DNA of 64,000 bases from a virus, in the IMG/VR virus record IMGVR_UViG_3300008448_000016, positions 43,237-107,236 of that record; one strand, given 5' to 3'. The first letter of the stretch is position 1. The number at the start of each line of letters is the position of its first letter. Both the position numbers and the translations under genes were made by a program. The notes under the pieces are model-generated. The model made no database searches and had not been told where the DNA came from. It worked only from the letters and a program-made list of their open reading frames with translations. Shown here in pieces: positions 1 through 64,000 of this stretch.

Positions 1-449
1 ACTGTAGTGCCCGACCTCCATATCTGAAAGCTTATTTGATTTGTAACCCCATTACTTTCCAAAAAGTATCCATCAAAAACAGAATTGTATGGTGACCCTG
101 TTATTGTTGTAAAAGCCCCAACCCTTTTTATGACATTTGTTTCTAACTGAAAATTTGAGAAACTCGCTTGAAATAATTGACTCTTACCTGGTTGATAAAT
201 TGGGTGTGTTTTACCTTGTCTAATAACTAAATCATTATTTGCGGATGTTGACATTCTAACTCTTGCGTATTCTTGGTTAAAAATGGATGTTGCAGTTCCT
301 GCGGTTACCTCATTAATTTGTAATGGATTTTTATCATATACGTGTTTAATATCCACTAAATTTTGAACTGCGGCGGTTCTTAATCTACCAAAAGCATCAA
401 TATTTGGACTATCCGAATAAGCAACTTTATTGTTAAAAATGAACGACAT
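1..449 (-). CDS. Virion structural protein, 3' end cut by window edge
   Basis: Reading the minus strand from the ATG at 447-449 gives an open frame to the window edge. It begins MSFIFNNKVAYSDSPN and continues through FGRLRTAA and a stretch rich in Asn, Gln and Thr. Only about 149 residues are visible and the C terminus lies outside the window. The gene follows the repeat fibre with a 6-nt gap, so it is probably co-transcribed with the fibre and baseplate genes. I cannot assign a family. Position and composition suggest a further fibre, adhesin or decoration protein. The frame is clean with no internal stop, so I am fairly sure that it is a gene but not of its role. Confidence 0.7.
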   Translation of the reverse strand, partial: MSFIFNNKVAYSDSPNIDAFGRLRTAAVQNLVDIKHVYDKNPLQINEVTAGTATSIFNQEYARVRMSTSANNDLVIRQGKTHPIYQPGKSQLFQASFSNFQLETNVIKRVGAFTTITGSPYNSVFDGYFLESNGVTNQISFQIWRSGTT

Positions 450-455
450 ATTATT

Positions 456-2420
456 TTATATTAAATACCAATTTCCGTTTCTTACCATTATTGTAAGAGA
501 CATATAGTTTATATTCATATCAACGTATGAATTATTATCAATTAATCCTGATGCCGGTGTTAATCTTATTCTATAAGAACCTGAAGTACCTGCCTCATCC
601 TTTATTATTAATATATATCCATCTTTAGCAACTGTTGATGGTAAAGTTAGATCCACATTTGAACTTCCGCTAACACCCCAATATGTTTTATCCCAACTAA
701 TTGTTTGTGATGTTGTTATTGCGGTTGTTGGATAATATTCAAATACAGCATTTAAAGCTCTTGTTTTAACAACGCCTGTTGATACGTCTCTAACCAAGAA
801 ATTTGTGTTTGTTGGGTCTGAATCTGGAGTATTTTGTAATCCAAGATAATTAGTGTGTAAAGTACATGCCGAAACAGAATATACCCCTTTACCAACGGCA
901 GCAGAATAATCATGTGTAATGGTATTACCGCTTCCACCAATAATTGTTGACCCACTTGATAAAATAGTATTTAAATAACCCCCACTAATTGTTGAACCTG
1001 TTGATAAAATTGTATTACATTCTCCACCAGAAATTGTTGTGAAATCAGATATTAACACATTAAACCTACCACCACTAATTGTTGAGAAATATCCTGATGA
1101 GGTATTACATCTACCTCCCCCTATTGTTATACCATTATTTGACCCTATATTTTGAATCCCTCCCCCAATAGTTGACCCATAACCACTTAATGTATTATAA
1201 TTACCTCCCCCTATTGTACCTCCATTATCAATCACTAAATTTAAATAACCACCACCTATTGTGGCTCCAAGACCTATTGCAGAGTTATGATACCCACCAC
1301 TTACGGTGGAAAAAAAACAAATTGATTTATTATTATAACCACCACTAACTGTACTTAGATCACATAAAGTTGTATTAGAATATCCACCACTTACTGTTGT
1401 ATAGCAACCCGATGATGTGTTTTTAAGTCCTCCACCAATTACAGAATAATCACCCGTTCCTAAATTTTGTCTACCACCACTAATAACAGAAAATAGACCT
1501 CCATCAACAGGTATTGGGTCTACAATAAATGACCAATCGGTAGTATTTATAGTTCCACCTGTTGTATTATTTGCAAAACCACCACCAATTGTTATCCCTG
1601 CGGAAGTACATTCATCTATTGGTGAATATGTTATATTCCAATTACCACCACCAATTGACGATAATCTTGATGTTGTTTTGTTTTTACAACCACCAACTAT
1701 TGTTGATAAATATGATGATGTTGTATTTCTAATCCCACCACCAATAAATGAAGATAACCCAGCTGCAGTATTTCCATTACCACCACCAATTGTTGATTCA
1801 TAACCCAATGCTTGGTTACCGTTTTGAGGGCAAGATCCCCCTCCACCAGCCACAGTTGATCCATTACCTATTGCAATATTATAATTACCCCCTCCAATTG
1901 TTGATGAGTATCCTGATGCCGTGTTGAAGTACCCTCCACTTATAGTTGTTCCTCCATAAGCAGATACACTATTAAAAGATCCTCCACCAATTGTTGATCC
2001 AAAATAACTATCAACAATATTAAAAAACCCACCGTTTATCGTGTTTGCTCCAGTTCCTGAAGCAGTATTATACCCTCCCCCACCTATCACATTATAACCA
2101 TAGTAAGCACTTGCGGTATTTCCTGATCCACCCGCAACAACACTATAATTTCCTATGGATGTGTTATCTAAACCACCACTAACGGTAGAGTAATCACCAA
2201 CCGCATCATTATTATTACCACATCTCTCAACGGATCCAACACCAGTACTCAATACCATTACAGATGTTCCACCTGTTAAAGCCGATATAACTTGACCAAA
2301 AGTTGCCTTATAGGATGACCCAGCAGGATTACCTTGGGATAAATCATTAGGATCAACAATATGAAATAAATCTGTTAGATTTACTCCTGTTGCCGGTATT
2401 TGATCTGTTAAAAATGCCAT
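456..2420 (-). CDS. Repetitive tail fibre/adhesin with YadA-head-like repeats
   Basis: 654 residues. Residues 1-77 form a non-repetitive N terminus (MAFLTDQIPATGVNLTDLFH), probably the part attached to the baseplate. Residues about 78-506 consist of roughly 26 imperfect repeats of 14-17 residues, with a core S-T-I-x-G-G-G-x-x-N-T-x-S-G. Residues 507-654 are a distinct C-terminal domain ending NGNWYLI. GG-x-x-N repeats of this kind are known from trimeric autotransporter heads (YadA-like left-handed beta-rolls) and from phage fibres, so a trimeric beta-solenoid rod with a receptor-binding or chaperone-like tip is likely. The start ATG has a TATTTATA box 14 nt upstream, so this gene can be transcribed separately from the upstream adhesin genes. 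Odd points are a Cys scattered through several repeats and one long irregular repeat near residue 285. Receptor specificity is unknown. Confidence 0.8.
   Translation of the reverse strand: MAFLTDQIPATGVNLTDLFHIVDPNDLSQGNPAGSSYKATFGQVISALTGGTSVMVLSTGVGSVERCGNNNDAVGDYSTVSGGLDNTSIGNYSVVAGGSGNTASAYYGYNVIGGGGYNTASGTGANTINGGFFNIVDSYFGSTIGGGSFNSVSAYGGTTISGGYFNTASGYSSTIGGGNYNIAIGNGSTVAGGGGSCPQNGNQALGYESTIGGGNGNTAAGLSSFIGGGIRNTTSSYLSTIVGGCKNKTTSRLSSIGGGNWNITYSPIDECTSAGITIGGGFANNTTGGTINTTDWSFIVDPIPVDGGLFSVISGGRQNLGTGDYSVIGGGLKNTSSGCYTTVSGGYSNTTLCDLSTVSGGYNNKSICFFSTVSGGYHNSAIGLGATIGGGYLNLVIDNGGTIGGGNYNTLSGYGSTIGGGIQNIGSNNGITIGGGRCNTSSGYFSTISGGRFNVLISDFTTISGGECNTILSTGSTISGGYLNTILSSGSTIIGGSGNTITHDYSAAVGKGVYSVSACTLHTNYLGLQNTPDSDPTNTNFLVRDVSTGVVKTRALNAVFEYYPTTAITTSQTISWDKTYWGVSGSSNVDLTLPSTVAKDGYILIIKDEAGTSGSYRIRLTPASGLIDNNSYVDMNINYMSLTIMVRNGNWYLI
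903..2189 (-). repeat. Degenerate ~45-50 bp coding tandem repeat in fibre gene
   Basis: The DNA encoding residues 78-506 is a long run of diverged tandem units. On the plus strand each carries a version of the purine/pyrimidine-biased word ccaccaccaattgttga. Units are 42-50 bp, with a few expanded ones (around 1800-1860 and 1500-1620). Such arrays can gain or lose units by recombination, changing fibre length. Confidence 0.8.
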
Positions 2421-2434
2421 TAATCTTTTTTATT

Positions 2435-2443
2435 TATAAATAC
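2435..2443 (-). promoter_or_regulatory. GTATTTATA box before repeat fibre
   Basis: Coding-strand GTATTTATA, 14 nt before the start at 2420. It lies inside the palindrome TATTTATAAATA, so its orientation is ambiguous at this site. Confidence 0.4.
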
Positions 2444-2454
2444 AAGTTAGTTTG

Positions 2455-2760
2455 TTATTGGAATTGATAAATATCATAGTTCATAAAATAAAAATAGTCC
2501 CCATCTTGGAATTGTTTTCCTTTTGGTGGTAGGTCAACACAATTTAAAATCATAAATTTCTCACATCCCACACCATCAATAATTTTAACACCAATTGCTG
2601 GTGCCATATCAAATGCCGGTGGTAATACAATAGTTGCTGATGGTGGAATTGCGGTATTTACTGTTGCAACCAATATACAACCATTACCATAAACATTACA
2701 AACATAAATTTCATATGGTAATGTAATACCCGTAACATTATTTATTACTAATTGACCCAT
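2455..2760 (-). CDS. Small virion-associated protein, unassigned
   Basis: 101 residues, starting MGQLVINNVTGITLPYEI and ending MNYDIYQFQ. Its start codon abuts the stop of the upstream SprB-repeat protein. The C terminus (DGDYFYFMNYDIYQFQ) resembles the C terminus of that upstream protein (DDVEFLFMDNINYVFQ), which suggests a shared short terminal module. The composition is beta-rich with four cysteines and no signal peptide. I do not recognise a family. Within the fibre module it is most likely a small structural or fibre-tip protein. Confidence 0.6.
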   Translation of the reverse strand: MGQLVINNVTGITLPYEIYVCNVYGNGCILVATVNTAIPPSATIVLPPAFDMAPAIGVKIIDGVGCEKFMILNCVDLPPKGKQFQDGDYFYFMNYDIYQFQ

Positions 2761-4985
2761 TATTGGAATACATAATTTATATTATCCATAAATAAAAATT
2801 CAACATCATCTTGGAATATCTTTGTGTCTCCACCGCAGAATACACAAGAAATGTCATAATTAATTATTAAATTTATAACAACATTCGCATCATCAAGTTG
2901 GTTTATTGTTGTTGGTTGACAAGCTGTTCCTCCAGTTATACATCCACTTTTTATAATGATTTGATTTGTTTCAATATTTGCAACAACACTTGTTATACCA
3001 CTAAAAGAATAAAGTAGATCGGTTATCGCTGTTACCCACTCCTCATCGGTAGGATAATCATTCATTGTTGATGCGGTGTAGAAAATACTTTGTTGATTCA
3101 CACCATTAACCGTAACATCAGCAGTAAATGTGGCGGAATTTAATATACAACCCGTATCACCACTTGTTAGATCAAAATATCCTTCATTAAACATTTGTAA
3201 AACACCTCTTCTTCCCGATACCCCAGTATTTCTAAATTTATCCGCACAAACATTATAGATCTCGTATCCTGTAAATAATGTTGTTCCATTCAATGTAGTT
3301 GTTCTTGTAAATGAACATCCATTATTATCAATAACTTGTAATGAATATGTCCCTGCGGTTAATCCTGTTACCGTTGTTCCTGTTTGACCATTAACGTTCG
3401 GAGACCAATTAAGTGTAAATGGTGGAACCCCACTTGTTATTAAAGCTGAAAGTTCTCCGTCATTACCTACCAATGGTTGGACATTGAAAAAGTCAAAATA
3501 AACTCCGACTGACCCTGTAATATAAACGGTTTCAGTTTGACTACATCCTCCCGCATCTGTTACTATTATATTGTAAAATCCTTGTGATAAATTATTAAAC
3601 GACGATACCGGCCCTGAAGGAAATCCTGTTACTTCATATGTATATGGTAATGTACCCCCCGATGAAGCCAATATATGAATTGATCCATTATTAAGACCAC
3701 AAGTTGTTCCCGTTGTACTAGCAGTAATTGTAAAAAGATTTGTATTACTTACGGTTGTTGTTCCCGTATATATACAAGTACCATTACTAACTTCAACAGT
3801 ATAATTTCCTGAAGGTACTGAAGGGAATGTATTACTAACACCTGCAGTATTTATTGATACCGTGTTTCCTGAACTATCAATTAAAACATAAGTAAAAGTT
3901 CCTGATGGTGACCCAGCATTTATTAAAACGTCTATAGATCCATCATTATTATTACAGTTTGAGTTTGTGGTTGTTATTGAGACTACTGAAAACCCATTTG
4001 GCGTTATTAATTCAACACTATCAATATCTGTACAAAGTCCCGCATCGGTAACCATCACAGTTAATATTCCTGATGATAAACCTGTAAATGTAATCGTATT
4101 TGAAAAAGTTACTTCAACATATCCATTTGAACCTGAAAAATAATATGGTGGAGTACCTCCAACAACCAACACCTCAACCTCACCATCATTGGAAAAACAA
4201 GAAGGTGATGTGGTTGTAAATGAAACGATATTTGGTGCGGATGCGGTAGTTACAACCGCATTTTGACTTATTGAGCACCCATTGGAATCAGTAACAGTAA
4301 CAGTATAAACACCATTTGTTAAACCTGTAATAAATGAAGTTGTTTCTCCTCCAGGTAGCCAAGAATAGGTATATGGAGGATTTCCTGTTTGTCCGGTAAC
4401 ATATATTTTACCCGTACCTAATAACGATTCACAATTACTATCATTAATAACATAAGTACCATATGTAAATGTGGTAGATGATTTTACAATACAAGATTCA
4501 CTTTTACCTGTACATCCACCACCGTCATCACCAACAACATAGTAAGTTCCGGCAGATAAGAATGGGAATATGTGCGTTGCACCAACATTTGTTGCCGAAT
4601 CAATTAGATTATCATTTATATCATATAAATAAAAATCAGCACCTGATAGATAAACATTTTGTGTTATTGCGGTTATAGATCCATTAGAATCACCACAACT
4701 TGTATTTTCACTATCTATTGAAACACAAGTTCCTGAAGAAATATAAATAGGATACGTAACCGCACTAAATGAAGCGTCGGTAATTGTAATTGAGTATTCA
4801 CCAGCAGGAATACCTGTAACAGAATATAAAGTTGTTGTACCTGAAGTTGGGAAATACCCTGTAGTTGGTGCGGTTTCAAAGACCGAAAATGGTGATGATG
4901 TTCCTGTTATATCAAAATAAATTGCACCAACCCCAGAATTACTACAGTCTCCCGTTACAGAATAATTATATACTGATATACTCAT
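2760..4985 (-). CDS. Virion adhesin with SprB-like repeats
   Basis: 741 residues. After a short N-terminal beta-domain the protein is a series of about six or seven domains of 70-80 residues. Each contains a Cys followed by N-x-G-S-I or D-G-E (for example CGLNNGSIHIL), a G-x-P-P-Y-x-Y/F strand, an L-x-x-G-x-Y-x-V turn, and V-T-D-x-x-G-C near the end. This is the signature of SprB repeats, described from the gliding-motility adhesin SprB of Flavobacterium and from many Bacteroidota surface proteins. In this context it probably binds host surface polymers. The last about 170 residues are a separate domain with a GGDTKIFQDD stretch. It shares a translational junction with its neighbours on both sides (overlap at 2760 and 4985). 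Binding function is inferred from repeat type, not shown. Confidence 0.75.
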   Translation of the reverse strand: MSISVYNYSVTGDCSNSGVGAIYFDITGTSSPFSVFETAPTTGYFPTSGTTTLYSVTGIPAGEYSITITDASFSAVTYPIYISSGTCVSIDSENTSCGDSNGSITAITQNVYLSGADFYLYDINDNLIDSATNVGATHIFPFLSAGTYYVVGDDGGGCTGKSESCIVKSSTTFTYGTYVINDSNCESLLGTGKIYVTGQTGNPPYTYSWLPGGETTSFITGLTNGVYTVTVTDSNGCSISQNAVVTTASAPNIVSFTTTSPSCFSNDGEVEVLVVGGTPPYYFSGSNGYVEVTFSNTITFTGLSSGILTVMVTDAGLCTDIDSVELITPNGFSVVSITTTNSNCNNNDGSIDVLINAGSPSGTFTYVLIDSSGNTVSINTAGVSNTFPSVPSGNYTVEVSNGTCIYTGTTTVSNTNLFTITASTTGTTCGLNNGSIHILASSGGTLPYTYEVTGFPSGPVSSFNNLSQGFYNIIVTDAGGCSQTETVYITGSVGVYFDFFNVQPLVGNDGELSALITSGVPPFTLNWSPNVNGQTGTTVTGLTAGTYSLQVIDNNGCSFTRTTTLNGTTLFTGYEIYNVCADKFRNTGVSGRRGVLQMFNEGYFDLTSGDTGCILNSATFTADVTVNGVNQQSIFYTASTMNDYPTDEEWVTAITDLLYSFSGITSVVANIETNQIIIKSGCITGGTACQPTTINQLDDANVVINLIINYDISCVFCGGDTKIFQDDVEFLFMDNINYVFQ

Positions 4986-7984
4986 TAATTACATAAAAGA
5001 TTAAAGTTTATTCCCACATTTAATGTAAATGTTTGTGTTTCACTTAATGGAATACAATTATTATTATAAACCGTAAATGTATTATTACCTGTTATAACAT
5101 AACTCAAACCATAGTCTTGTAAAGTAACAAAACTCGTTTGTACCGCTCCAGTCCAAGCCGCCTCTGTTGGTACAGATAAAGGATTATTATATCCCAATCC
5201 ATTAAAGAATGGGTAATTTATAATGTCAGTACCATTAAAGTTAACGTTAACATACCATGTTGTTTGTAGTGTTGTTAAATCACAATCACCTAATGTTAAT
5301 CCATTTGATATTAAGAATGGTTTTAAAGTTGCACCTAGAATTCCACCAAAATTGGTTATTCTTGATCCTTCTTCCCAAGGATATAAAGGACAAGTTAATG
5401 CTTGTATAGGACAATCATATTGGAATATTTGTCCAACCAATAAACAAGGATTACAAGGTACAAGAACAATCTGACAACCCATTTGTCTTCTCCATACAAA
5501 TTTTTGTCTGTGGAATATTGAGTTCTCATACTTAACCCCTGTATTCCATATTGTTGTTGCCGGAACCATTTGTTCAATCAATCTGATCCAGTAATCACCC
5601 AATCCATTCACATAATCAATCATTGTTTGATATGTAAAATTATCGTTATCAACACCAGCTAAAGACATTGATTCAAGATATTTCCAATATATTGATTGTA
5701 ATGTTGGATATCCTCCTGTTTTACCATCAGTTATAAATTGTCTGTTTCTAACATTAATCGTATTATGCCAAAAACTTTGAGCAAACTCAAAAAATGTTTT
5801 TTGTTTTGGTTTTGGTACGATTTCAGTCCAATCAATACCCCCTCTTGATGGGTATGGTGTGTTTGGATTAGGATCACAATAGGTTGGTGGTACATATCTT
5901 AAACCTTGTTCTGGTATTGGGAAATTATATGTTCTTGACATATTCCATACATCATAAACTAAACCTTGTGATGGGTTCATAAATATATCAACGTTTTTAA
6001 CGTTCAATACCAATCTTTCATCACCAACAGGATAATAAGCGTTAAATCCTCCATCAGAACTTTTTCTTAATCTACTTTCATTAATGATCCAACTTTTCTT
6101 ATTATCTATTGTTTTTCTAATTTTATATCCAACTTCCATATAAGGGAATTGTCTATACCTTTGAAGATACTCATCACCATAATTAAATGGTAATAAAGTT
6201 GTTTGATAGTCAGGATTTTGACCTGTAAATGTTGATAAAGTAATATCAACTTGAGCTGGCATTCTATGTTGAGGTGTTGACTCTATCCAACCACCTCCTA
6301 TTTGGAAATAATAACTTTCGCTGTCTAACGGCATACTTGGATATCCAAAAGAATCCATTGGATAATCGGATCTTCTTACACTTATGTCTTGCGTTGTTAT
6401 ATTAGTGGTAAATCCTGTATATTGGACACCCATGATTGAGTAGATGTCCGTAGTGTCTAATGTTGGTGTGTATTGGACGTATGTTCCTCCTGTCAATTGT
6501 GCGTATTGCTCTCCAAATTGATTTAGATTTATTTTTTGATCGGCAACATATACATACTCATTAAATTCTGTGATTGCATCAGGAGCTCCAATTAATCTCA
6601 ATAAAATCTCAATTGATTTTCTTGTTCCCTTTGACTTGAATAGGTATGCGGAATTTAAAATTAAATTTCTATAATATTGATAATTTAATTCTTCAGGTGT
6701 TTGTCCCTTTGAGAGTCCTGTAAAAGTGTTCTCACCACTACTAAAGACAGAATTTAATAATTGTTCATTTGTGATTGGTGAGATGTTATCTTTCCATCCT
6801 AATGTCAATGCCAAATTTTTTAATAATTGTGATGGAATATCGTTCTTAACCGTATAGTTAACTGAATTCATAAATGCCAACGCACTTATAAATTGTTTGG
6901 TTTCATCAAAACTTCTACCATAGATCTGAAGCATTTTTTCAACTTTTTGATCTTGGGTATCAAACTCTTTTATTGCACCTGCCGTTAAAAATCTTGAAAC
7001 TAAATTTGTACGGTACTCATCCAAACTTTCTGCAATCTCATTAAGATTCAATAAATATTGATTAAAATCAGTACCAGATATTGATATATTCCAACTACCA
7101 TTAACAGGAAATCTTGCAACTTTTACCGTTAAAGTATATCCACCAGATTCATTTTCAACAGGGGTGTTAAAATATGCTGTATATTTTGGACTTACATCTC
7201 TATTCAATAAAAAATTCTCAACTTTATCAAAATCCTCATTGAAAACCTTATTAACATAAAAATCTGTTGGTCGTATTATGATAGTATCATATGATTGTTG
7301 TCCACTAAAAGGATTACCTTCAATATATAATTTTAATACTGTATCTGTTTCGGTTGTTGGTATTAATGAGTTAATAGTATAAACCTCATCATTTATAATG
7401 ACCCCATATTTAGGATATTCTAATGTTATATCTCTCAATGGTGATACAGAAAATTCTCTTAGTTGTAAATTTCTTGCAGCATCAATAGTATAATCAATAT
7501 CCAATGGATTTCTAATAGATTCCAATGGTATTTCAAAATATGTTTCATTTTCAACACTATCATATTGTATGTTAATTGCAGTTTTTGTAATATTATATTG
7601 TGTTGTTGCTGAATATATTTCTAATGCCGCAGGGTAAAAATTTATTATTTTTGTAACGGATACCGACATTCTTTTTGCTAGCGATCCATACAATGTAAAG
7701 TTTGTTATTTCACTTAAATCGTAATTAGGATATACTTGAAAATTTTTAGCAACAAGGAGTTTTGATTGTTCAATATCTGAGATATTTAACGTACTCAAGG
7801 ATATTGGATCAGAAAATGTTCCAATAGTAAAAGTTCTGTTAACCTTTTCAGTAACGTTTGTTGTAAACTCAAAATTCGCTTGCGTAAGTCCTCCACCGGC
7901 AACTAATTGTACCCCAACCAAATTGTCAGAAAAACTACCTTCACCGCTTGCTTGTGGTGGGCAAGTATATTTTGTAACCGCCAT
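4985..7984 (-). CDS. Large baseplate/tail protein with tail protein I-like segment
   Basis: 999 residues. Around residues 430-480 it contains LFKSKGTRKSIEILLRLIGAP, followed by a conserved-looking acidic/aromatic region. An S-K-G-T-(R/K)-x-(A/S)-(I/V)-E motif of this sort is typical of P2 gpI-like tail proteins that link baseplate to fibres. N-terminal residues 1-330 are beta-rich. Residues 600-850 contain Trp/Tyr-rich sequence, and the C-terminal part has a Cys cluster (QMGCQIVLVPCNPCLLVGQ). It overlaps both neighbours by one base, as in a tightly coupled structural operon. I infer a fibre-to-baseplate adaptor. The remaining length has no family I recognise. Confidence 0.6.
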   Translation of the reverse strand: MAVTKYTCPPQASGEGSFSDNLVGVQLVAGGGLTQANFEFTTNVTEKVNRTFTIGTFSDPISLSTLNISDIEQSKLLVAKNFQVYPNYDLSEITNFTLYGSLAKRMSVSVTKIINFYPAALEIYSATTQYNITKTAINIQYDSVENETYFEIPLESIRNPLDIDYTIDAARNLQLREFSVSPLRDITLEYPKYGVIINDEVYTINSLIPTTETDTVLKLYIEGNPFSGQQSYDTIIIRPTDFYVNKVFNEDFDKVENFLLNRDVSPKYTAYFNTPVENESGGYTLTVKVARFPVNGSWNISISGTDFNQYLLNLNEIAESLDEYRTNLVSRFLTAGAIKEFDTQDQKVEKMLQIYGRSFDETKQFISALAFMNSVNYTVKNDIPSQLLKNLALTLGWKDNISPITNEQLLNSVFSSGENTFTGLSKGQTPEELNYQYYRNLILNSAYLFKSKGTRKSIEILLRLIGAPDAITEFNEYVYVADQKINLNQFGEQYAQLTGGTYVQYTPTLDTTDIYSIMGVQYTGFTTNITTQDISVRRSDYPMDSFGYPSMPLDSESYYFQIGGGWIESTPQHRMPAQVDITLSTFTGQNPDYQTTLLPFNYGDEYLQRYRQFPYMEVGYKIRKTIDNKKSWIINESRLRKSSDGGFNAYYPVGDERLVLNVKNVDIFMNPSQGLVYDVWNMSRTYNFPIPEQGLRYVPPTYCDPNPNTPYPSRGGIDWTEIVPKPKQKTFFEFAQSFWHNTINVRNRQFITDGKTGGYPTLQSIYWKYLESMSLAGVDNDNFTYQTMIDYVNGLGDYWIRLIEQMVPATTIWNTGVKYENSIFHRQKFVWRRQMGCQIVLVPCNPCLLVGQIFQYDCPIQALTCPLYPWEEGSRITNFGGILGATLKPFLISNGLTLGDCDLTTLQTTWYVNVNFNGTDIINYPFFNGLGYNNPLSVPTEAAWTGAVQTSFVTLQDYGLSYVITGNNTFTVYNNNCIPLSETQTFTLNVGINFNLLCN

Positions 7985-8892
7985 TATCCTGTTATGTTTG
8001 TAAAGTTCTTAGTAAAGTCAATGTTATTACCTCTATCTTGTCTAACCTCATACAATAAGTCATTGAATTGATCTCTAATCTCATACAAATTGTATTGTTT
8101 AAAGATGTTGTTATTATTGTCGTAAATAGTATAAATTCCGTCATCAATTGATTTAGTTTGATTACCATAAAGAGCAATCGCAAGTGTTGATATATCGTGT
8201 TCAACTATTTCAATTTCAGTTGTTATAGGATTAAAAAATGTGTTTGATATGACAATATCTTGATTTGGTTGTCCTATAAATGGAGTTGCGTTTGGTTTAT
8301 TAGTTGGTGATGATGATGGTGATAATGTACAAAAAACTAAATTTGTTACCCCTTCAGTATATCTATATCTTATAGATTTTTGTGATGTATTTGTTAAATT
8401 CTGTATAACAGGTTCACAATAAAATGATGAGGTAATCATTCTAAAGAAATTAGGTATTTTCGTACCATCGGAATTTAAATACTCTACTCTAAATCCAATT
8501 AATCCTTGATTAACGAACTTATTTCTAAATTGTGTTGGGACATTATTAACATCAATCACAATACCTTTTACGTTAGGTAATGCCGATAAAATTCCACAAT
8601 CAGTAATTCTTGTTCTTATCTCCGCAGGTCTGATATATAAAGTATAAATTCCTAACTTATTAAATTGATCTGCAGGTAATTTTAAATTATATAAACCACC
8701 CAATATTTCAACATTAGCGTTTCCACCAGTTTCATTATTGTTAAAATATGGTCGTAAAATTGTTTTTGCATCCAATTTTGTTAATACAAAATTATCAGTA
8801 TCGTCTCTGCTTGGTGTATAGTTTAAAATGATATCAACATCATCAGGACTAACATCAGCGGGTCTTATTGTTCCGTAACTACCTGTCGCCAC
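7984..8892 (-). CDS. Baseplate/fibre-module protein, unassigned
   Basis: 302 residues with a GTG start (codon at 8890-8892, GTG GCG ACA GGT). No in-frame ATG lies nearby and the next methionine is far downstream, so GTG is preferred. The protein opens ATGSYGTIRPADVSPDDVDI and is beta-rich, with an S-P-S-S-S-P-T low-complexity stretch near residue 190. Its stop overlaps the next gene by one base. A GTATTTATA box stands 35 nt upstream, making this the first gene of a sub-operon reaching to the SprB-repeat adhesin. No recognisable family; structural by context. Confidence 0.6.
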   Translation of the reverse strand: MATGSYGTIRPADVSPDDVDIILNYTPSRDDTDNFVLTKLDAKTILRPYFNNNETGGNANVEILGGLYNLKLPADQFNKLGIYTLYIRPAEIRTRITDCGILSALPNVKGIVIDVNNVPTQFRNKFVNQGLIGFRVEYLNSDGTKIPNFFRMITSSFYCEPVIQNLTNTSQKSIRYRYTEGVTNLVFCTLSPSSSPTNKPNATPFIGQPNQDIVISNTFFNPITTEIEIVEHDISTLAIALYGNQTKSIDDGIYTIYDNNNNIFKQYNLYEIRDQFNDLLYEVRQDRGNNIDFTKNFTNITG

Positions 8893-8927
8893 AATTTTTA
8901 TTTTTAAATTTTGTTTATCGTTTTAAA

Positions 8928-8936
8928 TATAAATAC
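8928..8936 (-). promoter_or_regulatory. GTATTTATA box before 8892 gene
   Basis: Coding-strand GTATTTATA 35 nt upstream of the GTG start, in the 50-bp gap between two structural genes. Same spacing as the boxes before the tube and sheath genes. Confidence 0.5.
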
Positions 8937-8942
8937 TTAAAA

Positions 8943-10115
8943 TCATTGTTTTTCTACATTAAAAAATCCGTATCCGTACTTCTCTAAATCACCAACATTG
9001 TCCACCTCACCCAATCTTTCCACATATTCTAACGCAGACATTTTTCCTCTTTCAATAAAGACATTTGATATTATTTCAGGTTGATCTATAACATTTATTA
9101 ATGCTTCATTTTTGGTTATTGCCGATAATATTAGATCATCTTGTGTAAAACCTGAAGATTGTATCACATATAATGTTGTTCCATCAGGATAATCATAATA
9201 ATCCACACCATTTATGGTATATGCAATGTATTCATTATTAGGATCCGTCCCCCAATATGTCCCAACAGTATTTGAAGTACCAGTTACTTCAATCCCAAGT
9301 TTAAATTTACCTCCCGATAGTGCGTATTTAGGCCCGTATTGAGCAAGATCGTTAACGGATGATTGAGTATATCCTGTTATAATAAAAGGAACCGTAGTAT
9401 AGTTATAACTATAAAAATCATTTATGTCTGTATTTGAGTCTCCTGTAAATATGTAATCATAATTTATTGGGGTTGCACTCCAATTACCATTAAAAGATGT
9501 AAAAGTTGCAACACCAAAAGGATCCAAATTTGGTACAAACACATATGGAACCGTGATTGTTTTTGAAACTTGTGATATTCCCCAAGGTGATGTTGCATTT
9601 ATTGTTATTACATATTGACCATTCCCAATAGGATAGTTGTGTGTTATCGGTAAAGCACCACTTAATGTTTGTACTGTGGATCCATCTCCCCAATCAATGG
9701 TAAATGTCGTTACATTCAAAAATGTTTTAAACTCAAGATCGGATGTGTTATAGACATAATAGGTATATGGACTACCCGTTGTTGCCGAAAATATGAAATT
9801 CGTAACAACATCTTTTTGTAGGATAGCACCATCAAATACAGAGTAGTACCCATAATCAACCGCGGTCTGTGTGAACAATAATGGTATCGTCAAACCTGTC
9901 ATCACAGAAGTACCTCCTGATGCCCCAGATAACACATATGTCATTCCTGTATACACACCTGTAGTACCTGATATTGTATTTTCGGTAATTGCGGTGATAG
10001 GACAACAAGGATCAATATCATAGTTATATTCAATCCCATCTATATAATTTATTGTTAATAGATCGGATTTAATATTTTCGGGCGATATTTTAAAATAATA
10101 TTTTTGTTCTACCAT
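8943..10115 (-). CDS. Virion protein with PKD-like domain
   Basis: 390 residues. Residues about 130-195 contain FTIDWGDGSTVQTLSG followed by ITHNYPIGNGQYVITINATSPWG. This is the W-G-D-G-(S/T) ... H-x-Y ... G-x-Y-x-(V/I) pattern of PKD/PKD-like Ig-fold domains, common in extracellular and virion proteins that bind polysaccharide. The rest is beta-rich, with a Gly/Thr-rich segment (SGASGGTSVMTG) near residue 60. It sits one codon from the upstream gene and is probably a decoration or fibre-associated protein. The domain call is good and the biological role is inferred. Confidence 0.65.
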   Translation of the reverse strand: MVEQKYYFKISPENIKSDLLTINYIDGIEYNYDIDPCCPITAITENTISGTTGVYTGMTYVLSGASGGTSVMTGLTIPLLFTQTAVDYGYYSVFDGAILQKDVVTNFIFSATTGSPYTYYVYNTSDLEFKTFLNVTTFTIDWGDGSTVQTLSGALPITHNYPIGNGQYVITINATSPWGISQVSKTITVPYVFVPNLDPFGVATFTSFNGNWSATPINYDYIFTGDSNTDINDFYSYNYTTVPFIITGYTQSSVNDLAQYGPKYALSGGKFKLGIEVTGTSNTVGTYWGTDPNNEYIAYTINGVDYYDYPDGTTLYVIQSSGFTQDDLILSAITKNEALINVIDQPEIISNVFIERGKMSALEYVERLGEVDNVGDLEKYGYGFFNVEKQ

Positions 10116-10116
10116 A

Positions 10117-10935
10117 TTACACAGGATTTACATATTCATACCATACAATAGGTAATGAGTCTAACCCAACTCTTTGAACTAAATTTGTTGGATTAAAAAC
10201 CTCATAAGTTTTATTATTATAATTTAAATTAACTTTATAGTAGAAATAATTTTCACCATTAAAGGTAAAAGGACTTGCTATTTGGAATTGTGGTGTGTTA
10301 ATCATGGTGGTGAAAACCCCGGTTCTTCCGTTAAAGAACTTAGCGGACATATAGAATTCAGATAGATCTATGAAATCTCTACTTCTTAACCAATAAATAA
10401 AAAACCCTTCTTTATCCCCAATAAAATCTAATTTCATTTTTGGTTTTTTAACATTAACATTAGGTAATGTTTGTGATATTGATATATTTTCGGTAAAACC
10501 TTGCTGAACGGGCAAAATTATTGTGAAATAATTTTTTTGTGTTGTTGGGTTTGCCGTATCATAAAAATCCAATTTGAAGAAGGACTTCGTAAATGGTTTT
10601 CTATAGTAATATAATTCTTCACCCGTAAATCCATCAACTTGATAACTATCCACATAATCAGTTATATTGGCGGTTGGTATATTTGCGGTACTACCACTAT
10701 AAAAATAAAATTCATAATTTATTGATGTCTTTTCAACATTTTGTTCAAAATAAGTATTGTGTGAAAATCTATCAATTTCAAAATCATTAGCCAAACCAAT
10801 AACTTCTTCCAATACGGTTTTTTGATATTCTTCAACACTATCTTCCCTACCACTGAAATCCCACTTAATTTCAATAGGAATATCTATCTGTCTATCAAGA
10901 CTAGATTGTAGTATTTTATATTTACTCACACTCAT
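10117..10935 (-). CDS. Baseplate-module structural protein, unassigned
   Basis: 272 residues, starting MSVSKYKILQSSLDRQID. It has a charged N-terminal helix region (GREDSVEEYQKTVLEEVIG) followed by beta-rich sequence and FIGDKEGFFIYWLRSRDFIDLSEFYMSAKF. The start overlaps the end of the preceding gene by 14 nt, so the two are translationally coupled. No signal peptide or membrane segment. I do not recognise the family. The location between wedge proteins and fibres suggests a baseplate periphery or fibre-connector role. Confidence 0.6.
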   Translation of the reverse strand: MSVSKYKILQSSLDRQIDIPIEIKWDFSGREDSVEEYQKTVLEEVIGLANDFEIDRFSHNTYFEQNVEKTSINYEFYFYSGSTANIPTANITDYVDSYQVDGFTGEELYYYRKPFTKSFFKLDFYDTANPTTQKNYFTIILPVQQGFTENISISQTLPNVNVKKPKMKLDFIGDKEGFFIYWLRSRDFIDLSEFYMSAKFFNGRTGVFTTMINTPQFQIASPFTFNGENYFYYKVNLNYNNKTYEVFNPTNLVQRVGLDSLPIVWYEYVNPV

Positions 10936-12664
10936 CTATTGTCGGGTCATCAATTTCGTTTATAAACTGATTGGCAGTTTGAGATCCTTCAGGTATTAAT
11001 CTAAATATGGTATTAACAAAAGGATAGTGTTTACCATTCATAAATGGATAATCAACCCCAAGTCCATCACCATCAATGAACCCATAAGGATATAAATCTC
11101 TCCATCTAAAACTATTAGATAAATTAGAATAGAATGAATAATCAGGTATATCAACAATTTCCAAAGATTCCCCTTCCTCAATGTAATCCGAAAATACTCT
11201 AATCGTTATTGGGTTGTGAGGTTTATAATAATACCCAAATTGATTGTTAACATTTATTGTATTATTTAATGAGAACCAAAAAGGGTTGAAGGTTATTTTA
11301 TGATATAGATCAGATATTACCCTTTCTGTTTGTTCGTACGAATTAAACTCACAGAAATCCCCATCAATAATATCGTCAACTTGTAAGTTTTCATGATATA
11401 TAAATGGCCCGGTTGGTGGGGTGGTTTGACTAAAATATGTGTTAGTAGGTATTGTGGTATTAGATGAAGAGTTTGCAACATCCCACCAAGGTGATGGTTG
11501 TCCATAAAATAATGGGAGATTAAACTCATACCCTTGTTTAAGTTCTTTTGTCCATCCAAAATAACCTCTCCATATTGTTGTAAAATATAATTCCGTTAGT
11601 GGTCGTTTTTGATTGTCCACCAAATCACTTATATCAATATCAACATTAAAGGATAATGTGTATGCTTGCCCACCTTCTTTAACGGAAGACCTAGCAATAT
11701 TATTAGGAGTTAAAACCGCTGGTTCATATTTAATTTTTGAGTTAAATATGTTTTGTTCAAATCCAGCCTTAACCAAAATCGCATCTTCAGAATTTGTTAA
11801 AATCTTATGTCTTCTTACATAATAAGTTGAAATTGTTTCAGACTCATTATCGTTGTTTATCACTCTTTTAAATGTCCCTGTATTTCCCTGTAAAAATGTT
11901 GTTCCCGTATATCCAACATTACTTATGTTGAAAACAAACTCTTCACTACCAAACCCAGGATTACCTAAACTTGATATTAGGAAAAGATCTTGACCATTAT
12001 AATCAAAAGATAATTTAACATATTCCCCAACAGAAAGTCCGTGAGGCATCACACATCTAAATGATATATTTCTTGTATTATTATTACTTCCCGTATCAAT
12101 TATAAATGGTATACCATCAGATACCGTCCAAACCCATGATACCGATGTTTGTGGATCAATCGCCTGTAAAGTCCTATTACTAACATTTTCATATGCATAA
12201 CTCAAATAATGCGTCCAATTATAGGTTGTCGCACTTTTGTTAACGAATGTTAAATGATTGTTCGGTGGTTGGGTGTATCCTACATTATTATTGTCAGTTC
12301 TGATGAAATCAAATTCAAAATATTGAGGATGTCCTTCCCACGGAGAAGATGGGTTTGATAGTGAAGAAACCGCATTATTAACCGCATTGGTATAATATAA
12401 ATTATTTTTAAATGGTGTATATGAAACGGATCCAACATATTCATTTTTAAATATGAATGAAAATTTTGTAACAGGTCTAAATATGTTTGATTTTTCTCGT
12501 TCATCAATAAAAACCTGCTGAAGATTTAAATCAACACTACGATCAAACTCAACATTCTCCTTATGTGTTTGTTCCAATACAACATTTGGTGATAAAATCG
12601 TATTAGGAGATGTTTTGTATCTTAATGACCCTAAAATTATTCTTGTTTCATCATCAATTCCCAT
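10922..12664 (-). CDS. Large baseplate-module protein, unassigned
   Basis: 580 residues, beginning MGIDDETRIILGSLRYKTSPN. Mostly beta-rich with many Asn, Tyr and Phe, and ending in an acidic tail (INEIDDPTIDECE). Residues 330-400 include SVKEGGQAYTLSFNVDIDIS and a W-R-G-Y-F-G-W-T-K motif. The gene shares its first base with the stop of the giant upstream protein and overlaps the next gene by 14 nt. By position (after gp25, gp6 and a giant wedge protein) it could be the counterpart of T4 gp8 or gp10, but I see no decisive motif, so this is only a positional suggestion. Confidence 0.6.
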   Translation of the reverse strand: MGIDDETRIILGSLRYKTSPNTILSPNVVLEQTHKENVEFDRSVDLNLQQVFIDEREKSNIFRPVTKFSFIFKNEYVGSVSYTPFKNNLYYTNAVNNAVSSLSNPSSPWEGHPQYFEFDFIRTDNNNVGYTQPPNNHLTFVNKSATTYNWTHYLSYAYENVSNRTLQAIDPQTSVSWVWTVSDGIPFIIDTGSNNNTRNISFRCVMPHGLSVGEYVKLSFDYNGQDLFLISSLGNPGFGSEEFVFNISNVGYTGTTFLQGNTGTFKRVINNDNESETISTYYVRRHKILTNSEDAILVKAGFEQNIFNSKIKYEPAVLTPNNIARSSVKEGGQAYTLSFNVDIDISDLVDNQKRPLTELYFTTIWRGYFGWTKELKQGYEFNLPLFYGQPSPWWDVANSSSNTTIPTNTYFSQTTPPTGPFIYHENLQVDDIIDGDFCEFNSYEQTERVISDLYHKITFNPFWFSLNNTINVNNQFGYYYKPHNPITIRVFSDYIEEGESLEIVDIPDYSFYSNLSNSFRWRDLYPYGFIDGDGLGVDYPFMNGKHYPFVNTIFRLIPEGSQTANQFINEIDDPTIDECE

Positions 12665-15600
12665 TAGTCTTCTGCTGTATCTATATATAGTTTTATAAAC
12701 CTATTTAATGCGGTTTTACCATTCTTTAACCCAAAATAAAAATGATTTGGAGTCCCAACAATAACAGGATTGGCAATTGGTGGTGTGCTTATAACAGGAT
12801 TACCACTTGAATCAAAATTAGTTATGAACCCGTAATAAATATTAGGGAATGATCCTCCCATTAATGCGGTTTTAAAATAATCATCATTAGACGCATCTAA
12901 CCCTTGATACCTTTGACTATAGAACCCTGTACCTGTTTGATTACCATTTGCAGTGGTAAACCAATTATTATCTTCATTACCGAAAATACTATTACTACTT
13001 TCTATTTTCCATTTATACAATGGTACTTCTTGAGATTTAGGATAACCATATATTGTCTGTAATAATGGTGAGAAATTGTATATGTTAATTCCCGGAGACA
13101 AAGCTCTTCTATTTCTATACTCACTATTATTTGTTACTCCTGTTGCATTATAGAACACACCAAAGACAGGCCCGGTTGAGTCTTGACCAACATATACAGT
13201 ATTGTCATCATAATTTCCACTTATAAATGGATTTATTTGATATTCAGAATTTATTGAGAATGATTGAGCGACATCCCCATCTATTCTTTGTCCTGTTCTT
13301 GAGAAGAATTGATTGATTGATGCGGATCCTGCTTGGAACAATTGTTGTCCCCAAGTTGCGTTAACTAATCTTGAAATTATCCCTAATTGTAAAACATCCG
13401 AACTGTCATTATATGATGTACTCATAAAAGAATTACCAATATACCTACCTTCAAATTCAGATGATGAGCATATTTCAGAGATAAATTCATCTCTCTTACC
13501 CATATCTAAAATAGTTGTTGGGAAAAGTATCTGTCTTGAATTTGCGGAATCATCAGGAGATGATGTACCAAATATTGATGTTGGTATTGGAGATGGCGCA
13601 CCTATAAAATCATTACCATTCCAAGGAGAACTACGATAATAGAAATTATTACTTACATCATTATAGATAACAATATCATCACAGTATTTATAACGAGCTT
13701 GACCTAAAGAATTAAATACCGTTTGTTTATTAAATGACGGCATATATAGAGTACCATTTATCCAATTGTTTTGGAACATATGACTAAACACCCCTCTACA
13801 AGCCGCAAACATAACATTAAATCTTGCTTTCCATTCTAAAAATAAATTTATGTCGTTTCCAAGTTCCGCAACATACGGCTTATTTAAAAGATAATAACAA
13901 CCGCCAACAACTTTATCAATTTGATCACAACTACTATTAACAGTAAAACCAGTTCCGTATCCTGTATAACATTCTAAACTAACCATATTTTCACAAGTTA
14001 AAGACGTGAATAAGGTTGGGTTTCCATCAACATCAGAAATATTACCAGATGAAGTATCTGAAGTTATATTAACAGTTTCGGTAAATCCAATAACACCTTC
14101 GTCAGGTATTTTATAATATGTGAAATTGTTATTTTGATGAAGAGCAAAATAATTATTAGTACCTTGATCAACAGAAGTTGAGATAGGTAATCTATCACTT
14201 CTCATTACAATTTTAAGTCTATCGTTAAAATTTAATGTTCCCATATATGGGAAAGCTCCGCTAGGGGCATATAAAAGATATGCTGGCGAATATAAATGCC
14301 AATATGTTAATGGAGATCCAACATCAGGTGTTGGATCTGATGTTGAAGTATATATAAATGACCCTCCACCAACATAATAATTTGTTAATGGTTGATAATA
14401 CGCCGAAGAAATAGGTAATAATCTATTTGAAAATGTTATTGTGTTATCGGTATTCAATATGACCCCTAATGGTGTTTCAGTTGGTGACCCATTGTCAGTG
14501 AAATTAGTCCAAAAACTAACCCCACCTATAGCTGAATCATCGGTACACAAATAATAATAAGGTAATTCTGACCCTGTGCTTGGGTTATTATTATATTGCG
14601 TTAAATCAGGTAAAAACCCATAAGATGGATAAAATAATTGATTATTATTAAATGCCGCGGTGTTATTGTATCTATTATGTATTGCAGGTGTTGTTCCTCC
14701 AATAAAACCTCGTATTGGGATATTAAGTTTAAAATTTCCTGTAATAACTTTTTGACCCCAACCTAATCCAAATATTTTAGATAAATCATAACTTATATTT
14801 TGTCTTTGGGTATATGTGTCAACTCCTCTTACATAAAATATGATACCCAAATTTCTATAGTTTTGGATTTGTTGTATTGCATTTTTTGATGAACTATAAA
14901 TCCCGTAACCTAAAGAAGTATCTGTTTCATCAAACCATTCCCCCCATGTGTATCTGGTTAAATGAAGAATATAATTATCTCTAAAACTATTACCACCACC
15001 TATTGATGTATCAAGGAAGTCACCTACAGTCATTCCTGTTATACACTGAAAATATTCAATATCAGAAGCAAAACCATAATAACTCTCATTGGTATCTTGT
15101 ATTATGTTAATTGTTACGGGTGGTAAATTTGTTGACATCGTTGGGTCATTATAATTACCACTAATAATTTGTGTTGATCCTGTAAATGTAGTTCCCGTTA
15201 TTGAAGTGTTATTAAATTGATTTGTTACCGTTAAACCTGTTAACCTATTCCAATCCCCACTTAATGATGGATTTTGGAATGATAGAATATCCCCTGACTG
15301 AATTCCAGTTATAACATTTGGATCTACTAACGTAACAAAAACCTGATCATAAATATCCGCAGACCCGTTAACACTATATTTCATAACATTAAAGTTATTG
15401 AAATATTTATCCCTTAAATTAAATGAATTCATTTTTTGAGAGAGAGTTTCCGTTAAAGGATAACCATACAATTCACTACCATTACTCGCTTTATCTGTTA
15501 TGAATTGTCTTGGAGCTCTTTTAATTGTAACGGTAGGATCCGAATCATCAATACCCGAAAAAATTGATAACCAATCGTTTTGAGCTCCTTGAGCAAGACT

Positions 15601-17853
15601 AGGATAACTGTTTTGTATAAATGAATAATTAGGTGGACTATTTAATGCGTTTGATGGATTTAAACCAAAGAACAGAGACCTAGTATTAATATCCGCTAAA
15701 AATGATGAATTACTATCAACCGCAACCGAACCTGATGGATTTGTTCCTTCACCCTCAACCTCATCATACTCAGTTTTTTTATCTTCACAAGTACAACTAT
15801 CACAATCGGGATATGATATCATTGGTAATGCAAGTCTTGTAAAGTTTTTTACCTTTAAAATCGCCGGAACAACAATTGCATTGAATAATGCAATTAATCC
15901 AAGATAGAACAACAATTTTAAAGCGTTTACCGCAATTAATCCAACCGCAGGGAACGCTCCAACCATTGACGCCCCCGCTTCGTAAGCACTAAATATTAAC
16001 CAAGCGTTTACCCCAAATATAAAAAACCACTTTAAAACAGGCCATATCAATGCAATAATATGCGCCAAAGATAATAGAACTATTATCGGAAACGTTAAAA
16101 TATTTAAAAAAATACTTGTAATAAATTGCAAGAAATCAAAATTTCTTTGTCCGTCATTTACGGGAAATTTATTATTTTCACTCTGACAAGATCTTTCAGT
16201 TATTTCTTTAATACCTAAATGTCTTGATCTATTTGTACCATTTTTATATCTATCAATAAATGAACTTACAGTATAAATTTTATTATAATGAAATTCATAA
16301 AAAGTGTCCTCACAATCAATTGCCGATTGTTTATCAACATAATCATCCCAATCCAAACTAAACGCATATGATTTTATTACTTGAAAATAATCTTCAGGGT
16401 AATATGTAAACACAATACTTTGTGGTTGAGTAGGGTCAACAGGATTTGATGTTATCTGAACAGTATTGTTAACAAGTGGTAGTGGAATACTTTCAAAACT
16501 CCCACCATAAGGAACACCATTTATTTCAATTGAGAAATTTTCTTGATTATTTATCGCATTACTGAAAACTAACCCACCTTGTGGTATTGTAATTGTTACA
16601 ACAGTAACACCCACCGCAAATTGGAAATCATAATTTAATGTGGGTAATGATGTTGGGTCAGTATTTGGGTTTGACCATCCGTGTTCTTTCACATTAGGAA
16701 CAAGATAATTACCTCTCATGAAGTTATTATTCAATCCTTCTTCATTCTGCCATTTTACTTTAAATCTATATTTTGACTTTGTTGGGATACCGACAGTAGG
16801 ATCATTTGATATAACTTGCTCACCAAATTCATTTGTTGTTATATAATCCAAATTCATTGGTAAATTTGTTAACCAAGTACCATCTCCATCTATAATTTTT
16901 CCATCTTCCTCCAAAACATATTGTTCAAGAATAGGATCCCCATTTTGATCCGTTTCAATCGTTTGTCTTATTGATAATATCTGACCTGGCCCTGCAACCA
17001 AATCACACATATTACCTGTATTAATTTTTGGTTTACAATTTTTCTTAAGCGAATCTTCATTTGCGGTTGAGACAACTGAACCCATGAAAACTGAAGTAGG
17101 TTGTATATTTACATTTGCGGATCCTGTTAAGTCAAAATCAACTCTTGTAATTCCTAATAAACATATCTCAGGTTCTCCCCATAATGGTTGTACTTCAACT
17201 ATTTTATTTAATGTCACTAGTTGTGGTAGTTCTCTTAAGTTAGTTGATGATTTAAATTTATTACCATTAACTTGTGATTCTGTTGCAATTCCGGCATTTA
17301 TTAGATCTTGTGGTGATAATGAAAAACAACCAATGTCAGATAAATCAACATCCATAAACACGGTTTGAGTTCCTGTTGGAACTCCGAATATCATATAATC
17401 ACCACTTTCATTTGTTTTTACGGTAAATTTATAATATTTATCATACACCTCAACCAATGGACTATTAACTAAAACATCTTCTCTTGATGGAAATGTTCCT
17501 GTTGCGGCGTGTCCTTGATATGATGGTTCATATGGTAATAAATTATATCTATATCCATCTTCATTCACATCATCAAGAGATGTATATGGATATAATTCAG
17601 AAATAATTGGATTATTTTGATCTTCTTCTGATATTGGAATAAAGATTGAAACTTTTGCATTTGGGACACCAAATCCACCATTAACTAATACTCTACCAAC
17701 AACAACACCATAATCAGAACAAACTCTTGTATATATATCACTTTGGAGTATCTTAAGTGATAAGATCTCCAAGTATTCAAAATCCTGATCTAATTGTATT
17801 TTAATGGACTTATCAACACCCGGTTGTGTCCTTATTCTATATGATTTAGGCAT
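12664..17853 (-). CDS. Giant baseplate protein with internal hydrophobic segments
   Basis: 1729 residues from the ATG at 17853; a TTG one codon upstream is less likely. Residues about 40-190 contain VVGRVLVNGGFGVPNAKVSIFIP and later GDYMIFGVPTGTQTVFMDVD, typical of carboxypeptidase-regulatory-like beta-sandwich domains. Residues about 578-672 hold three or four strongly hydrophobic stretches (for example ILTFPIIVLLSLAHIIALIW), immediately followed by a Cys-rich loop (CDSCTCED). The remaining 1000 residues are beta-rich, Asn/Gly/Thr-rich structural sequence. It lies directly after the gp6-like gene in the place T4 has gp7, so a wedge role is plausible. Hydrophobic helices in the middle of a virion protein are unusual and suggest a membrane-insertion step. 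Confidence 0.65.
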   Translation of the reverse strand: MPKSYRIRTQPGVDKSIKIQLDQDFEYLEILSLKILQSDIYTRVCSDYGVVVGRVLVNGGFGVPNAKVSIFIPISEEDQNNPIISELYPYTSLDDVNEDGYRYNLLPYEPSYQGHAATGTFPSREDVLVNSPLVEVYDKYYKFTVKTNESGDYMIFGVPTGTQTVFMDVDLSDIGCFSLSPQDLINAGIATESQVNGNKFKSSTNLRELPQLVTLNKIVEVQPLWGEPEICLLGITRVDFDLTGSANVNIQPTSVFMGSVVSTANEDSLKKNCKPKINTGNMCDLVAGPGQILSIRQTIETDQNGDPILEQYVLEEDGKIIDGDGTWLTNLPMNLDYITTNEFGEQVISNDPTVGIPTKSKYRFKVKWQNEEGLNNNFMRGNYLVPNVKEHGWSNPNTDPTSLPTLNYDFQFAVGVTVVTITIPQGGLVFSNAINNQENFSIEINGVPYGGSFESIPLPLVNNTVQITSNPVDPTQPQSIVFTYYPEDYFQVIKSYAFSLDWDDYVDKQSAIDCEDTFYEFHYNKIYTVSSFIDRYKNGTNRSRHLGIKEITERSCQSENNKFPVNDGQRNFDFLQFITSIFLNILTFPIIVLLSLAHIIALIWPVLKWFFIFGVNAWLIFSAYEAGASMVGAFPAVGLIAVNALKLLFYLGLIALFNAIVVPAILKVKNFTRLALPMISYPDCDSCTCEDKKTEYDEVEGEGTNPSGSVAVDSNSSFLADINTRSLFFGLNPSNALNSPPNYSFIQNSYPSLAQGAQNDWLSIFSGIDDSDPTVTIKRAPRQFITDKASNGSELYGYPLTETLSQKMNSFNLRDKYFNNFNVMKYSVNGSADIYDQVFVTLVDPNVITGIQSGDILSFQNPSLSGDWNRLTGLTVTNQFNNTSITGTTFTGSTQIISGNYNDPTMSTNLPPVTINIIQDTNESYYGFASDIEYFQCITGMTVGDFLDTSIGGGNSFRDNYILHLTRYTWGEWFDETDTSLGYGIYSSSKNAIQQIQNYRNLGIIFYVRGVDTYTQRQNISYDLSKIFGLGWGQKVITGNFKLNIPIRGFIGGTTPAIHNRYNNTAAFNNNQLFYPSYGFLPDLTQYNNNPSTGSELPYYYLCTDDSAIGGVSFWTNFTDNGSPTETPLGVILNTDNTITFSNRLLPISSAYYQPLTNYYVGGGSFIYTSTSDPTPDVGSPLTYWHLYSPAYLLYAPSGAFPYMGTLNFNDRLKIVMRSDRLPISTSVDQGTNNYFALHQNNNFTYYKIPDEGVIGFTETVNITSDTSSGNISDVDGNPTLFTSLTCENMVSLECYTGYGTGFTVNSSCDQIDKVVGGCYYLLNKPYVAELGNDINLFLEWKARFNVMFAACRGVFSHMFQNNWINGTLYMPSFNKQTVFNSLGQARYKYCDDIVIYNDVSNNFYYRSSPWNGNDFIGAPSPIPTSIFGTSSPDDSANSRQILFPTTILDMGKRDEFISEICSSSEFEGRYIGNSFMSTSYNDSSDVLQLGIISRLVNATWGQQLFQAGSASINQFFSRTGQRIDGDVAQSFSINSEYQINPFISGNYDDNTVYVGQDSTGPVFGVFYNATGVTNNSEYRNRRALSPGINIYNFSPLLQTIYGYPKSQEVPLYKWKIESSNSIFGNEDNNWFTTANGNQTGTGFYSQRYQGLDASNDDYFKTALMGGSFPNIYYGFITNFDSSGNPVISTPPIANPVIVGTPNHFYFGLKNGKTALNRFIKLYIDTAED

Positions 17854-17868
17854 CAATTAATCTTTTTT

Positions 17869-17876
17869 GATAAATA
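17869..17876 (-). promoter_or_regulatory. TATTTATC box before giant baseplate gene
   Basis: Coding-strand CTATTTATC 15 nt upstream of the ATG at 17853, inside a 70-bp gap. It would drive the run of overlapping structural genes from 17853 down to 8943. Confidence 0.45.
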
Positions 17877-17926
17877 GTTTATTTCCTATTTTCAAAAAAT
17901 AATTCTTTTATTGTAAAAATAAATCA

Positions 17927-19765
17927 TCAAGAGAAATTCACCGTAGCAAGATTAAGAACTCTAACATTAATATCTGTGTTAGGGTATCTTATTTGATATA
18001 TTTGGGTCGGTTCTGCAAATATAGTATCAGCAACTAACCCTATCTCTCTTGTTGTAGGATCAGAATATGATTGTGAAGTTTGTGATGATGAATATTGACC
18101 CCCAACTTGATTAAAGAACTTCATGTCAGAAATACTAATAACCCCATTTTCACTTTGTATTTGTCTTCTTAATTCTGAAACATATACATTTTCACCCATT
18201 TGCCTTTGTAAGGGGCTAAAATAATTTGTTATAAGTTCAATAATTTTTGCAACCACAACTCCTTGATTTTGACTTGCATCAAGAACCACATCAACATTAA
18301 CACTCAAATCAATAACATTTGCCGATTCAATTGAGATATAATCGTTTATCATTCTATAGTTTGATAAATAATTTGCAACATTATTTTTTAATGTGTTTGA
18401 TATAACTTCAGTTAATTTACCTGTTGAGTCGTATGATAACATTTTAACTTTAATTTTATTATTTTCTTCGGTAATTGCAACTTTACCAGGAGCACCAAAT
18501 TGTGAAGGCATATTTCTTATAATTGATTCATAATCATTAATCGTAACCGCCCTATTTTGAGCGGCAAAGTTATAACTAACATATTGTCTAACTTCCTCCG
18601 TTGTCGGAGCATTTGATCCTCCGATTGCTGCGGTAACATTGTTACAAGTTAAAGAATTAACGACAGTTGTGTTTGTTGATTCAGAAGGCCCATTCACAAA
18701 AAATGACACAGTTCCAATCTGATTTATAACGTTAACACCTAAATTGGTTGCTTGCCCACCACCAACTCTATATTGTACAAACAAGGTTGTATTTGCCTTT
18801 AATGCGGATCCAAGGGCTAAATTATTTATATACTTACTTAAATCCAAATTAAAACCATTTCTCGCAAATTCTCTTAATTGTTCATCAGCGGAAACATTAC
18901 CACCACCAAAAGTCATTTTTAAGAAACCTTCAGGAGTATATTCAGTTATAAATTTACTATCTGTTGTTATATATTTCCCAACTTTAACCCCTGGTTGATC
19001 TGACACTTTTGTTGGGTCTTCAATGAAGACTCTGTTTTCTGCTAACGCAGGAACTTCATACCACCTGTTATTTAATCCCAAGAATTCTTGAGCTGTCGGT
19101 ACATTAGTATATTGTGTCCCATCTTTTAATAAAACACTTGTTATACCTAATACATTTTTTTCAGGTAAAAATAATTCAAAGAATGGTTTAATATCATTTG
19201 GACTTATTGTTCTTTTGAATACCTTTGTAATTCCATTTACAACAACTTCTCGTTTAACTATGGTGTAGTTTAGTAATTTACCACTACCATCAAAATTAGG
19301 TATTTTTAGTCTATTTGGGGATCCTTCAGCATTTACCGCAGAAGAAAAATCAATATCATAAACCGTTTCAAATGGTTGACCAGCCCCATTAACCTGTGAT
19401 CCTCTTCTTAATATTCCACAATATCTTAAATCTTCTTTATCACCAAACGCAGGAACTGTAATTGAGAAATCAACCAAAGCAACAGATGGTCTTTGTCCCG
19501 GTATTTTTAAACCATAAGTTCTTGCAATATTATATATTGATGATTTTTGTTGAGCATATTGTAATACAGTTTCTTGTATACTTCTATCAATATTAAAATG
19601 TAGGTTATCAGTAACCGCAGCATTTAAATCTAATAGAACGGAGAAAATACCCGCATCATTGAAGTTTTGGATTAGATCGGGGTAATAAGTTCTTGTAAAA
19701 TTAATTAATTCGGTTCTTATCCCTTGAAAATCTCTGGTTGTATATGATATTTTTTTGTTTGCCAT
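17927..19765 (-). CDS. 6: Baseplate wedge protein, gp6-like (baseplate J family)
   Basis: 612 residues (T4 gp6 is 660). The N terminus ISYTTRDFQGIRTELINFTRTYYPDL, followed by VLLDLNAAVTDNLHFNIDRSIQETVL, matches the opening of T4 gp6/baseplate J-like proteins. The C-terminal half contains the RAVTINDYESIIRNMP motif of this family. gp6 dimers form the inner ring of the baseplate wedge in contractile tails. The gene follows the gp25-like gene by 5 nt, as in T4 and many contractile injection systems. This is one of the firmest assignments in the window. Confidence 0.88.
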   Translation of the reverse strand: MANKKISYTTRDFQGIRTELINFTRTYYPDLIQNFNDAGIFSVLLDLNAAVTDNLHFNIDRSIQETVLQYAQQKSSIYNIARTYGLKIPGQRPSVALVDFSITVPAFGDKEDLRYCGILRRGSQVNGAGQPFETVYDIDFSSAVNAEGSPNRLKIPNFDGSGKLLNYTIVKREVVVNGITKVFKRTISPNDIKPFFELFLPEKNVLGITSVLLKDGTQYTNVPTAQEFLGLNNRWYEVPALAENRVFIEDPTKVSDQPGVKVGKYITTDSKFITEYTPEGFLKMTFGGGNVSADEQLREFARNGFNLDLSKYINNLALGSALKANTTLFVQYRVGGGQATNLGVNVINQIGTVSFFVNGPSESTNTTVVNSLTCNNVTAAIGGSNAPTTEEVRQYVSYNFAAQNRAVTINDYESIIRNMPSQFGAPGKVAITEENNKIKVKMLSYDSTGKLTEVISNTLKNNVANYLSNYRMINDYISIESANVIDLSVNVDVVLDASQNQGVVVAKIIELITNYFSPLQRQMGENVYVSELRRQIQSENGVISISDMKFFNQVGGQYSSSQTSQSYSDPTTREIGLVADTIFAEPTQIYQIRYPNTDINVRVLNLATVNFS

Positions 19766-19770
19766 AACAA

Positions 19771-20229
19771 TTATATATTAATGATCACAAAATCACTTGA
19801 TTCAAATGCTGAATTTGTGTTTTTATAATCTATTCTTATTTTTGCGGTATGTTCCAATTGAGATATGTTTGGTACGGTATACTCTCTATTACCTTCACCA
19901 TTCACATAAGTCCCTTTGTTTTCCTCCCCATCGGAAGCGTCGGTTATTTTTATATTAGTTATTGTTATTCCAGGTAAATAGGTTTCAACCGATTGTCTTA
20001 TTTCTGATTCAATTTCACTGAACGTAGGCCCATCTAATGGTTCAAAAATGTATTCATACAATCTACTACCAAAATCAGGTAAAAAATATCTAGTACCTTT
20101 TTTACTTAAAAGTAGATGAACCAAATTATTTCTTATTTCCTCATCAGGTGTGTCAGAACAATCCAAATATTTACCAACGTAAGAATCTAAAAAAGGAAAA
20201 CTAATACCATATGTAATACCATTTGCCAT
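19771..20229 (-). CDS. 25: Baseplate wedge protein gp25-like
   Basis: 152 residues (T4 gp25 is 132). The motifs NLVHLLLSKKGTRYFLPDFGSRLYEYIFEP and a following Glu-rich helix with TYLPGITITNI are characteristic of the gp25/GpW-lysozyme-like family, which joins the sheath to the wedge and is conserved in all contractile tails. It pairs with the gp6 gene immediately downstream. The start ATG at 20229 is preceded by an AT-rich leader with TATTTATG only 4 nt away and no Shine-Dalgarno sequence. Confidence 0.88.
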   Translation of the reverse strand: MANGITYGISFPFLDSYVGKYLDCSDTPDEEIRNNLVHLLLSKKGTRYFLPDFGSRLYEYIFEPLDGPTFSEIESEIRQSVETYLPGITITNIKITDASDGEENKGTYVNGEGNREYTVPNISQLEHTAKIRIDYKNTNSAFESSDFVIINI

Positions 20230-20233
20230 ATAA

Positions 20234-20241
20234 CATAAATA
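20234..20241 (-). promoter_or_regulatory. TATTTATG box before gp25 gene
   Basis: Coding-strand GTATATTTATG 4 nt upstream of the start. It is a weaker member of the box family because of the inserted TA and the very short spacing. Confidence 0.25.
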
Positions 20242-20271
20242 TACTGTTAGAATATTTTTAATTAAATAAAA

Positions 20272-20296
20272 AAATCACAACTCATTGTTGTGATTT
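20272..20296 (-). terminator. Intrinsic terminator after the 20282 gene
   Basis: Minus strand: AAATCACAAC, loop AATGA, GTTGTGATTT, then a T-rich run. The 10-bp perfect stem contains the stop codon of the small Cys-rich gene. It separates the replication/nucleotide module from the baseplate genes. Confidence 0.85.
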
Positions 20297-20509
20297 CTGT
20301 AAGTTTGTAGTACCTCTCTGATGTCTAGGTTCATATGGACAATTTAAACATCCACTACCGCAACATTTACCTCTTCTTATGTGATAAGATTCGGTCATAA
20401 CCATTCTTCCTTCTTTATCGTAGTAAAAATCACTTGGAAGGAGTTTGGGTGTTACAAACTCCTTCACAAATAATTCTTGTATCCAATCTTTAGATGAGTG
20501 AACTGTCAT
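20282..20509 (-). CDS. Small Cys-rich protein (DUF5522-like)
   Basis: 75 residues. The core YHIRRGKCCGSGCLNCPYEP (a C-C-x-x-x-C-x-x-C-P cluster) is the signature of a small bacterial family of unknown function that I recall as DUF5522, with the usual preceding (M/V)-x-T-E-x-Y-H-x-x-R-G. Four closely spaced cysteines suggest metal or cluster binding. It starts right after the ribonucleotide reductase stop, so the two are co-expressed. A role supporting the reductase (metal, thiol or cofactor chemistry) is an inference from linkage only. A terminator overlaps its stop codon. Confidence 0.7.
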   Translation of the reverse strand: MTVHSSKDWIQELFVKEFVTPKLLPSDFYYDKEGRMVMTESYHIRRGKCCGSGCLNCPYEPRHQRGTTNLQKSQQ

Positions 20510-20512
20510 AAC

Positions 20513-22372
20513 TTATACTATTTCACAAGCTCCACCGGCACAAGCCGCCTCACCACGAAGATCTGTATTATCTTGTAATTCAACAACCTTTGTTAAATCT
20601 ACATCATTTAATGTATTAAGTAATTTTTCAAAGGTTTCTTTATCACAATCCTCAAACGGTGCTTGGGTATATGTCCCACCATTATAGGGTAATACCGAAA
20701 GACCATTATAATGATCTCTGTTATTCCACATCCAATCACCAACAAGATCCCACTCATCTTCCTTAATAGAAACTGTTGCAGATACGTTGTGAGTATTTTG
20801 ACCAGTTCTATGTCCAGATCTAACCCATTCTTGTGAAACTTTCTTCACTCTTTCCAACATTTGGAATACAGATTCGTGTCTCAATATTGATCCTTCAGGT
20901 GATTTTTGAGGGATTGTAATAACCGCAGTATCATGAGGTCGGAAGAACTCATCTTCAATAAGTTCAGGATGATAAATTGATAGGTAAGTATAGATCGCCT
21001 CATTCTTACCTACTCTAATTCTTCTTAGATAATAATCATTATGCCAAGCATGAATACCCGATGAGGTTCCAAGGACAAGTGATGATGTTCCTGAAGGTTT
21101 TACTGTTGTTGTTCTTGCGGCTTTATTAATACCAATCAAAGAAGCAACTCTCTCATTCTCCTCTTTAACCGCCTTTGCTGCTGCTTTCATATCATAACCC
21201 AAAACAACACCAGATCCAATACCCGTCATTCCAACACCAATAAGGGCATCCTTTTCCGTTGTTCTTTTCCATACATCACGAAGATAATGGAAATCGGTAT
21301 AACCCGCCTGTAGAGTACCAATAAAAGCCGCTCCTCTAACTCTCTTATCAAAATCCTCTTGTGATTCAATATCAGAAGCATTTACCTCACAAAGATTACA
21401 GAACTGATATGGACGAAGTGCAATCTCACAACATGGGTTTGTACCCCAATCCTTATCGTTAGATAGGTAAATACCCGGTTCACCCGCTCCTGACAATTCA
21501 ATTCTCTTCCATAGATCCATAAAATATTCTTGAGTAATTTTATGTCTCAAAAGAACCGCAGAATTGTTTGCTCTACCTCTTTGTGGGTTTTGTTCCCACC
21601 ACGCCCCAGACTTACATGAAATCATTTCATCATCATCTGCGGAGAATAGTGAAATAAGTGCCGCTCTACGAATACCTCCCGCAAGAACCGCATCCGCAAT
21701 ATGACATACAATATCATGTACTTCAATAGGGGAAAGTTTCTCATTATCATTCTTTGCGTCCAAAACTTTTTTAATGTTATGAATACAATCTTTAAGTGGT
21801 TGAGGTCCTGGTGCTTTTCCTCCTGATGTTACTAAAAGAGCTCCTTTATGACGAATATCAGAAAAATCAAAAATAGGTGTTGATGACTTGTGTCCAAAAT
21901 ATGACTCAAGTAATACTTTAATTGCATCTGCCCACCCTTCAATACTATCACCGATCAGATATCTTCTTGTTCTATTTGGATTTGGTTTTAAAATTTCAGG
22001 TAGTTTGTCTACGTGATGTTTTTGTACTGAGAACCCAACTCCAGTTCCACCTAAAAGAAGGAACATTGTTTCTGAAAACGCATCCACATGATCAATAGGT
22101 AGATATGCACAATTGTAGATTCTATTTGGTGAAATTTCAATTGGTTTACCTCCAAACTGAAGTGATCTCATAGATGGTAAAATCTTTTTATCGTACACCA
22201 TCTTATATACCTCTTCAATCTCATCTTTAATTTGAGGGTATTTTTTTTGGTGCATTTCTTTATTTCTTGTCACCAGTTCTTCCCAAGTTTCTCTTCTTTG
22301 TTTTTCGGGATCATATTTCGCATATTTCATATACACGGTAATATCACTCAATATTTTCTGTGAAATGTCCAT
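20513..22372 (-). CDS. nrdJ: Adenosylcobalamin-dependent (class II) ribonucleotide reductase
   Basis: 619 residues, in the size range of monomeric class II enzymes. It reduces ribonucleotides to deoxyribonucleotides using a cobalamin-generated thiyl radical. Visible motifs are PSMRSLQFGG and RIYNCAYLP (first redox Cys), GGTGVGFSVQ, NPCCEIALRPYQFCNLCEVN (thiyl-radical Cys and second redox Cys), GMTGIGSGVVLG and TTTVKPSGTSSLVLGTSSGIH. The C-terminal CAGGAC (C-x4-C) is the dithiol that re-reduces the active site. No partner subunit gene is adjacent, as expected for class II. It supplies dNTPs for phage replication and sits with the replication genes. It makes the phage dependent on host or environmental B12. 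Gene symbol is by function. Confidence 0.9.
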   Translation of the reverse strand: MDISQKILSDITVYMKYAKYDPEKQRRETWEELVTRNKEMHQKKYPQIKDEIEEVYKMVYDKKILPSMRSLQFGGKPIEISPNRIYNCAYLPIDHVDAFSETMFLLLGGTGVGFSVQKHHVDKLPEILKPNPNRTRRYLIGDSIEGWADAIKVLLESYFGHKSSTPIFDFSDIRHKGALLVTSGGKAPGPQPLKDCIHNIKKVLDAKNDNEKLSPIEVHDIVCHIADAVLAGGIRRAALISLFSADDDEMISCKSGAWWEQNPQRGRANNSAVLLRHKITQEYFMDLWKRIELSGAGEPGIYLSNDKDWGTNPCCEIALRPYQFCNLCEVNASDIESQEDFDKRVRGAAFIGTLQAGYTDFHYLRDVWKRTTEKDALIGVGMTGIGSGVVLGYDMKAAAKAVKEENERVASLIGINKAARTTTVKPSGTSSLVLGTSSGIHAWHNDYYLRRIRVGKNEAIYTYLSIYHPELIEDEFFRPHDTAVITIPQKSPEGSILRHESVFQMLERVKKVSQEWVRSGHRTGQNTHNVSATVSIKEDEWDLVGDWMWNNRDHYNGLSVLPYNGGTYTQAPFEDCDKETFEKLLNTLNDVDLTKVVELQDNTDLRGEAACAGGACEIV

Positions 22373-22394
22373 TTTTTTTAATTTAATTTGTTTA

Positions 22395-23774
22395 TTAATT
22401 TTTTGATTCTTTTTGTTTTCTTTTTTCCATCAACTCTTTAACTCGTTGACGTTGTCTTTCTTCTTTTTGTTCTTCAATACCTAAAAATGTCATTGAACTT
22501 TCGGTATCAATCTCAAGCATTGAGTTGTCAAACTTACAATTTTCAAACACCACACCATCATCTCCGATACGAGACTTGGTAATTGCAATTGTGGCTAATT
22601 TTAGTTCTTTCTGTTGTAATGTTTTTGCAACAGAAATAATTACGTGTCCAACTTGAGCTTTTTTAATTGATCCTCCCATTTGATCTGTTGTAACAACTTC
22701 CGATGAGATTGAAGATCTATTTCCTTGAGTTGCAGTCCATCCAACAATGTTCAATTCATGACACATTGCTTCAAAACCTCTCATTACAGATCCTTCGCTC
22801 TTCCATTCATCACCTAAATTTTTGTCAGGAACAACACAATCAATATAATCTAAAACAACCATATCTATTTTATTACCATCTGCAATCATTTTTCTGATTT
22901 CGTTTTTGATCTGCAACATTGTTTTTGTGTCAGATGGTAATTTTTTTAAGATTAGTTGATTAGGCATTTCTTTTTGAATCTCATCCAATTTGTTGAGAAC
23001 TTCTTCTTTTTTGTCTGACAATTCGTCAGGATGAATCTTAGTCCAAAGAGTAATGTGTTTACGCTGAATTATCTTTGGGTTATCCTCAAAAAAGATCTGA
23101 AGTACGTTATTACCTAAGTTAAATGCGTGATTTGAGATCTTGGTTAAGAATGTTGATTTTCCAACCCCAGTTGGTGCCAATATAACACCAATCTCACCCT
23201 TAGCCAAACCACCTTTTAGTAGTCTGTCAATACCAGGAATTCCCATTGGGATTGGGTGTCTGTAATCATCATCCAACACCTGATCCAAATTACTAAACAC
23301 ATTTAAATTACTAATGTCTTTTTCACCAACCTGAAGAGCTTCTCTAAACATTTCCTCAATGGTATCATAACTTTCAAATTCTCCACCATCAACAATTTTT
23401 TGAGCTTTGGTCATTACTTTAACAACCTCTTGTTGCTTACAAAATTTAAGAGCCTTTTCTTGTACAAAATCCCCTCCATCTATAGGTGCGTCCTTAATTT
23501 TACCGATCATATCCAATACAATTTTGGATGCAACCTCTTGTTGTAATTCGGATTTAGTAATTTGTTCTAGTGTGTCAAATGAAGGTGTGTGGTTATACTT
23601 TTTATAGTATTCCTTAATCATTTGGATGATTAATTTAAAGTACTTATTTTCAAAATAAGTTGGTGAAATTACATCAATAATAGAATGTGCAAATTCTTTG
23701 TCTAAAATAATTTGATTCAATAATTGAATCTGAAAATTACTCCCTAAATAATCAAAATTTTTCTTTGTCGCCAT
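22395..23774 (-). CDS. 41: Replicative DNA helicase (DnaB/gp41-like)
   Basis: 459 residues (T4 gp41 is 475). The N-terminal helical domain (LNQIILDKEFAHSIIDVISPTYF) is followed by a RecA-like motor with Walker A LAPTGVGKSTF near residue 198, Walker B MVVLDYIDCV near 305, and a C-terminal DnaB-type segment (DQMGGSIKKAQVGHVIISVAKT, then AITKSRIGDDGVVFENC). The C-terminal tail is highly charged (KEERQRQRVKELMEKRKQKE). It unwinds the replication fork in 5'-3' direction. No primase is visible in the window. A GTATTTATC box and a rare Shine-Dalgarno-like AAGGGAG precede the start. Confidence 0.88.
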   Translation of the reverse strand: MATKKNFDYLGSNFQIQLLNQIILDKEFAHSIIDVISPTYFENKYFKLIIQMIKEYYKKYNHTPSFDTLEQITKSELQQEVASKIVLDMIGKIKDAPIDGGDFVQEKALKFCKQQEVVKVMTKAQKIVDGGEFESYDTIEEMFREALQVGEKDISNLNVFSNLDQVLDDDYRHPIPMGIPGIDRLLKGGLAKGEIGVILAPTGVGKSTFLTKISNHAFNLGNNVLQIFFEDNPKIIQRKHITLWTKIHPDELSDKKEEVLNKLDEIQKEMPNQLILKKLPSDTKTMLQIKNEIRKMIADGNKIDMVVLDYIDCVVPDKNLGDEWKSEGSVMRGFEAMCHELNIVGWTATQGNRSSISSEVVTTDQMGGSIKKAQVGHVIISVAKTLQQKELKLATIAITKSRIGDDGVVFENCKFDNSMLEIDTESSMTFLGIEEQKEERQRQRVKELMEKRKQKESKN

Positions 23775-23796
23775 AGTTTTTTTTCTCCCTTGTAAA

Positions 23797-23805
23797 GATA
23801 AATAC
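23797..23805 (-). promoter_or_regulatory. GTATTTATC box before helicase gene
   Basis: Coding-strand GTATTTATC 22 nt upstream of the ATG at 23774. It is followed by AAGGGAG about 10 nt before the ATG, one of the few purine-rich ribosome-binding-like sequences in this window. Confidence 0.45.
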
Positions 23806-23807
23806 TA

Positions 23808-24266
23808 TCAAGCTATATTAAATCCAGCGTATTCAAAATTAAAATTTTTACCTGAAAAAATGTCAGTTAGATCAGATAATATACCTTTTAGGTACGGGCG
23901 TAGGTCTACGGTGTATCTTACCTTTGGTGGGTATAGTTTAGCGTCAAATATTCTATGACAAATTGTCATATCTGATGTCTTAATAATCATATGATAATTC
24001 TCATCTCCATCGGTATAAGACGTATTTAAAATTTCAGGATTCTCCTGAATTTCGTATTGATTTTCCAACATATAAACAACCGTTCTCATCTTGAGATCTT
24101 TTTTCATGTTGTCGCATACCTGTTTTACATAATCATATAATTCCATAGATTTTTTAGATTCGGGATTAAAATCTCTAACATTAAAAAATCTTTGTACGAT
24201 AATACTCTCGTTACATTTCAAAAGGAATTCAACTTTTGTAAATTCTTGTTCTCTCATACTTTTCAT
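23808..24266 (-). CDS. Conserved-looking replication-module protein, unassigned
   Basis: 152 residues; M4 could equally be the start. The sequence is mixed alpha/beta, with FFNVRDFNPESKKSMELYDYVKQVCDNM and a C-terminal LRPYLKGILSDLTDIFSGKNFNFEYAGFNIA. The start overlaps the stop of the 5' nuclease gene by 4 nt (ATGA) and it ends 33 nt before the helicase gene, so it is embedded in the replication operon. I do not recognise the family. The position could suit a helicase loader or other replisome accessory, but there is no motif to support that. Confidence 0.65.
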   Translation of the reverse strand: MKSMREQEFTKVEFLLKCNESIIVQRFFNVRDFNPESKKSMELYDYVKQVCDNMKKDLKMRTVVYMLENQYEIQENPEILNTSYTDGDENYHMIIKTSDMTICHRIFDAKLYPPKVRYTVDLRPYLKGILSDLTDIFSGKNFNFEYAGFNIA

Positions 24267-25270
24267 TTTTTGTTTCTGTAATTTGTTTTTTCTTTTCTTG
24301 TTAATTTTAAAAATGGTTTTAAAAACTCAACCCAATTGTCATCACCTTTTGGTAAGTACTTAAAAAATCCGTCATCCATCATCATTCTAATCAGATTTCT
24401 ATATCCTCTACCATCAGGATCTAAACTTTCGGAATAGTATTGTTTAACCAATTCTTTACCTTCTTCTGTTATCATTGGTTTAGATAAATCAACCAACTTT
24501 TCATTTATTTCATAAAACTTATTCCCAAAAATACCATCTTTTGTTTTACCAACTATTAGATTGTTTAAAACAACACTTTTAGTTTGTTCTTGGAGTAATG
24601 TTTTACCCTTTGTTAAAATATCAGTAAATGAAATCTCTGAATCAAGTATTTCAGGGAATAATTTTATTAATGTTTTTTCTCCCATTAAACTTATTCCATC
24701 AATATTATCGGATGTATCACCAGCAAGTATTTTAAATGTTTTTACGTTGTAGTGTGGTATACTACAATCCTTAAATTTAATGTTATCCCCAACCCTATAA
24801 TATCTTTTTTGTTGTGGTGAATATATGGATACATTACTTGAAATTAATTGCGTGAGATCCTTATCGCTTGAGAATATAGTTTTGTGTTCATCTGATGATA
24901 TTTGACAATAATAAGCAATTAAATCATCCGCTTCAGCATTTTCAACTTCAAGTTGTCTAACAAACATTTCTTCCAAATATTGTTTTATTCTATTTTTTTG
25001 GTTAAGAAATGAATTTTCTTTTTCTTCAGTATATGAAGACTTTCTATTTCCCTTATACTTTGGGTATAATAGTTTTCTTTGGGATGAATTTTTATCTCCA
25101 TCCCAAAAGACAACTACTTTATTAAAGTTTGTTTCCTCTAAAAATTTACGTAAGGTGTTTAAAAAATGCCAAGTTCCACCAACGTGTTCTGATCCATTAA
25201 AGAAATCTTTAACACCGTGAAATCCTATTTTTAACAAATTGTTACCATCAACAATAAGTGTTTTGGTCAT
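24263..25270 (-). CDS. rnh: 5'-3' exonuclease/RNase H (FEN family)
   Basis: 335 residues from the ATG at 25270; the longer frame would need a TTG overlapping the UvsX stop. The 5'-nuclease acidic motifs are in order: TLIVDGNNLL, VVVFWDGDKNSSQRKLLYPKYKGNRK, NAEADDLIAYYCQ, TIFSSDKDLTQLI and LAGDTSDNIDGISLMGEKT, the last being the helix-hairpin-helix/H3TH region. T4 RNase H (305 residues) of this family removes RNA primers from lagging-strand fragments. It lies between UvsX and the helicase and shares a 4-nt overlap with the next gene. Assignment to the family is strong; the split between RNase H and general flap exonuclease roles cannot be decided from sequence. Confidence 0.87.
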   Translation of the reverse strand: MTKTLIVDGNNLLKIGFHGVKDFFNGSEHVGGTWHFLNTLRKFLEETNFNKVVVFWDGDKNSSQRKLLYPKYKGNRKSSYTEEKENSFLNQKNRIKQYLEEMFVRQLEVENAEADDLIAYYCQISSDEHKTIFSSDKDLTQLISSNVSIYSPQQKRYYRVGDNIKFKDCSIPHYNVKTFKILAGDTSDNIDGISLMGEKTLIKLFPEILDSEISFTDILTKGKTLLQEQTKSVVLNNLIVGKTKDGIFGNKFYEINEKLVDLSKPMITEEGKELVKQYYSESLDPDGRGYRNLIRMMMDDGFFKYLPKGDDNWVEFLKPFLKLTRKEKTNYRNKK

Positions 25271-25296
25271 TATAATTTTTTTAAATTGTTTGACAA

Positions 25297-26292
25297 TCAA
25301 TCTTCTTCTTCATTGGTGGATACATACTCATCTTTAAACTTAATTTCTCCATCTCCTCCAAGAATTTTATTCCAATAATCCGAATAATCCTTTTTATATG
25401 AATCCAACGCTGCTTTATCATCTTTTATATATCCTTGAGGTACGGCAATTATTTTACCGTCTTTATATGAAATACCATTTACGTGATTTTTAAGAACCGA
25501 TATTTTCGTTCTAATCGCATAAGACACGGTTCTACCGTTTTTAGTTGCGGTAATATGATTAATACCCGCCTTTTTCTGATTTCCAAATAGGAACACAAAT
25601 GAACACGCCAACCAAAGTGCCTCACCACCCTTTGCCTTGATTTCAGGCTGACCAAATGGGTTATCAGGTAGATCAACCCAAGGCTGATTAACAACAACCA
25701 TTGTGTTATAGTATGGATAATCTTCCTTCTTTGATTTGGCAATCCTTGAGTGAATTCCCATACCTATTTTATCCGCCAAAGCCGCGGCATTGTGTTGTTT
25801 ACCACCTTTACCATCATATGTCATTTTACATGGGATAGATCCGACAGAGTCCCATAAAAATAACAAATTATAAGGTATATCCCCTTTTTCTTGAGCGTCA
25901 ATCAAATCATTGATAAAATCAGTTACTTGCTCAATATAATCAAAAGAATCATTAAAAATGAACATTCCATCCCAATCACCTTCTTCTGTTTGTTCCGCTT
26001 CTAACCCTAATTCAACTGCGTGTTTCCAAGACCATTTTCTTTCAGTAATGATAAAAACAGGAAGATGACCCTTTTTTTGTGCATCTGCCGCCGCCAAAAT
26101 CATTGCGGTTGTTTTAGATGAATTTGAGTGTCCCAAAAACATATTTATACCACCCATAATAGGCCCAGGTAAACCACAAGCATCCATAAACGCTTCACCA
26201 CAATTATAATATGACTCAGGTTTGTATTTTGTTTTTGTTGAGTATTTACTCTTTATTGACTCTAACGTTATTTCTTTTTTCTTAATTGCCAT
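25297..26292 (-). CDS. uvsX: RecA-like recombinase UvsX
   Basis: 331 residues (T4 UvsX is 391). The P-loop is at residues about 54-62, GHSNSSKTT, with Ser replacing the second Gly of the classical Walker A. Walker B is LLFLWDSVGSIPC near residue 148, followed by the RecA-like region MVVVNQPWVDLPDN and GGEALWLACSFVFLFG. The C terminus is acidic (STNEEED). It catalyses strand exchange for recombination-dependent replication and repair, with gp32 encoded immediately upstream and a terminator between the two genes. Confidence 0.88.
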   Translation of the reverse strand: MAIKKKEITLESIKSKYSTKTKYKPESYYNCGEAFMDACGLPGPIMGGINMFLGHSNSSKTTAMILAAADAQKKGHLPVFIITERKWSWKHAVELGLEAEQTEEGDWDGMFIFNDSFDYIEQVTDFINDLIDAQEKGDIPYNLLFLWDSVGSIPCKMTYDGKGGKQHNAAALADKIGMGIHSRIAKSKKEDYPYYNTMVVVNQPWVDLPDNPFGQPEIKAKGGEALWLACSFVFLFGNQKKAGINHITATKNGRTVSYAIRTKISVLKNHVNGISYKDGKIIAVPQGYIKDDKAALDSYKKDYSDYWNKILGGDGEIKFKDEYVSTNEEED

Positions 26293-26323
26293 AGTTAAAT
26301 CTGTTTTTTAAAAAGATAAAAAA

Positions 26324-26350
26324 AGGTAGTGACATTGTAAATCACTACCT
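26324..26350 (-). terminator. Intrinsic terminator after gp32
   Basis: Minus strand: AGGTAGTGA, 9-nt loop, TCACTACCT, then a run of T. The 9-bp perfect stem lies in the 79-bp gap between gp32 and UvsX, allowing much higher gp32 transcript levels than for downstream genes. Confidence 0.9.
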
Positions 26351-26371
26351 ACGATATAGGATATCTTTTTT

Positions 26372-27235
26372 TTAGAATGGTAACTCTTCATCTACCTCTT
26401 CATCTACTTGTGGATCAACAGATGGTTTTGACTCTGATTTTGTACCTCCAATTGATGTTTCCCCAACTTCGTCGTTTGAGTAAACGTATCCTCCTTTTTC
26501 GGAATCCCAACGTGGAGTTTCTCCTCTTGCAATTGCCTCAAGATACTCAACAGGTTTCTTTGAATAGACATCTTCCCAAGTTAATTCATCATTAACCCAA
26601 GAATCTGCAGTTTCCTTGTCTTCGTGGATTGGTGCAGGATCATCATACATTACTGTTTGGATCACAGTATAAACCGCACCTTTAGGTGTTTTCGCTTTGG
26701 TCAATTCCAAAATCAAATCACGTCCTTTATCAGAATCAGTAATATCACCTTTTGCCTTCCAAATAGGAATAATCTTATCAAGAATTCCTTCTTGTTTGTA
26801 ATTGTGTTTAAAACGCCAAAATTTAACACCATCTTGCTCGTTATCACGATCAACTACTTTTACAATATAAAATTTACGAGCTTTATATTGTTTAGCAAGT
26901 TCTTTGTCGGAATCTTTTCCTGTTGACATAAGTTCCTCATAAACTTCATTAAGAGGTGAACGTTCATTGTCATTTTTTCCCGGATCATAAAACTTTTGCC
27001 ATTTTCCGTCCACAAGGATCTCGTGGAACCATACTTCTTTGAACGGTGAAGATCCGTCTAATGTAGGTAGAATACGAACTCGTTTCTGACCTTGCTTTTC
27101 GCTGTCTTTAAGAATTGCCGCGAAATACTTCTTCATTCTTTCATCTTGAGACATTTTTGAGGTAGAAGATGAACTACCTTGTTTTGAGTTCTCATACTGA
27201 GCCAAAACTGAATCTAAAACATTGTTTGTCGCCAT
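26372..27235 (-). CDS. 32: Single-stranded DNA-binding protein gp32-like
   Basis: 287 residues (T4 gp32 is 301). The Ser-rich N terminus and basic SQDERMKKYFAAILKD are followed by an OB-fold core with RVRILPTLDGSSPFKEVWFHEI and the pattern RKFYIVKVVDRDNEQDGVKFWRFKHNYKQEGI typical of phage gp32 proteins. The C terminus is acidic and ends DEEVDEELPF, resembling the D-D-D-I-P-F type tip of bacterial SSB that recruits partner proteins. It coats ssDNA at forks and during recombination with UvsX. It is the first gene of the replication block and is followed by its own terminator. Confidence 0.87.
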   Translation of the reverse strand: MATNNVLDSVLAQYENSKQGSSSSTSKMSQDERMKKYFAAILKDSEKQGQKRVRILPTLDGSSPFKEVWFHEILVDGKWQKFYDPGKNDNERSPLNEVYEELMSTGKDSDKELAKQYKARKFYIVKVVDRDNEQDGVKFWRFKHNYKQEGILDKIIPIWKAKGDITDSDKGRDLILELTKAKTPKGAVYTVIQTVMYDDPAPIHEDKETADSWVNDELTWEDVYSKKPVEYLEAIARGETPRWDSEKGGYVYSNDEVGETSIGGTKSESKPSVDPQVDEEVDEELPF

Positions 27236-27301
27236 ATATATTAAATTAAAAGTTTACGTAGAAAATATAACTGTATAAAAGTAAATTGTCAAATAAAAAA
27301 T

Positions 27302-27339
27302 CGTAATTATGAAAGGGATTTCTCCCTTTCGTTATTACG
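27302..27339 (-). terminator. Strong intrinsic terminator with GAAA loop
   Basis: Minus strand: CGTAAT, 3-nt bulge, GAAAGGGA, GAAA tetraloop, TCCCTTTC, 3-nt bulge, ATTACG, then ATTTTTTA. The two-part stem of 14 bp overlaps the stop codon of the proline-rich gene and ends the hub/baseplate module before gp32. Confidence 0.9.
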
Positions 27340-27991
27340 GCATCATATCTTCGTCATCATAAGTATCAAAAGTTGTTTTAATTTCTTTTGGTGAAAAATC
27401 TTCAACCTCATCAGTAGTTAAAACATATTCATTTTTTCCAGATTTTTCCATGTCTTCCATTTTGTCATCAAAAAAATCTGATAATTTTTGATTAAATGGA
27501 CCTGAATCCAAACTTCTCAATTCCAATTTTTCTTCAGGTGTTTTAGGTCTATATTTTTCAACTTTTTGTTCAAGTGAATTGATTGCCCCAACCAACTTAT
27601 CCATCTCACCCAATCTACTCTCAAGATTTTCTAATTGACTAAATAATTGATTAAAATATTCTTCTTGTTTTTGTTCAAGATTTTTTTGAGAATCAACTAA
27701 ATCAGTTATTTCAAGTTCCTCTTTATCCTCTTCTTCTTTACCAACTTCTTCAACGTCAGGATCTGTTGCAACATCAATAGGTTGTGGTGTTTCAGCTGCC
27801 GGTGGTTCTGGTGCTGGAGGAACTGCCCCTTCAGGTGCGGGAGCTTCTCCTACGGGTGGAGCTCCAAGATCAGGTGCCGGAACTTCTCCGGTAGGTGGTG
27901 GTGGTAATTCACCAGCTTCTTGTTCTAAAATGTAGTTATTAATTGAATTGTGTCTTCTAATTTCTTCAATTATTCTATCGTCTATTTTCAT
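27335..27991 (-). CDS. Proline-rich, acidic coiled-coil protein, unassigned
   Basis: 218 residues in three parts. Residues 1-26 are a charged helix. Residues about 27-75 are an Ala/Pro/Gly/Glu-rich linker with repeats of the form A-P-x-P-x-G-E. Residues 85-145 are a predicted coiled coil (DLVDSQKNLEQKQEEYFNQL, LENLESRLGEMDKLVGAINS). The C-terminal 70 residues are acidic (DTYDDEDMMP). It lies at the end of the hub module, 3 nt after the preceding gene. The layout suits a virion scaffold, linker or assembly protein. No family recognised. Confidence 0.65.
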   Translation of the reverse strand: MKIDDRIIEEIRRHNSINNYILEQEAGELPPPPTGEVPAPDLGAPPVGEAPAPEGAVPPAPEPPAAETPQPIDVATDPDVEEVGKEEEDKEELEITDLVDSQKNLEQKQEEYFNQLFSQLENLESRLGEMDKLVGAINSLEQKVEKYRPKTPEEKLELRSLDSGPFNQKLSDFFDDKMEDMEKSGKNEYVLTTDEVEDFSPKEIKTTFDTYDDEDMMP

Positions 27992-27994
27992 TTC

Positions 27995-28219
27995 TTAACC
28001 ATTTAAAAGTTGTTTAATACCTGACTTGGTTTCTACTTGTATTTTTTTATTTGTATTCATTGTATTATCAACTCTTTCAATTAGACCATCTTTCATTCTA
28101 ACTGTATAACAATCTCCTGTGTCCAAATCACACACTTCTTTAAATCCGTTACCGGCATCTTTCTCTGATATTCTTGTGTTCTTACCAAGATAATTATCTA
28201 AAATAAATTTTACGCTCAT
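27995..28219 (-). CDS. Small protein, unassigned
   Basis: 74 residues, starting MSVKFILDNYLGKNTRISEK, with a Cys pair (VCDLDTGDCYTVRMKDGLIERV) and a basic C terminus. The frame is well supported by a TATTTATA box upstream and by tight linkage to the following gene. No recognised family. Confidence 0.6.
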   Translation of the reverse strand: MSVKFILDNYLGKNTRISEKDAGNGFKEVCDLDTGDCYTVRMKDGLIERVDNTMNTNKKIQVETKSGIKQLLNG

Positions 28220-28233
28220 AATTATTGTTTTAT

Positions 28234-28243
28234 TATAAATATC
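28234..28243 (-). promoter_or_regulatory. GATATTTATA box before 28219 gene
   Basis: Coding-strand GATATTTATA 14 nt upstream of the ATG at 28219, in the 49-bp gap after the 2184-residue gene. Confidence 0.45.
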
Positions 28244-28268
28244 ATTAATTACAGAAAAATTTACTTTT

Positions 28269-31200
28269 TTAACTTATCAATTGTATATACTCTTTATACG
28301 CAGATTCAAATATATTTTCAATCGTAGACTTATCTTGTTCAATTAATTTATCAAACAGATCTGCATTCTCTTTAGATGGGTAATTATCCATATAGAATTT
28401 TGTTAAACCTTGAGAATAGTAAACATCATTATTATTAAAATTAATACCATTTATTGATGTTATATATTTTGAGATCATAAATCTTACGTACGATTCAAAC
28501 GTATTAAAAGTTGCTATCGGTAAATTCTCACTCGCTTGACAAAAATATTTAGATGTCATTATATTATCTAAACCTTCACCAAATGGTTTTGTTAATGGTA
28601 TTAAAGAATAATTGTTTCCATAAGTTTCAAATTTTTCAACAGGACTTAACATTAATGTCATTATACCGTAAATGAATCCTCCAACTTTTTTAGCCTCATT
28701 TTCCGGAATTTTAAATTCTGTATTCATGATATTAGTAATTGTTTGAGCCGCAGTTTTCTTATTAATATTGGTTTTTGTAATATTCTCATCAACCGTATAA
28801 TTTTTATATGCCTCAGCCAAATATGTAGAACAATTCTGATTTGAAGATAAAGTTGCATTATTGGTTCTTTTTGCATCATTGACTTTACCGCTTGTTTGTG
28901 ATATTGTATTCAATTGATTTTTTTGAGATTCTCTATCTTTTTCTGTAATTTGTTCTTGTATGTTCTTTAAAATATTTGTTGTTAACGATTGGATATATGT
29001 CTCTATTTTAGGGATACTATAGAATGGTTGTCTTTGACCTTCAAATGTCGTATCAAACCCATTTTCAGATATTCTATGTGTTACTTTTGTGATCATATAA
29101 GGCCCACTGAACATAGGAACGTTTCTTAAATTAAAATACATTGTTGGTTGTATAAGAGCATTACCCATCATATCAATAGAACACTTATAACTCCTATTCT
29201 TATATACATTATATAAGGAAACACTTTGTGAATAACCCGCTCTGTTTCTAGATAAATTAGCCATTTGATTTAACACCTCCAAAGATTCTGCGGTTGGTTG
29301 ACCAGGATCTTGTGATATATCAAACTGCTTAAATATCTGTTGATTTTGAGGCCCAATATCAACATTAAATCCAACAACTTTGTTTGATTTATCCCAATTT
29401 GTCTTATTTGTTAAATTTTCTAAAAGAGGATTATCAGAAGATCTTCTCAAATCAAATGCATCGTCTCTATATCTATAATCAACATTCTCATTCAAATTTA
29501 AATGCTGACTTGGTTTCCAAGCGTAGATACATAAAAACTTTGGTGATGTTTCTCTATAATCAACATTTAAAAATGTTCCGAATAAAGAATTTGCAAATTC
29601 TAAAGTTCCTTCAGGTTTTGGTGTTGGGTTTTTACTTACATCTCTAACATTATAAAAATTAGCGTATGCCGGTAATGAAAAACTAACAAAGTTATTTTCT
29701 GTTAAAATTGTATTAACAATACTTAAAAGACTATTTTTATAATCAGAAGATTCAATCAAGTTTTTTAACTTGAAGACATCCACATATACTTGTTGACCAA
29801 CGTCTCTACTTGCTCTATCCACAATTAAAACATCTTCAAATAATGTTTTAGTTTTAAAATCTCCACCAGAAATCCATTTATCATTTATTGATTTAAATAA
29901 TTCCCAAGTTTCATATCTTGTTTGTTCACCCTCAACTCTATCCGCTCTTACATTATTATTTACAGGACTAACATTAACTGAAGGTAATTTTTTCCTTAAG
30001 TTTGTTAATTCAATGTTTAATAGAGTATTAATGTATGTTGTATTTTTATTTAAATAATCATTCATTAAACCATAAAATTCGGTAGGTGTTATATTTGGGT
30101 TTTTAAGTTTTTGAGTTGCATATATTTTAACTATTGGAGCAAATGTCTTTACACTTGTTTCAGTAAACTCAACATTCATATCCACAAAGAAATCCGTAAT
30201 ATAAGATCCATTATCCGTATACGCCAATTCAGGTATTTCAGAGAACCCAACATACGTTTCCAAATCTCTCCAAGTTTGTGGATTCTGAGTTTTAGATTGA
30301 GCAAGAGTTAATGATCCCCCTGCGGTTGGTAAACTATTTGGTGATCCTTGGAAATATCCCTGATATGTGTATGGATCCTCAATATATTGAGTTGAGAATG
30401 TATAAAACAATTTTCTATCAAAAAATGATGGGTTTCCATGTTTAACAGTAACTTTATACTCCATAAAATTACTAATATATTTTGAGAAATTTGATATTTG
30501 TAATTCTTGTATTTCATCAATAATAACATCACCATTTAATACATTACCAACAGGTTTTGTTAATTTCATAACTTGTCTCATCAAAGCTTGGAAATTTTGT
30601 TCTACTTTATATGAGGTTGGGTCTACAGGTGAAGTTTCAGGTAATGTATTTGTAAAATCATATACAGATCTACTAAAGTTCAAAAATTCAGTTTCTAATA
30701 TGTCTAATATTTCTTTATCAAAAGTAGTAAACATTTCACTTATTGAAGTGTAATCATCTGATGCTCCATTTATTGAAAAACTTTGTTGTTGTGATTCATT
30801 GTTAAAAATCTGTTTTAAATATTTTTCAGGAGTTGGTTTTGTTAGTTTACCATTATCAAAATATCCATAATTTGGTGCTTTCCAAAATAATCTAACGGAT
30901 CCATTATACATCGCAGGATTATCTTTAACTTCGGTAAATAATTCACCATTTGTTTTAAAACATTCATCATTTGTTTGATTTACTCTTGATCCAAATGATG
31001 GTAAAGGATAAACACCAGTTCCATCTGAGGTTTCAATATAACAACTCCAAGGTGTTATTTGTAAAGATCTATTTGGATTTCCATTATCAAAACCTGCGGA
31101 TTTAACAATATTTGATGTTGTTGTTTTTTTAACATATAGTCCATTATTAATCGCATCTTGTATTGATGAACTTGTATATCCCGCAACAGAATAATTTGTC

Positions 31201-34200
31201 ACAATAAACCCAATTGGTGAGGTAATGTCCTGCGGAAAGTTAACGGTATAAGTACCAACACCACCTAAAGTACCATTTATTTGATTTATAATTGTTGTCC
31301 CTAATAACACACTATCACCACTTAATACTAATCCAGGGAATAGGTCATTACTTGAAACTGATAATACCTCTAATGTAGTTCCTGATATTGTACAAGTTCC
31401 ATTTATTTGTGCCACAGAACTGAAAGCTCTAACTCCCTGATAGAAGACATTAAAATCGTCAATAACTTTTGGATAGAATCCCGTATTAATATATGTTTGT
31501 GTTAATGATCCACTTACGATATCATCTTGTAATATCATATTATATGGATTACCATCAATTTGTAATTGGTAATTTGTTGTACTTGCACTTGTTAAAGGAT
31601 CAAAATTATCCAAATAATTAAAATCACCCCAAACCTCATCTAAAAAGTCTACACCATTATTTATCCAATTTTTGTATCTATGCCATATACCACCATATTT
31701 TAATACCCAAGCATATGGTAATTTATGAATCGCACCATACTTCTTAATTGTAGAAACAATATAATCTAAATCATTTGAGCTTTGATTTTCATTATATTCT
31801 TTATATTTTTCTCTTAAAGTTCCAAGCGGTAAACTATTCAAAAATAAATAAGCCGCTGATTTATATGGATAAAGATCATTTAAATTATACCTGTAATTAT
31901 AAACACCTTTTTGAATTGCATTTATAAAATATGGCGTATTCAACATTGAGGTCGTTTGATTTTCCACTAATTTGTTTGTGTAATCAAAATAGTTAACATT
32001 ACCTTCAGTTATATATTGATCTTTTATTTCTCTGTTCTCATAAAAAGATTCTAGATTTGTTAAATCAAGTGTTTGGGTAAAAACATTACTATTACTCTTA
32101 TAACAAAAAGATGTTACCGGTTGTTTGTCTTTACCATTTTGAATAAAATTTGTTATTATTTTATGTGTATTATTGTATTCTAAAACCTGAGTCGTTTTAA
32201 ATACTTGTTCAGCATTTTGGATCTGATTAGCATCTGCCAAATAATTATTTACCCAACCCAAATTTGTTATTGGATATAGATCAGTAAAATCATAGTTTTC
32301 AACTATATTTGAATCTCCAAAATATTTCTCAACCTGTTCAGTATTTTTTAGTGATGCTAATGGTTGAGATTTATCGTTATCAAATATATCTTGATTTATT
32401 AATAAAAAGGGTGTATTAACATCATTTTTGATATATGGAGTATTAAACTCACCTCTAATATAATTTTGCCAAGAATCTCCAGATCCACCATTAGAAATAT
32501 GCTTTAAGAAACCAACATAGTTAGAAGAATTTAAATCATACTCCTTAAGTTTTTTAGTTAAGAAAGGATTATCGCTCCCCAAAGCATTAATCATATTTAA
32601 TACTTCCGATTCAGAATAAAATTCTGTCATATTATATAGGACATTTGAATCTCTCCCTAATTTACTATATAACGCATTTAATAGTAATCTTTCATATATT
32701 TCATAGAAAAATTTAACTTCTTCCGTATTTTGATAAACTTCATTATCTATAGGGAATTCAATAGCATTAAAACTCAATCTATTTGGTTTTGTTTGAGCGT
32801 TTGATAATGTTTGTGGAAATTGTGGTGGAACCTCTCTTTCAATTGTTGCCTTCAAAAACTCTTCCACAAATTGGACTTCAGGCCATATTTCAGGTGAGTA
32901 CGCCCTAATTTTAGCGGCAATAGAACTATTGCCAGGATAAACTAACTCATATTTATCTCCGTTATCTTTTAAATTGTTTTCAATAATTAATTGAGGCCAA
33001 GGATAAATTGGTGTATCTAACACTCCAATGTCTTTAATGTCAACACTATTAACCGTTGATGAGTTTGAATATATCGCCTGTTTACGATATATGTCATCCC
33101 TCAAGTCCCAAGCCTTTGTATGAACCTCATCCATTAATCTTAAAAACGCTTCACCTTGAGCAAAGAATACCGCAAGTACATTTCTTACAGTTGGTGTAAA
33201 TCCTAATCCACCATCTTTAACGCTTTTTGATATTTGATTAGTAAGATCTTTTGTTAAACCTTCCTCTACCGATTGTTTATTTTTCTGATAATTTTCAGCA
33301 ATAGTTGATGTTTTATCTAAAAAAGAATTTTTACCTTCAAAATAAAATTTAGGCCCATCATTAAACTGAGTGTTTAAGTAAGAAATAAATTGAGTATTTC
33401 CAGTTCCAGGTAGTTCTTTATTATTGTTCCTTTGAGAATATGTTCTTTTTTCATCAATATCATTGATTGTAAAATTAGAATAAAAAGTACTATTCTCAAT
33501 TTTATTTATATCTAAACTTATGTTAACGGGTATACTATTTGGTTTTCCATCACCCAAAGTATTATTACCTCTTAAACCTGAATTAAATTTTTTAACAACA
33601 CCAGAAAGTTCTGTTAATGCCGTTTGTCTTGCTTGTGGGTTATTATATTCTTTTTTAAATTGATAAATAACATACCCATTTTTTTGATTTGTTTGTGGTT
33701 TTGTTACAAATGGATTTTGGAAATCTAAATATTTTCTTGCCCATCCTCCGTCCGAGTCAGAATAATAATAAACATAACCTTCATATTGTCTTAATACTTC
33801 AGCGTAATCTTTAAGATCATTTAAGACATTTAGATTTGTTTTTGAGTATTTGTCAATGATACTGGTTAATACTTTGTTTAAATTCACCTTTAACTCTTGT
33901 ATTGTTAATTCAGGGAAATTATCATCAATTAATCCTTTTGCCTTATATTCAGCATATAATTCTTTTATTTTAGAATACCCTCTACTAGACCAAGATTTTG
34001 TAACGGTACTATTTTTAGGTCCATTACCTGTTGAACTTTGATCTGTTATTGTAACACTTGATTGATACATTAATGGTGTTGCCCACATCGCTCTCCAATT
34101 AATGTCGGACATTATTGTATATTTGTACGTATAAAGTTTTAAAGTTACTCTAAAATTGTGAGTCCCAGGATCAAAACTTGCGTTAAAACTCTGCAACATT

Positions 34201-34823
34201 AATGGAAGTTTTATTGCCTTACCTAAATAACCTTTTAATGTAAGATAGAATAATGGATATGGTAGTTGGAAGAATGCGGCGTATGGTGAGTTATTACCTC
34301 CTTCAAATAAAGCCCTACCTTTTACATCTTCCAAGACAATGTCAATTACAGGTAAAAAGTCTAAACCATAAGATATGTTAATATTTGTTATACCTAATAA
34401 TCCAGTATCTATAGACCCAACATTACCATTTGATAGTGTTGTCTGTCTAAAAAAATAATCATTATCTTTACCTTCTATTGGAATTTGATCTATTCTTTGT
34501 TGATTGATCCCTTTACCAATTAATGTATCTTTACCTGTTATCTCATCAGACCAATCAGTATTTAAAAATTTATTTCCACCCGGATTTAAAAAATTAATTT
34601 TACCAACAGATATTGTTCTTACACTATCTTCTAAAGGAACCCCAAGAGCCAATTTAGTTCTTGGTAAAACCGAGCATTCCAAATTAGCGTAAAAAACAAG
34701 ATTTTCTTGATTTATAAGTCTTTCCTTTGCATTACCATTCTCATCAATAATCTTGTTTGGATCAATTACAGATATGTTTTGGTAATCAAATTCTACTAAT
34801 ATATTTTCTCCGTTATCTACCAT
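28269..34823 (-). CDS. Giant central baseplate/hub protein
   Basis: 2184 residues. Residues about 140-260 contain LGITNINISYGLDFLPVIDIVLEDVKGRALFEGG and SPYAAFFQLPYPLFYLTLKGYLGKAIKL, a pattern I associate with phage hub proteins. Residues about 1960-2040 contain KCSIDMMGNALIQPTMYFNLRN, then GPYMITKVTHRISENGFDTTFEGQRQPF, which resembles the late-control-D/gp27-type hub end where the tube docks. Between these lie more than 1500 residues of Asn/Tyr-rich structural sequence. The start overlaps the end of the gp53-like gene by 11 nt. It probably combines functions split over several T4 proteins; T4 gp27 is only 391 residues. The C-terminal 150 residues are helical and unassigned, and a cell-wall lytic domain there cannot be excluded. 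Confidence 0.7.
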   Translation of the reverse strand: MVDNGENILVEFDYQNISVIDPNKIIDENGNAKERLINQENLVFYANLECSVLPRTKLALGVPLEDSVRTISVGKINFLNPGGNKFLNTDWSDEITGKDTLIGKGINQQRIDQIPIEGKDNDYFFRQTTLSNGNVGSIDTGLLGITNINISYGLDFLPVIDIVLEDVKGRALFEGGNNSPYAAFFQLPYPLFYLTLKGYLGKAIKLPLMLQSFNASFDPGTHNFRVTLKLYTYKYTIMSDINWRAMWATPLMYQSSVTITDQSSTGNGPKNSTVTKSWSSRGYSKIKELYAEYKAKGLIDDNFPELTIQELKVNLNKVLTSIIDKYSKTNLNVLNDLKDYAEVLRQYEGYVYYYSDSDGGWARKYLDFQNPFVTKPQTNQKNGYVIYQFKKEYNNPQARQTALTELSGVVKKFNSGLRGNNTLGDGKPNSIPVNISLDINKIENSTFYSNFTINDIDEKRTYSQRNNNKELPGTGNTQFISYLNTQFNDGPKFYFEGKNSFLDKTSTIAENYQKNKQSVEEGLTKDLTNQISKSVKDGGLGFTPTVRNVLAVFFAQGEAFLRLMDEVHTKAWDLRDDIYRKQAIYSNSSTVNSVDIKDIGVLDTPIYPWPQLIIENNLKDNGDKYELVYPGNSSIAAKIRAYSPEIWPEVQFVEEFLKATIEREVPPQFPQTLSNAQTKPNRLSFNAIEFPIDNEVYQNTEEVKFFYEIYERLLLNALYSKLGRDSNVLYNMTEFYSESEVLNMINALGSDNPFLTKKLKEYDLNSSNYVGFLKHISNGGSGDSWQNYIRGEFNTPYIKNDVNTPFLLINQDIFDNDKSQPLASLKNTEQVEKYFGDSNIVENYDFTDLYPITNLGWVNNYLADANQIQNAEQVFKTTQVLEYNNTHKIITNFIQNGKDKQPVTSFCYKSNSNVFTQTLDLTNLESFYENREIKDQYITEGNVNYFDYTNKLVENQTTSMLNTPYFINAIQKGVYNYRYNLNDLYPYKSAAYLFLNSLPLGTLREKYKEYNENQSSNDLDYIVSTIKKYGAIHKLPYAWVLKYGGIWHRYKNWINNGVDFLDEVWGDFNYLDNFDPLTSASTTNYQLQIDGNPYNMILQDDIVSGSLTQTYINTGFYPKVIDDFNVFYQGVRAFSSVAQINGTCTISGTTLEVLSVSSNDLFPGLVLSGDSVLLGTTIINQINGTLGGVGTYTVNFPQDITSPIGFIVTNYSVAGYTSSSIQDAINNGLYVKKTTTSNIVKSAGFDNGNPNRSLQITPWSCYIETSDGTGVYPLPSFGSRVNQTNDECFKTNGELFTEVKDNPAMYNGSVRLFWKAPNYGYFDNGKLTKPTPEKYLKQIFNNESQQQSFSINGASDDYTSISEMFTTFDKEILDILETEFLNFSRSVYDFTNTLPETSPVDPTSYKVEQNFQALMRQVMKLTKPVGNVLNGDVIIDEIQELQISNFSKYISNFMEYKVTVKHGNPSFFDRKLFYTFSTQYIEDPYTYQGYFQGSPNSLPTAGGSLTLAQSKTQNPQTWRDLETYVGFSEIPELAYTDNGSYITDFFVDMNVEFTETSVKTFAPIVKIYATQKLKNPNITPTEFYGLMNDYLNKNTTYINTLLNIELTNLRKKLPSVNVSPVNNNVRADRVEGEQTRYETWELFKSINDKWISGGDFKTKTLFEDVLIVDRASRDVGQQVYVDVFKLKNLIESSDYKNSLLSIVNTILTENNFVSFSLPAYANFYNVRDVSKNPTPKPEGTLEFANSLFGTFLNVDYRETSPKFLCIYAWKPSQHLNLNENVDYRYRDDAFDLRRSSDNPLLENLTNKTNWDKSNKVVGFNVDIGPQNQQIFKQFDISQDPGQPTAESLEVLNQMANLSRNRAGYSQSVSLYNVYKNRSYKCSIDMMGNALIQPTMYFNLRNVPMFSGPYMITKVTHRISENGFDTTFEGQRQPFYSIPKIETYIQSLTTNILKNIQEQITEKDRESQKNQLNTISQTSGKVNDAKRTNNATLSSNQNCSTYLAEAYKNYTVDENITKTNINKKTAAQTITNIMNTEFKIPENEAKKVGGFIYGIMTLMLSPVEKFETYGNNYSLIPLTKPFGEGLDNIMTSKYFCQASENLPIATFNTFESYVRFMISKYITSINGINFNNNDVYYSQGLTKFYMDNYPSKENADLFDKLIEQDKSTIENIFESAYKEYIQLIS

Positions 34824-35136
34824 AATAGAAGAAGTGGTTATCTAATGTTGTTTTATAGTCTTGTAAAGAACCTAATAAAGGAAAAGGAATTGTCAATACC
34901 GCACCATCGGGTATATTAAATTCAAGTCCAGTGTATTGAGGGTTTGCCAACATTATTAACCAACCAAAAAATGGTGAACCATAATATTGTTGTGAAACCT
35001 TATCTAATCTTGATATACCAACTTTATAAATATAGTTCTTGTCTGATGATTTTTTTGGTAAATTAACATACGGGACAACAGTCTGTTCTCCATTTAAAAT
35101 AAATTGACTATATCTATTATAATACTGTAGTGCCAT
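34813..35136 (-). CDS. 53: Baseplate protein, gp53/LysM-like
   Basis: 107 residues. The segment YKVGISRLDKVSQQYYGSPFFGWLIMLANPQY, followed by IPDGAVLTIPFPL, is the LysM-like pattern seen in T4 gp53 and related wedge proteins: D-x-(I/V)-S-x-x-Y-Y-G ... W-x-I-x-x-A-N ... I-P-x-G-x-x-(L/I)-x-I-P. T4 gp53 is 196 residues, so this is a short version. It overlaps both neighbours (1 nt and 11 nt), so all three are translated as a coupled set. Its likely role is joining wedges around the hub. Confidence 0.7.
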   Translation of the reverse strand: MALQYYNRYSQFILNGEQTVVPYVNLPKKSSDKNYIYKVGISRLDKVSQQYYGSPFFGWLIMLANPQYTGLEFNIPDGAVLTIPFPLLGSLQDYKTTLDNHFFYYGR

Positions 35137-38100
35137 TATACAAATTTAACTTTACCATTATATGTTTTATTACTTACATTCACATTAACATCTGAATATA
35201 AATTTTTTAATCTATTCTTTTTCTGTAAATTATTACCAATGTTATCGGTTGTATAAGAAACTTTAGTATCAAATTCAGTTATAGTAAAAGTTTCAAATTG
35301 TTTATATACTTCACCTTTTTCTATGTCATCAAATTTTTTAATTTCGGCATCATGTTCTTTTTTGTGTTGCAATTTAATTTCCTCACAAGTTTGTTTTATC
35401 GCCTCAATTAAACTTTGATTATCTTTAACTTTATCAACAGAAGTTATTGAATCAACAAATGTATTATATTTATTATCATCTGTAAAAATTGAAGACATAA
35501 CCATATAGAATCTGTTATTAGCATTTATAGAAATATTGGTTGACGTATCAACAGGAACAAAAAGATTATTTTTTTCATTATAAACATTAGTATTAAATAT
35601 CATTCCATTTAAAAATGAAATATCGTACCCAAGCAAAGCTCCACCAACATCAGTAATGTAAGTGTTTCGTATTTCGTTAATAACACTATCACCACTTATC
35701 AACGTATAAACTTTATAATCTCCACCACCTAATTTAATACCATCAAAACTATCAGATATCACATCCATTTTTCTTAATGTGTAATTATAGTTTTCTTGAT
35801 ATGATGTCATTGTGTTAAGTGGGGTAATAATAGTTAAATTTATCTCTTCTTGCATTTTTGCAACTTCTTCTTGTATCTTTGTTTCTAAATTTCTAATTTG
35901 TGCGTTTGTAGCATTATTCTGTGTTTTATATTTATCTTTATTTGATGTTATTGGATCATTATTTAATTTTACATCATCTAATGTTGCTTCTATCAAACTT
36001 TTAACTCTTTTTTCAATAGAATTAGATTTACCATAAAGTGGTATGTTAGGTTGAGAATCGTTATACTCACTTATTTCACCTGTTGAAAAGTCTCTATCCA
36101 AATAAGCCAATCCCATAATACCATAATTTGTGGTATTTGTTATTGTTTTCAACTGATTGAATATTGTTTTAAAATAGTTTTGTGTTCCGTTTGATAATTC
36201 GGTTATTAATGATTTATATTCTATCTCACCAGTTTCAAAAGATCCGTCATTTTGAAGATTTGTAGATAATATCGTACCTACAGTACCTCCTCCAATTTGT
36301 GGTTGTTGATTATTTACCTGATTAGTCGTTACGGGAGCAATTGTTGTACTACCACCTTTTACTATTTTTTCAACCAATTGAGCGTCTCTTTCGCTAGTAT
36401 CTTCAGTTGCAATAGATCTTTCATCATATATTTCAGTATTACCATAATAATTAAATGATAATGCGTTTTGTAATTCTTTAACCGGACCAGCTAATCCGTG
36501 TCCACCAATAAAATCAAAATTTAAAGTTATTTTTGCAATCATTGGTTGTACACCAATTCCTTCAGGATTTATGTCAAAAACTAATGGTTCATAACTTATA
36601 CTCAATGAGTTTGGAACTATTTTAGTATGATAAAAATCACCAATTCTTAATACTAATATTGGTGGAGCACCAAAAGCAGTATTTAACGAATCATTATATT
36701 TTGGTTTACCATCAGGCCCAATAACAGGTATTGTTTGACCTGGTCTCATACATTGTTGTAAAAACGTTAATCTACTATTTAATCCTTCAGGTGTTGTTGA
36801 GTGGAAAGCCGGACTGAAATATCTAATCTTATCTCTTAAACTATCATATATCATAGGATCTGACTCCTTGATAACATCAAAGTAATCACATTCAGAAAAT
36901 AAATGTCTTAATATTTTTTTAGATATACCATCTTTAACTTTTTGTATTGGATCAGGATTTGGTACAGGTTTAATAGGCGGTATATCCTTATTCAAATTTG
37001 CGTTAGAATCATCTTGAGTTTTATTTTCTTCCTCAACCGTTACATTGTTTTCAATTTTTTCAACAGGTTTTCCAATTGTCGCTATTATCCCATTTATTTT
37101 TACTCTACGACAAGCCATAGCAGGAACAGAATACCATTCTCCACCATTTCTATTAATTGGGCCGTTTGGTGTATTATCTCTAATATTTACACCACAATTT
37201 ATTTTAAATTGAGATCCTCCATCCTTTCCAATAGGACTTACTTCAGCGGTTTCTCCCTGTGGGACTGTCTTTATCATTAGTTTCTGATCTTTTATTAATT
37301 GATCAAAACTTGTCCCGTCAATGTTTTGTTTTTTAAACCATTTAATAACTGAATCAATTCTTCTATCAGATAAATATTGATTATATTGTACCTCTTGTAT
37401 TGGTGATGCCGACCCAAACATCTCAAGTGTAACTGTACCTTTTTTATCAATAATAATTTCTTTTATTTTTGGTAAAAATTCATTTTTAATTTTTTCAAAA
37501 TTATAAATTACCGTATCATCAAAAAATTTCTGTATACCTTCTTTTGTGAATGGTTCAGTGCTTCCTGACGCATAACATTTTTCAGGAGCCTTAGTAACAT
37601 AAGCACTATCTCTTAAACTAAGATAAAAATTATAATATTGTTCATAATCATAATTTTGGTTTGCACCTTGATTACTATATGCCCCTCTACCAAGTGGTCC
37701 TGCGATTTTCCATTCAGCAGGATCTTGAGGATTCTGTATGTCGGGATTATAATATGGAGAATCATTTTCAAAATAAAATGAATAATCTAAAAATCCGTTA
37801 AGATCTGAACAACTAATTTGTTCTTCAGGTGAAGATTCAATAGTAGTTTGACTATCTGGTTGAGTACCTTGTTGTGTATCGTCACTTCCTCCATTACCAC
37901 CTGCGGTTGGTTCACTCGGTATTTGACTCAATATTATATCCGCCTCTTCTTTTGTGGTTCTCGGATCGTTTAATAATTGTTGATAAGTATATAACTGACT
38001 TGTTGGTATTGTATTAAACTTTAACGCTAAATCATATATATCATATTTAACACATCCCGCAAAAAATGAATCCATAATTGAGTTAACCTCATCCGCCTTT

Positions 38101-40226
38101 CTACCTTTTAATTGTTGACGAATGATTGTATTCATTACAGATGGGTGATCCACAACTATTTTCCAACTTAAACTACCTGTTCTTTGGGTGTTTTTATATG
38201 TAAAAATTGGTTCGGGTCTACCTAAAAATGATGTCGGATTCCAATTCGCTCTACTATCTTCACTAAATGAAATATCATATGGTGGGAACCACATTATTCT
38301 ACCTCCATTTGGTCCTTTTTCACAAGTCGGTAAATCATCATATCTAAAATTAGGTTCACTTGATGTTCTCCAAGCTAAATTCTCAATTGAGAACATATAT
38401 TTTTTAACTTTATTATCTATGATGTTTGTTGATCCAGGATTTCTTAATGGTGCAATATTTAAATTGTATGTATTATCAAGAACTGAATTATGGAATTTTC
38501 TTCCTGATATTGTTATACCATCCGTTTTTTGTAAATCCGCATATGTAAAGTATGGTGTATCTTTTTGGAAAACACGACAATATTCTCTACCAACTTCAAA
38601 CCCACTAACACCAATCGTATTATCATTAGTTGATGAATCATAATAAGCAATAACTTGAGATCCTTTTGTCATTTCTTTATATCCGTCATTGAATACTTTA
38701 GATACCTGACTTATCGCATTACCAACGTGTTTTAATCTTTTTGCCCCTTGTACATTATCAGCAGCATTAATTATTCTTTGGGTATTATCAAGTATAGATC
38801 CACCTTTATACTCAATCTCAGTTGATTGATTTTGACTATATTGAGATTCAATAATATTAAATTCATCATCTTTCTCAAATACTTCACCCCCTCTACCAAC
38901 TTTAAATCCCGCATCAGGTTTATATTTAGGTGATGTCCAAACAAATTTACCATCAATACCATCTCCATCTTGAAATGATTTTGCCGCTAAACCAAAGTTT
39001 ATCTTTCCTTCATTACCCTCATATAGTTTACCTAATTCATCAGGCCCATAAACAATGGTTGCTTGTTGTTTACCAAACCTATCAACAGCAATTTCATTTG
39101 CGGGTGATGTAATTTGTGATGGTTCAGAAGTAACACTACCAACATAGTATCCTCCACCACCTTCACTTCCCTTGAATAGATTGTTGATTGCACTTGATAC
39201 TCCTTGAATTAGGTTCTTTTGGTACTGTGGTCTATATAAATTATAATCTAAATTTGCAAATAATATTGATTGTTGACCATTTCCAGTATTTGCTAAAAAT
39301 ATCTCTGACGGGTTTCTATATTTATTTAGGATTGGACCTAAAGCTCCACCCGTTAAATTGTTTGCAACATTTAATCCATTTGGTACATTTCCAATTGGGT
39401 CGTCTTCATTAAAATAATCACCAGGTATAAATGAAACAGGGAAATAAGTTCCCGATAATCTATTTGCAAATGATACCGCCGCTAATGCGGGATTTTCAGG
39501 GACAGTAATTTTCCAATTTTTTATAAAAAATGGTTGTTGACCTGTCGCCAATAAACTCGCACTAAATGGATCTGATAATGTATCCAAATTAATTGACCCT
39601 ATAGTCAATTGTTCTAATTCGGTTGCTATTCTATCTTCAAAATATCCTTTTAATTGAGCCGCACCAATTTTTGCAAGATATGAATCTTGAGATAGTAAAC
39701 CATCACTTCCATTTGGATTATTACTTGTTAATATTTCATATGGACTATAAACCGATGGGACGAATATTGACGGATCCCAATATGGTAAATAAAATTTATT
39801 TGATGTAATAACATCAGTTATAATAACCAAATCTTTATAACCAGATTCAGGACCATATTTATTTTGGATATAAGCGGCGTCAATATAAAATTCATTAACT
39901 AAATCCAATATTGTGTCATTAGGATCATAAGGACCTTTATTAGACTCCACAGGGTATGGTGCACCAGGTATTGTATACTTACCAATAAATCCACCATCGG
40001 GTCCGTATTCGTTTAACGGATAAAGTTGTTGTGCAAATTGATTTGTTGAGATATATACATCAGGAGAATCAATTACATTACTATTATTTAATGGTGAAAC
40101 TTCATAGGTAACATTTCCTGCAGGAGGAGTATAAACCCCTTGTACTTGATATGGGGCTAAATTTCTAGCAATTAATGTGTTTCTAAATGATGCCGATGAA
40201 GCAAATGATAATACACTATCTGACAT
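35136..40226 (-). CDS. Giant baseplate protein with OmpA-like domain
   Basis: 1696 residues. Residues about 620-760 include RIMWFPPYDISFSEDSRANW and FLGRPEPIFTYKNTQRTGSLSWKI, a pattern that reminds me of tail-tube-like baseplate proteins. Residues about 905-985 (IIIDKKGTVTLEMFGSASPI, then YNQYLSDRRIDSVIKWF) match the OmpA/MotB peptidoglycan-binding fold: a strand, G-(S/H)-(A/T)-(S/D), then Y-N-x-x-L-S-x-x-R-(I/A)-x-x-V. Residues about 1190-1270 (LRIGDFYHTKIVPNSLSISYEP) form another beta-domain. The C-terminal 250 residues are helical and charged. A low-complexity Gly/Ser/Gln region lies near residue 790. It heads the hub operon behind a GTATTTATA box. Confidence 0.7.
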   Translation of the reverse strand: MSDSVLSFASSASFRNTLIARNLAPYQVQGVYTPPAGNVTYEVSPLNNSNVIDSPDVYISTNQFAQQLYPLNEYGPDGGFIGKYTIPGAPYPVESNKGPYDPNDTILDLVNEFYIDAAYIQNKYGPESGYKDLVIITDVITSNKFYLPYWDPSIFVPSVYSPYEILTSNNPNGSDGLLSQDSYLAKIGAAQLKGYFEDRIATELEQLTIGSINLDTLSDPFSASLLATGQQPFFIKNWKITVPENPALAAVSFANRLSGTYFPVSFIPGDYFNEDDPIGNVPNGLNVANNLTGGALGPILNKYRNPSEIFLANTGNGQQSILFANLDYNLYRPQYQKNLIQGVSSAINNLFKGSEGGGGYYVGSVTSEPSQITSPANEIAVDRFGKQQATIVYGPDELGKLYEGNEGKINFGLAAKSFQDGDGIDGKFVWTSPKYKPDAGFKVGRGGEVFEKDDEFNIIESQYSQNQSTEIEYKGGSILDNTQRIINAADNVQGAKRLKHVGNAISQVSKVFNDGYKEMTKGSQVIAYYDSSTNDNTIGVSGFEVGREYCRVFQKDTPYFTYADLQKTDGITISGRKFHNSVLDNTYNLNIAPLRNPGSTNIIDNKVKKYMFSIENLAWRTSSEPNFRYDDLPTCEKGPNGGRIMWFPPYDISFSEDSRANWNPTSFLGRPEPIFTYKNTQRTGSLSWKIVVDHPSVMNTIIRQQLKGRKADEVNSIMDSFFAGCVKYDIYDLALKFNTIPTSQLYTYQQLLNDPRTTKEEADIILSQIPSEPTAGGNGGSDDTQQGTQPDSQTTIESSPEEQISCSDLNGFLDYSFYFENDSPYYNPDIQNPQDPAEWKIAGPLGRGAYSNQGANQNYDYEQYYNFYLSLRDSAYVTKAPEKCYASGSTEPFTKEGIQKFFDDTVIYNFEKIKNEFLPKIKEIIIDKKGTVTLEMFGSASPIQEVQYNQYLSDRRIDSVIKWFKKQNIDGTSFDQLIKDQKLMIKTVPQGETAEVSPIGKDGGSQFKINCGVNIRDNTPNGPINRNGGEWYSVPAMACRRVKINGIIATIGKPVEKIENNVTVEEENKTQDDSNANLNKDIPPIKPVPNPDPIQKVKDGISKKILRHLFSECDYFDVIKESDPMIYDSLRDKIRYFSPAFHSTTPEGLNSRLTFLQQCMRPGQTIPVIGPDGKPKYNDSLNTAFGAPPILVLRIGDFYHTKIVPNSLSISYEPLVFDINPEGIGVQPMIAKITLNFDFIGGHGLAGPVKELQNALSFNYYGNTEIYDERSIATEDTSERDAQLVEKIVKGGSTTIAPVTTNQVNNQQPQIGGGTVGTILSTNLQNDGSFETGEIEYKSLITELSNGTQNYFKTIFNQLKTITNTTNYGIMGLAYLDRDFSTGEISEYNDSQPNIPLYGKSNSIEKRVKSLIEATLDDVKLNNDPITSNKDKYKTQNNATNAQIRNLETKIQEEVAKMQEEINLTIITPLNTMTSYQENYNYTLRKMDVISDSFDGIKLGGGDYKVYTLISGDSVINEIRNTYITDVGGALLGYDISFLNGMIFNTNVYNEKNNLFVPVDTSTNISINANNRFYMVMSSIFTDDNKYNTFVDSITSVDKVKDNQSLIEAIKQTCEEIKLQHKKEHDAEIKKFDDIEKGEVYKQFETFTITEFDTKVSYTTDNIGNNLQKKNRLKNLYSDVNVNVSNKTYNGKVKFV

Positions 40227-40241
40227 ATAATATCTTTATCT

Positions 40242-40250
40242 TATAAATAC
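40242..40250 (-). promoter_or_regulatory. GTATTTATA box before 1696-residue baseplate gene
   Basis: Coding-strand GTATTTATA 15 nt upstream of the ATG at 40226, in a 55-bp gap with no other feature. Confidence 0.5.
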
Positions 40251-40281
40251 CTAATTTGTATTTTTTTATTGTAAAAAAGTG

Positions 40282-42072
40282 TTATGCTATTAACCCAGTG
40301 TTAATATTTTTAGCGGTCTTAACTATAGCATCCGCATTAATAGGATTTGATGCCCATTCTGTCATTATTTTTGTAACTTCAGCGGACGTTAAATTAGGCG
40401 GTACTTTTGAAAAATCAAAAACGTGAGTTAATTGTATGTTTTGTGCGGTTTCAGTGGCAGTATTTATTGTTGTATTTGTTGATGAAATATTGGTTGCCGG
40501 ACTTGTTATTGTATTTGTTGTTGCCGGTGTTGCGGTTGTTGTTCCTAATATATTTGACATATCAGGTAAATAATTTGTAACTCCTTTAATTTTATCACCA
40601 ATACCATTAATAATATTTTGAAACCCGCTTGTATCAATTCCCATAACGGCAGTATCAAGCGTTTCCATTAATTTCTTCATAACATTATCAAAATCTTTAC
40701 TAACCAATTCAGGGGTAACAAATTTTCCTTTTTCAACAGTACTAATGATTGTATCAGTCGCTTCTTTATAACCTTTTTGCGCCGGCACTGATTTTGCAAC
40801 ACCATAAGTAATACTCGTCACCAATCTATCAATTGATGTGTTTAATTGAACCAATTGTGATAATTGATTTCTTGCAATTCCTTCCGCGGTTTCTCCTTGT
40901 AGTAATTGTTCGTCTTTTAATGATTTTATCTCATTAGCAGTTAATTGTCCGACTTCTTTTGTAATATATTCACCTGTCCATTCACCTGTCTTTTCATCAA
41001 CTTCTCTAACTTGTATTTGTGCTTTTCCACCTTCATCAATCTGAGCCATGCTCGCAATTAATTCTCTATCCTCTTCTTTTATATCAGGGGAGAATTTAAT
41101 TTGTTTTAACTTCATATCAAAATTAGCAGCATTAAGTGCCATTTTCTGAAGTTCACCTCCCGTCATTCCTATTGACTTGGCGATTTCATTCATCTGTCTT
41201 TTTGCTCCAGGTAATATCTCAAATTGTTTTGTCTGCTCATTAAATCTTGTGAACTGTTTTGTCATATCAACAATTTGATTCTGAAGTTCAGTTGGGTCAT
41301 TTTGTGCTAAATCCATTAATCTTAATGGATCCAATAATTCACTTGTTTGAACTCCCAATCTTTGTAAACTAGCAGCAAAATCAATAGCACCTTCAGGATC
41401 AAATACTTTTTCTGTTATTTCAAATATTTTACCCATATCAATACCTAAACGAGATGCTTGAGCCGCCATTTTCGCAAGACCTTTAACCCCTCCTTCAAAA
41501 TTGAATAGGTTCATCTTATCCAAATTTTTAACAACCCCCGCAGAAACACTTCCAACGGTAACACCAGCCTGATTTGCGATTTTAGCAACATCAACCATTC
41601 TTTCCCCAATTTGAGATATAGGTACTCCAACATCTTGAAAAGATTTTGCCATAACCTTTCCTTCTTGACCTGTTATCTTTGCGGTTGCGGCAAGCTCAAC
41701 AAGTTGGTCATCAGTCAAACTTAAATTAACATTGAATGCATTAACTAAATCTTTATAATCGTCAGTAACATCACTAGCCTTTAAACCTAATTCAAGATAT
41801 CTCGGTATTGTATCGGCAATTGTTGACGTTAATTCTTGTCCTCTTTTGGAACCAACCCCTAAAACTTGAATTAATTGTGCGGATTTAGCGTCAAGATCTA
41901 ATATTGCTCTACCAATTTTTTGTGGGACTGACGCAATTTCACTTACTAAATTATTTAAGATGTTAGTAGGTTTTTCCCAAAATTCACCTAGTTTTTTTAC
42001 CGCATCAAATTGTTCTGGATCATATCCAGATGAAGAATCCGCCTTAACACCACTATCTTGAAAAAACATCAT
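40282..42072 (-). CDS. 29: Tape-measure/baseplate hub protein, gp29-like
   Basis: 596 residues, close to T4 gp29 (590). The protein is almost entirely alpha-helical. An Ala/Lys-rich central part contains AATAKITGQEGKVMAKSFQD, GVTVGSVSAGVVKNL and GGVKGLAKMAAQASRLGIDMG, typical of tail tape-measure proteins that span the tube lumen and set tail length. A Thr/Ala/Asn-rich low-complexity stretch lies near residue 530. It lies next to the gp26-like hub gene, as expected for a hub/tape-measure block. Two adjacent ATGs exist (42072 and 42069). Assignment rests on size, composition and position. Confidence 0.72.
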   Translation of the reverse strand: MMFFQDSGVKADSSSGYDPEQFDAVKKLGEFWEKPTNILNNLVSEIASVPQKIGRAILDLDAKSAQLIQVLGVGSKRGQELTSTIADTIPRYLELGLKASDVTDDYKDLVNAFNVNLSLTDDQLVELAATAKITGQEGKVMAKSFQDVGVPISQIGERMVDVAKIANQAGVTVGSVSAGVVKNLDKMNLFNFEGGVKGLAKMAAQASRLGIDMGKIFEITEKVFDPEGAIDFAASLQRLGVQTSELLDPLRLMDLAQNDPTELQNQIVDMTKQFTRFNEQTKQFEILPGAKRQMNEIAKSIGMTGGELQKMALNAANFDMKLKQIKFSPDIKEEDRELIASMAQIDEGGKAQIQVREVDEKTGEWTGEYITKEVGQLTANEIKSLKDEQLLQGETAEGIARNQLSQLVQLNTSIDRLVTSITYGVAKSVPAQKGYKEATDTIISTVEKGKFVTPELVSKDFDNVMKKLMETLDTAVMGIDTSGFQNIINGIGDKIKGVTNYLPDMSNILGTTTATPATTNTITSPATNISSTNTTINTATETAQNIQLTHVFDFSKVPPNLTSAEVTKIMTEWASNPINADAIVKTAKNINTGLIA

Positions 42073-42092
42073 TTGTTATTATTTTATATATT

Positions 42093-42102
42093 GATAAATA
42101 TC
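42093..42102 (-). promoter_or_regulatory. GATATTTATC box before tape-measure gene
   Basis: Coding-strand GATATTTATC 20 nt upstream of the start at 42072. It lies just after the stop (42108) of the short overlapping ORF. Confidence 0.45.
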
Positions 42103-42107
42103 AAATA

Positions 42108-42275
42108 TTATTTTTTATTATCTTCAATAATCTTATCAATAAGATATCTTCTAACATATGTTGGCATAGACAAAAATTCCGAGTATTGTGTTCTCAGAAA
42201 TTTTGTCATAAAATAATATTCATCAAGTAGGTTTTTAGAATGATCAGAAGAAAGGCCGAAAAAATTCCACCCCAA
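42108..42275 (-). CDS. Short ORF overlapping hub gene, possible hub assembly protein
   Basis: A 55-residue frame runs from a TTG at 42275 (in a different frame from the hub gene) to TAA at 42108. It reads xGWNFFGLSSDHSKNLLDEYY, then FMTKFLRTQYSEFLSM, PTYVRRYLIDKI and IEDNKK. It overlaps the last 32 nt of the gp26-like gene, so translation would be coupled. The sequence looks like real protein (amphipathic helices, the P-x-x-x-R-R-(Y/W) motif seen in small proteins following gp26-like genes). It fills an otherwise empty 135-bp gap. T4 has the hub assembly protein gp51 in its hub gene cluster, so a related role is possible. The start is uncertain: TTG is my best choice, and an internal ATG would give 37 residues. 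Confidence 0.55.
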   Translation of the reverse strand: MGWNFFGLSSDHSKNLLDEYYFMTKFLRTQYSEFLSMPTYVRRYLIDKIIEDNKK

Positions 42276-43008
42276 AAGTGATATTGGTCATCACTCTTTC
42301 TCCTGACGGGGCTATTACTTCTTTTGTTAAGTCTAATCTAGGTTCATTTTCCGCAATGAAATTCTTTATGTGTTTTGAATCCATTATAGGCATTGTTTCA
42401 ATAAATTTGGAGATAAATCCTCTATCATCATTTCCATCAATTGACACAATCATTTTATTTAATCTAATAGTTTGAGTTGGTGGTATTCTACCTGACGGAT
42501 ATTGATCAATGATACTATCAATCTCAATTAAATCTCCAATTGTCAATAATTTTAATTTAACCAAATTTCCACCTCTAGGTGATGTTGTTGTTAAATATCC
42601 ATTTTCATCTGGTTTGGCATCTGTTTTTCTTATATTAAGTTCGTCCAATAAAATTGATGATGAAAATTCTTTTCCTGTTGCAGGGTCTTTTAGAAGGACA
42701 TTATATTCAGGACCAAACGATGTGTTTCTTAAAAAGATCATTAAAGCCTCAATATCACCATCCAACATTTCGTCAGGTCTAAGGTCTGGTTCATAAACCT
42801 TACCTCTCAATAAAGGTAAAACAATACTTTCTCTTATTGATTTATTAGGGTTAATATTTGATATGGTATTTTCATCAGTCGCAGTTAGATACCCAACTTT
42901 AACACTTTTCTTTTTTGATTTGTAAAAAATCCCATTAGATGGTAGTTTCACCACATCATGAGGTAAGTTAAAATCCATTTGACCATATTGATTAACATCT
43001 TGTTCCAT
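42244..43008 (-). CDS. 26: Baseplate hub protein, gp26-like (T4 baseplate family)
   Basis: 254 residues from the ATG at 43008, giving MEQDVNQYGQMDFNLPHDVVKLPSNGIFY. An upstream extension to 43053 would run into the homing endonuclease gene and is unlikely. The opening D-(V/I)-x-L-P-S-x-G-x-x-Y, the K-K-x-V-K-V-G-Y-L-T-A-x-D-E-N region, and MLDGDIEALMIFLRNTSFGPEY match the T4 baseplate protein family to which gp26 belongs. These are thought to assemble the central hub together with the tape-measure protein encoded downstream. Confidence 0.78.
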   Translation of the reverse strand: MEQDVNQYGQMDFNLPHDVVKLPSNGIFYKSKKKSVKVGYLTATDENTISNINPNKSIRESIVLPLLRGKVYEPDLRPDEMLDGDIEALMIFLRNTSFGPEYNVLLKDPATGKEFSSSILLDELNIRKTDAKPDENGYLTTTSPRGGNLVKLKLLTIGDLIEIDSIIDQYPSGRIPPTQTIRLNKMIVSIDGNDDRGFISKFIETMPIMDSKHIKNFIAENEPRLDLTKEVIAPSGERVMTNITFGVEFFRPFF

Positions 43009-43033
43009 AATATTTTTTATTTTAAATAATAAT

Positions 43034-44629
43034 TTAATTTGTTTTTTTATCAATACTTAATTCCCATCTCGTATTACCACAATCGTATATTCTATATATT
43101 TTACGTTCAAACATAATTTCTTTTTCAGTTTTATTAGAATCAAATCCTTCTTTTATTAAAGATGATTTTTTAAAATTAAACCTATAATGTCTTTTATTTC
43201 CAATAACATACCAATAGTTTGGTTTTGATTGAGATATAAATTTGAAATTTAACTTTTCATATAAATCGCCCTTAAATAACCTAATATCAGAATATGAAAT
43301 TATTTTTTTAGGGTTATTTATTTTTATAAAATTTTTTAATAGTTTTGATGCCGACCCAATAACATTAGTATTTAATTTATTACAAAATCTATTTAATTCC
43401 CATTCATCTGTTTTACCTCCCATTATAATTCTCCCTTTTGAGAATGTCATAATAGAAACCATTTCGTCTTTAAAAAATAAACCTAATCTAACTCTTGAGT
43501 TAACGGATCCTTGAATATGGTTTTTCTCCAAAAAATCCTTACACTCTTTAAAACCAACTTCTCTTATTTCACATTTTCTAGCAAAAATTTTATTTTCAGA
43601 TATTTTAATTTTATTTTTTATTATTGATTTTATAATTTCTTGATTGTATATCCATTCATCTTCAAAAATATGAATTAATTCAATATTCTCACCCTCACAT
43701 TTTATTGTTTTTTCTAAATGATAAAATGGTGTTTTAAATAACTCATTATGCCAATATAAACCATTAAATTCTATACCTAAATTATAATCCGGAATAAAAA
43801 CATCAACTTCAGTTTTTTTATTTTTTAATTTAAAATTTGTTAGATATTTAACACCTATAACATCTAAAAAATCACAAATCTCATTCTCATATCCACTCCT
43901 TTGTTTAAACCCTAAAGGATTACAATTTAAACAAACATCATAGTTTCTCTTATATCTTTCATATAATAATTGTTTTGTTAATTCAGACTTATTACCACAT
44001 TTAGGACAATCAATTATAACAGATCCTTTTTTCACCTCATTAAAATATATTTCGGAATATAAATTCTTATATTCTTGAGTGATTCTATTGTGATAATTAT
44101 TTGATTTAGAATAATTATCTACACCATATTTTAATTCGCAAGTTTTTTTATATTTTTCAATATTATTGTAATTTTCATTACCATAATTAATTAACTTTGT
44201 GTATTTACTTTTCTCAATGTTATTATAATTTTCATCACCATAATTAATTAACTTTGTGTTTTTTTGTTTTTTAACAAATTCTTTGTGTTCTGGATAAAAG
44301 TCCACACCATATTTATCATTAAATGTCTTTTTTTGTCTTTTGATTAATTCTTCTTTTGAAGAATTGGCACAAGATAAAGAACAAAAATCACCATATGGTT
44401 TGTCAAATCTGTTTCTAAATTTAACTTCATTACCACACTTAAAGCATTTTGGTCTTTCTTTTAACTTATGAAAATAAAAATAAAGTTTCTCCTTGAAAGT
44501 TAGATCTTGATTTAAAGTTTTTGAGTATTCAATTATACTATTATATAATTCTAACTCATTTTTCATTAACCATTTTTCGTTGGTCTTATATCCTGATTTA
44601 TTATTGATTGTGAAAAATGAAAAATCCAT
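43034..44629 (-). CDS. VSR-like homing endonuclease with zinc-finger N terminus
   Basis: 531 residues. Residues about 55-85 hold a Cys4-type finger (CFKCGNEVKF ... CSLSC). Residues 130-185 contain repeated K-Y-G-x-(D/E)-N-Y-x-(N/K)-(I/S) modules typical of DNA-binding regions of free-standing phage endonucleases. A second zinc ribbon (CPKCGNKSEL ... CLNC) follows. Residues about 245-335 hold the EDxHD/PD-(D/E)XK-like core: YENEICDFL, TEVDVFIPDYNLGIEFNGLYWHNE and ELIHIFEDEW, as in the VSR-related homing nuclease family represented by Hef. The gene sits between the tube and hub genes with its own TATTTATT box, and neither neighbour is interrupted, so it is an intergenic mobile gene. Two 57-bp direct repeats (about 44171-44284) encode the tandem K-L-I-N-Y-G-(D/N)-E-N-Y-N-N-I-E-K modules. 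Confidence 0.82.
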   Translation of the reverse strand: MDFSFFTINNKSGYKTNEKWLMKNELELYNSIIEYSKTLNQDLTFKEKLYFYFHKLKERPKCFKCGNEVKFRNRFDKPYGDFCSLSCANSSKEELIKRQKKTFNDKYGVDFYPEHKEFVKKQKNTKLINYGDENYNNIEKSKYTKLINYGNENYNNIEKYKKTCELKYGVDNYSKSNNYHNRITQEYKNLYSEIYFNEVKKGSVIIDCPKCGNKSELTKQLLYERYKRNYDVCLNCNPLGFKQRSGYENEICDFLDVIGVKYLTNFKLKNKKTEVDVFIPDYNLGIEFNGLYWHNELFKTPFYHLEKTIKCEGENIELIHIFEDEWIYNQEIIKSIIKNKIKISENKIFARKCEIREVGFKECKDFLEKNHIQGSVNSRVRLGLFFKDEMVSIMTFSKGRIIMGGKTDEWELNRFCNKLNTNVIGSASKLLKNFIKINNPKKIISYSDIRLFKGDLYEKLNFKFISQSKPNYWYVIGNKRHYRFNFKKSSLIKEGFDSNKTEKEIMFERKIYRIYDCGNTRWELSIDKKTN

Positions 44630-44642
44630 ACACTTATTTTTA

Positions 44643-44650
44643 AATAAATA
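44643..44650 (-). promoter_or_regulatory. TATTTATT box before homing endonuclease
   Basis: Coding-strand CATATATTTATT 13 nt upstream of the ATG at 44629, in the 59-bp gap after the tube gene. Confidence 0.35.
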
Positions 44651-44688
44651 TATGGATTAATATTTTGGTTGTAAAGGGTATGTAAAAA

Positions 44689-45177
44689 CTAGTACACGAG
44701 TATACAACGATCCATACGAAGTGTTGCTGAAATATCCGCAAGAGCATCTTGACTATAAGATAATGAACCAAAGTTTACGTCAGTTAAAAAAGTTCCCTCC
44801 AATATCCATTTTTCAACAACAACTCCTGTTGGATCCAACATCTCAATATCAACATTTTTCTTATATCCCGCAGCATAACCCATACGACCTGTTACAGATT
44901 CAGCACATAAACGAACCCATTCCATAAGAGCCTGTGATGCTGATGGTCCGATTGGGTCACGGAATTTAACCTGAATAGGATCCCAGTTAAATCTACCAGC
45001 AACAAATGTTGAGGTGTTTAAGAATTGTATTTCAGTTGAACCGATTTTTATTGATGGTCTTGCGGCACTTTCCACAAACCACTCATTAATACCCAAACTA
45101 GATGGGAATCTTATAATAAATCGGTTTTGTCTTTTCGGTTCGTAAGGAACTGGCATTTTCATTAATAAATCAGCCAT
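44689..45177 (-). CDS. 19: Tail tube protein gp19-like
   Basis: 162 residues (T4 gp19 is 163). The segment PYEPKRQNRFIIRFPSSLGINEWFVESAARP, a central NWDPIQVKFRDPIGPSASQALMEWVRLCAES, and a C terminus LSYSQDALADISATLRMDRC are classic for contractile-tail tube proteins, which stack as hexamers to form the DNA channel. It is encoded near the sheath, as in T4, but separated from it by a HAD-type gene. A TATTTATA box lies 34 nt upstream, the same distance as for the sheath. Confidence 0.9.
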   Translation of the reverse strand: MADLLMKMPVPYEPKRQNRFIIRFPSSLGINEWFVESAARPSIKIGSTEIQFLNTSTFVAGRFNWDPIQVKFRDPIGPSASQALMEWVRLCAESVTGRMGYAAGYKKNVDIEMLDPTGVVVEKWILEGTFLTDVNFGSLSYSQDALADISATLRMDRCILVY

Positions 45178-45211
45178 GGTTTTTTAGTTTTAAATTTCTG
45201 TTTATTTTTAT

Positions 45212-45219
45212 TATAAATA
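45212..45219 (-). promoter_or_regulatory. TATTTATA box before tube gene
   Basis: Coding-strand GATATATTTATA 34 nt upstream of the ATG at 45177. Confidence 0.45.
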
Positions 45220-45242
45220 TATCGTTATTAAAATTTTTCTAT

Positions 45243-46142
45243 TTACTTTGATTTAATTTTTGATATCATCCTTTTAACTAGTTGCTCATAAATATTTTTT
45301 TCATCTCCTTTTGTATGATAAGTTCTTAATATATTATCATCTTTCTTTTCAAAATGTTTTTTCATTGATTCAATATTTCTTATGTCATCATCTGAAAAAC
45401 CTACCATAGGGGTAAATGGAACAAAATTATTACTAACATCATTCACAAATTGATATTCTTTCTTTTGAAGTCTTAATGAAAGTTTCTTTACATAACTTAT
45501 AAATTCTTCCATTGCTCTTATTTTACCTTCTTCAGGATTGGTTGCGGATCCTGCACCATATGAAACAGGATAAAATCTACATCTATCAAGGTAATCTTTT
45601 ATTAATGAATTTTCATCATCAATAAATTTTAACCCCATTTTTCTTCTATACTCCTTAAGACTCTCCACTAGTTTTGATCTATTAAGACCTCCTCTTCCCA
45701 TCATTATTAATTTGTAAACACCTTTTTTAAGTGTATTAGGGTGGTGACCTCTTGCTGTGATGATTGAAAATATTGACCCGTTATTGATTGCCTCAACAAA
45801 ATCAGACCAAGGCTCTCTCACTAAAGGGGCGGTCTCAATATCCTTCATAAACTTTTGATCCCCAAGAGTACTAAAATATCTAAATGGAGTTTCGGCAAAA
45901 CCAACAATAGTACTACCATTATATTTAAATGGAGTTTTTCCAATTTCAGTTCTGTATTCCGCAAAGTCTTCGGTTGACATGCCAACCTCATCTCCGTTTT
46001 CATCTAAAAGAATAATCTCCGTTGGCATTTTCATAAGATTATCATCCCAATCAAACGCATAATATTTAAGACCATACTTTTTTGATTCAACCTCATTAAC
46101 CATTTCGGTCATAATCTGCCTAACTAATATTCTATGATTCAT
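45243..46142 (-). CDS. HAD-superfamily-like phosphatase in tail operon
   Basis: 299 residues from the ATG at 46142; a 5-codon upstream extension starts within the terminator-proximal gap and is less likely. Residues about 29-38 read YYAFDWDDNLMKMPT, a HAD motif I (hhhhDxDxT/N) with the nucleophile and general acid Asp. SIFSIITARGHHPNT carries motif II, and GLKFIDDENSLIKDYLDRC could hold motif III/IV residues. HAD enzymes hydrolyse phosphate esters or anhydrides; the substrate is unknown. The gene lies between sheath and tube, with a TATTTATA box of its own and a terminator upstream of it. It may be a tail-assembly or nucleotide-processing enzyme. The role is open. Confidence 0.68.
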   Translation of the reverse strand: MNHRILVRQIMTEMVNEVESKKYGLKYYAFDWDDNLMKMPTEIILLDENGDEVGMSTEDFAEYRTEIGKTPFKYNGSTIVGFAETPFRYFSTLGDQKFMKDIETAPLVREPWSDFVEAINNGSIFSIITARGHHPNTLKKGVYKLIMMGRGGLNRSKLVESLKEYRRKMGLKFIDDENSLIKDYLDRCRFYPVSYGAGSATNPEEGKIRAMEEFISYVKKLSLRLQKKEYQFVNDVSNNFVPFTPMVGFSDDDIRNIESMKKHFEKKDDNILRTYHTKGDEKNIYEQLVKRMISKIKSK

Positions 46143-46156
46143 AATAATAAATATCA

Positions 46157-46164
46157 TATAAATA
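46157..46164 (-). promoter_or_regulatory. TATTTATA box before HAD-like gene
   Basis: Coding-strand TTATTTATA 14 nt upstream of the ATG at 46142. It overlaps the T-run side of the sheath terminator, and a second GATATTTATT follows 3 nt before the start. Confidence 0.35.
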
Positions 46165-46167
46165 AAA

Positions 46168-46190
46168 AAAGGGAGAATTAATCTCCCTTT
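46168..46190 (-). terminator. Intrinsic terminator after sheath gene
   Basis: Minus strand: AAAGGGAGA, 5-nt loop, TCTCCCTTT, continuing into a run of T. The 9-bp perfect stem starts 17 nt after the sheath stop. Confidence 0.9.
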
Positions 46191-46207
46191 CCTTTTTCAT
46201 TTTATCA

Positions 46208-49200
46208 TTAGATATTCTCAAATGATGCTCCCGTAGGTGTTATATAGAATGTGATATCTATAAATTCTAACGAACGAGTTGGTTTGATGTAAATCTTACC
46301 TGTCATTTGATTTCTATCAAGATCCGCAGTATCTGAAGAAACTGTTACTCGGAAATCATATAAACCTCTATCTCTTCTGATTGAATCCAAAATTGGGTTA
46401 ACCGCATTTAGGAAGTCCTGTCTTACTTGTTCGTCATTTTGATCAAACAATAATCTTACAGAAACCGCAGATATTAATTTACGTGCCTGTAACAATAATC
46501 TTCTTACGTTGATTCTGTCAAGTGCAGATTCTCTAACTTGTAGAGTTTTATTACCCCAAATTACTGTACCAACATCAGAGAAAGTTGCAATTGGGTTAAT
46601 TCTTCCGATATAAAGAGTATCTCTATCTTCTTGAGTTAACTTCTTACGTGCTTTAACTGAATTTACAATACCACGAGTATAACCCGCCGCTGCGAACCAA
46701 GGGAATGCAATATTATCAGTTAACGCCAAGTTTCTCGTTACTTCCGCGGTTGCTGGAATATAAATTTGAGTGTTGTTAACCGTATCACGAGTTAATACCC
46801 AAGGGTAGTAAGTTGCGGTGTAATTAGAGTCAATTCCCGCCTCTTCTAGATTGTCAACCGCCTCTTGTGGGTAAATCAAATTATCTCCACTTGTGGTTGT
46901 TGGAACAAACAAACTGTAGTCAGGAGTTGTTGTAATATACAACGAATCCGCTCTTTCATTTTCAATCATATCAATTGTATCACCAACAAGGTCTGAATTA
47001 TTAACATAATCAATACCAGGAGTTACAAATAAATTGATGTTAACCGCTTCAGGGTTAGAGAATGATCTAATACCCAATAGGTATGCGTAGTAGTCAGTAT
47101 TTGCCCAACTTCTTGTACCATCCCCAAGAGATATTTGTTTAAACGCTCCCCATCCAGTAGCCGTAGGATATCTATCAGTTGCACACGCTCCGTTTAAGAA
47201 TCCTGTTCTACCAAGAACATATCTATCTCCGTTTGTTCTATACTCTCTATAGATATCCCATCCATCAAATCCTCCTTGTACGAACAATGTGAACTTTCTT
47301 GAGAATAATCTATAGTATGGACTTGTTTCATTTGTAGGTTCTGAACTAAACGCCGCGTCACCAACATAGAATCTTGGAGTACCACTTGTTGAGAAAGCAC
47401 TTCCGATTGTTAGTCCACTAGCGTTTTTATCCATGTGATAACCTCTAGTTTTATATGACCATTCGGCACCTTCCAAATCACAAGGAGAAATAGGATTTCT
47501 CTTACCAACATAATCAAAGAAGTCAGAATCATAACCCCAGAAGTTTGACATACCAAGATAAGTTCTTCTTACATTATCACCTCCTGTTGTTGTTGTATTG
47601 TCTCCTCCTGTAGGTAATCCAAATGGTGGGTTGTAAATAACTTCACCAGGGAAATCATATTTGGTTTTGAAAATAGGGAATGGAGATCTTGCTCCCGCAT
47701 ATTCTCTAAATGTAAACCCTTCAAATCCACAAGGTAGAGCATCAACTGGTGCGTCCTCATTCATTTCAACCATAATGAATTTAGAATTCAATTGGTATTC
47801 ACCATCCAATGTACCTACTTTTTTCGCAATGAAGTTATTTTGACTTGGATCCATAGAACAGTTTGTGAATTTCTCAAGAACTGTTGGTGCTGAGTCTGTG
47901 TCAAAATAATCACGAACTAACACTGTAAATGTTTGGTTAGCAAATGAAATATCTGTAATTGAAAGTTTAACTTCAGTGTTTGCAGAATTACCATCAGCAA
48001 TTGTGTAGAACTTAAATAAGTTGTAAACTTTATTACCTCTCAATTCCGAAACAACCCAAGGAGAACTTGGAGATTGGTATCTATCCAAGTACCATCCAAT
48101 GGATGTAGATGAAGCACTTTGTGCTGAGTCCAAAGAAATTAAAGAAGAACTTAAACCTCTAATATATCCTTTTCTATATGCATAATTCAATAGAGATTGG
48201 AATCTTTCTTCCAAGAAAACCGGAACCGTATTTCTTGGTTTACCAAAGTTACTAGTACCAAATACTTTAGTCATGTATTTTGCGTCAGAAGTTGACATTG
48301 AAGTTTCAAAACTAAAGTTGGTTCCTTCATAATTTGTTACATTAACCAAGAATGGTAAGTATGGGTTTTTAGAAACTCCTGAATACGCTCCCGTCATATC
48401 TAAAGTAACATCAGTAATTCCTGTTACTTCCCAAGTTGGATTTGTTCCGTCAGTATAATCTGCAATACCTCTTGATCTTAATGTTGCCACAACTAAATTA
48501 TCATAATCCGTAAATGTGTTTCCTGTGTAGTAGTAAAGTCTACCAATCACACTACCTGAATAACAAGTTGTTATTTCACCAAGGTCTTGTGTTCCACCGC
48601 TTGTGAAATTACAAGGATTACATGGATCATTTACAACAACATTAACCACCCAAGTTGTAGTTGTAGAACCATCTTCGGAAGTTAAAGTGTAGGTAACAGT
48701 TCCCGCAGAGAAATTAACAACAGTTGTATTACTTACTTGTGTTACACTTTCCGCAGTAACTCCTGTTGTACAAGCACTGAATGTCGGTGTTAAAGCCGAT
48801 AAATCACCTGTAAACCCTGAAGGTAAACAAACATTAATTACATTTGTATTGTAATTGATAACACCAGAAGTACCACTAATACTATAATCGTAGAATGACG
48901 CACAATTTGTTGATGTAGTGGTTGCGGTCACACCAGTTACATAACTATAAAATGAAAAACCTGTATAATTTCCATTACCTGTATTATCAAACAATGCGTA
49001 ATACCAAGAATCATTAAGAGGTGAAGTTAAATCAGTATCATCAAATGAAACTGAAGGAACATCAAATCTGTTATTACTTGTTCCTGCAGAAAAAATTGGA
49101 TTTAATATATTATAATCATCAGTATCTATTGACCCAAAGTAGTCAATTATTGTTTGACCTGTAAGAGGATCATCTAATGTAATAATGTCAAAAATAGTTT

Positions 49201-49777
49201 CAGTGATATTATCATTAAGAGATGAGGTTCCCCCATTGAATTGAGTATAAGGTTCTGTTAATATTGATTGAATCTCATCAGGGAATGAATTCAAGAATGA
49301 AATAGTTGTTTGTGAATTATTACACCCACTAAAATCAACTGTAAAATCCAAAGTGTTTGCGGATGTACAAACGAAATCACAATCTACCGTAACACCACTA
49401 GCACAATTAAATCCTACGGTTGCGGGATCAACATTTGCTGTTGTTACAATAGACCAAGAAGGTCCTGCATCATAACCCGATAATCCTAATATTCTGGTTA
49501 CAAATAATTGATTTGATTGTTGTAAATATGATTTAGCGATATATGCTGCCTCATATTTAGGAATTTGAGTATTCACAAATTTTTCAGGTGAAGTTCCTCC
49601 GAAATAAGTTGTAAACTCATCGTAGTTTCTAATGAAGATAGGTTCAAATGCAGGGCCTTTTAAAGTCTCTCCCGCAATACCTAAAGTTGTTACACCAACA
49701 CTTTGAGCCACAAAACTTAAATCTACTTCAGAAGTATAAACACCCGGTGATACAAATACTTTACTGTTAGTTGCCAT
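46208..49777 (-). CDS. 18: Tail sheath protein gp18-like, greatly enlarged
   Basis: 1189 residues against 659 for T4 gp18. The N terminus (VFVSPGVYTSEVDLSFVAQSVGVTTLGIAGETLKGPAFEPIFIRNYDEFTTYFGG) and the C-terminal core (TRGIVNSVKARKKLTQEDRDTLYIGRINPIATF, then a conserved end SLEFIDITFYITPTG) are standard sheath sequence. Between about residues 115 and 430 there is extra Thr/Ser/Asn/Cys-rich beta-sequence. It includes, at about 305-385, a domain of the form INVCLPSGFTGDLSALTPTF, followed by VTYTLTSEDGSTTTTWVVNV, which resembles Ig-like domains (DUF5018 type) of Bacteroidota surface proteins. These would project from the outside of the tail. A second unusual segment (TTTTGGDNVRR) lies near residue 720. 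Confidence 0.88.
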   Translation of the reverse strand: MATNSKVFVSPGVYTSEVDLSFVAQSVGVTTLGIAGETLKGPAFEPIFIRNYDEFTTYFGGTSPEKFVNTQIPKYEAAYIAKSYLQQSNQLFVTRILGLSGYDAGPSWSIVTTANVDPATVGFNCASGVTVDCDFVCTSANTLDFTVDFSGCNNSQTTISFLNSFPDEIQSILTEPYTQFNGGTSSLNDNITETIFDIITLDDPLTGQTIIDYFGSIDTDDYNILNPIFSAGTSNNRFDVPSVSFDDTDLTSPLNDSWYYALFDNTGNGNYTGFSFYSYVTGVTATTTSTNCASFYDYSISGTSGVINYNTNVINVCLPSGFTGDLSALTPTFSACTTGVTAESVTQVSNTTVVNFSAGTVTYTLTSEDGSTTTTWVVNVVVNDPCNPCNFTSGGTQDLGEITTCYSGSVIGRLYYYTGNTFTDYDNLVVATLRSRGIADYTDGTNPTWEVTGITDVTLDMTGAYSGVSKNPYLPFLVNVTNYEGTNFSFETSMSTSDAKYMTKVFGTSNFGKPRNTVPVFLEERFQSLLNYAYRKGYIRGLSSSLISLDSAQSASSTSIGWYLDRYQSPSSPWVVSELRGNKVYNLFKFYTIADGNSANTEVKLSITDISFANQTFTVLVRDYFDTDSAPTVLEKFTNCSMDPSQNNFIAKKVGTLDGEYQLNSKFIMVEMNEDAPVDALPCGFEGFTFREYAGARSPFPIFKTKYDFPGEVIYNPPFGLPTGGDNTTTTGGDNVRRTYLGMSNFWGYDSDFFDYVGKRNPISPCDLEGAEWSYKTRGYHMDKNASGLTIGSAFSTSGTPRFYVGDAAFSSEPTNETSPYYRLFSRKFTLFVQGGFDGWDIYREYRTNGDRYVLGRTGFLNGACATDRYPTATGWGAFKQISLGDGTRSWANTDYYAYLLGIRSFSNPEAVNINLFVTPGIDYVNNSDLVGDTIDMIENERADSLYITTTPDYSLFVPTTTSGDNLIYPQEAVDNLEEAGIDSNYTATYYPWVLTRDTVNNTQIYIPATAEVTRNLALTDNIAFPWFAAAGYTRGIVNSVKARKKLTQEDRDTLYIGRINPIATFSDVGTVIWGNKTLQVRESALDRINVRRLLLQARKLISAVSVRLLFDQNDEQVRQDFLNAVNPILDSIRRDRGLYDFRVTVSSDTADLDRNQMTGKIYIKPTRSLEFIDITFYITPTGASFENI

Positions 49778-49811
49778 TTTGTCTTTTTTAATTTATAGAT
49801 TTATTTTATTA

Positions 49812-49819
49812 TATAAATA
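49812..49819 (-). promoter_or_regulatory. TATTTATA box before sheath gene
   Basis: Coding-strand AATATTTATATAAT 34 nt upstream of the ATG at 49777, in the divergent intergenic region shared with the plus-strand RHH gene. Confidence 0.45.
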
Positions 49820-49854
49820 TTGATGTTTTTGTCAAAAACTTTACTTATATAAAA

Positions 49855-49863
49855 GTATTTATA
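49855..49863 (+). promoter_or_regulatory. GTATTTATA box before RHH gene
   Basis: Plus-strand GTATTTATA 35 nt upstream of the ATG at 49899. Its orientation flips with the gene, which supports a directional element. Confidence 0.45.
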
Positions 49864-49898
49864 TCTTGGTGAGATTTTATTCTGCCTTTTTTCTACCT

Positions 49899-50060
49899 AT
49901 GGAAAACGAAGAAAAAAAAATAAAGAATTTGAAGATATCAATTGATGTTCACAATGTTTTAAAAAAGTATTGTGATAAAAGAGGTATTAAAATGTATAAG
50001 TTTTTGGAAAATCTTATTCTTGAAAAATGTCAAGAAAAAAAAGATATCTATGGTGAGTAA
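49899..50060 (+). CDS. Small ribbon-helix-helix-like protein
   Basis: 53 residues from the ATG at 49899; an upstream ATG at 49866 would add 11 hydrophobic residues but leaves less leader after the GTATTTATA box. The sequence ENEEKKIKNLKISIDVHNVL, then KKYCDKRGIKMYKFLENLILEK, has the strand-helix-helix plan of Arc/MetJ/CopG-type dimeric DNA-binding proteins. It is an isolated plus-strand gene between two minus-strand tail genes, ending exactly where the next gene's stop begins. It could repress one or both divergent promoters at 49778-49898. The fold call is moderate and the target is inferred. Confidence 0.6.
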   Translation: MENEEKKIKNLKISIDVHNVLKKYCDKRGIKMYKFLENLILEKCQEKKDIYGE

Positions 50061-51098
50061 TTATAATAACTCTTGAGTAAAGATTAAAATTGCATCATCA
50101 AACCCAACATTTTTTACCACATCAATTTGTAGTTGATCCCCATTATTAATTTGGATCTCCTCAACGTTATTACCATAATAATCCCCATTAATATAAACAT
50201 CAAAATTATCCACATTCAAAGAATATGATGGTTTAAGATTAACATTATAATTAAATGTCTTAATTGTTTGAGTTATACCTGACGGATAATTAACTTCATA
50301 ATTTGATGGTGGATTTGGTTCTTCTTTTTTTTGTTTTCTCTTTTTTGTTGAAGTATCTGTTTCATACATTTGAAATATTCTTGAGATTGCAGGAGAAACC
50401 TCAAACTCCTCTTCATCAATTAAAAACCCTAAAAGAGTGAAGTTATATTTTTGAATGTAGACTTTTCTCTTCTCAAGATCAAAAGAAGATTCATCTTGTA
50501 TATCATCATTTACTATTGGAATATAGTGTCCTTTAATAACTTGATATGCTTGTCTTGATGAGAATTTTTCTAAAACTATTTGATTGAATTTATTTAATTC
50601 CCTCATTCTATTACAAACTATTATAACAGTATATTTTATATCAACAGGCACTGGTTGTGGAATTTTATATATATCCATACCATGTCTTTGTCCATCCCAA
50701 GTTGGGACTTGAGCATAATAATATTGTCTTCTATTGGGGATATTATATCGTAAAGCGGGATTAGTTCCGTATTTAGGAACAGGGTCTCTAACTACCGTAA
50801 TAAATGGAGGTTCGGCATTTCTATCAATATTTTGGAAGTTCCAAGTCTCCACGAATTGAGACCAATTTTGTGTTGATATTAAGATATCCACCATTGGTAC
50901 TGTCTTACCCTCAACCACACAAGTTAATTCATCTCTAACGAAATCCAAAAATCCACGATCCAAATCTGCATGAAGTAATGATTTGGGAAGATATGTTCCA
51001 TCTCTCTCAATTAGCTCTTTTAATTCCTCTCTTCTTGGGTATAATGTTTTTGGTTCAACAAGAGGTAAATATTTTTTTATTTTTTTTGGTAATGGCAT
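50061..51098 (-). CDS. Tail completion/sheath-terminator-like protein
   Basis: 345 residues. It starts MPLPKKIKKYLPLVEPKTLYPRREELKELIERDGTYLPKS. The central part contains KYTVIIVCNRMRELNKFNQIVLEKFSSRQAYQVIKGHYIPI, a motif I associate with T4-like tail completion proteins (gp15-like; T4 gp15 is 272 residues). After a Lys/Pro linker (KKRKQKKEEPNPPSN, about residue 250) there is a separate beta-rich C-terminal domain of about 90 residues. The position between neck protein and sheath agrees with the T4 order gp13-gp14-gp15-gp18. Assignment is moderate because no catalytic or invariant motif decides it. Confidence 0.5.
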   Translation of the reverse strand: MPLPKKIKKYLPLVEPKTLYPRREELKELIERDGTYLPKSLLHADLDRGFLDFVRDELTCVVEGKTVPMVDILISTQNWSQFVETWNFQNIDRNAEPPFITVVRDPVPKYGTNPALRYNIPNRRQYYYAQVPTWDGQRHGMDIYKIPQPVPVDIKYTVIIVCNRMRELNKFNQIVLEKFSSRQAYQVIKGHYIPIVNDDIQDESSFDLEKRKVYIQKYNFTLLGFLIDEEEFEVSPAISRIFQMYETDTSTKKRKQKKEEPNPPSNYEVNYPSGITQTIKTFNYNVNLKPSYSLNVDNFDVYINGDYYGNNVEEIQINNGDQLQIDVVKNVGFDDAILIFTQELL

Positions 51099-51100
51099 AA

Positions 51101-51618
51101 TTATAATCCTCTAAATTCGTTAGGACCAACGTAAGAAGCAACAATAGTTCTATAGAAAGGTCGGTAACCAGCGTAGGTATGTTTATTGTCGGACACAACA
51201 CGACCATCATTATTTACAGAATAATATCTAACATTTGTTTCGCTTTCATAATATCCAATGTAATCACCATAATTTATATCAATATCAAGATCTTCTAATG
51301 TCTTTTGATATACCGATATTCTAATATTACCTGGTTCCATCTGTTCTATTTTTGAAGATCCCATATTTTTATTTTCAGGAGCCATAACTTGGACAAACGC
51401 ATTAAATTCTACGGGAGGTAAAAACTTAATTCCATCCTCAACTGTTTCACCATAAACATCATCAGTTTTTGTTTTTTGTCTATCAATACGATAAAGAACA
51501 CAAGTGAAATTCATATCACCGATCAACCATTCTTCACCAAGCGATATTTCTAAAAAAAAAAATCTTCTTCGGAGAAGAATTTACCAAGCCTTGTTATAGG
51601 TACTTTGTTATTTGACAT
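51101..51618 (-). CDS. Neck/head-completion-like protein with apparent -1 frameshift
   Basis: Two overlapping frames form one protein. From the ATG at 51618, MSNNKVPITRLGKFFSEEDFF runs into a T11 tract (A11 on the plus strand, 51552-51562) and a stop. One base more (or two fewer) restores LEISLGEEWLIGDMNFTCVL and the rest, down to PNEFRGL at 51101. The downstream part alone would be 141 residues from an internal ATG. The joined protein is about 171-172 residues and reads as one continuous family-like sequence, so the break is a homopolymer sequencing error, a true mutation, or programmed slippage. The gene precedes the tail-completion gene by 2 nt, in the place of a neck protein (T4 gp14 position). 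I cannot confirm homology to gp14. Confidence 0.6.
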
Positions 51619-51837
51619 ATAAGTTATGTTTTTTTACAAATTTATGTATAATTTTATTATTACATCCGTAGATTTTACCAATCTGAACATAGTTTAATCC
51701 ATTTATTAAATGGTTTTTTATATCACTAACCACTAAATTATAAATATTAGATTTTGGTTTATATATCCCATATTGTCTTAATTTTTTATTTCATTAGTAT
51801 AAGGACAATATAAACCATATAATTCAAACTTATCCAT
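51608..51837 (-). pseudogene. Degraded endonuclease-like remnant
   Basis: From an ATG at 51837 the minus strand reads MDKFELYGLYCPYTNEIKN and stops. After a frame change at the A-rich stretch near 51783-51790 it continues KKLRQYGIYKPKSNIYNLV, then NHLINGLNYVQIGKIYGCNN and KIIHKFVKKHNLYVK to a stop at 51608. The first part resembles the start of GIY-YIG-type nucleases (L-Y-x-L-x-x-P-x-T-x-x-I). The last 30 residues look like the helix-turn-helix that ends many phage homing endonucleases (Y-x-x-I-G-K-x-Y-G-C-x-x-x-x-I-x-K). The middle, with the catalytic part, is missing. It overlaps the neck gene start by 11 nt and explains most of the 270-bp gap. Confidence 0.45.
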
Positions 51838-51843
51838 ATTATT

Positions 51844-51853
51844 GATAAATATC
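51844..51853 (-). promoter_or_regulatory. GATATTTATC box before endonuclease remnant/neck gene
   Basis: Coding-strand GGATATTTATC 6 nt before the remnant start. It would also be the only visible box ahead of the neck and tail-completion genes. Confidence 0.35.
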
Positions 51854-51888
51854 CAAATATTGATTATTATTAGTATAAATTAACTATT

Positions 51889-53655
51889 TTGGAGATTACA
51901 TCAAAAACAATAGAGCAAAAAGCTTTAGACGCACTTGATACATATTCAGGGGCGAATAACTATATTCTATACATTAAATCAAAAAAAGAAAAGAATAAAA
52001 AGTTTTATCCTACAAGAAGTCAATCTGATTATATATTAACTTATTTTGATGTTAAACCAAAAGTTGCTCGTAAATGGGTTGATCTTGATTCTTATTTTGC
52101 AAAGAAGTTTGCTGAAGAAAAATATCTATTAGAAACACCTGAAAAAGTATACGTTGAAAAACTTTTAGTTGAAAAGGAAAAGTCTTATCATATTTGGGGT
52201 AAATTTTTTGAGAAAGATCAGTTATCAGAATTTTGGGTTCCAAAATCGGCATTAATTAAAACACACACCATAGAAAAAGTTGACATTGATTATTCCAAAT
52301 ATAATCATAGACCATTGTTATCCCACCAAGTTGAGGCGGTGGAAAAATTGGTTGGGTCAAAAAGATTCATTTTGGCGGATGATATGGGTTTAGGTAAAAC
52401 TACATCCACAATTGTTGCATCATTAGAAACAGGTGCAAAAAAAATATTAATTGTTTGTCCATCATCATTAAAAATAAATTGGCAAAGGGAAATTGCAAAT
52501 TATACCGACAGATCCGTTTATATTGCTGAAAGTAAGAATTTTTCATTGGATCATGATTTTGTTATTGTAAATTATGATATTTTAAAGAATTTTTATGACA
52601 CAGGAAAAGACAAGGAAAATAGTTTGATTTACAAATACAATCCTGATTTGGTTATTATTGATGAAGCTCATTATATACAAAATGCTCAAGCACAAAGAAC
52701 TAAATTGGTTAATAGTTTTAGTAAAAGTGCAAATCGTTTGTGGTTGTTAACAGGAACACCAATGACTTCAAGACCTATGAATTATTTCAATTTATTGAGT
52801 TTGATTGAGAGTCCCGTAGCACAAAATTGGATGGCATATGCTATTAGGTATTGTCAAGGATATCAGTTCAAAGCAGGAAAAAGAAAAGTATGGAACGTAA
52901 CGGGAGCATCAAATCTTGAGGAATTAAGAGATAGAACGTCAAAACAAATTTTAAGAAGGTTAAAAGAAGAGGTGTTAGATCTACCTGAAAAAATAATCAC
53001 CCCAATCTATTTGAGAGTAAAATCAAAAGATTATGAAGAAATGATGGGTGAATATTATGAATGGTATGAAAACAAAAAAGAAGAATCCACATCTTTAACA
53101 ATTCAGTTCAGTAAATTAATGAAAGCAAGAAAAATAATTGCCAACGAAAAAATAAAACATACAATTGAGGTTGCCGAAAATATTATTGAGCAAGGTAAAA
53201 AAGTTATTATATTTACAAACTTTACCGACACATTACAAATGATACATAATCATTTTGGAAAACAATCTGTTTATTTAGATGGTAGTTGTACAAAACCTCA
53301 AAGACAATATGCTGTTGACCAATTCCAAGAAAACGATAAAATAAAAGTTTTTGTTGGTAATTTAAAAGCGGCTGGTGTTGGGTTAACTCTAACCGCAGCT
53401 GAAGTTGTAATAATGAATGATTTATCTTTTGTTCCTGCCGAACATTCACAAGCGGAAGATAGAGCTTATCGTTATGGTCAAAAGAATAATGTTTTAGTTT
53501 ATTACCCTTTGTTTGAAAATACGATAGAGGGTGCAATCTATGATATCCTTAATAATAAGAAACAAATTATCAACACCGTAATGGGGGATGATTTATTAAT
53601 GAACGGTGGGGATGTTGTTGAGGAGATCTTAAATTCAATACATAGAAAACGTTAA
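51889..53655 (+). CDS. SNF2-family DNA helicase/translocase
   Basis: 588 residues with a TTG start (TTG GAG ATT ACA); no ATG is nearby. Residues 1-130 are an accessory N-terminal domain. The SNF2 motor follows: the Q-like region RPLLSHQVEAVEKL, motif I LADDMGLGKTT (about 164-174), motif II IIDEAHYIQN (about 257), motif III LTGTPMTSRPMNYFNLLSL, and in the second lobe VIIFTNFTDTLQMI, QFQENDKIKVFVGNLKAAGVGLTLTAA and motif VI HSQAEDRAYRYGQ. The Q-x-x-x-R-x-x-R-x-G-Q box is specific to SNF2/SMARCAL1-like proteins. It may replace T4 UvsW in fork remodelling. It is the first gene of the plus-strand block, and no TATTTAT box is seen directly upstream. Confidence 0.87.
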   Translation: MEITSKTIEQKALDALDTYSGANNYILYIKSKKEKNKKFYPTRSQSDYILTYFDVKPKVARKWVDLDSYFAKKFAEEKYLLETPEKVYVEKLLVEKEKSYHIWGKFFEKDQLSEFWVPKSALIKTHTIEKVDIDYSKYNHRPLLSHQVEAVEKLVGSKRFILADDMGLGKTTSTIVASLETGAKKILIVCPSSLKINWQREIANYTDRSVYIAESKNFSLDHDFVIVNYDILKNFYDTGKDKENSLIYKYNPDLVIIDEAHYIQNAQAQRTKLVNSFSKSANRLWLLTGTPMTSRPMNYFNLLSLIESPVAQNWMAYAIRYCQGYQFKAGKRKVWNVTGASNLEELRDRTSKQILRRLKEEVLDLPEKIITPIYLRVKSKDYEEMMGEYYEWYENKKEESTSLTIQFSKLMKARKIIANEKIKHTIEVAENIIEQGKKVIIFTNFTDTLQMIHNHFGKQSVYLDGSCTKPQRQYAVDQFQENDKIKVFVGNLKAAGVGLTLTAAEVVIMNDLSFVPAEHSQAEDRAYRYGQKNNVLVYYPLFENTIEGAIYDILNNKKQIINTVMGDDLLMNGGDVVEEILNSIHRKR

Positions 53656-53669
53656 AACTTTAATTAACG

Positions 53670-53679
53670 GATATTTATC
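53670..53679 (+). promoter_or_regulatory. GATATTTATC box inside start-codon hairpin
   Basis: Plus-strand GATATTTATC 4 nt before the ATG at 53684. The box forms the loop of the inverted repeat ATTAACG (53663-53669) / CGTTAAT (53679-53685), which includes the first two bases of the ATG. Confidence 0.35.
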
Positions 53680-53683
53680 GTTA

Positions 53684-55084
53684 ATGAAAGTATCTATTAA
53701 ACATATCAAATGCCCTATGACAAAGGAAAGTAGGGATCTTGCAAAAGTTTTTATTGAATTCTTACAAAAGAGATTTCCTCTTAATCACGATATTACAGTT
53801 TTATTTTTAGGCGAAAGAACTGGTACTATGACAACAGGTAGTAGAAATAATGATCACGTTTTAAAAGTATTAACAAAAAAAAGATTAAATAGAGATATTT
53901 TAAAAACATTATCTCACGAGTGGGTTCACGAATACCAACATTCAATTTTAGGTAGAGAAAGAGGCCCAGATATTGGTGGTCAAAATGAAGATGAAGCTAA
54001 CTCATATGCGGGAAGATTAATGAAGATTTTTGAGAAAGAACACCCTGAATTTACTGAATTAGTTTACGAAGGTTTTAAAAATACATTAAAAAGAATTGAT
54101 TTAATCTCTGAACAATTTGTTAAAAAAGATAAAGAATTAATACAAGAACAATTCCTATTAGAAATGAAAAAAATAGGAATAGATAAATTACCCTATTCTT
54201 ATTCGGCATTAAAACAATTTGTGGATCCCGAAACAATGGATATTCACTATAACAAACATTACAAAGGATATGTAAAAAAACTTAACGATGCCTTGTCAAA
54301 TAAGAAAGGTGAAATGGAACTTGAGGATATAATTAAAACCATAAGTAAGTTTGATACTAAAGTTAGAAATAATGCTGGTGGAGCATTTAATCATGCATTA
54401 TTTTGGAAAATGTTATCACCAAAAAAACAAACACCAAAGGGAGATATCTTGGAAAGAATATTAAAACAATTTGGTTCTTTTAAGAAATTCAAAGAAGAAT
54501 TTAACAAAGTCTCAATGGATAATTTTGGATCGGGTTGGTGTTGGTTAGTTCTAACGAAAACAAATAGATTAAAAATAATGTCAACACCAAATCAAGACAA
54601 TCCTTTAATGAATATCATTGATGGTGGTGGATATCCATTATTAGGTCTTGATTTGTGGGAACACGCATATTATTTGAAATATAGAAATAAAAGAGATCAA
54701 TATATTAAAAATTTTTGGGATTGCGTGAATTGGGAATTCGTTAATAGTCTTTATGACTTGAAAACAAACAAAAAAGAAACAATTAATGAATCGGTTGATC
54801 GTAGAGAAAAATCGGCATTAAAATGGTTAAACAAGAAATTTGGTGATCTTACACCGGTGGTTGTTGACAATAGAACATATTATATTGATGAGGACAGAAA
54901 ACCATTATTTTACTATTCCCAGGATTCAAAATATAAGGATATTTATATAAATTACGAAAGAATTTGGTCGTTTTTTAATTCTATTTTTGGTCTGAATACC
55001 TTGCAAACACAGGAGATTCTGAAGGTATGGTTGGAAGAGACCTATAATTTAAAGGGGGTCACACCACCTTTTTGGAAATTATGA
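53684..55084 (+). CDS. Metallopeptidase-superoxide dismutase fusion protein
   Basis: 466 residues in three parts. Residues 1-160 contain TLSHEWVHEYQHS, a zincin H-E-x-x-H at 78-82 with Glu residues at 102 and 104 (NEDEA) as candidate third ligand. Residues about 163-355 are a complete Fe/Mn superoxide dismutase: IDKLPYSYSALKQFVDPETM; metal ligands His188 (DIHYNKHYKGYV), His237 (AFNHALFW), Asp323 and His327 (DLWEHAYYLKY); Tyr196; and GSGWCWLV with NQDNPL (Gln304 at the Mn-type position). Residues about 370-466 are a small domain (INESVDRREKSALKWLNKKF, DEDRKPLFYY) ending WLEETYNLKGVTPPFWKL. SOD converts superoxide to peroxide and oxygen. The 3' end is the first unit of the repeat array at 55030. 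The combination is unusual and its purpose is unknown. Confidence 0.85.
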   Translation: MKVSIKHIKCPMTKESRDLAKVFIEFLQKRFPLNHDITVLFLGERTGTMTTGSRNNDHVLKVLTKKRLNRDILKTLSHEWVHEYQHSILGRERGPDIGGQNEDEANSYAGRLMKIFEKEHPEFTELVYEGFKNTLKRIDLISEQFVKKDKELIQEQFLLEMKKIGIDKLPYSYSALKQFVDPETMDIHYNKHYKGYVKKLNDALSNKKGEMELEDIIKTISKFDTKVRNNAGGAFNHALFWKMLSPKKQTPKGDILERILKQFGSFKKFKEEFNKVSMDNFGSGWCWLVLTKTNRLKIMSTPNQDNPLMNIIDGGGYPLLGLDLWEHAYYLKYRNKRDQYIKNFWDCVNWEFVNSLYDLKTNKKETINESVDRREKSALKWLNKKFGDLTPVVVDNRTYYIDEDRKPLFYYSQDSKYKDIYINYERIWSFFNSIFGLNTLQTQEILKVWLEETYNLKGVTPPFWKL

Positions 55085-55255
55085 AGATCAGATCTTGTTG
55101 GAAGAGACCTATAATTTAAAGGGGGTCACACCTCCTAAAATTGTGTACCGCGGCTTTAAAATGGTTGGAAGAGACCTATAATTTAAAGGGGGGGGCACGC
55201 CAGTTGTGTCTCGTATGTTATAAAAATAACAGTCGGAGGAAACCTTATAATTTAA
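55030..55255. CRISPR. CRISPR-like mini-array, three 36-bp repeats plus degenerate terminal repeat
   Basis: Repeat 1 at 55030-55065 and repeat 2 at 55097-55132 are identical over 36 bp, from 5' GTTGGAAGAGACC to 3' GGGGGTCACACC. Repeat 3 at 55164-55201 matches except for a longer G run (8 instead of 5) and CACGCC at its end. Repeat 4, about 55232-55255, is degenerate and truncated (GTCGGAGGAAACC, then TTATAATTTAA). The period is exactly 67 bp for the first two intervals. Spacers are 31, 31 and about 30 bp with no similarity to one another. The RNA could fold a GACCU/GGGGUC hairpin. Repeat length, spacing and a decayed last repeat all fit CRISPR, and the 5' GTTGGAA and 3' GGG..TCACA.C remind me of type VI-B (Cas13b) repeats of Bacteroidota. 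No cas gene is in the window, and repeat 1 is also the coding end of the preceding gene. Transcription sense is unknown. A coding-derived tandem duplication is the main alternative. Confidence 0.55.
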
Positions 55256-55284
55256 CCCACAAATAATTAGTTTTTATTTAGTTG

Positions 55285-55294
55285 GATATTTATA
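55285..55294 (+). promoter_or_regulatory. GATATTTATA box before gp13-like gene
   Basis: Plus-strand GGATATTTATA 14 nt upstream of the ATG at 55309, between the repeat array and the neck gene. Confidence 0.5.
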
Positions 55295-55308
55295 TAAAAA
55301 CATTTATT

Positions 55309-56433
55309 ATGTCTATAATACCAGAACCAGAAAGATCTGACTTATATAAAAAAATCAGACATTTATTAGGAGCACCATTGAGGGGTGTAGAATTGGAGGA
55401 TGAACAAATGGATACATTATTGGAGTTTTCAATTGATCAGTATTCTCAATATGTTCACGATTGGTTGATTGAATCTCAATGGACAAGTTTATATAACTTA
55501 AACGTTGACACGCAATCTGTTGCAAGAGCGTTCGTATCTAAAAGCTTGGATTATGAAACAAGATACACATATGCGTATTCCAAAATTGTTGGTTTACAGG
55601 CAGGTGGAGAATGGGAATTAAAGAAAGACTATATTCAGTTGGTTCCAAATCAACAAATATATGAGATACCCGCAAACAGAGAAATTAATGAATTATTATG
55701 GTTTACACCGGCAGAGTTAAATAATATGTTATTTGATCCTTGGACATTTGGTGGTATTGCTGGAGGTGGTATTTCAGGCCCTGCGGGATACGCTCAACTT
55801 GGTAATATGTCAGGATCATATTTTATGATGCCAGCATTTGATATGTTATTAAGAATGCAAGAAATTAATATTCAAAGAAGAATTATTGCGGGAGATTTAA
55901 CATATAGAATCACTGCATTACCGGGAGGGAAGAAAGCAATACATTTAATGAACACACCGGGAGGTAAATTTGATTTTGGTAATTCAACTTTAGCAAAGGG
56001 TAAAGTTTGGTATTGGTATTATGACACAACTGAAGGAGGAAGAGATCAATGTTTAAAGGATAACCCTGATATTATCAAATTACCTTCCGATGTTCCAATT
56101 GATAAATTAAGTTGGGTTGATCTTAATCACCCTGCGCAGATATGGGTAAGAAACTGGTTTATTGCAAGTTGTAAAGAAACACTATCAAAAGTTAGAGGTA
56201 AATATAGTGGTAATCTTAAAACACCCGATAGTGAATTAACAATGGATTACCAATCATTAGCAACTGAAGGTAAAGATGAAAAAACCAAATTAATTGAGGA
56301 ATTAATTGGTGCTGAAGGTAAATTAACAAGATTAAGACCTGATAAGGTATTAGAGCGTGAGGCGTTAATTGCAGAAAATTTAAATAAGCAATTAAAGTTC
56401 AGAGCCATGCCAAGACAAATTTATGTAATATGA
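55309..56433 (+). CDS. 13: Neck protein gp13-like
   Basis: 374 residues from the ATG at 55309; the frame extends upstream to a TTG at 55282 but that runs through the TATTTATA box. The N-terminal helical region IRHLLGAPLRGVELEDEQMDTLLEFSIDQYSQYVHDWLIESQW and later VPNQQIYEIPANREINELLWF, plus the C-terminal RNWFIASCKETLSKVRGKYSGNL, match the T4 gp13-like neck family (T4 gp13 is 309 residues). gp13 closes the portal vertex for tail joining. A Gly/Met-rich loop (GGIAGGGISGPAGYA, near 155) is an insertion. The next gene overlaps by 4 nt (ATGA). Confidence 0.75.
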   Translation: MSIIPEPERSDLYKKIRHLLGAPLRGVELEDEQMDTLLEFSIDQYSQYVHDWLIESQWTSLYNLNVDTQSVARAFVSKSLDYETRYTYAYSKIVGLQAGGEWELKKDYIQLVPNQQIYEIPANREINELLWFTPAELNNMLFDPWTFGGIAGGGISGPAGYAQLGNMSGSYFMMPAFDMLLRMQEINIQRRIIAGDLTYRITALPGGKKAIHLMNTPGGKFDFGNSTLAKGKVWYWYYDTTEGGRDQCLKDNPDIIKLPSDVPIDKLSWVDLNHPAQIWVRNWFIASCKETLSKVRGKYSGNLKTPDSELTMDYQSLATEGKDEKTKLIEELIGAEGKLTRLRPDKVLEREALIAENLNKQLKFRAMPRQIYVI

Positions 56434-56789
56434 GTTTACGTATTGAAAACATTTCACCAAGAAAAAATGTGGTTAAGTATCAAACACATAGAGTTGTTGT
56501 ACCACAAAATGTTATAACAGATAAAGTTGTAACAACCGAAAACTACACAATTAATGAGGAATTGTTAGTGATAGTTAAAGATGTAGAAAATTCTGAAATA
56601 ACTTTAAATTCAGAAAAAAATAAAACGGTAACCATTAAATCTTTGACTACCGTTTTAATTAAACCTGATATTGGATCCATTGATGAAGAATGGGATGAAC
56701 TTCTTTTAGAAAAAGGTTCTTGTGTTCATCTGTCTTTTGTTGAGGGTAATTGGTATATTATTTCATCAGATGGGTTAAAGTTAAATTAA
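56430..56789 (+). CDS. Small structural-type beta protein, unassigned
   Basis: 119 residues, starting at an ATGA overlap with the neck gene. Beta-rich with VTTENYTINEELLVIVKDV, NKTVTIKSLTTVLIKPD and ending GNWYIISSDGLKLN, a (N/G)-x-W-Y-(I/L)-(I/L)-S end common in phage decoration and fibre-tip domains. It closely follows gp13 and is followed at once by a terminator, so it is probably a virion component. No family assigned. Confidence 0.65.
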   Translation: MSLRIENISPRKNVVKYQTHRVVVPQNVITDKVVTTENYTINEELLVIVKDVENSEITLNSEKNKTVTIKSLTTVLIKPDIGSIDEEWDELLLEKGSCVHLSFVEGNWYIISSDGLKLN

Positions 56790-56800
56790 CCCATCTTTTT
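56769..56800 (+). terminator. Intrinsic terminator ending plus-strand block
   Basis: Plus strand: GATGGGTTAA, 7-nt loop, TTAACCCATC, TTTTT. The 10-bp perfect stem overlaps the stop codon at 56787-56789 and lies against the 3' end of the convergent polymerase gene. Confidence 0.92.
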
Positions 56801-59726
56801 ATACGTGTTGTTCCCAACCAGGTTCTGCCAATTCATACATATAGTTAGGATCAATACCAACCTTATCCCAAAACTCAACTTCACCTTCTTCCATTTTCAT
56901 TAAGTGTTCATCAAGATCATCCTGATCCCTTTCCTCAAATGGAACACCATTAATAAGTTCACATTGTTCCTTTGTGAAAAATCCTCTTTCTTCAGGATTC
57001 TTAACTAATAGTCCACTTCTTACCTCTTCCTTAAAAACAATAAGTAATGGTTCTACCCTTTTATTAAAAGTAACAATTGCTCTCGGTACGTTATATTCCC
57101 CTGTCATATCGGGATTATTTTCAATGTCAGAAGGATCTAACATATAGGAATTTAATTGAATTACCGAATCTGAAGTTGCAACTCTATATGCCATATCTGT
57201 TGGTATTCCCGTATTAGCCTCCTTATATTTACTATCACTACGAACCCAGTTATCATCCGACCAAGATTTTTCCCAACCATTATTAAGTAGGTATTGTTCT
57301 TTATTTTTATAATCTGATTTTTTGTAGTTTGAAAAATACAAATTTATCTGTTCATCAGTCCATCCCTTTTTTGGTCTGTTAACTTTTTGAACATCTCCGT
57401 GTGATGCCTTTGTACCGTTATTAACATAATAGATAATATCACCCAAATTTACATTAAGACCATCTCTAATTGCAAGTTCCATGTGTGCTTGTCTTGACAT
57501 CAAAGCACCTGCCTTTGTAGTTTGTTTACTTCTTTTAATGTAATCCTCAATACTCTGTTTAACTTTTGATTTAGAAGCAATTTGCATTAATGGAATTTTT
57601 TGATCAAATATAGTTTGTAAATAATCGTAATAGTAGTCAACAAATTCCTGACCCCTACCCTCAAGAAGTAGTCTAATTCCTTTATCCAAAAACACCTCAA
57701 TGTATTTAGGCATTTTTTTAGATTTTATTGAGTTACCCGTTAATTTAATTTTTCCGTTGTGTTCTAAGGTTGCATAGTTTTTACGAGCAAGATTAATACA
57801 TGAACTCCATGTTCCATCACAATCAAGACCCATTTCACCCCTCATAAACATATCGTTAAATTCCGCAACATCAGCATCATAACCTCTGTACTCTTTTCCT
57901 TCTTTAACCAACCAATTTAAACCTTTCCCAATATAAACACGATCATCTACACCACCTTCAGGTAATGAGAAGTTCATACCATCGGTATCACATACGAGTG
58001 GGGTATAACCTCGTTTTATAAAGAACTTTAACATTTGACGAAGATACTGCCTACCCGTACAGGTAATCTGTTCTCCCATGTCAATATCACCCCATGGGAA
58101 TACTTGTGGTGCCGAAAGTGAACCAAAGAATGCGTTGATAAAGATCTTAATTGGTAATTGTTTTCTATCGTAAGACAATGACTTTTTCTTGTCAATACTT
58201 TTATATTCAGAAGCCAAATTCTTATACATGATACGAGTACTTCTAAAATAAGATAGTAATCCCTTCATCGCTCCCGTTATATCGCAATCAGGGAAAACAT
58301 CATGAACCAACTGAATTGATGGATATAGTGATGAGTAGTCAAGTTTTAATACATCTTTAGAATATCCCACCTTTAGTAGTCTTGATAGACCACCAACAAA
58401 TCTTCTTTGTTCTTCTTTCTTTGGTATAGCAAGTCCATACTTATATGACCAAGCAAGCATTATCATTTTCCATAATGTTGCAGTTCCCATTGTTGAAACC
58501 CTTTCATATGTTGTTGGTACTAATGATGCAAGAAGAAATGTCCCTTGATTGAACTCATCATCAACAATTAGGGTTTCCTCAAGGTCATCGTCAAGATATC
58601 TCTCAACAATATCATCACCAGTTGTTTTTATGTATATATCTCCTCTTCTATAACATACCTCATCAACCTTTGGGTCTGATCCGACTTTTTTATATTTACC
58701 ATTTGTTGTATTTAACCAATACTCATTTTTTTCAGCATACATAGGGCCAATCTTAGTATGATCAATATAAATACGATCTTTAGCCTCGGCATCAATATAT
58801 TTTGTAATATACTTAAGACCCGCTTCTTTTATATTTGAATTGATTGCCTGAGCTCTACGAACAGAATGGATAATATCAATTACGTTATACCCCCACATTT
58901 GTACTTGGTTATATCTCTCAACTTCGTTTGCCAATTTCAACATTGATTCCTTTTGTGAAATTGGTTTCAGATGATTTAAAGATGTTGGGATCTTTTTAAG
59001 GTCAATATGAAGGGCTTTACACCTTTCAAAGATCCAATACCAGTCAAAGTTTGCTGAGTTATACCCACCAATAATAGAAGGTTTTATTTCGTCTATAATT
59101 CTAAAGAACTCAACAAGTCCTTTTCTTTCTTGATCTTCATCTTTACATTCAATAACTTTTAAAAACCCTTTATTAGTTTTCATACCTATCATGAATATAC
59201 GACCGTCTTTAGGTTCCAATGCGGTCGTTTCCAAGTCAAATACAAACCTTGTAATGTCGTTGTATTCCTCAAAACCTTTAAATAATCTTTTTTCTTTTGA
59301 GATGAGGTATTGTTCTACAGGAGGTAGAACCATTATTTTATCTTTAGTTTTTTCTCCCCAAGGATCTATTCCACCATCTCTAAAAAATTGAATGAGTTCT
59401 CTATAACCTTTCAACGATTTAACCATAAACGTTAAACCATTCTCCAATCTTTTATTTCCATCGGTGCGTAATTTCTCAATGACAATACCATATTTTGTCA
59501 TTGCTTCTTTTTGTTGATCTTTAGATGAGTTGTAAAAATTTAGACCTCGTAAATCACCAACCCATGCAAATGCGGTTAGTTTGTCTTTTTGAATTGATTT
59601 ACCCTTATCAGGTGTTTCTTTGATTTTATAAATGCAGTTTGAAACATAATCATATTCTATGGAAACAATATGTTGTTCAGGATCCGATCCCTCAAGGAAC
59701 GATTTAATTTCTTCGTGATTAATCAT
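56799..59726 (-). CDS. 43: Family B DNA polymerase gp43-like
   Basis: 975 residues (T4 gp43 is 898). The 3'-5' exonuclease motifs are Exo I FVFDLETTALEP (Asp164, Glu166), Exo II IIGGYNSANFDWYW and a downstream Y-x-x-x-D. The polymerase palm carries motif A KLDYSSLYPSIQLV (near residue 463), motif B KIFINAFFGSLSAPQVF and motif C VCDTDGMNF (near 578). The C-terminal region (TSDSVIQLNSYMLDPSD, RAIVTFNKRVEPLLIVFKEEVRSG) is the thumb. It replicates the phage genome. It stands apart from the other replication genes by about 30 kb and is convergent with the neck genes. Complete, with no intein or frameshift. Confidence 0.93.
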   Translation of the reverse strand: MINHEEIKSFLEGSDPEQHIVSIEYDYVSNCIYKIKETPDKGKSIQKDKLTAFAWVGDLRGLNFYNSSKDQQKEAMTKYGIVIEKLRTDGNKRLENGLTFMVKSLKGYRELIQFFRDGGIDPWGEKTKDKIMVLPPVEQYLISKEKRLFKGFEEYNDITRFVFDLETTALEPKDGRIFMIGMKTNKGFLKVIECKDEDQERKGLVEFFRIIDEIKPSIIGGYNSANFDWYWIFERCKALHIDLKKIPTSLNHLKPISQKESMLKLANEVERYNQVQMWGYNVIDIIHSVRRAQAINSNIKEAGLKYITKYIDAEAKDRIYIDHTKIGPMYAEKNEYWLNTTNGKYKKVGSDPKVDEVCYRRGDIYIKTTGDDIVERYLDDDLEETLIVDDEFNQGTFLLASLVPTTYERVSTMGTATLWKMIMLAWSYKYGLAIPKKEEQRRFVGGLSRLLKVGYSKDVLKLDYSSLYPSIQLVHDVFPDCDITGAMKGLLSYFRSTRIMYKNLASEYKSIDKKKSLSYDRKQLPIKIFINAFFGSLSAPQVFPWGDIDMGEQITCTGRQYLRQMLKFFIKRGYTPLVCDTDGMNFSLPEGGVDDRVYIGKGLNWLVKEGKEYRGYDADVAEFNDMFMRGEMGLDCDGTWSSCINLARKNYATLEHNGKIKLTGNSIKSKKMPKYIEVFLDKGIRLLLEGRGQEFVDYYYDYLQTIFDQKIPLMQIASKSKVKQSIEDYIKRSKQTTKAGALMSRQAHMELAIRDGLNVNLGDIIYYVNNGTKASHGDVQKVNRPKKGWTDEQINLYFSNYKKSDYKNKEQYLLNNGWEKSWSDDNWVRSDSKYKEANTGIPTDMAYRVATSDSVIQLNSYMLDPSDIENNPDMTGEYNVPRAIVTFNKRVEPLLIVFKEEVRSGLLVKNPEERGFFTKEQCELINGVPFEERDQDDLDEHLMKMEEGEVEFWDKVGIDPNYMYELAEPGWEQHV

Positions 59727-59824
59727 TAATAATATATTTAAATTGGTTCATTATCTGCTGGTCTATGCCAACATTTACCTTCCTTTTTAAATATATTATA
59801 AAAACAAACTAATGTCAAAATAAA

Positions 59825-59846
59825 CCCCCAATTTTATTTTTGGGGG
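59825..59846 (-). terminator. Intrinsic terminator after 59852 gene
   Basis: Minus strand: CCCCCAA, 8-nt AT loop, TTGGGGG, followed by TTTATTTT. The 7-bp stem is one of very few G/C blocks in this AT-rich sequence. Confidence 0.85.
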
Positions 59847-59851
59847 ATATA

Positions 59852-60088
59852 TTATGCTTGATAAATTTCTTTTAGTCTTGCCTCAACATCGGCATTTGTC
59901 CAATCACCAATTGCATCGTAAGCATCGCCTTCCCATAAAGTAATCGGCTCACCAAATTGATCAGTGTGAATTACAACCATCTTTCTTTCAGGAAAATCAA
60001 CCATTCTTTTAATGTTAATCTCATTAACGGTTTTTGTTTGTTCTGGTACAACTACCACAGTTTTAGGGTTTTCAATTGTTACTTTCAT
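59852..60088 (-). CDS. Small protein, unassigned
   Basis: 78 residues. It starts MKVTIENPKTVVVVPEQTKTVNEINIKR, a beta-strand-rich region, and ends with the helix DWTNADVEARLKEIYQA. Own terminator downstream and a 21-nt gap to the preceding structural gene. The opening resembles the N terminus of the 119-residue protein after gp13 in style only. Probably a small virion or accessory protein. Confidence 0.6.
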   Translation of the reverse strand: MKVTIENPKTVVVVPEQTKTVNEINIKRMVDFPERKMVVIHTDQFGEPITLWEGDAYDAIGDWTNADVEARLKEIYQA

Positions 60089-60109
60089 TTTTAATTTATT
60101 TTATGTTTA

Positions 60110-60526
60110 TTAATTACAACAAGGAAAATCAATTACATAACAACTTTCATAAGGCAAGTCTTCAGATATGAAACTTTCTTGTATGTTTATAAAAAGTCGT
60201 TCACGTATTGGTAAAATTAATGTACCATCAGTATTTCTTAATAAGAATTGACCTTCATACCTACCCACTTTATTTGTATCTCTTGGGGTAAACTGATAGT
60301 ATATATAATATTCTGGATCCGCATTTGGATCTATTTGTACTTTCTCAACAAATCCTGCGGGTCTTGTGGAAATTTTAGGAATTCCTGTCTCAACATTAAC
60401 CATTGAAAAGAATATTGAAGACTCCTCTATCATAGACATAAAATTATTATAATCACTCCTCCCGTCTTTTACTACTTGTAGTTTTAAAATAGGTAAAGTC
60501 GCATTTTTCTTTATGTAGAATTCCAT
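60110..60526 (-). CDS. Virion structural-type protein, unassigned
   Basis: 138 residues, starting MEFYIKKNATLPILKLQVVKDGRSDYNNF and containing GRYEGQFLLRNTDGTLILPIRERLFINIQESF, then a Cys-containing end (DLPYESCYVIDFPCCN). The strand-rich, single-domain layout with R-Y-E-G-x-F is common in small phage structural proteins of Bacteroidota phages as I recall them, but I cannot name the family. It has its own GTATTTATA box and is divergent from the RHH gene. Confidence 0.65.
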   Translation of the reverse strand: MEFYIKKNATLPILKLQVVKDGRSDYNNFMSMIEESSIFFSMVNVETGIPKISTRPAGFVEKVQIDPNADPEYYIYYQFTPRDTNKVGRYEGQFLLRNTDGTLILPIRERLFINIQESFISEDLPYESCYVIDFPCCN

Positions 60527-60538
60527 TAGTGTTTTTAC

Positions 60539-60547
60539 TATAAATAC
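60539..60547 (-). promoter_or_regulatory. GTATTTATA box before 60526 gene
   Basis: Coding-strand GTATTTATA 12 nt upstream of the ATG at 60526. Confidence 0.45.
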
Positions 60548-60609
60548 TTGATAGAAAGAAAATATTTTTTATTTATTATTAATTATAGTGAAACTTTAAT
60601 AATAAACAA

Positions 60610-60619
60610 GATATTTATA
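60610..60619 (+). promoter_or_regulatory. GATATTTATA box before RHH/HNH pair
   Basis: Plus-strand GATATTTATA 4 nt upstream of the ATG at 60624. The very short spacing would give an almost leaderless transcript if it is a promoter. Confidence 0.35.
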
Positions 60620-60623
60620 TAAT

Positions 60624-60779
60624 ATGGCAAGACCAACAAAATTAGAAAAAGACAGAAAGATTAAATTTGGAATAAGTTTAGATCGTGATTTGTTTGATAG
60701 AATGGTTAAAGAAAAAATTAAAAAGTCAACATTACTTAATAAATTATTAAGAGAATATTATGAAAACAAAAATTTGTAG
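60624..60779 (+). CDS. Small ribbon-helix-helix-like protein, overlaps HNH gene
   Basis: 51 residues: MARPTKLEKDRKIKFGISLD, then RDLFDRMVKEKIKKSTLLNK and LLREYYENKNL. The strand K-I-K-F-G-I-S-L followed by two helices is the ribbon-helix-helix plan, similar in pattern to the protein at 49899 (K-I-K-N-L-K-I-S-I-D). It is a dimeric DNA-binding protein by inference. Its last 20 nt overlap the start of the HNH endonuclease gene in another frame, so translation of the nuclease is coupled to it. It may repress the pair or the divergent structural gene. Confidence 0.65.
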   Translation: MARPTKLEKDRKIKFGISLDRDLFDRMVKEKIKKSTLLNKLLREYYENKNL

Positions 60780-61371
60780 TAAATGTAAGGAAGAAAAGGA
60801 TGTTTGTGAGTTTTATAAAAACAACAAAAATCCTAACTTATATAGAGGAAGTTGTAAAATATGTATGAATAAACAATCAAAAGAATATACTGAAAAAAAT
60901 AAAATCTCTATCTCCGAAAAAAATAAAGAATATCGTAAAAAAAACAGAGAATTGATAAAAATTAAAAGAAAAAAATATTTAGAAAACAACCCAAATTTAT
61001 TTAAAAATTGGTATAATAAAAACAAAGAAAGTAGGAAGGAGTATTTAAAAAAATATAATTCCAACCCAATAGTAAAAGTAAAAAATTCATTAAGATCAAG
61101 AATAAACGAACTAATGAATAAAAAATACAATAACCCAAAAACAACAGATTTAGTTGGGTGTGATTATAGTTTATTAATTGAGTATATTGAGAGTAAATTT
61201 ACAATTGGAATGTCTTGGGAAAATTATGGTTATTATGGTTGGCATATTGATCATATAGTCCCATTATCCTCGGCAAAAAATGAAAATGAATTAAAAAAAT
61301 TATTCCATTATACAAACCTACAACCATTATGGGCTGAAGAAAATTTAAGTAAAGGAAATAAAATATTTTAA
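60760..61371 (+). CDS. HNH endonuclease with zinc ribbon
   Basis: 203 residues. Residues 1-40 hold a Cys4 ribbon (ICSKCKEEKDVCEFYKN ... SCKICMNKQ), common in phage HNH proteins. Residues 45-105 are highly basic and helical. Residues about 155-203 contain WHIDHIVPLSSAKNENEL, then HYTNLQPLWAEENLSKGNK, the H-I-D-H ... N-L-Q-P-L-W ... N-x-x-K-(G/S) ββα-metal core. It nicks or cuts DNA and is probably a free-standing homing endonuclease. It converges with the glycosyltransferase gene (4-nt overlap of stops). With its RHH partner it forms a plus-strand cassette inserted among minus-strand genes. Confidence 0.87.
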   Translation: MKTKICSKCKEEKDVCEFYKNNKNPNLYRGSCKICMNKQSKEYTEKNKISISEKNKEYRKKNRELIKIKRKKYLENNPNLFKNWYNKNKESRKEYLKKYNSNPIVKVKNSLRSRINELMNKKYNNPKTTDLVGCDYSLLIEYIESKFTIGMSWENYGYYGWHIDHIVPLSSAKNENELKKLFHYTNLQPLWAEENLSKGNKIF

Positions 61372-63029
61372 CATTCTTTTCTTAATTCTTTTGCATAGTG
61401 GTCAAATCTCTCGTGATCAACTGGAGTTAATAATAATAAACCACCCCTTAATTGATTTTTCTTTGTTAATTGGTAATGATGACTCATCCAAGTGTTTTCA
61501 AAAGGATAAGTCCACTTTGTATCCAAAAACATTTTTTTATTACCTTCCTGACTTATAATATGAGTCCAATTACAATAGTATATTTCACCATCAACATATG
61601 GTAATCCTTTATGTGACATTATATTATTAAACTTAGTTTTTGGCGCATTTGGGTCTAATCCATTGATTGGTAAATTTGGTTTTTCTGGAAAATACTCATT
61701 TCTTTTTTCTTGTGGAAGATTATACCACGGCCAACAAGTTCCGTTGTCACCGTAAAATTCAGTGTAATTTATTTTTAGAAATTCAAAATTTTCTTTATTC
61801 ATTATTTCAGTACACTTGTTAAATAAATTTGGTGTGTATCTATTGAATCCATTTCTACAAGTCTCATCTGGTTTATTTTGGAAAAACATATCGTCCTCTG
61901 ACCACCACATATATTGTAAATCTGTATTAGCAAAATGTTCTGCAACAAACTGTCTTCCACCACAAATACCCAAATTATTTTTCTTTATATGTAGAAAATT
62001 ATACTCATCACATAGTTCTCTATACCTTGGTGTTGTTGAAAGGTCGGTTGAGTTATCAAGTAAAAATTTTTTTGTTTTATGAATAAAGTTTGGATCATAA
62101 TCCAACATTGATTTTATTAAAGTTTCAAATTGTTTTGGTGAATTAAATGTAATTACATATAAACCAACATCTCCATTATAATTTGTAACAACTTTTTTTC
62201 CTTCATTTTTTAATACAACCTTATTATTTTTCACATCCTCAAAAAATTTATATACAAGTCCATTGGATTCTATTTGACAATAATCAATTAATTTTGGGTA
62301 TTGATATAGTAAGATTGTAAATAGACTTTCTTCTGTCCCCATAAATCCTCGTTTAAGTGTATCAATTAATAACCCATAATACAATGTATTCATTTGTGAT
62401 ATAGTATCTTTGTTACCACCAAAGAATCCTCCACGAGCAACAACATTGGGTATAGAATTTGTCAGCTGTTTCATTTCATTATAATCAAATCCGTGAATTT
62501 CTAACTCGGCGTCATATGGAAAACTAACAAACAAAAACTTATCTGTTATAATGTTGATTTTTTCTAAAACATTATCGTGAGTGAAATATCCCGAATGAAC
62601 CGTGTTTGTTAAACCAGCATCAATCCAGTATAATTTTTCTGAATTAAACTTATCTAAAATTTTGGCATCGTTAAGTAAAAACATTTTAGACATAACAAGG
62701 GGGTTATACATTTCTAACCTTGATTGTGTGGAATCTTTTAACCAACCAACTTGATTATACCATTTTGGGTTGTTCCTGATATTTTGAATTAAATCAAAGT
62801 ATTCATTGGTTTTAAACCAACTTAAATCTCTTAAAATAAATTGAGTATTACTTTCGTCTCTCACACTAAAAACGAATTCTTTTAATTCCGAATCCCCAAA
62901 TATTATCATCTTGGAGTCCATCTTTAATAACTCCGAAAATTTATCAAGGTAGTGAGTATAAGATCTTGACCAACCATCATTGAGTTCTCCTCTACCAATA
63001 TCCCATAAACCAGTTACTAATGTTATCAT
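61368..63029 (-). CDS. Two-domain glycosyltransferase (HtrL/YibB-like + GT-A)
   Basis: 553 residues. Residues 1-265 (ITLVTGLWDIGRGELNDGWSRSYTHYLDKF, KLYWIDAGLTNTVHSG, ARGGFFGGNKDTI) resemble the HtrL/YibB family of putative glycosyltransferases. Residues about 285-470 form a second GT-A-like unit: GLYVITFNSPKQFETLIKSM, KKFLLDNSTD, HIKKNNLGICGGRQFVAEHF and the D-x-D-like YMWWSEDDMFF near residue 376. It probably adds sugars to virion proteins, DNA or host surface polymers; the substrate is unknown. It shares a 4-nt overlap with the upstream methyltransferase, so the two work in one operon. Confidence 0.75.
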   Translation of the reverse strand: MITLVTGLWDIGRGELNDGWSRSYTHYLDKFSELLKMDSKMIIFGDSELKEFVFSVRDESNTQFILRDLSWFKTNEYFDLIQNIRNNPKWYNQVGWLKDSTQSRLEMYNPLVMSKMFLLNDAKILDKFNSEKLYWIDAGLTNTVHSGYFTHDNVLEKINIITDKFLFVSFPYDAELEIHGFDYNEMKQLTNSIPNVVARGGFFGGNKDTISQMNTLYYGLLIDTLKRGFMGTEESLFTILLYQYPKLIDYCQIESNGLVYKFFEDVKNNKVVLKNEGKKVVTNYNGDVGLYVITFNSPKQFETLIKSMLDYDPNFIHKTKKFLLDNSTDLSTTPRYRELCDEYNFLHIKKNNLGICGGRQFVAEHFANTDLQYMWWSEDDMFFQNKPDETCRNGFNRYTPNLFNKCTEIMNKENFEFLKINYTEFYGDNGTCWPWYNLPQEKRNEYFPEKPNLPINGLDPNAPKTKFNNIMSHKGLPYVDGEIYYCNWTHIISQEGNKKMFLDTKWTYPFENTWMSHHYQLTKKNQLRGGLLLLTPVDHERFDHYAKELRKEC

Positions 63030-63619
63030 TGTTCTTTAATTTTACATACCCATACAACTAAACGAAATTCATCCTCCATATATGGTTTAAGGTTATAAGT
63101 TAAACAACTTTCATTAATATCGGAATCTTGTATTTCTAACCAATTCCATATTTTATCTTTTATATTTTTATTAAAGTAATCTTCATTTGGTGCATAATCG
63201 TGAGCCATAATAATATCACCAATTTTTAGAAATTGTGATAATAATCTAAATTCGTTTTTTTTACTACCACCATCACAAAGAACTAAAGTACGTCCTTCAG
63301 ATTGTATAAAATCTTTTATCTCGTCAGGATAATCCAAGTCAGAATATGGATAATTAAAAATATTTTTTGTTATTATTTCTATATTTTTATTTTTTAACTT
63401 TAGATTTTTCTGTTCGTTAAGATCATAAGTTCTAATAACATTAGATTCTAAATTATTATTGTCTAATATATTTCTTAACATTAATGTTAGTCCTCCATCC
63501 GCAGTACCAATTTCTAATATTCTATTTGGTTTATAATTTTTAATTAACTCATTAAAAACATTATCAACATTTGGGTGTTGACTAATAATTAAATTTTCAT
63601 ATATAAAATGTCCATTCAT
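63026..63619 (-). CDS. SAM-dependent methyltransferase-like protein
   Basis: 197 residues. NRILEIGTADGGLTLMLRNIL is a class I methyltransferase motif I (E-I-G-x-x-x-G). YDLNEQKNLKLKNKNIEIIT holds the acidic ribose-binding residue, and RTLVLCDGGSKKNEF then IIMAHDYAPNEDYF resemble the CmcI/rhamnosyl O-methyltransferase type, which acts on small molecules or sugars. Linked by 4-nt overlap to the glycosyltransferase, it may methylate a sugar the latter transfers. Complete from ATG to stop. Confidence 0.72.
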   Translation of the reverse strand: MNGHFIYENLIISQHPNVDNVFNELIKNYKPNRILEIGTADGGLTLMLRNILDNNNLESNVIRTYDLNEQKNLKLKNKNIEIITKNIFNYPYSDLDYPDEIKDFIQSEGRTLVLCDGGSKKNEFRLLSQFLKIGDIIMAHDYAPNEDYFNKNIKDKIWNWLEIQDSDINESCLTYNLKPYMEDEFRLVVWVCKIKEQ

Positions 63620-63622
63620 ATT

Positions 63623-64000
63623 TTATAAATTTCCCGTTAATCTTTCACACCATCCTTTTGATAAGCTGTGAGGCCAAACAACCCAATATTTTGGTTTTTC
63701 GGTTGTATTAAATTCTCTCCATATTTTACAATATTTATCAGGATCGTTCATCATTCTGTTTATTTCATTAATGTCGGCATCTTGTCTATGTAGTGTCTCA
63801 TCTTTTTCATTGTGAAACGCAACAACCCAAAAGTCATAATCCGTTTCTTTAACATAGTCATAAGATATATCAATACAATGTTTAAACACTTGTGTAAAAC
63901 TATTTAACCACTCTTCTTCATCATTAAAGTCATATGGATTTGGTGGATAATTCTTATCTAATGTATATTTCTGAACAGATCTTTTTGAGAACAATATTCC
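63623..64000 (-). CDS. Partial protein of surface-sugar cluster, 5' end outside window
   Basis: An open frame runs to the window edge. The leftmost possible start inside is a TTG at 63994 with an in-frame ATA before it, so the gene probably starts beyond 64000. About 125 residues are visible, with DFNDEEEWLNSFTQVFKHCIDISYDYVKETDYDFWVVAFHNE and ending PHSLSKGWCERLTGNL. Only 3 nt separate it from the methyltransferase, so it belongs to the same operon. No family recognised. Confidence 0.65.
   Translation of the reverse strand, partial: GILFSKRSVQKYTLDKNYPPNPYDFNDEEEWLNSFTQVFKHCIDISYDYVKETDYDFWVVAFHNEKDETLHRQDADINEINRMMNDPDKYCKIWREFNTTEKPKYWVVWPHSLSKGWCERLTGNL

Follow-up and report, generated by a model that had tools for sequence, protein, structure and literature searches.

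CRISPR-like repeat-spacer arrays that begin within the last codons of a small multi-copy phage gene

We describe a CRISPR-like repeat-spacer array that extends from the 3′ end of cdom, as we call a small phage gene occurring in multiple copies. The newest insert would serve as the C-terminal tail of the encoded protein and the inserts as guides, an interpretation that we advance tentatively. The array lies in a 64 000-nt stretch of DNA (the window) from a 107-kb IMG/VR virus record, and it is one member of a family of 54 distinct arrays in IMG/VR phage contigs that follow a single shared plan. Near-identical direct repeats, unrelated spacers of uniform length and a truncated distal repeat are all present, which are the structural features by which CRISPR arrays are recognized. 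The element is CRISPR-like in geometry and turnover and is not to be filed as CRISPR-Cas, since cas genes and protospacers were sought and not found in records that may be incomplete. As a whole, we propose at slightly less than an even chance that these phages possess an undescribed system of CRISPR-like memory attached to a small protein gene: its final codons would double as the repeat, fragments of foreign coding DNA of ~30 bp would be captured beside it, and these would be used as guides or tails against hosts or rival phages, either by the protein or by a host factor recognising the repeat. If units are indeed captured, we would be dealing with a capture device resembling CRISPR, made from the end of a protein-coding gene without known Cas genes. 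It would have a bearing on the origins of repeat-spacer arrays, and it could offer either a programmable guide system of a new kind or a novel way of diversifying protein tails.

Repeats and inserts in the window

Three 36-bp repeats on the plus strand start at positions 55030, 55097 and 55164, with a step of exactly 67 bp in both cases. The first two (R1, 55030–55065; R2, 55097–55132) are identical over all 36 bp, and the third (R3, 55164–55199) matches them for its first 27 nt and then enters a run of G. They are followed by inserts of 31 bp (55066–55096), 31 bp (55133–55163) and about 30 bp (~55200–55231, PVVSRML), all on the plus strand, and by a truncated terminal repeat, T (GTCGGAGGAAACCTTATAATTTAA), at 55232–55255 (plus strand). 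The initial annotation, made from the letters alone, had described two identical repeats and a near-identical third with a 67-bp period, unrelated spacers of 31, 31 and about 30 bp, and a fourth, truncated copy, and all of these were confirmed at these positions. Written as a pattern, the repeat is GTTGGANNNNNYCTNNNNTTKRAGGGNNNTCACAMC over its 36 positions. A search of the 30-nt core at up to three mismatches returned three matches compared with 0.00 expected from shuffles, which rules out a chance repeat. The rest of the 107-kb record contains no further copy at three or fewer mismatches, and the same record holds, 97 kb away, another, diverged array built to the same plan. Two other tandem repeats, with periods of 45 and 57 bp, occur in the window at 933–1039 and 44111–44263. 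The G-run of R3 (55190 region; also in L006 and L007) is 8, 9 or 10 long among near-identical phages, so that the virtual reading frame shifts.

The first repeat does not lie between genes as the term ‘orphan’ in the initial annotation would imply. With its sequence WLEETYNLKGVTP, R1 forms the coding 3′ end of a gene that terminates in cdom, and its DNA, GTTGGAAGAGACCTATAATTTAAAGGGGGTCACACC, provides the codons for LEETYNLKGVTP of that domain. The gene (53684–55084, plus strand) encodes an N-terminal part with an HExxH motif, Fe/Mn superoxide dismutase domains (Pfam Sod_Fe_N and Sod_Fe_C) and the C-terminal cdom. Its protein ends in ...WLEETYNLKGVTPPFWKL (ORF terminus ...KVWLEETYNLKGVTPPFWKL), with the stop inside unit 1, where insert 1 now encodes the C-terminal tail FWKL*. 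Automated annotation would be likely to overlook such an element, since it overlaps an ORF.

A family of arrays behind cdom genes

The family was collected by iterated searching from cdom through IMG/VR. Each array consists of a cdom gene, one to seven units of a 36-nt repeat plus a 29–33-nt insert, and a terminal repeat cut after ~22 nt. At least two full units are present in 23 of the 54 arrays, with up to seven inserts per array and ~94 inserts overall, and the repeat-to-repeat period across arrays is 65–68. Identity of the terminal repeat drops abruptly after ~22 nt in 53 arrays, where only this first part is kept. Every array found stands directly behind an in-frame cdom gene whose coding end is the first repeat, and multi-repeat arrays as well as solitary repeats all follow a cdom ORF in the 40 stretches inspected (the window plus L136–L174). 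The CRISPR-like geometry proposed for the window recurs in 54 arrays, with repeat identity inside each array as a rule, fixed-length unrelated spacers, fast turnover and a truncated terminal repeat.

Repeats are far more alike within arrays than between them, with 57 of 88 pairs identical within arrays versus 3 of 253 between arrays. The pool comprises 60 variants, and long arrays can be uniform (7/7 identical repeats in L097 and 5/5 in L159). In L100, L130 and L158 the variation gathers distally, and the trailer-end repeats of several arrays (L100, L101 and L130) are mosaic, so recombination clearly also shapes the arrays. The inserts have an identity at chance level (8.2 versus 8.3 of 28), and neighbouring inserts are no closer in sequence than distant ones. 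This anatomy is firmly established.

The cdom domain and its genomic context

All array-bearing genes share cdom, a domain of ~82 residues located in the window at 54818–55066 (plus strand; HMM match 5e-36). It has no confident Pfam or PHROG family. Its AlphaFold model is good (pLDDT 84.7; alpha, four strands, two helices) and has no fold match in the PDB. Relatives in BFVD come only from uncultured Caudovirales, and none was found in cultured phages with tblastn or in GTDB genomes (A1 scan). The domain is found C-terminally in longer proteins, by itself in a gene whose product starts MKIIITES, and in tandem copies. Some cdom genes (in L012, L013, L131, L133 and L134) have no array, showing that the array is not essential to the cdom protein.

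The remainder of the host gene in the window (53684–54748) carries its HExxH motif as HEWVHEYQH, fused to the superoxide dismutase domains, and adjoins a neck gene; relatives of this HExxH and superoxide dismutase protein occur in at least 153 IMG/VR stretches. Beyond the array, the next gene (55309–56433, plus strand) encodes an Ad2-like head-tail adaptor (PHROG 211), which together with a tail sheath and a DNA polymerase in the same phage indicates a contractile-tailed phage. The window also encodes a homing endonuclease at 43037–44629 (PHROG 3339, E 7e-115). A GIY-YIG-like ORF, recognized by eye only, is located at G000:C1:2352-2996 (L090), close to the second array of that same phage.

Insert turnover and proposed growth of the array

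The flanking DNA changes more slowly than the inserts. L111 and L115 have flanks that are 94–98% identical with wholly different inserts, and L113 and L115 share no insert between flanks of ~95% identity. Among phages nearly identical to that of the window, the window, L006 and L007 have three repeats while L008 and L003 have two. L008, with flanks 99.6–99.96% identical, lacks exactly the gene-proximal unit, including insert 1, and R1 equals R2 in the window, L006 and L007. As a result, the L008 protein ends in TPPKIVYRGFKMVGRDL instead of TPPFWKL, and the second insert of the window serves there as the active C-terminal tail PKIVYRGFKMVGRDL*. Only the gene-proximal unit differs between the window, L006 and L007 on one side and L008 and L003 on the other, a pattern that would look alike if a unit had been lost. 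The direction of growth would be read from one set of strain differences that are also explicable by unit loss.

We regard growth by repeat copying and insertion of ~30 bp beside the gene as the best reading of these arrays, and as a fairly probable one. In the proposed mechanism, the array would grow gene-proximally through copying of the repeat and insertion of a single ~30-bp segment of foreign DNA, mostly coding, which is the step in which we have the most confidence. Next in confidence, the newest insert would be read as the C-terminal tail of cdom and older inserts would be pushed downstream, and being read as a tail would select against in-frame stops. Loss of a unit via recombination between repeats would re-expose an older tail, as in L008. 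In a third step, the least certain one, the cdom mRNA would putatively carry the array at its 3′ end, and the cdom protein, the invariable neighbour of the array, may bind the repeat such that the inserts act as sequence-specific guides. This guide step, comprising the array in the cdom mRNA, binding of the repeat by cdom and guidance by the inserts, is a tentative proposal that falls a little below even likelihood, and a function of the inserts as guides or memory is suggested with the same reserve.

Inserts as possible protein tails

The inserts look like pieces of coding DNA. Inner inserts have a mean maximum log-odds for coding of 1.90, compared with 0.41 ± 0.26 for shuffled sequences and 2.59 for true coding 30-mers, and the excess is present also outside the tail frame (p = 0.002, codon-shuffle control). 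In the frame of their own repeat, 37 of 44 inner inserts are free of stops versus 23.7 ± 3.3 after dinucleotide shuffling (z = 4), and openness in the other forward frames is near chance. When only inner inserts that are not translated today are counted, 30 of 37 are open versus 20.0 ± 2.7 shuffled. A stop-free frame in downstream inserts that are mostly untranslated suggests that they are probably former C-terminal tails and that each unit probably once formed the end of the gene. This fits gene-proximal addition, and also the re-exposure of units by loss as in L008.

The same data bear on an alternative that we consider rather unlikely, namely that the inserts matter as peptides. The cdom protein would have a variable tail of ~10 residues, and the downstream units would be displaced tails swapped by recombination between repeats. 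In keeping with this, the frame of their own repeat is open and codon-like in inner inserts, although most are not translated now, and L008, with one unit fewer, has a different tail. Trp is found 24 times in the tail frame versus 8.6 expected, the terminal repeat provides a stop in two of three frames, and the orthologous tails of L016 and L017 (YANSTEVIGKIE versus YANGEQVVGKIE) differ by amino-acid changes. However, the coding signal extends to other frames, and the excess of Trp and Phe is partly present in other forward frames as well. Unit lengths are spread over all three classes modulo 3 rather than held to multiples of three, no sequence is shared among the tails, and the fixed insert length of 29–33 nt is left unexplained.

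Codon usage argues further for a role of the repeat beyond the protein. In array-bearing genes, the Arg codon in the repeat is AGG in 33 of 33 cases (genome use 11%) and the Thr codon is ACC in 37 of 44 (genome use 12%), whereas the rest of cdom and the array-less cdom genes have mostly AGA and ACA or ACT; these counts are not phylogenetically independent, yet the contrast inside the same genes is clear. The prevalence of rare AGG and ACC codons in the repeat indicates that it is constrained as a nucleic acid, a role that tail switching would not supply. On account of this constraint, and of coding signal outside the tail frame, we do not take the open frames to prove displaced tails, and both readings are kept. 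In Rhs or polymorphic toxin genes and tail-fibre genes, displaced tips accumulate and a conserved segment is repeated before each C-terminal end. Tips of the Rhs type are long protein domains, in contrast to the cdom inserts of ~30 nt and fixed length between identical repeats.

Cas genes, targets and resemblance to known arrays

Cas1 was absent from 20 phage records, which may be incomplete, and so was reverse transcriptase (0/20), by which a diversity-generating retroelement (DGR) was rejected. None of the PADLOC Cas models matched among 20 large ORFs of two phages, and the Cas12k family gave no match; the cas13b- or cas12-like genes that the initial annotation suggested looking for were not encountered in these sets. 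With no Cas1, reverse transcriptase or Cas effector found, nothing known would insert or read the units.

Among viral records, neither a source nor a target of the inserts was found in 45 related records, in the phage collection INPHARED (50,697 records) or in three degenerate back-translated scans over a minor part of IMG/VR. In the phages themselves and their relatives, the best protospacer matches were no better than shuffled controls, and those in INPHARED and the three IMG/VR scans were the arrays themselves or chance matches only. The spacer comparison with phage genomes that had been recommended thus gave no match. Plasmids, queried by the repeat only, returned nothing.

The initial annotation also pointed to type VI-B (Cas13b) arrays, and proposed a phage-borne guide cassette for a host effector or a decoy. 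According to this explanation, which we judge improbable, the repeat would mimic a host Cas13b repeat, and host Cas proteins would add spacers and use the RNAs or be titrated by them. Part of the likeness stands: the repeat is 36 nt long and begins GTTG, spacers are ~30 nt, the period is 65–68, and there is some resemblance in sequence, with 23 of 36 positions of the consensus (25 of 36 in the best variant) identical to one such repeat, that of Bergeyella Cas13b. The hairpin does not stand. Type VI-B repeats fold at about −7 to −11 kcal/mol, whereas no conserved RNA hairpin exists among the phage repeats, which fold no better than shuffles (mean z +0.2 over 60 variants). The short G-rich hairpin ascribed to the unit was therefore not recovered and, as Rfam has no family for the element either, we rejected a hairpin element. 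Furthermore, the repeat is a conserved protein-coding segment that is found in array-less relatives too, and neither Cas13b nor a spacer target appeared in the phage records and collections searched, all of which speaks against both a type VI-B cassette and a decoy. In Flavobacterium, VI-B arrays can be served in trans by acquisition proteins of the host (PMC8092290), and a survey of RNA anti-CRISPRs reported solitary phage repeat units from every CRISPR type but type VI (PMC10651486). In view of this gap and of acquisition in trans, the host-dependent reading was kept.

RNA anti-CRISPRs (PMC10651486) resemble the cdom arrays as phage-borne CRISPR-like repeats without cas genes; however, they are solitary non-coding mimics of host repeats, while cdom arrays have multiple units with inserts and are located in a gene end. 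Closer in form are the virus-borne mini-CRISPR arrays (Medvedeva et al. 2019, PMC6858448), which are likewise short, viral and without cas genes, and whose spacers vary between close relatives at the same site. They have host-like repeats, promoter-bearing intergenic leaders and spacers matching related viruses, in contrast to the protein-coding repeat, the single upstream gene family and the lack of spacer matches in our searches of cdom arrays. TIGR-Tas systems (PMC12045711) are similar in placing phage-borne arrays beside one protein gene, yet each TIGR unit has a pair of ~9-nt spacers, and the associated protein contains a Nop domain. With a single ~30-nt insert, and with cdom lacking a Pfam family and a PDB fold match, identity with TIGR-Tas was rejected.

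Recombination and duplication

Another possibility, which we hold to be slightly less probable still than mimicry of a host repeat, is that the arrays are by-products: tandem cdom cassettes would recombine at the repeats, lose their bodies and leave functionless remnants of repeat plus tail. Tandem cassettes do exist (L010, L014 and L016), and whole copies are gained or lost precisely at the terminal repeat, as seen for one cassette gained between L010 and L011. Insert 3 of the window recurs in L010, L011, L100 and L105, where it follows a complete cdom cassette, and the cassette body that belonged to it is gone from the window. The mosaic repeats at distal ends agree with such a process. On the other hand, donors drawn at random would mix the 60-variant pool, which is not observed in the long arrays with identical repeats (L097 and L159), and debris is not expected to show the rare-codon constraint or a uniform insert length. 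Even if recombination accounts for the arrays, they would represent an element that is widespread, evolves quickly and includes an uncharacterised protein fold.

If the gene end had simply been duplicated in tandem and the copies had then diverged in the ordinary way, the exact period and the repeats identical to the 3′ end of the gene would be explained. This reading is strongly disfavoured and was rejected, as the units are not alike along their full length, adjacent inserts are at chance identity beside identical repeats, and phages that are 95% identical share no insert. The initial annotation had named tandem copies of a gene 3′ end with related spacers as part of what would speak against a CRISPR-like array; the units do copy a gene 3′ end, whereas their spacers are mutually unrelated. 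Its interpretation overall is partly supported.

A nuclease-like protein with a DVIIDGTSYFVQVK motif is fused behind a cdom domain between cassettes (L010 ~4150–5181 and L011 6400–7460). A large ORF at L136:17674-19830 has a weak match to LmuB (PADLOC E 4e-9) and probably encodes an SbcC-type recombination protein.

Follow-up and report, generated by a model that had tools for sequence, protein, structure and literature searches.

In bacteriophage T4 the internal proteins IPI, IPII and IPIII and the Alt protein are targeted by a capsid-targeting sequence (CTS), processed by the prohead protease gp21, which cuts after Glu at L/I-X-E, and ejected; a 10-residue capsid-targeting sequence is enough to pack foreign proteins, nucleases included, in T4, and each internal cargo protein carries a single short N-terminal propeptide (all from the available portion of PMC9026906). 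From T4 gp23, 65 residues are removed (PMC9958956, available portion). The ejection proteins of the giant phages phiKZ and SPN3US bear multiple Glu sites, at the motif S/A-x-E and within propeptides, the propeptide being the part that is cut off, and the available portions of the three sources mention no superoxide dismutase (SOD) among the packaged proteins of these phages (PMC5694885, PMC10052503, PMC9026906). A virion-packaged SOD is described for giant eukaryotic viruses, where it is a Cu,Zn-SOD (PMC9405923, available portion). A T4-like Campylobacter phage has an efficiency of plating (EOP) of 0.30 on a sodB mutant, which indicates that superoxide can limit T4-like phages (PMC6024767, available portion). 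Phage-encoded Fe/Mn SODs also occur in PA5oct-like jumbo phages and in Vibrio phage 2.275.O. The literature searched, in which few subscription papers were covered, yielded no description of an SOD polyprotein or of a packaged phage SOD.

Here we analyse a gene in a 64,000-nucleotide stretch of viral DNA (henceforth referred to as the window; positions 43,237 to 107,236 of IMG/VR record IMGVR_UViG_3300008448_000016) that encodes a zincin-like domain, an SOD and a small C-terminal module in one chain. The protein has [L/I]-x-E sites and a diversity of putative cargo in common with the T4 internal proteins, but several enzymes are strung together in it with the predicted sites between them. It differs from the phiKZ and SPN3US ejection proteins both in its motif ([L/I]xE) and in that the sites lie between enzyme domains. 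With the giant viruses it would share the idea of a virion-carried SOD, although enzyme family and virus group are unrelated.

Results

A three-part gene at a fixed locus of T4-like phages

The gene content of the window is that of a T4-like myovirus, with genes for tail sheath, baseplate and neck as well as UvsX-like, DnaB-like and family B polymerase genes. In its tail sheath gene (46208-49777, 1189 aa) the best matching stretch comprises only about the last 290 residues. The features of the locus are listed in Table 1. An earlier note on this DNA, made from the letters alone, had described a zincin-like metallopeptidase, an SOD and a third domain fused in one phage protein, and the open reading frame, Pfam, fold comparisons and relatives confirm this. 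Both SOD halves are the only parts of the protein above the Pfam cut-off; the N- and C-terminal parts have no Pfam match, and a PHROGs search gave no significant match for any part. An AF2 model built from a 54-row alignment (mean pLDDT 77, pTM 0.43) shows three ordered parts separated by stretches with pLDDT below 50 (residues 132-172 and 363-371). As the pTM is low, the packing of the domains against each other is not predicted.

Table 1. Features of the polyprotein locus in window coordinates (↓ marks a possible or predicted cut).
Feature	Position	Strand	Remarks
SNF2-type DNA helicase, upstream neighbour	51889..53655	+	31/32 loci; remaining locus L062 truncated there
Polyprotein gene (zincin-SOD-module)	53684..55084	+	ATG start, 466 aa
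Zincin-like domain, possibly of IrrE/SprT-like fold	53684..54067	+	Residues 1-128; fold, conservation, stand-alone copies
HEWVH motif, codons	53915-53929	+	Residues 78-82
Zincin-SOD linker	54044..54178	+	About residues 121-165; low model confidence (132-172 pLDDT <50)
E129, possible site VYE↓G	54068..54070	+	E in 34/34 rows; P3 V/I/M, weaker than L/I
E143, predicted site LISE↓Q	54110..54112	+	E 34/34; P3 L/I 34/34
E160, predicted site FLLE↓M161, directly before SOD	54161..54163	+	E 34/34; P3 L/I 34/34; kept without zincin
Mn-type Fe/Mn SOD	54164..54769	+	About residues 161-362; Pfam, fold, ligands
E369, predicted site TINE↓S, joint to C-terminal module	54788..54790	+	363-371 pLDDT <50
C-terminal 97-aa module, alpha-beta4-alpha2	54791..55081	+	Residues 370-466; interchangeable multi-copy family
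47-nt repeat, 3 copies, 67-nt spacing	55023..55203	+	Last part of module gene repeated past stop codon
Head-tail adaptor Ad2 (neck), downstream neighbour	55282..56433	+	32/32 loci

A scan of IMG/VR gave 162 pattern hits, 153 relatives and 80 retained loci. At every one of these (80/80) a single frame encodes both zincin and SOD, although contig ends cut a few of them. Four of the contigs, from different samples, encode the protein of the window at 99.8-100% identity over the part present, and divergent versions occur at 76 further loci. Mis-assembly of two genes, which the earlier note had named as grounds for rejection, is thereby excluded, since independent contigs carry the same protein and the fusion recurs at every retained locus. 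The 80 loci and further scans likewise rule out a singleton; the fusion is standard in a large group of freshwater T4-like phages. Relatives number at least 523, more than were retrieved, and include UniProt A0A6J5L953, a 501-aa protein labelled ‘superoxide dismutase’ that is 65% identical over the matched part. At 95% identity, 33 rows represent the 80 loci and the window; with L107, found via its tail, they make up the set referred to below as the 34 rows.

The position noted earlier, in a helicase/neck region, also held: the locus is fixed across 32 non-redundant loci between the helicase and Ad2, and the nearest upstream gene is the helicase, not a head gene. Sites resembling the T4 late promoter TATAAATA were uninformative (23 in the window against 17.6 expected), and none lies just upstream of the polyprotein gene.

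The SOD has a complete Mn-type active site

The two Pfam SOD families match at residues 166-245 (Sod_Fe_N, 6.5e-22, 78.2 bits against a cut-off of 27) and 251-355 (Sod_Fe_C, 2.1e-40, 137.4 bits against 20.9). The catalytic set is complete, with metal ligands H188, H237, D323 and H327, gate residues H192 and Y196, and the Mn-type residues G233 and Q304, bearing out the ligands, Tyr and Mn-type Gln read previously from the sequence. We take these to be the equivalents of H26, H81, D167 and H171 (ligands), H30 and Y34 (gate) and G77 and Q146 of E. coli MnSOD, respectively. In the AF2 model the SOD part superimposes on Sphingobacterium MnSOD 5a9g with Z 27.4 and rmsd 1.9 A over 197 residues (Foldseek E 4e-20). 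The ligands and second-sphere residues are kept family-wide, the few regex misses being changes at non-ligand positions. An unformed metal site, the other ground for rejection given in the note, finds no support, because the ligand set is complete and the modelled fold matches MnSOD. By sequence and predicted fold the domain is near-certain to be catalytic, and both the Gln and the Gly of Mn-type enzymes are present.

In an SOD tree the phage rows and L162, which is probably a phage contig itself, form one side of a long branch with 100/100 support, opposite mostly Bacteroidota sequences. The nearest cellular SODs are mostly from Bacteroidota, a hint at the phage host. Bacterial MnSODs (Sphingobacterium 5a9g/6gsc, Bacteroidota) have the fold, the ligands and about 45% identity in common with the phage SOD, but have neither a zincin nor an interchangeable tail, and no linkers that bear the sites. 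With the PA5oct-like phages (30% identity) and Vibrio phage 2.275.O the match is limited to the SOD part, and no zincin match was found there.

The N-terminal domain is zincin-like

The H-E-x-x-H motif on which the earlier assignment was based, HEWVH, is invariant across the aligned rows: H78, E79, H82, E102 and E104 are the same in 35/35, stand-alone copies from cyanophages and other phages included, and E102 or E104 is a possible third metal ligand. Proteins of IrrE-N-terminal-like and SprT-like type from phages were among the nearest folds in BFVD (IrrE-like E 1.5e-5), and a PDB profile search reached SprT at E 0.3 only. When the zincin alone was used for scanning, 73 of the 79 ORFs classified among the matches listed had an SOD; the other six ORFs, again among the matches listed, represent five distinct sequences, two of them cut by a contig end, one missing the start of the SOD by deletion and two being stand-alone zincins of 128-129 aa that terminate at the E129 boundary. 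A further stand-alone relative of 132 aa, annotated as hypothetical, is gp257 of the freshwater cyanophage S-SRM01 (NC_070963, 164797-165195), whose gene adjoins DnaB helicase and MazG genes.

The C-terminal module is one of several interchangeable tails

Modelled alone, the C-terminal module is a separate alpha-beta4-alpha2 unit (pLDDT 87.8). It has no named match: the best PDB fold (PfMCM N-terminal domain, Z 3.8, rmsd 3.9 over 84 residues) is too weak, a PDB profile search gave nothing below E 0.5, and in BFVD only uncharacterised phage proteins fell below E 0.001. The small C-terminal domain of the earlier description is thus present as a separate module, but is not a fixed part of the protein. 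Among the 34 rows a tail is absent right after the SOD in 11, and 23 carry an extension of one of four kinds, namely the small module (the window and others), type 1 (about 330 aa), type 2 and the type of L034, with small modules and type 2 combined in a single chain in L005 and L006. Elsewhere the module occurs as stand-alone genes, in tandem gene arrays and attached to another phage protein at its tail, and a further copy lies on the contig of the window (G000:1226-1501) next to GIY-YIG-like genes. A 296-kb phage contig (G002) has it in 14 places, several of them tandem. At L129 (1540-3342) it forms the C-terminus of a DHH-like protein with the leader MKKLIKE↓S; the Pfam DHH match (E 0.004) is below the cut-off.

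Several of the swapped tails, all in relatives outside the window, look like PD-(D/E)XK nucleases from their sequence patterns, which were assigned by eye: type 2 has invariant E142, D184 and Q195-V-K197, and type 1 has E95, P113/D115 and S125-C-K127. Neither type has a Pfam match or a PDB sequence match. In the window, the 47 nt that end the module gene recur as two extra copies after the stop codon; of the loci examined, only the near-identical contigs contain the exact core. The repeats may have been left behind when a module was duplicated in tandem, or may be a recombination repeat.

The joints between domains carry a conserved prohead-protease motif

Both linkers are predicted to be disordered and bear [L/I]-x-E, the T4 gp21 cleavage motif; the joints are the stretches of low pLDDT. 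Across the 34 non-redundant rows the zincin-SOD linker has a motif density of 7.17 per 100 residues, about 12 times that of either folded domain (0.62 in the N-terminal domain, 0.61 in the SOD); since the rows are related, such counts measure conservation and not independent gains. The zincin-SOD alignment has nine invariant Glu columns, and only at E143 and E160, both in the linker, is P3 Leu or Ile in all 34 rows. The linker thus shows an invariant P1, a restricted P3 and a variable P2, and most of its other positions vary. At the C-terminal joint [LI]xES is present in 20 of the 23 extended rows (shuffled mean 1.5, maximum 7/23 in 2000) and the broader [LIV]xE[SNAM] in all 23 (shuffled mean 4.3, maximum 10). 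This joint is common to the four unrelated kinds of extension, and the same KKKETINE↓SV joins the small module to the unrelated DHH-like protein. The stand-alone small modules of L139-L142 are without the site. An upstream [LI]xE is also found in 14 of 62 bacterial SODs (79 loci compared, 17 not parsed), mostly in exported leaders.

As in phages with T4-type internal proteins, gp21 and gp23 occur within the SOD-polyprotein group: gp21 (PF03420) was found in 6/15 and 3/7 of the relatives' records and gp23 in 7/15, all of these records possibly being fragments. One gp21-bearing record (G006) encodes a polyprotein 100% identical to that of the window over residues 1-462. Neither gene was found on the 107-kb contig of the window, which is a fragment. 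The gp23 leader has the site LINE↓AT near residue 60 in all six clusters read.

No short targeting tag ending in [L/I]xE, of the kind carried by T4 internal proteins, is present at the N-terminus of the zincin form, and such tags are not enriched on the contig of the window (3/79 genes, 1.7 when shuffled), in a looser test (27/141 at the N-terminus against 23/141 deeper in) or among head clusters (5/67, not significant).

The site ahead of the SOD persists where the zincin is missing

A scan with a stand-alone SOD gave 70 ORFs passing the SOD test, 59 with the zincin and 11, of four types, without it. Three of the latter (L388, L389 and L390) occupy the same locus and have a leader of about 20-45 residues that ends at the SOD in FLSE↓M, ILSE↓A and IIQE↓K, respectively. 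In L389 and L390 the place of M161 is taken by Ala or Lys, and [LI]xE is nevertheless kept. The frame of L389 (3881-6532) runs to 884 codons, with two different nuclease-like domains after the SOD and [L/I]xE joints.

The stand-alone SOD of L327, on a 222-kb viral contig with gp21, does have a tag, its N-terminus reading MNLKIVDILRE↓G. On the matching contig of 31 kb (contig 154, with L325 and L326) in a Fluviicola metagenome-assembled genome (MAG), 10/41 genes carry a helix-like tag ending in [L/I]xE. For these tags the shuffled mean was 1.3 (maximum 5), two were counted when the test was moved 45 residues further in, and a bacterial control gave 1/315. Ten proteins searched against Pfam gave no match above the cut-off, and the tagged genes are a candidate set of packaged cargo. 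No gp23 or gp21 that would mark contig 154 as phage DNA was found in the MAG; the IMG/VR viral contig of 222 kb, with an SOD identical to that of contig 154, has gp21.

Discussion

The polyprotein is real and widespread, and combines ordinary SOD chemistry with an unusual precursor. The earlier interpretation is supported in part. It stands for the three-part fusion and for a role that could lie in packaging or in countering oxidative stress, and the break between domains raised there deserved attention; the fusion is, however, no singleton, the third domain is not fixed, and self-processing is disfavoured. Because the joints resemble sites cut by the phage's own head protease, the pieces are probably packed into the head and delivered, and we rate a head-packaged, prohead-protease-cut polyprotein that is delivered with the DNA at slightly better than an even chance. 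The protein would be made late and enter the prohead core, where a gp21-type protease would cut after Glu at E143, E160 and E369, and perhaps at E129, releasing three products: the zincin, the C-terminal module and a mature SOD that begins at M161 and is about 200 residues long. These would exit with the DNA, and before any phage gene is expressed the SOD would clear superoxide from the surroundings of the incoming genome; each of the interchangeable C-terminal pieces would act as an effector of its own. Several results speak against this reading, namely the missing N-terminal tag of the zincin form, the failure to find gp21 or gp23 on the fragmentary contig of the window or any enrichment of tags there, the helicase as nearest upstream gene, the stand-alone small modules that have no site, and the bacterial SODs with an upstream [LI]xE.

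The same gene could instead be an auxiliary metabolic gene (AMG) whose product stays uncleaved inside the infected cell and detoxifies superoxide there, [L/I]xE then reflecting a helix-rich linker that has no protease function. Viral SODs are listed as AMGs against reactive oxygen species (PMC12542629, available portion), the gene is co-directional with that of the helicase, the zincin form is without an N-terminal tag, and the zincin homologue of S-SRM01 is a plain protein beside a DnaB helicase. A helix-rich linker would, however, hardly account for a fixed P1 and P3 around a free P2, nor for one joint shared by four unrelated kinds of extension and a DHH-like protein, and the conserved place directly before a neck gene also argues against this reading, which we regard as unlikely although the most serious of the alternatives. 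That the SOD is mainly a structural or metal-binding head domain with incidental catalysis would fit its retention beside the neck gene at all loci, but the preservation of every metal ligand and second-sphere residue across the family makes this highly improbable.

Two further explanations concern how a free SOD might arise. The earlier note had raised self-processing, for which the zincin's intact HExxH with invariant Glu and its possibly SprT/IrrE-like fold would speak; M161 is invariant in 34/34 rows and placed where a stand-alone SOD would begin, as expected of an internal translation start. Both are disfavoured because relatives without the zincin retain [LI]xE ahead of the SOD, in two cases with Ala or Lys at the would-be start. 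The site moreover agrees with the gp21 motif, gp21 being a serine protease with cleavage after Glu, and a gp21-type prohead protease is the likelier cutter, leaving self-cutting by the zincin improbable. An internal start would in addition leave the conserved P3/P1 pair and the C-terminal joint unexplained, and is in our view a very distant prospect.

Cleavage in the head and delivery with the DNA may extend to a broader proposal, to which we give somewhat less than an even chance: T4-like phages, probably infecting Bacteroidota, would carry a string of effectors, comprising a protease, an SOD and swappable nucleases or modules, that is head-packed, cut by the prohead protease and co-injected. 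If true, these phages would have a general cargo format with exchangeable parts, new enzymes being attached through [L/I]-x-E-S joints and the SOD-nuclease-nuclease chain of L389 being its extreme form, and the [L/I]-x-E-S rule would find injected effectors as yet unknown in metagenomic T4-like phages. Several enzymes would be freed from one precursor by the prohead protease, as from a viral polyprotein, at cleavage points that are exactly predicted. Phages would then deliver an antioxidant enzyme together with their DNA, which would tie in with the lower plating of a T4-like phage when the host SodB is lost (PMC6024767, available portion).
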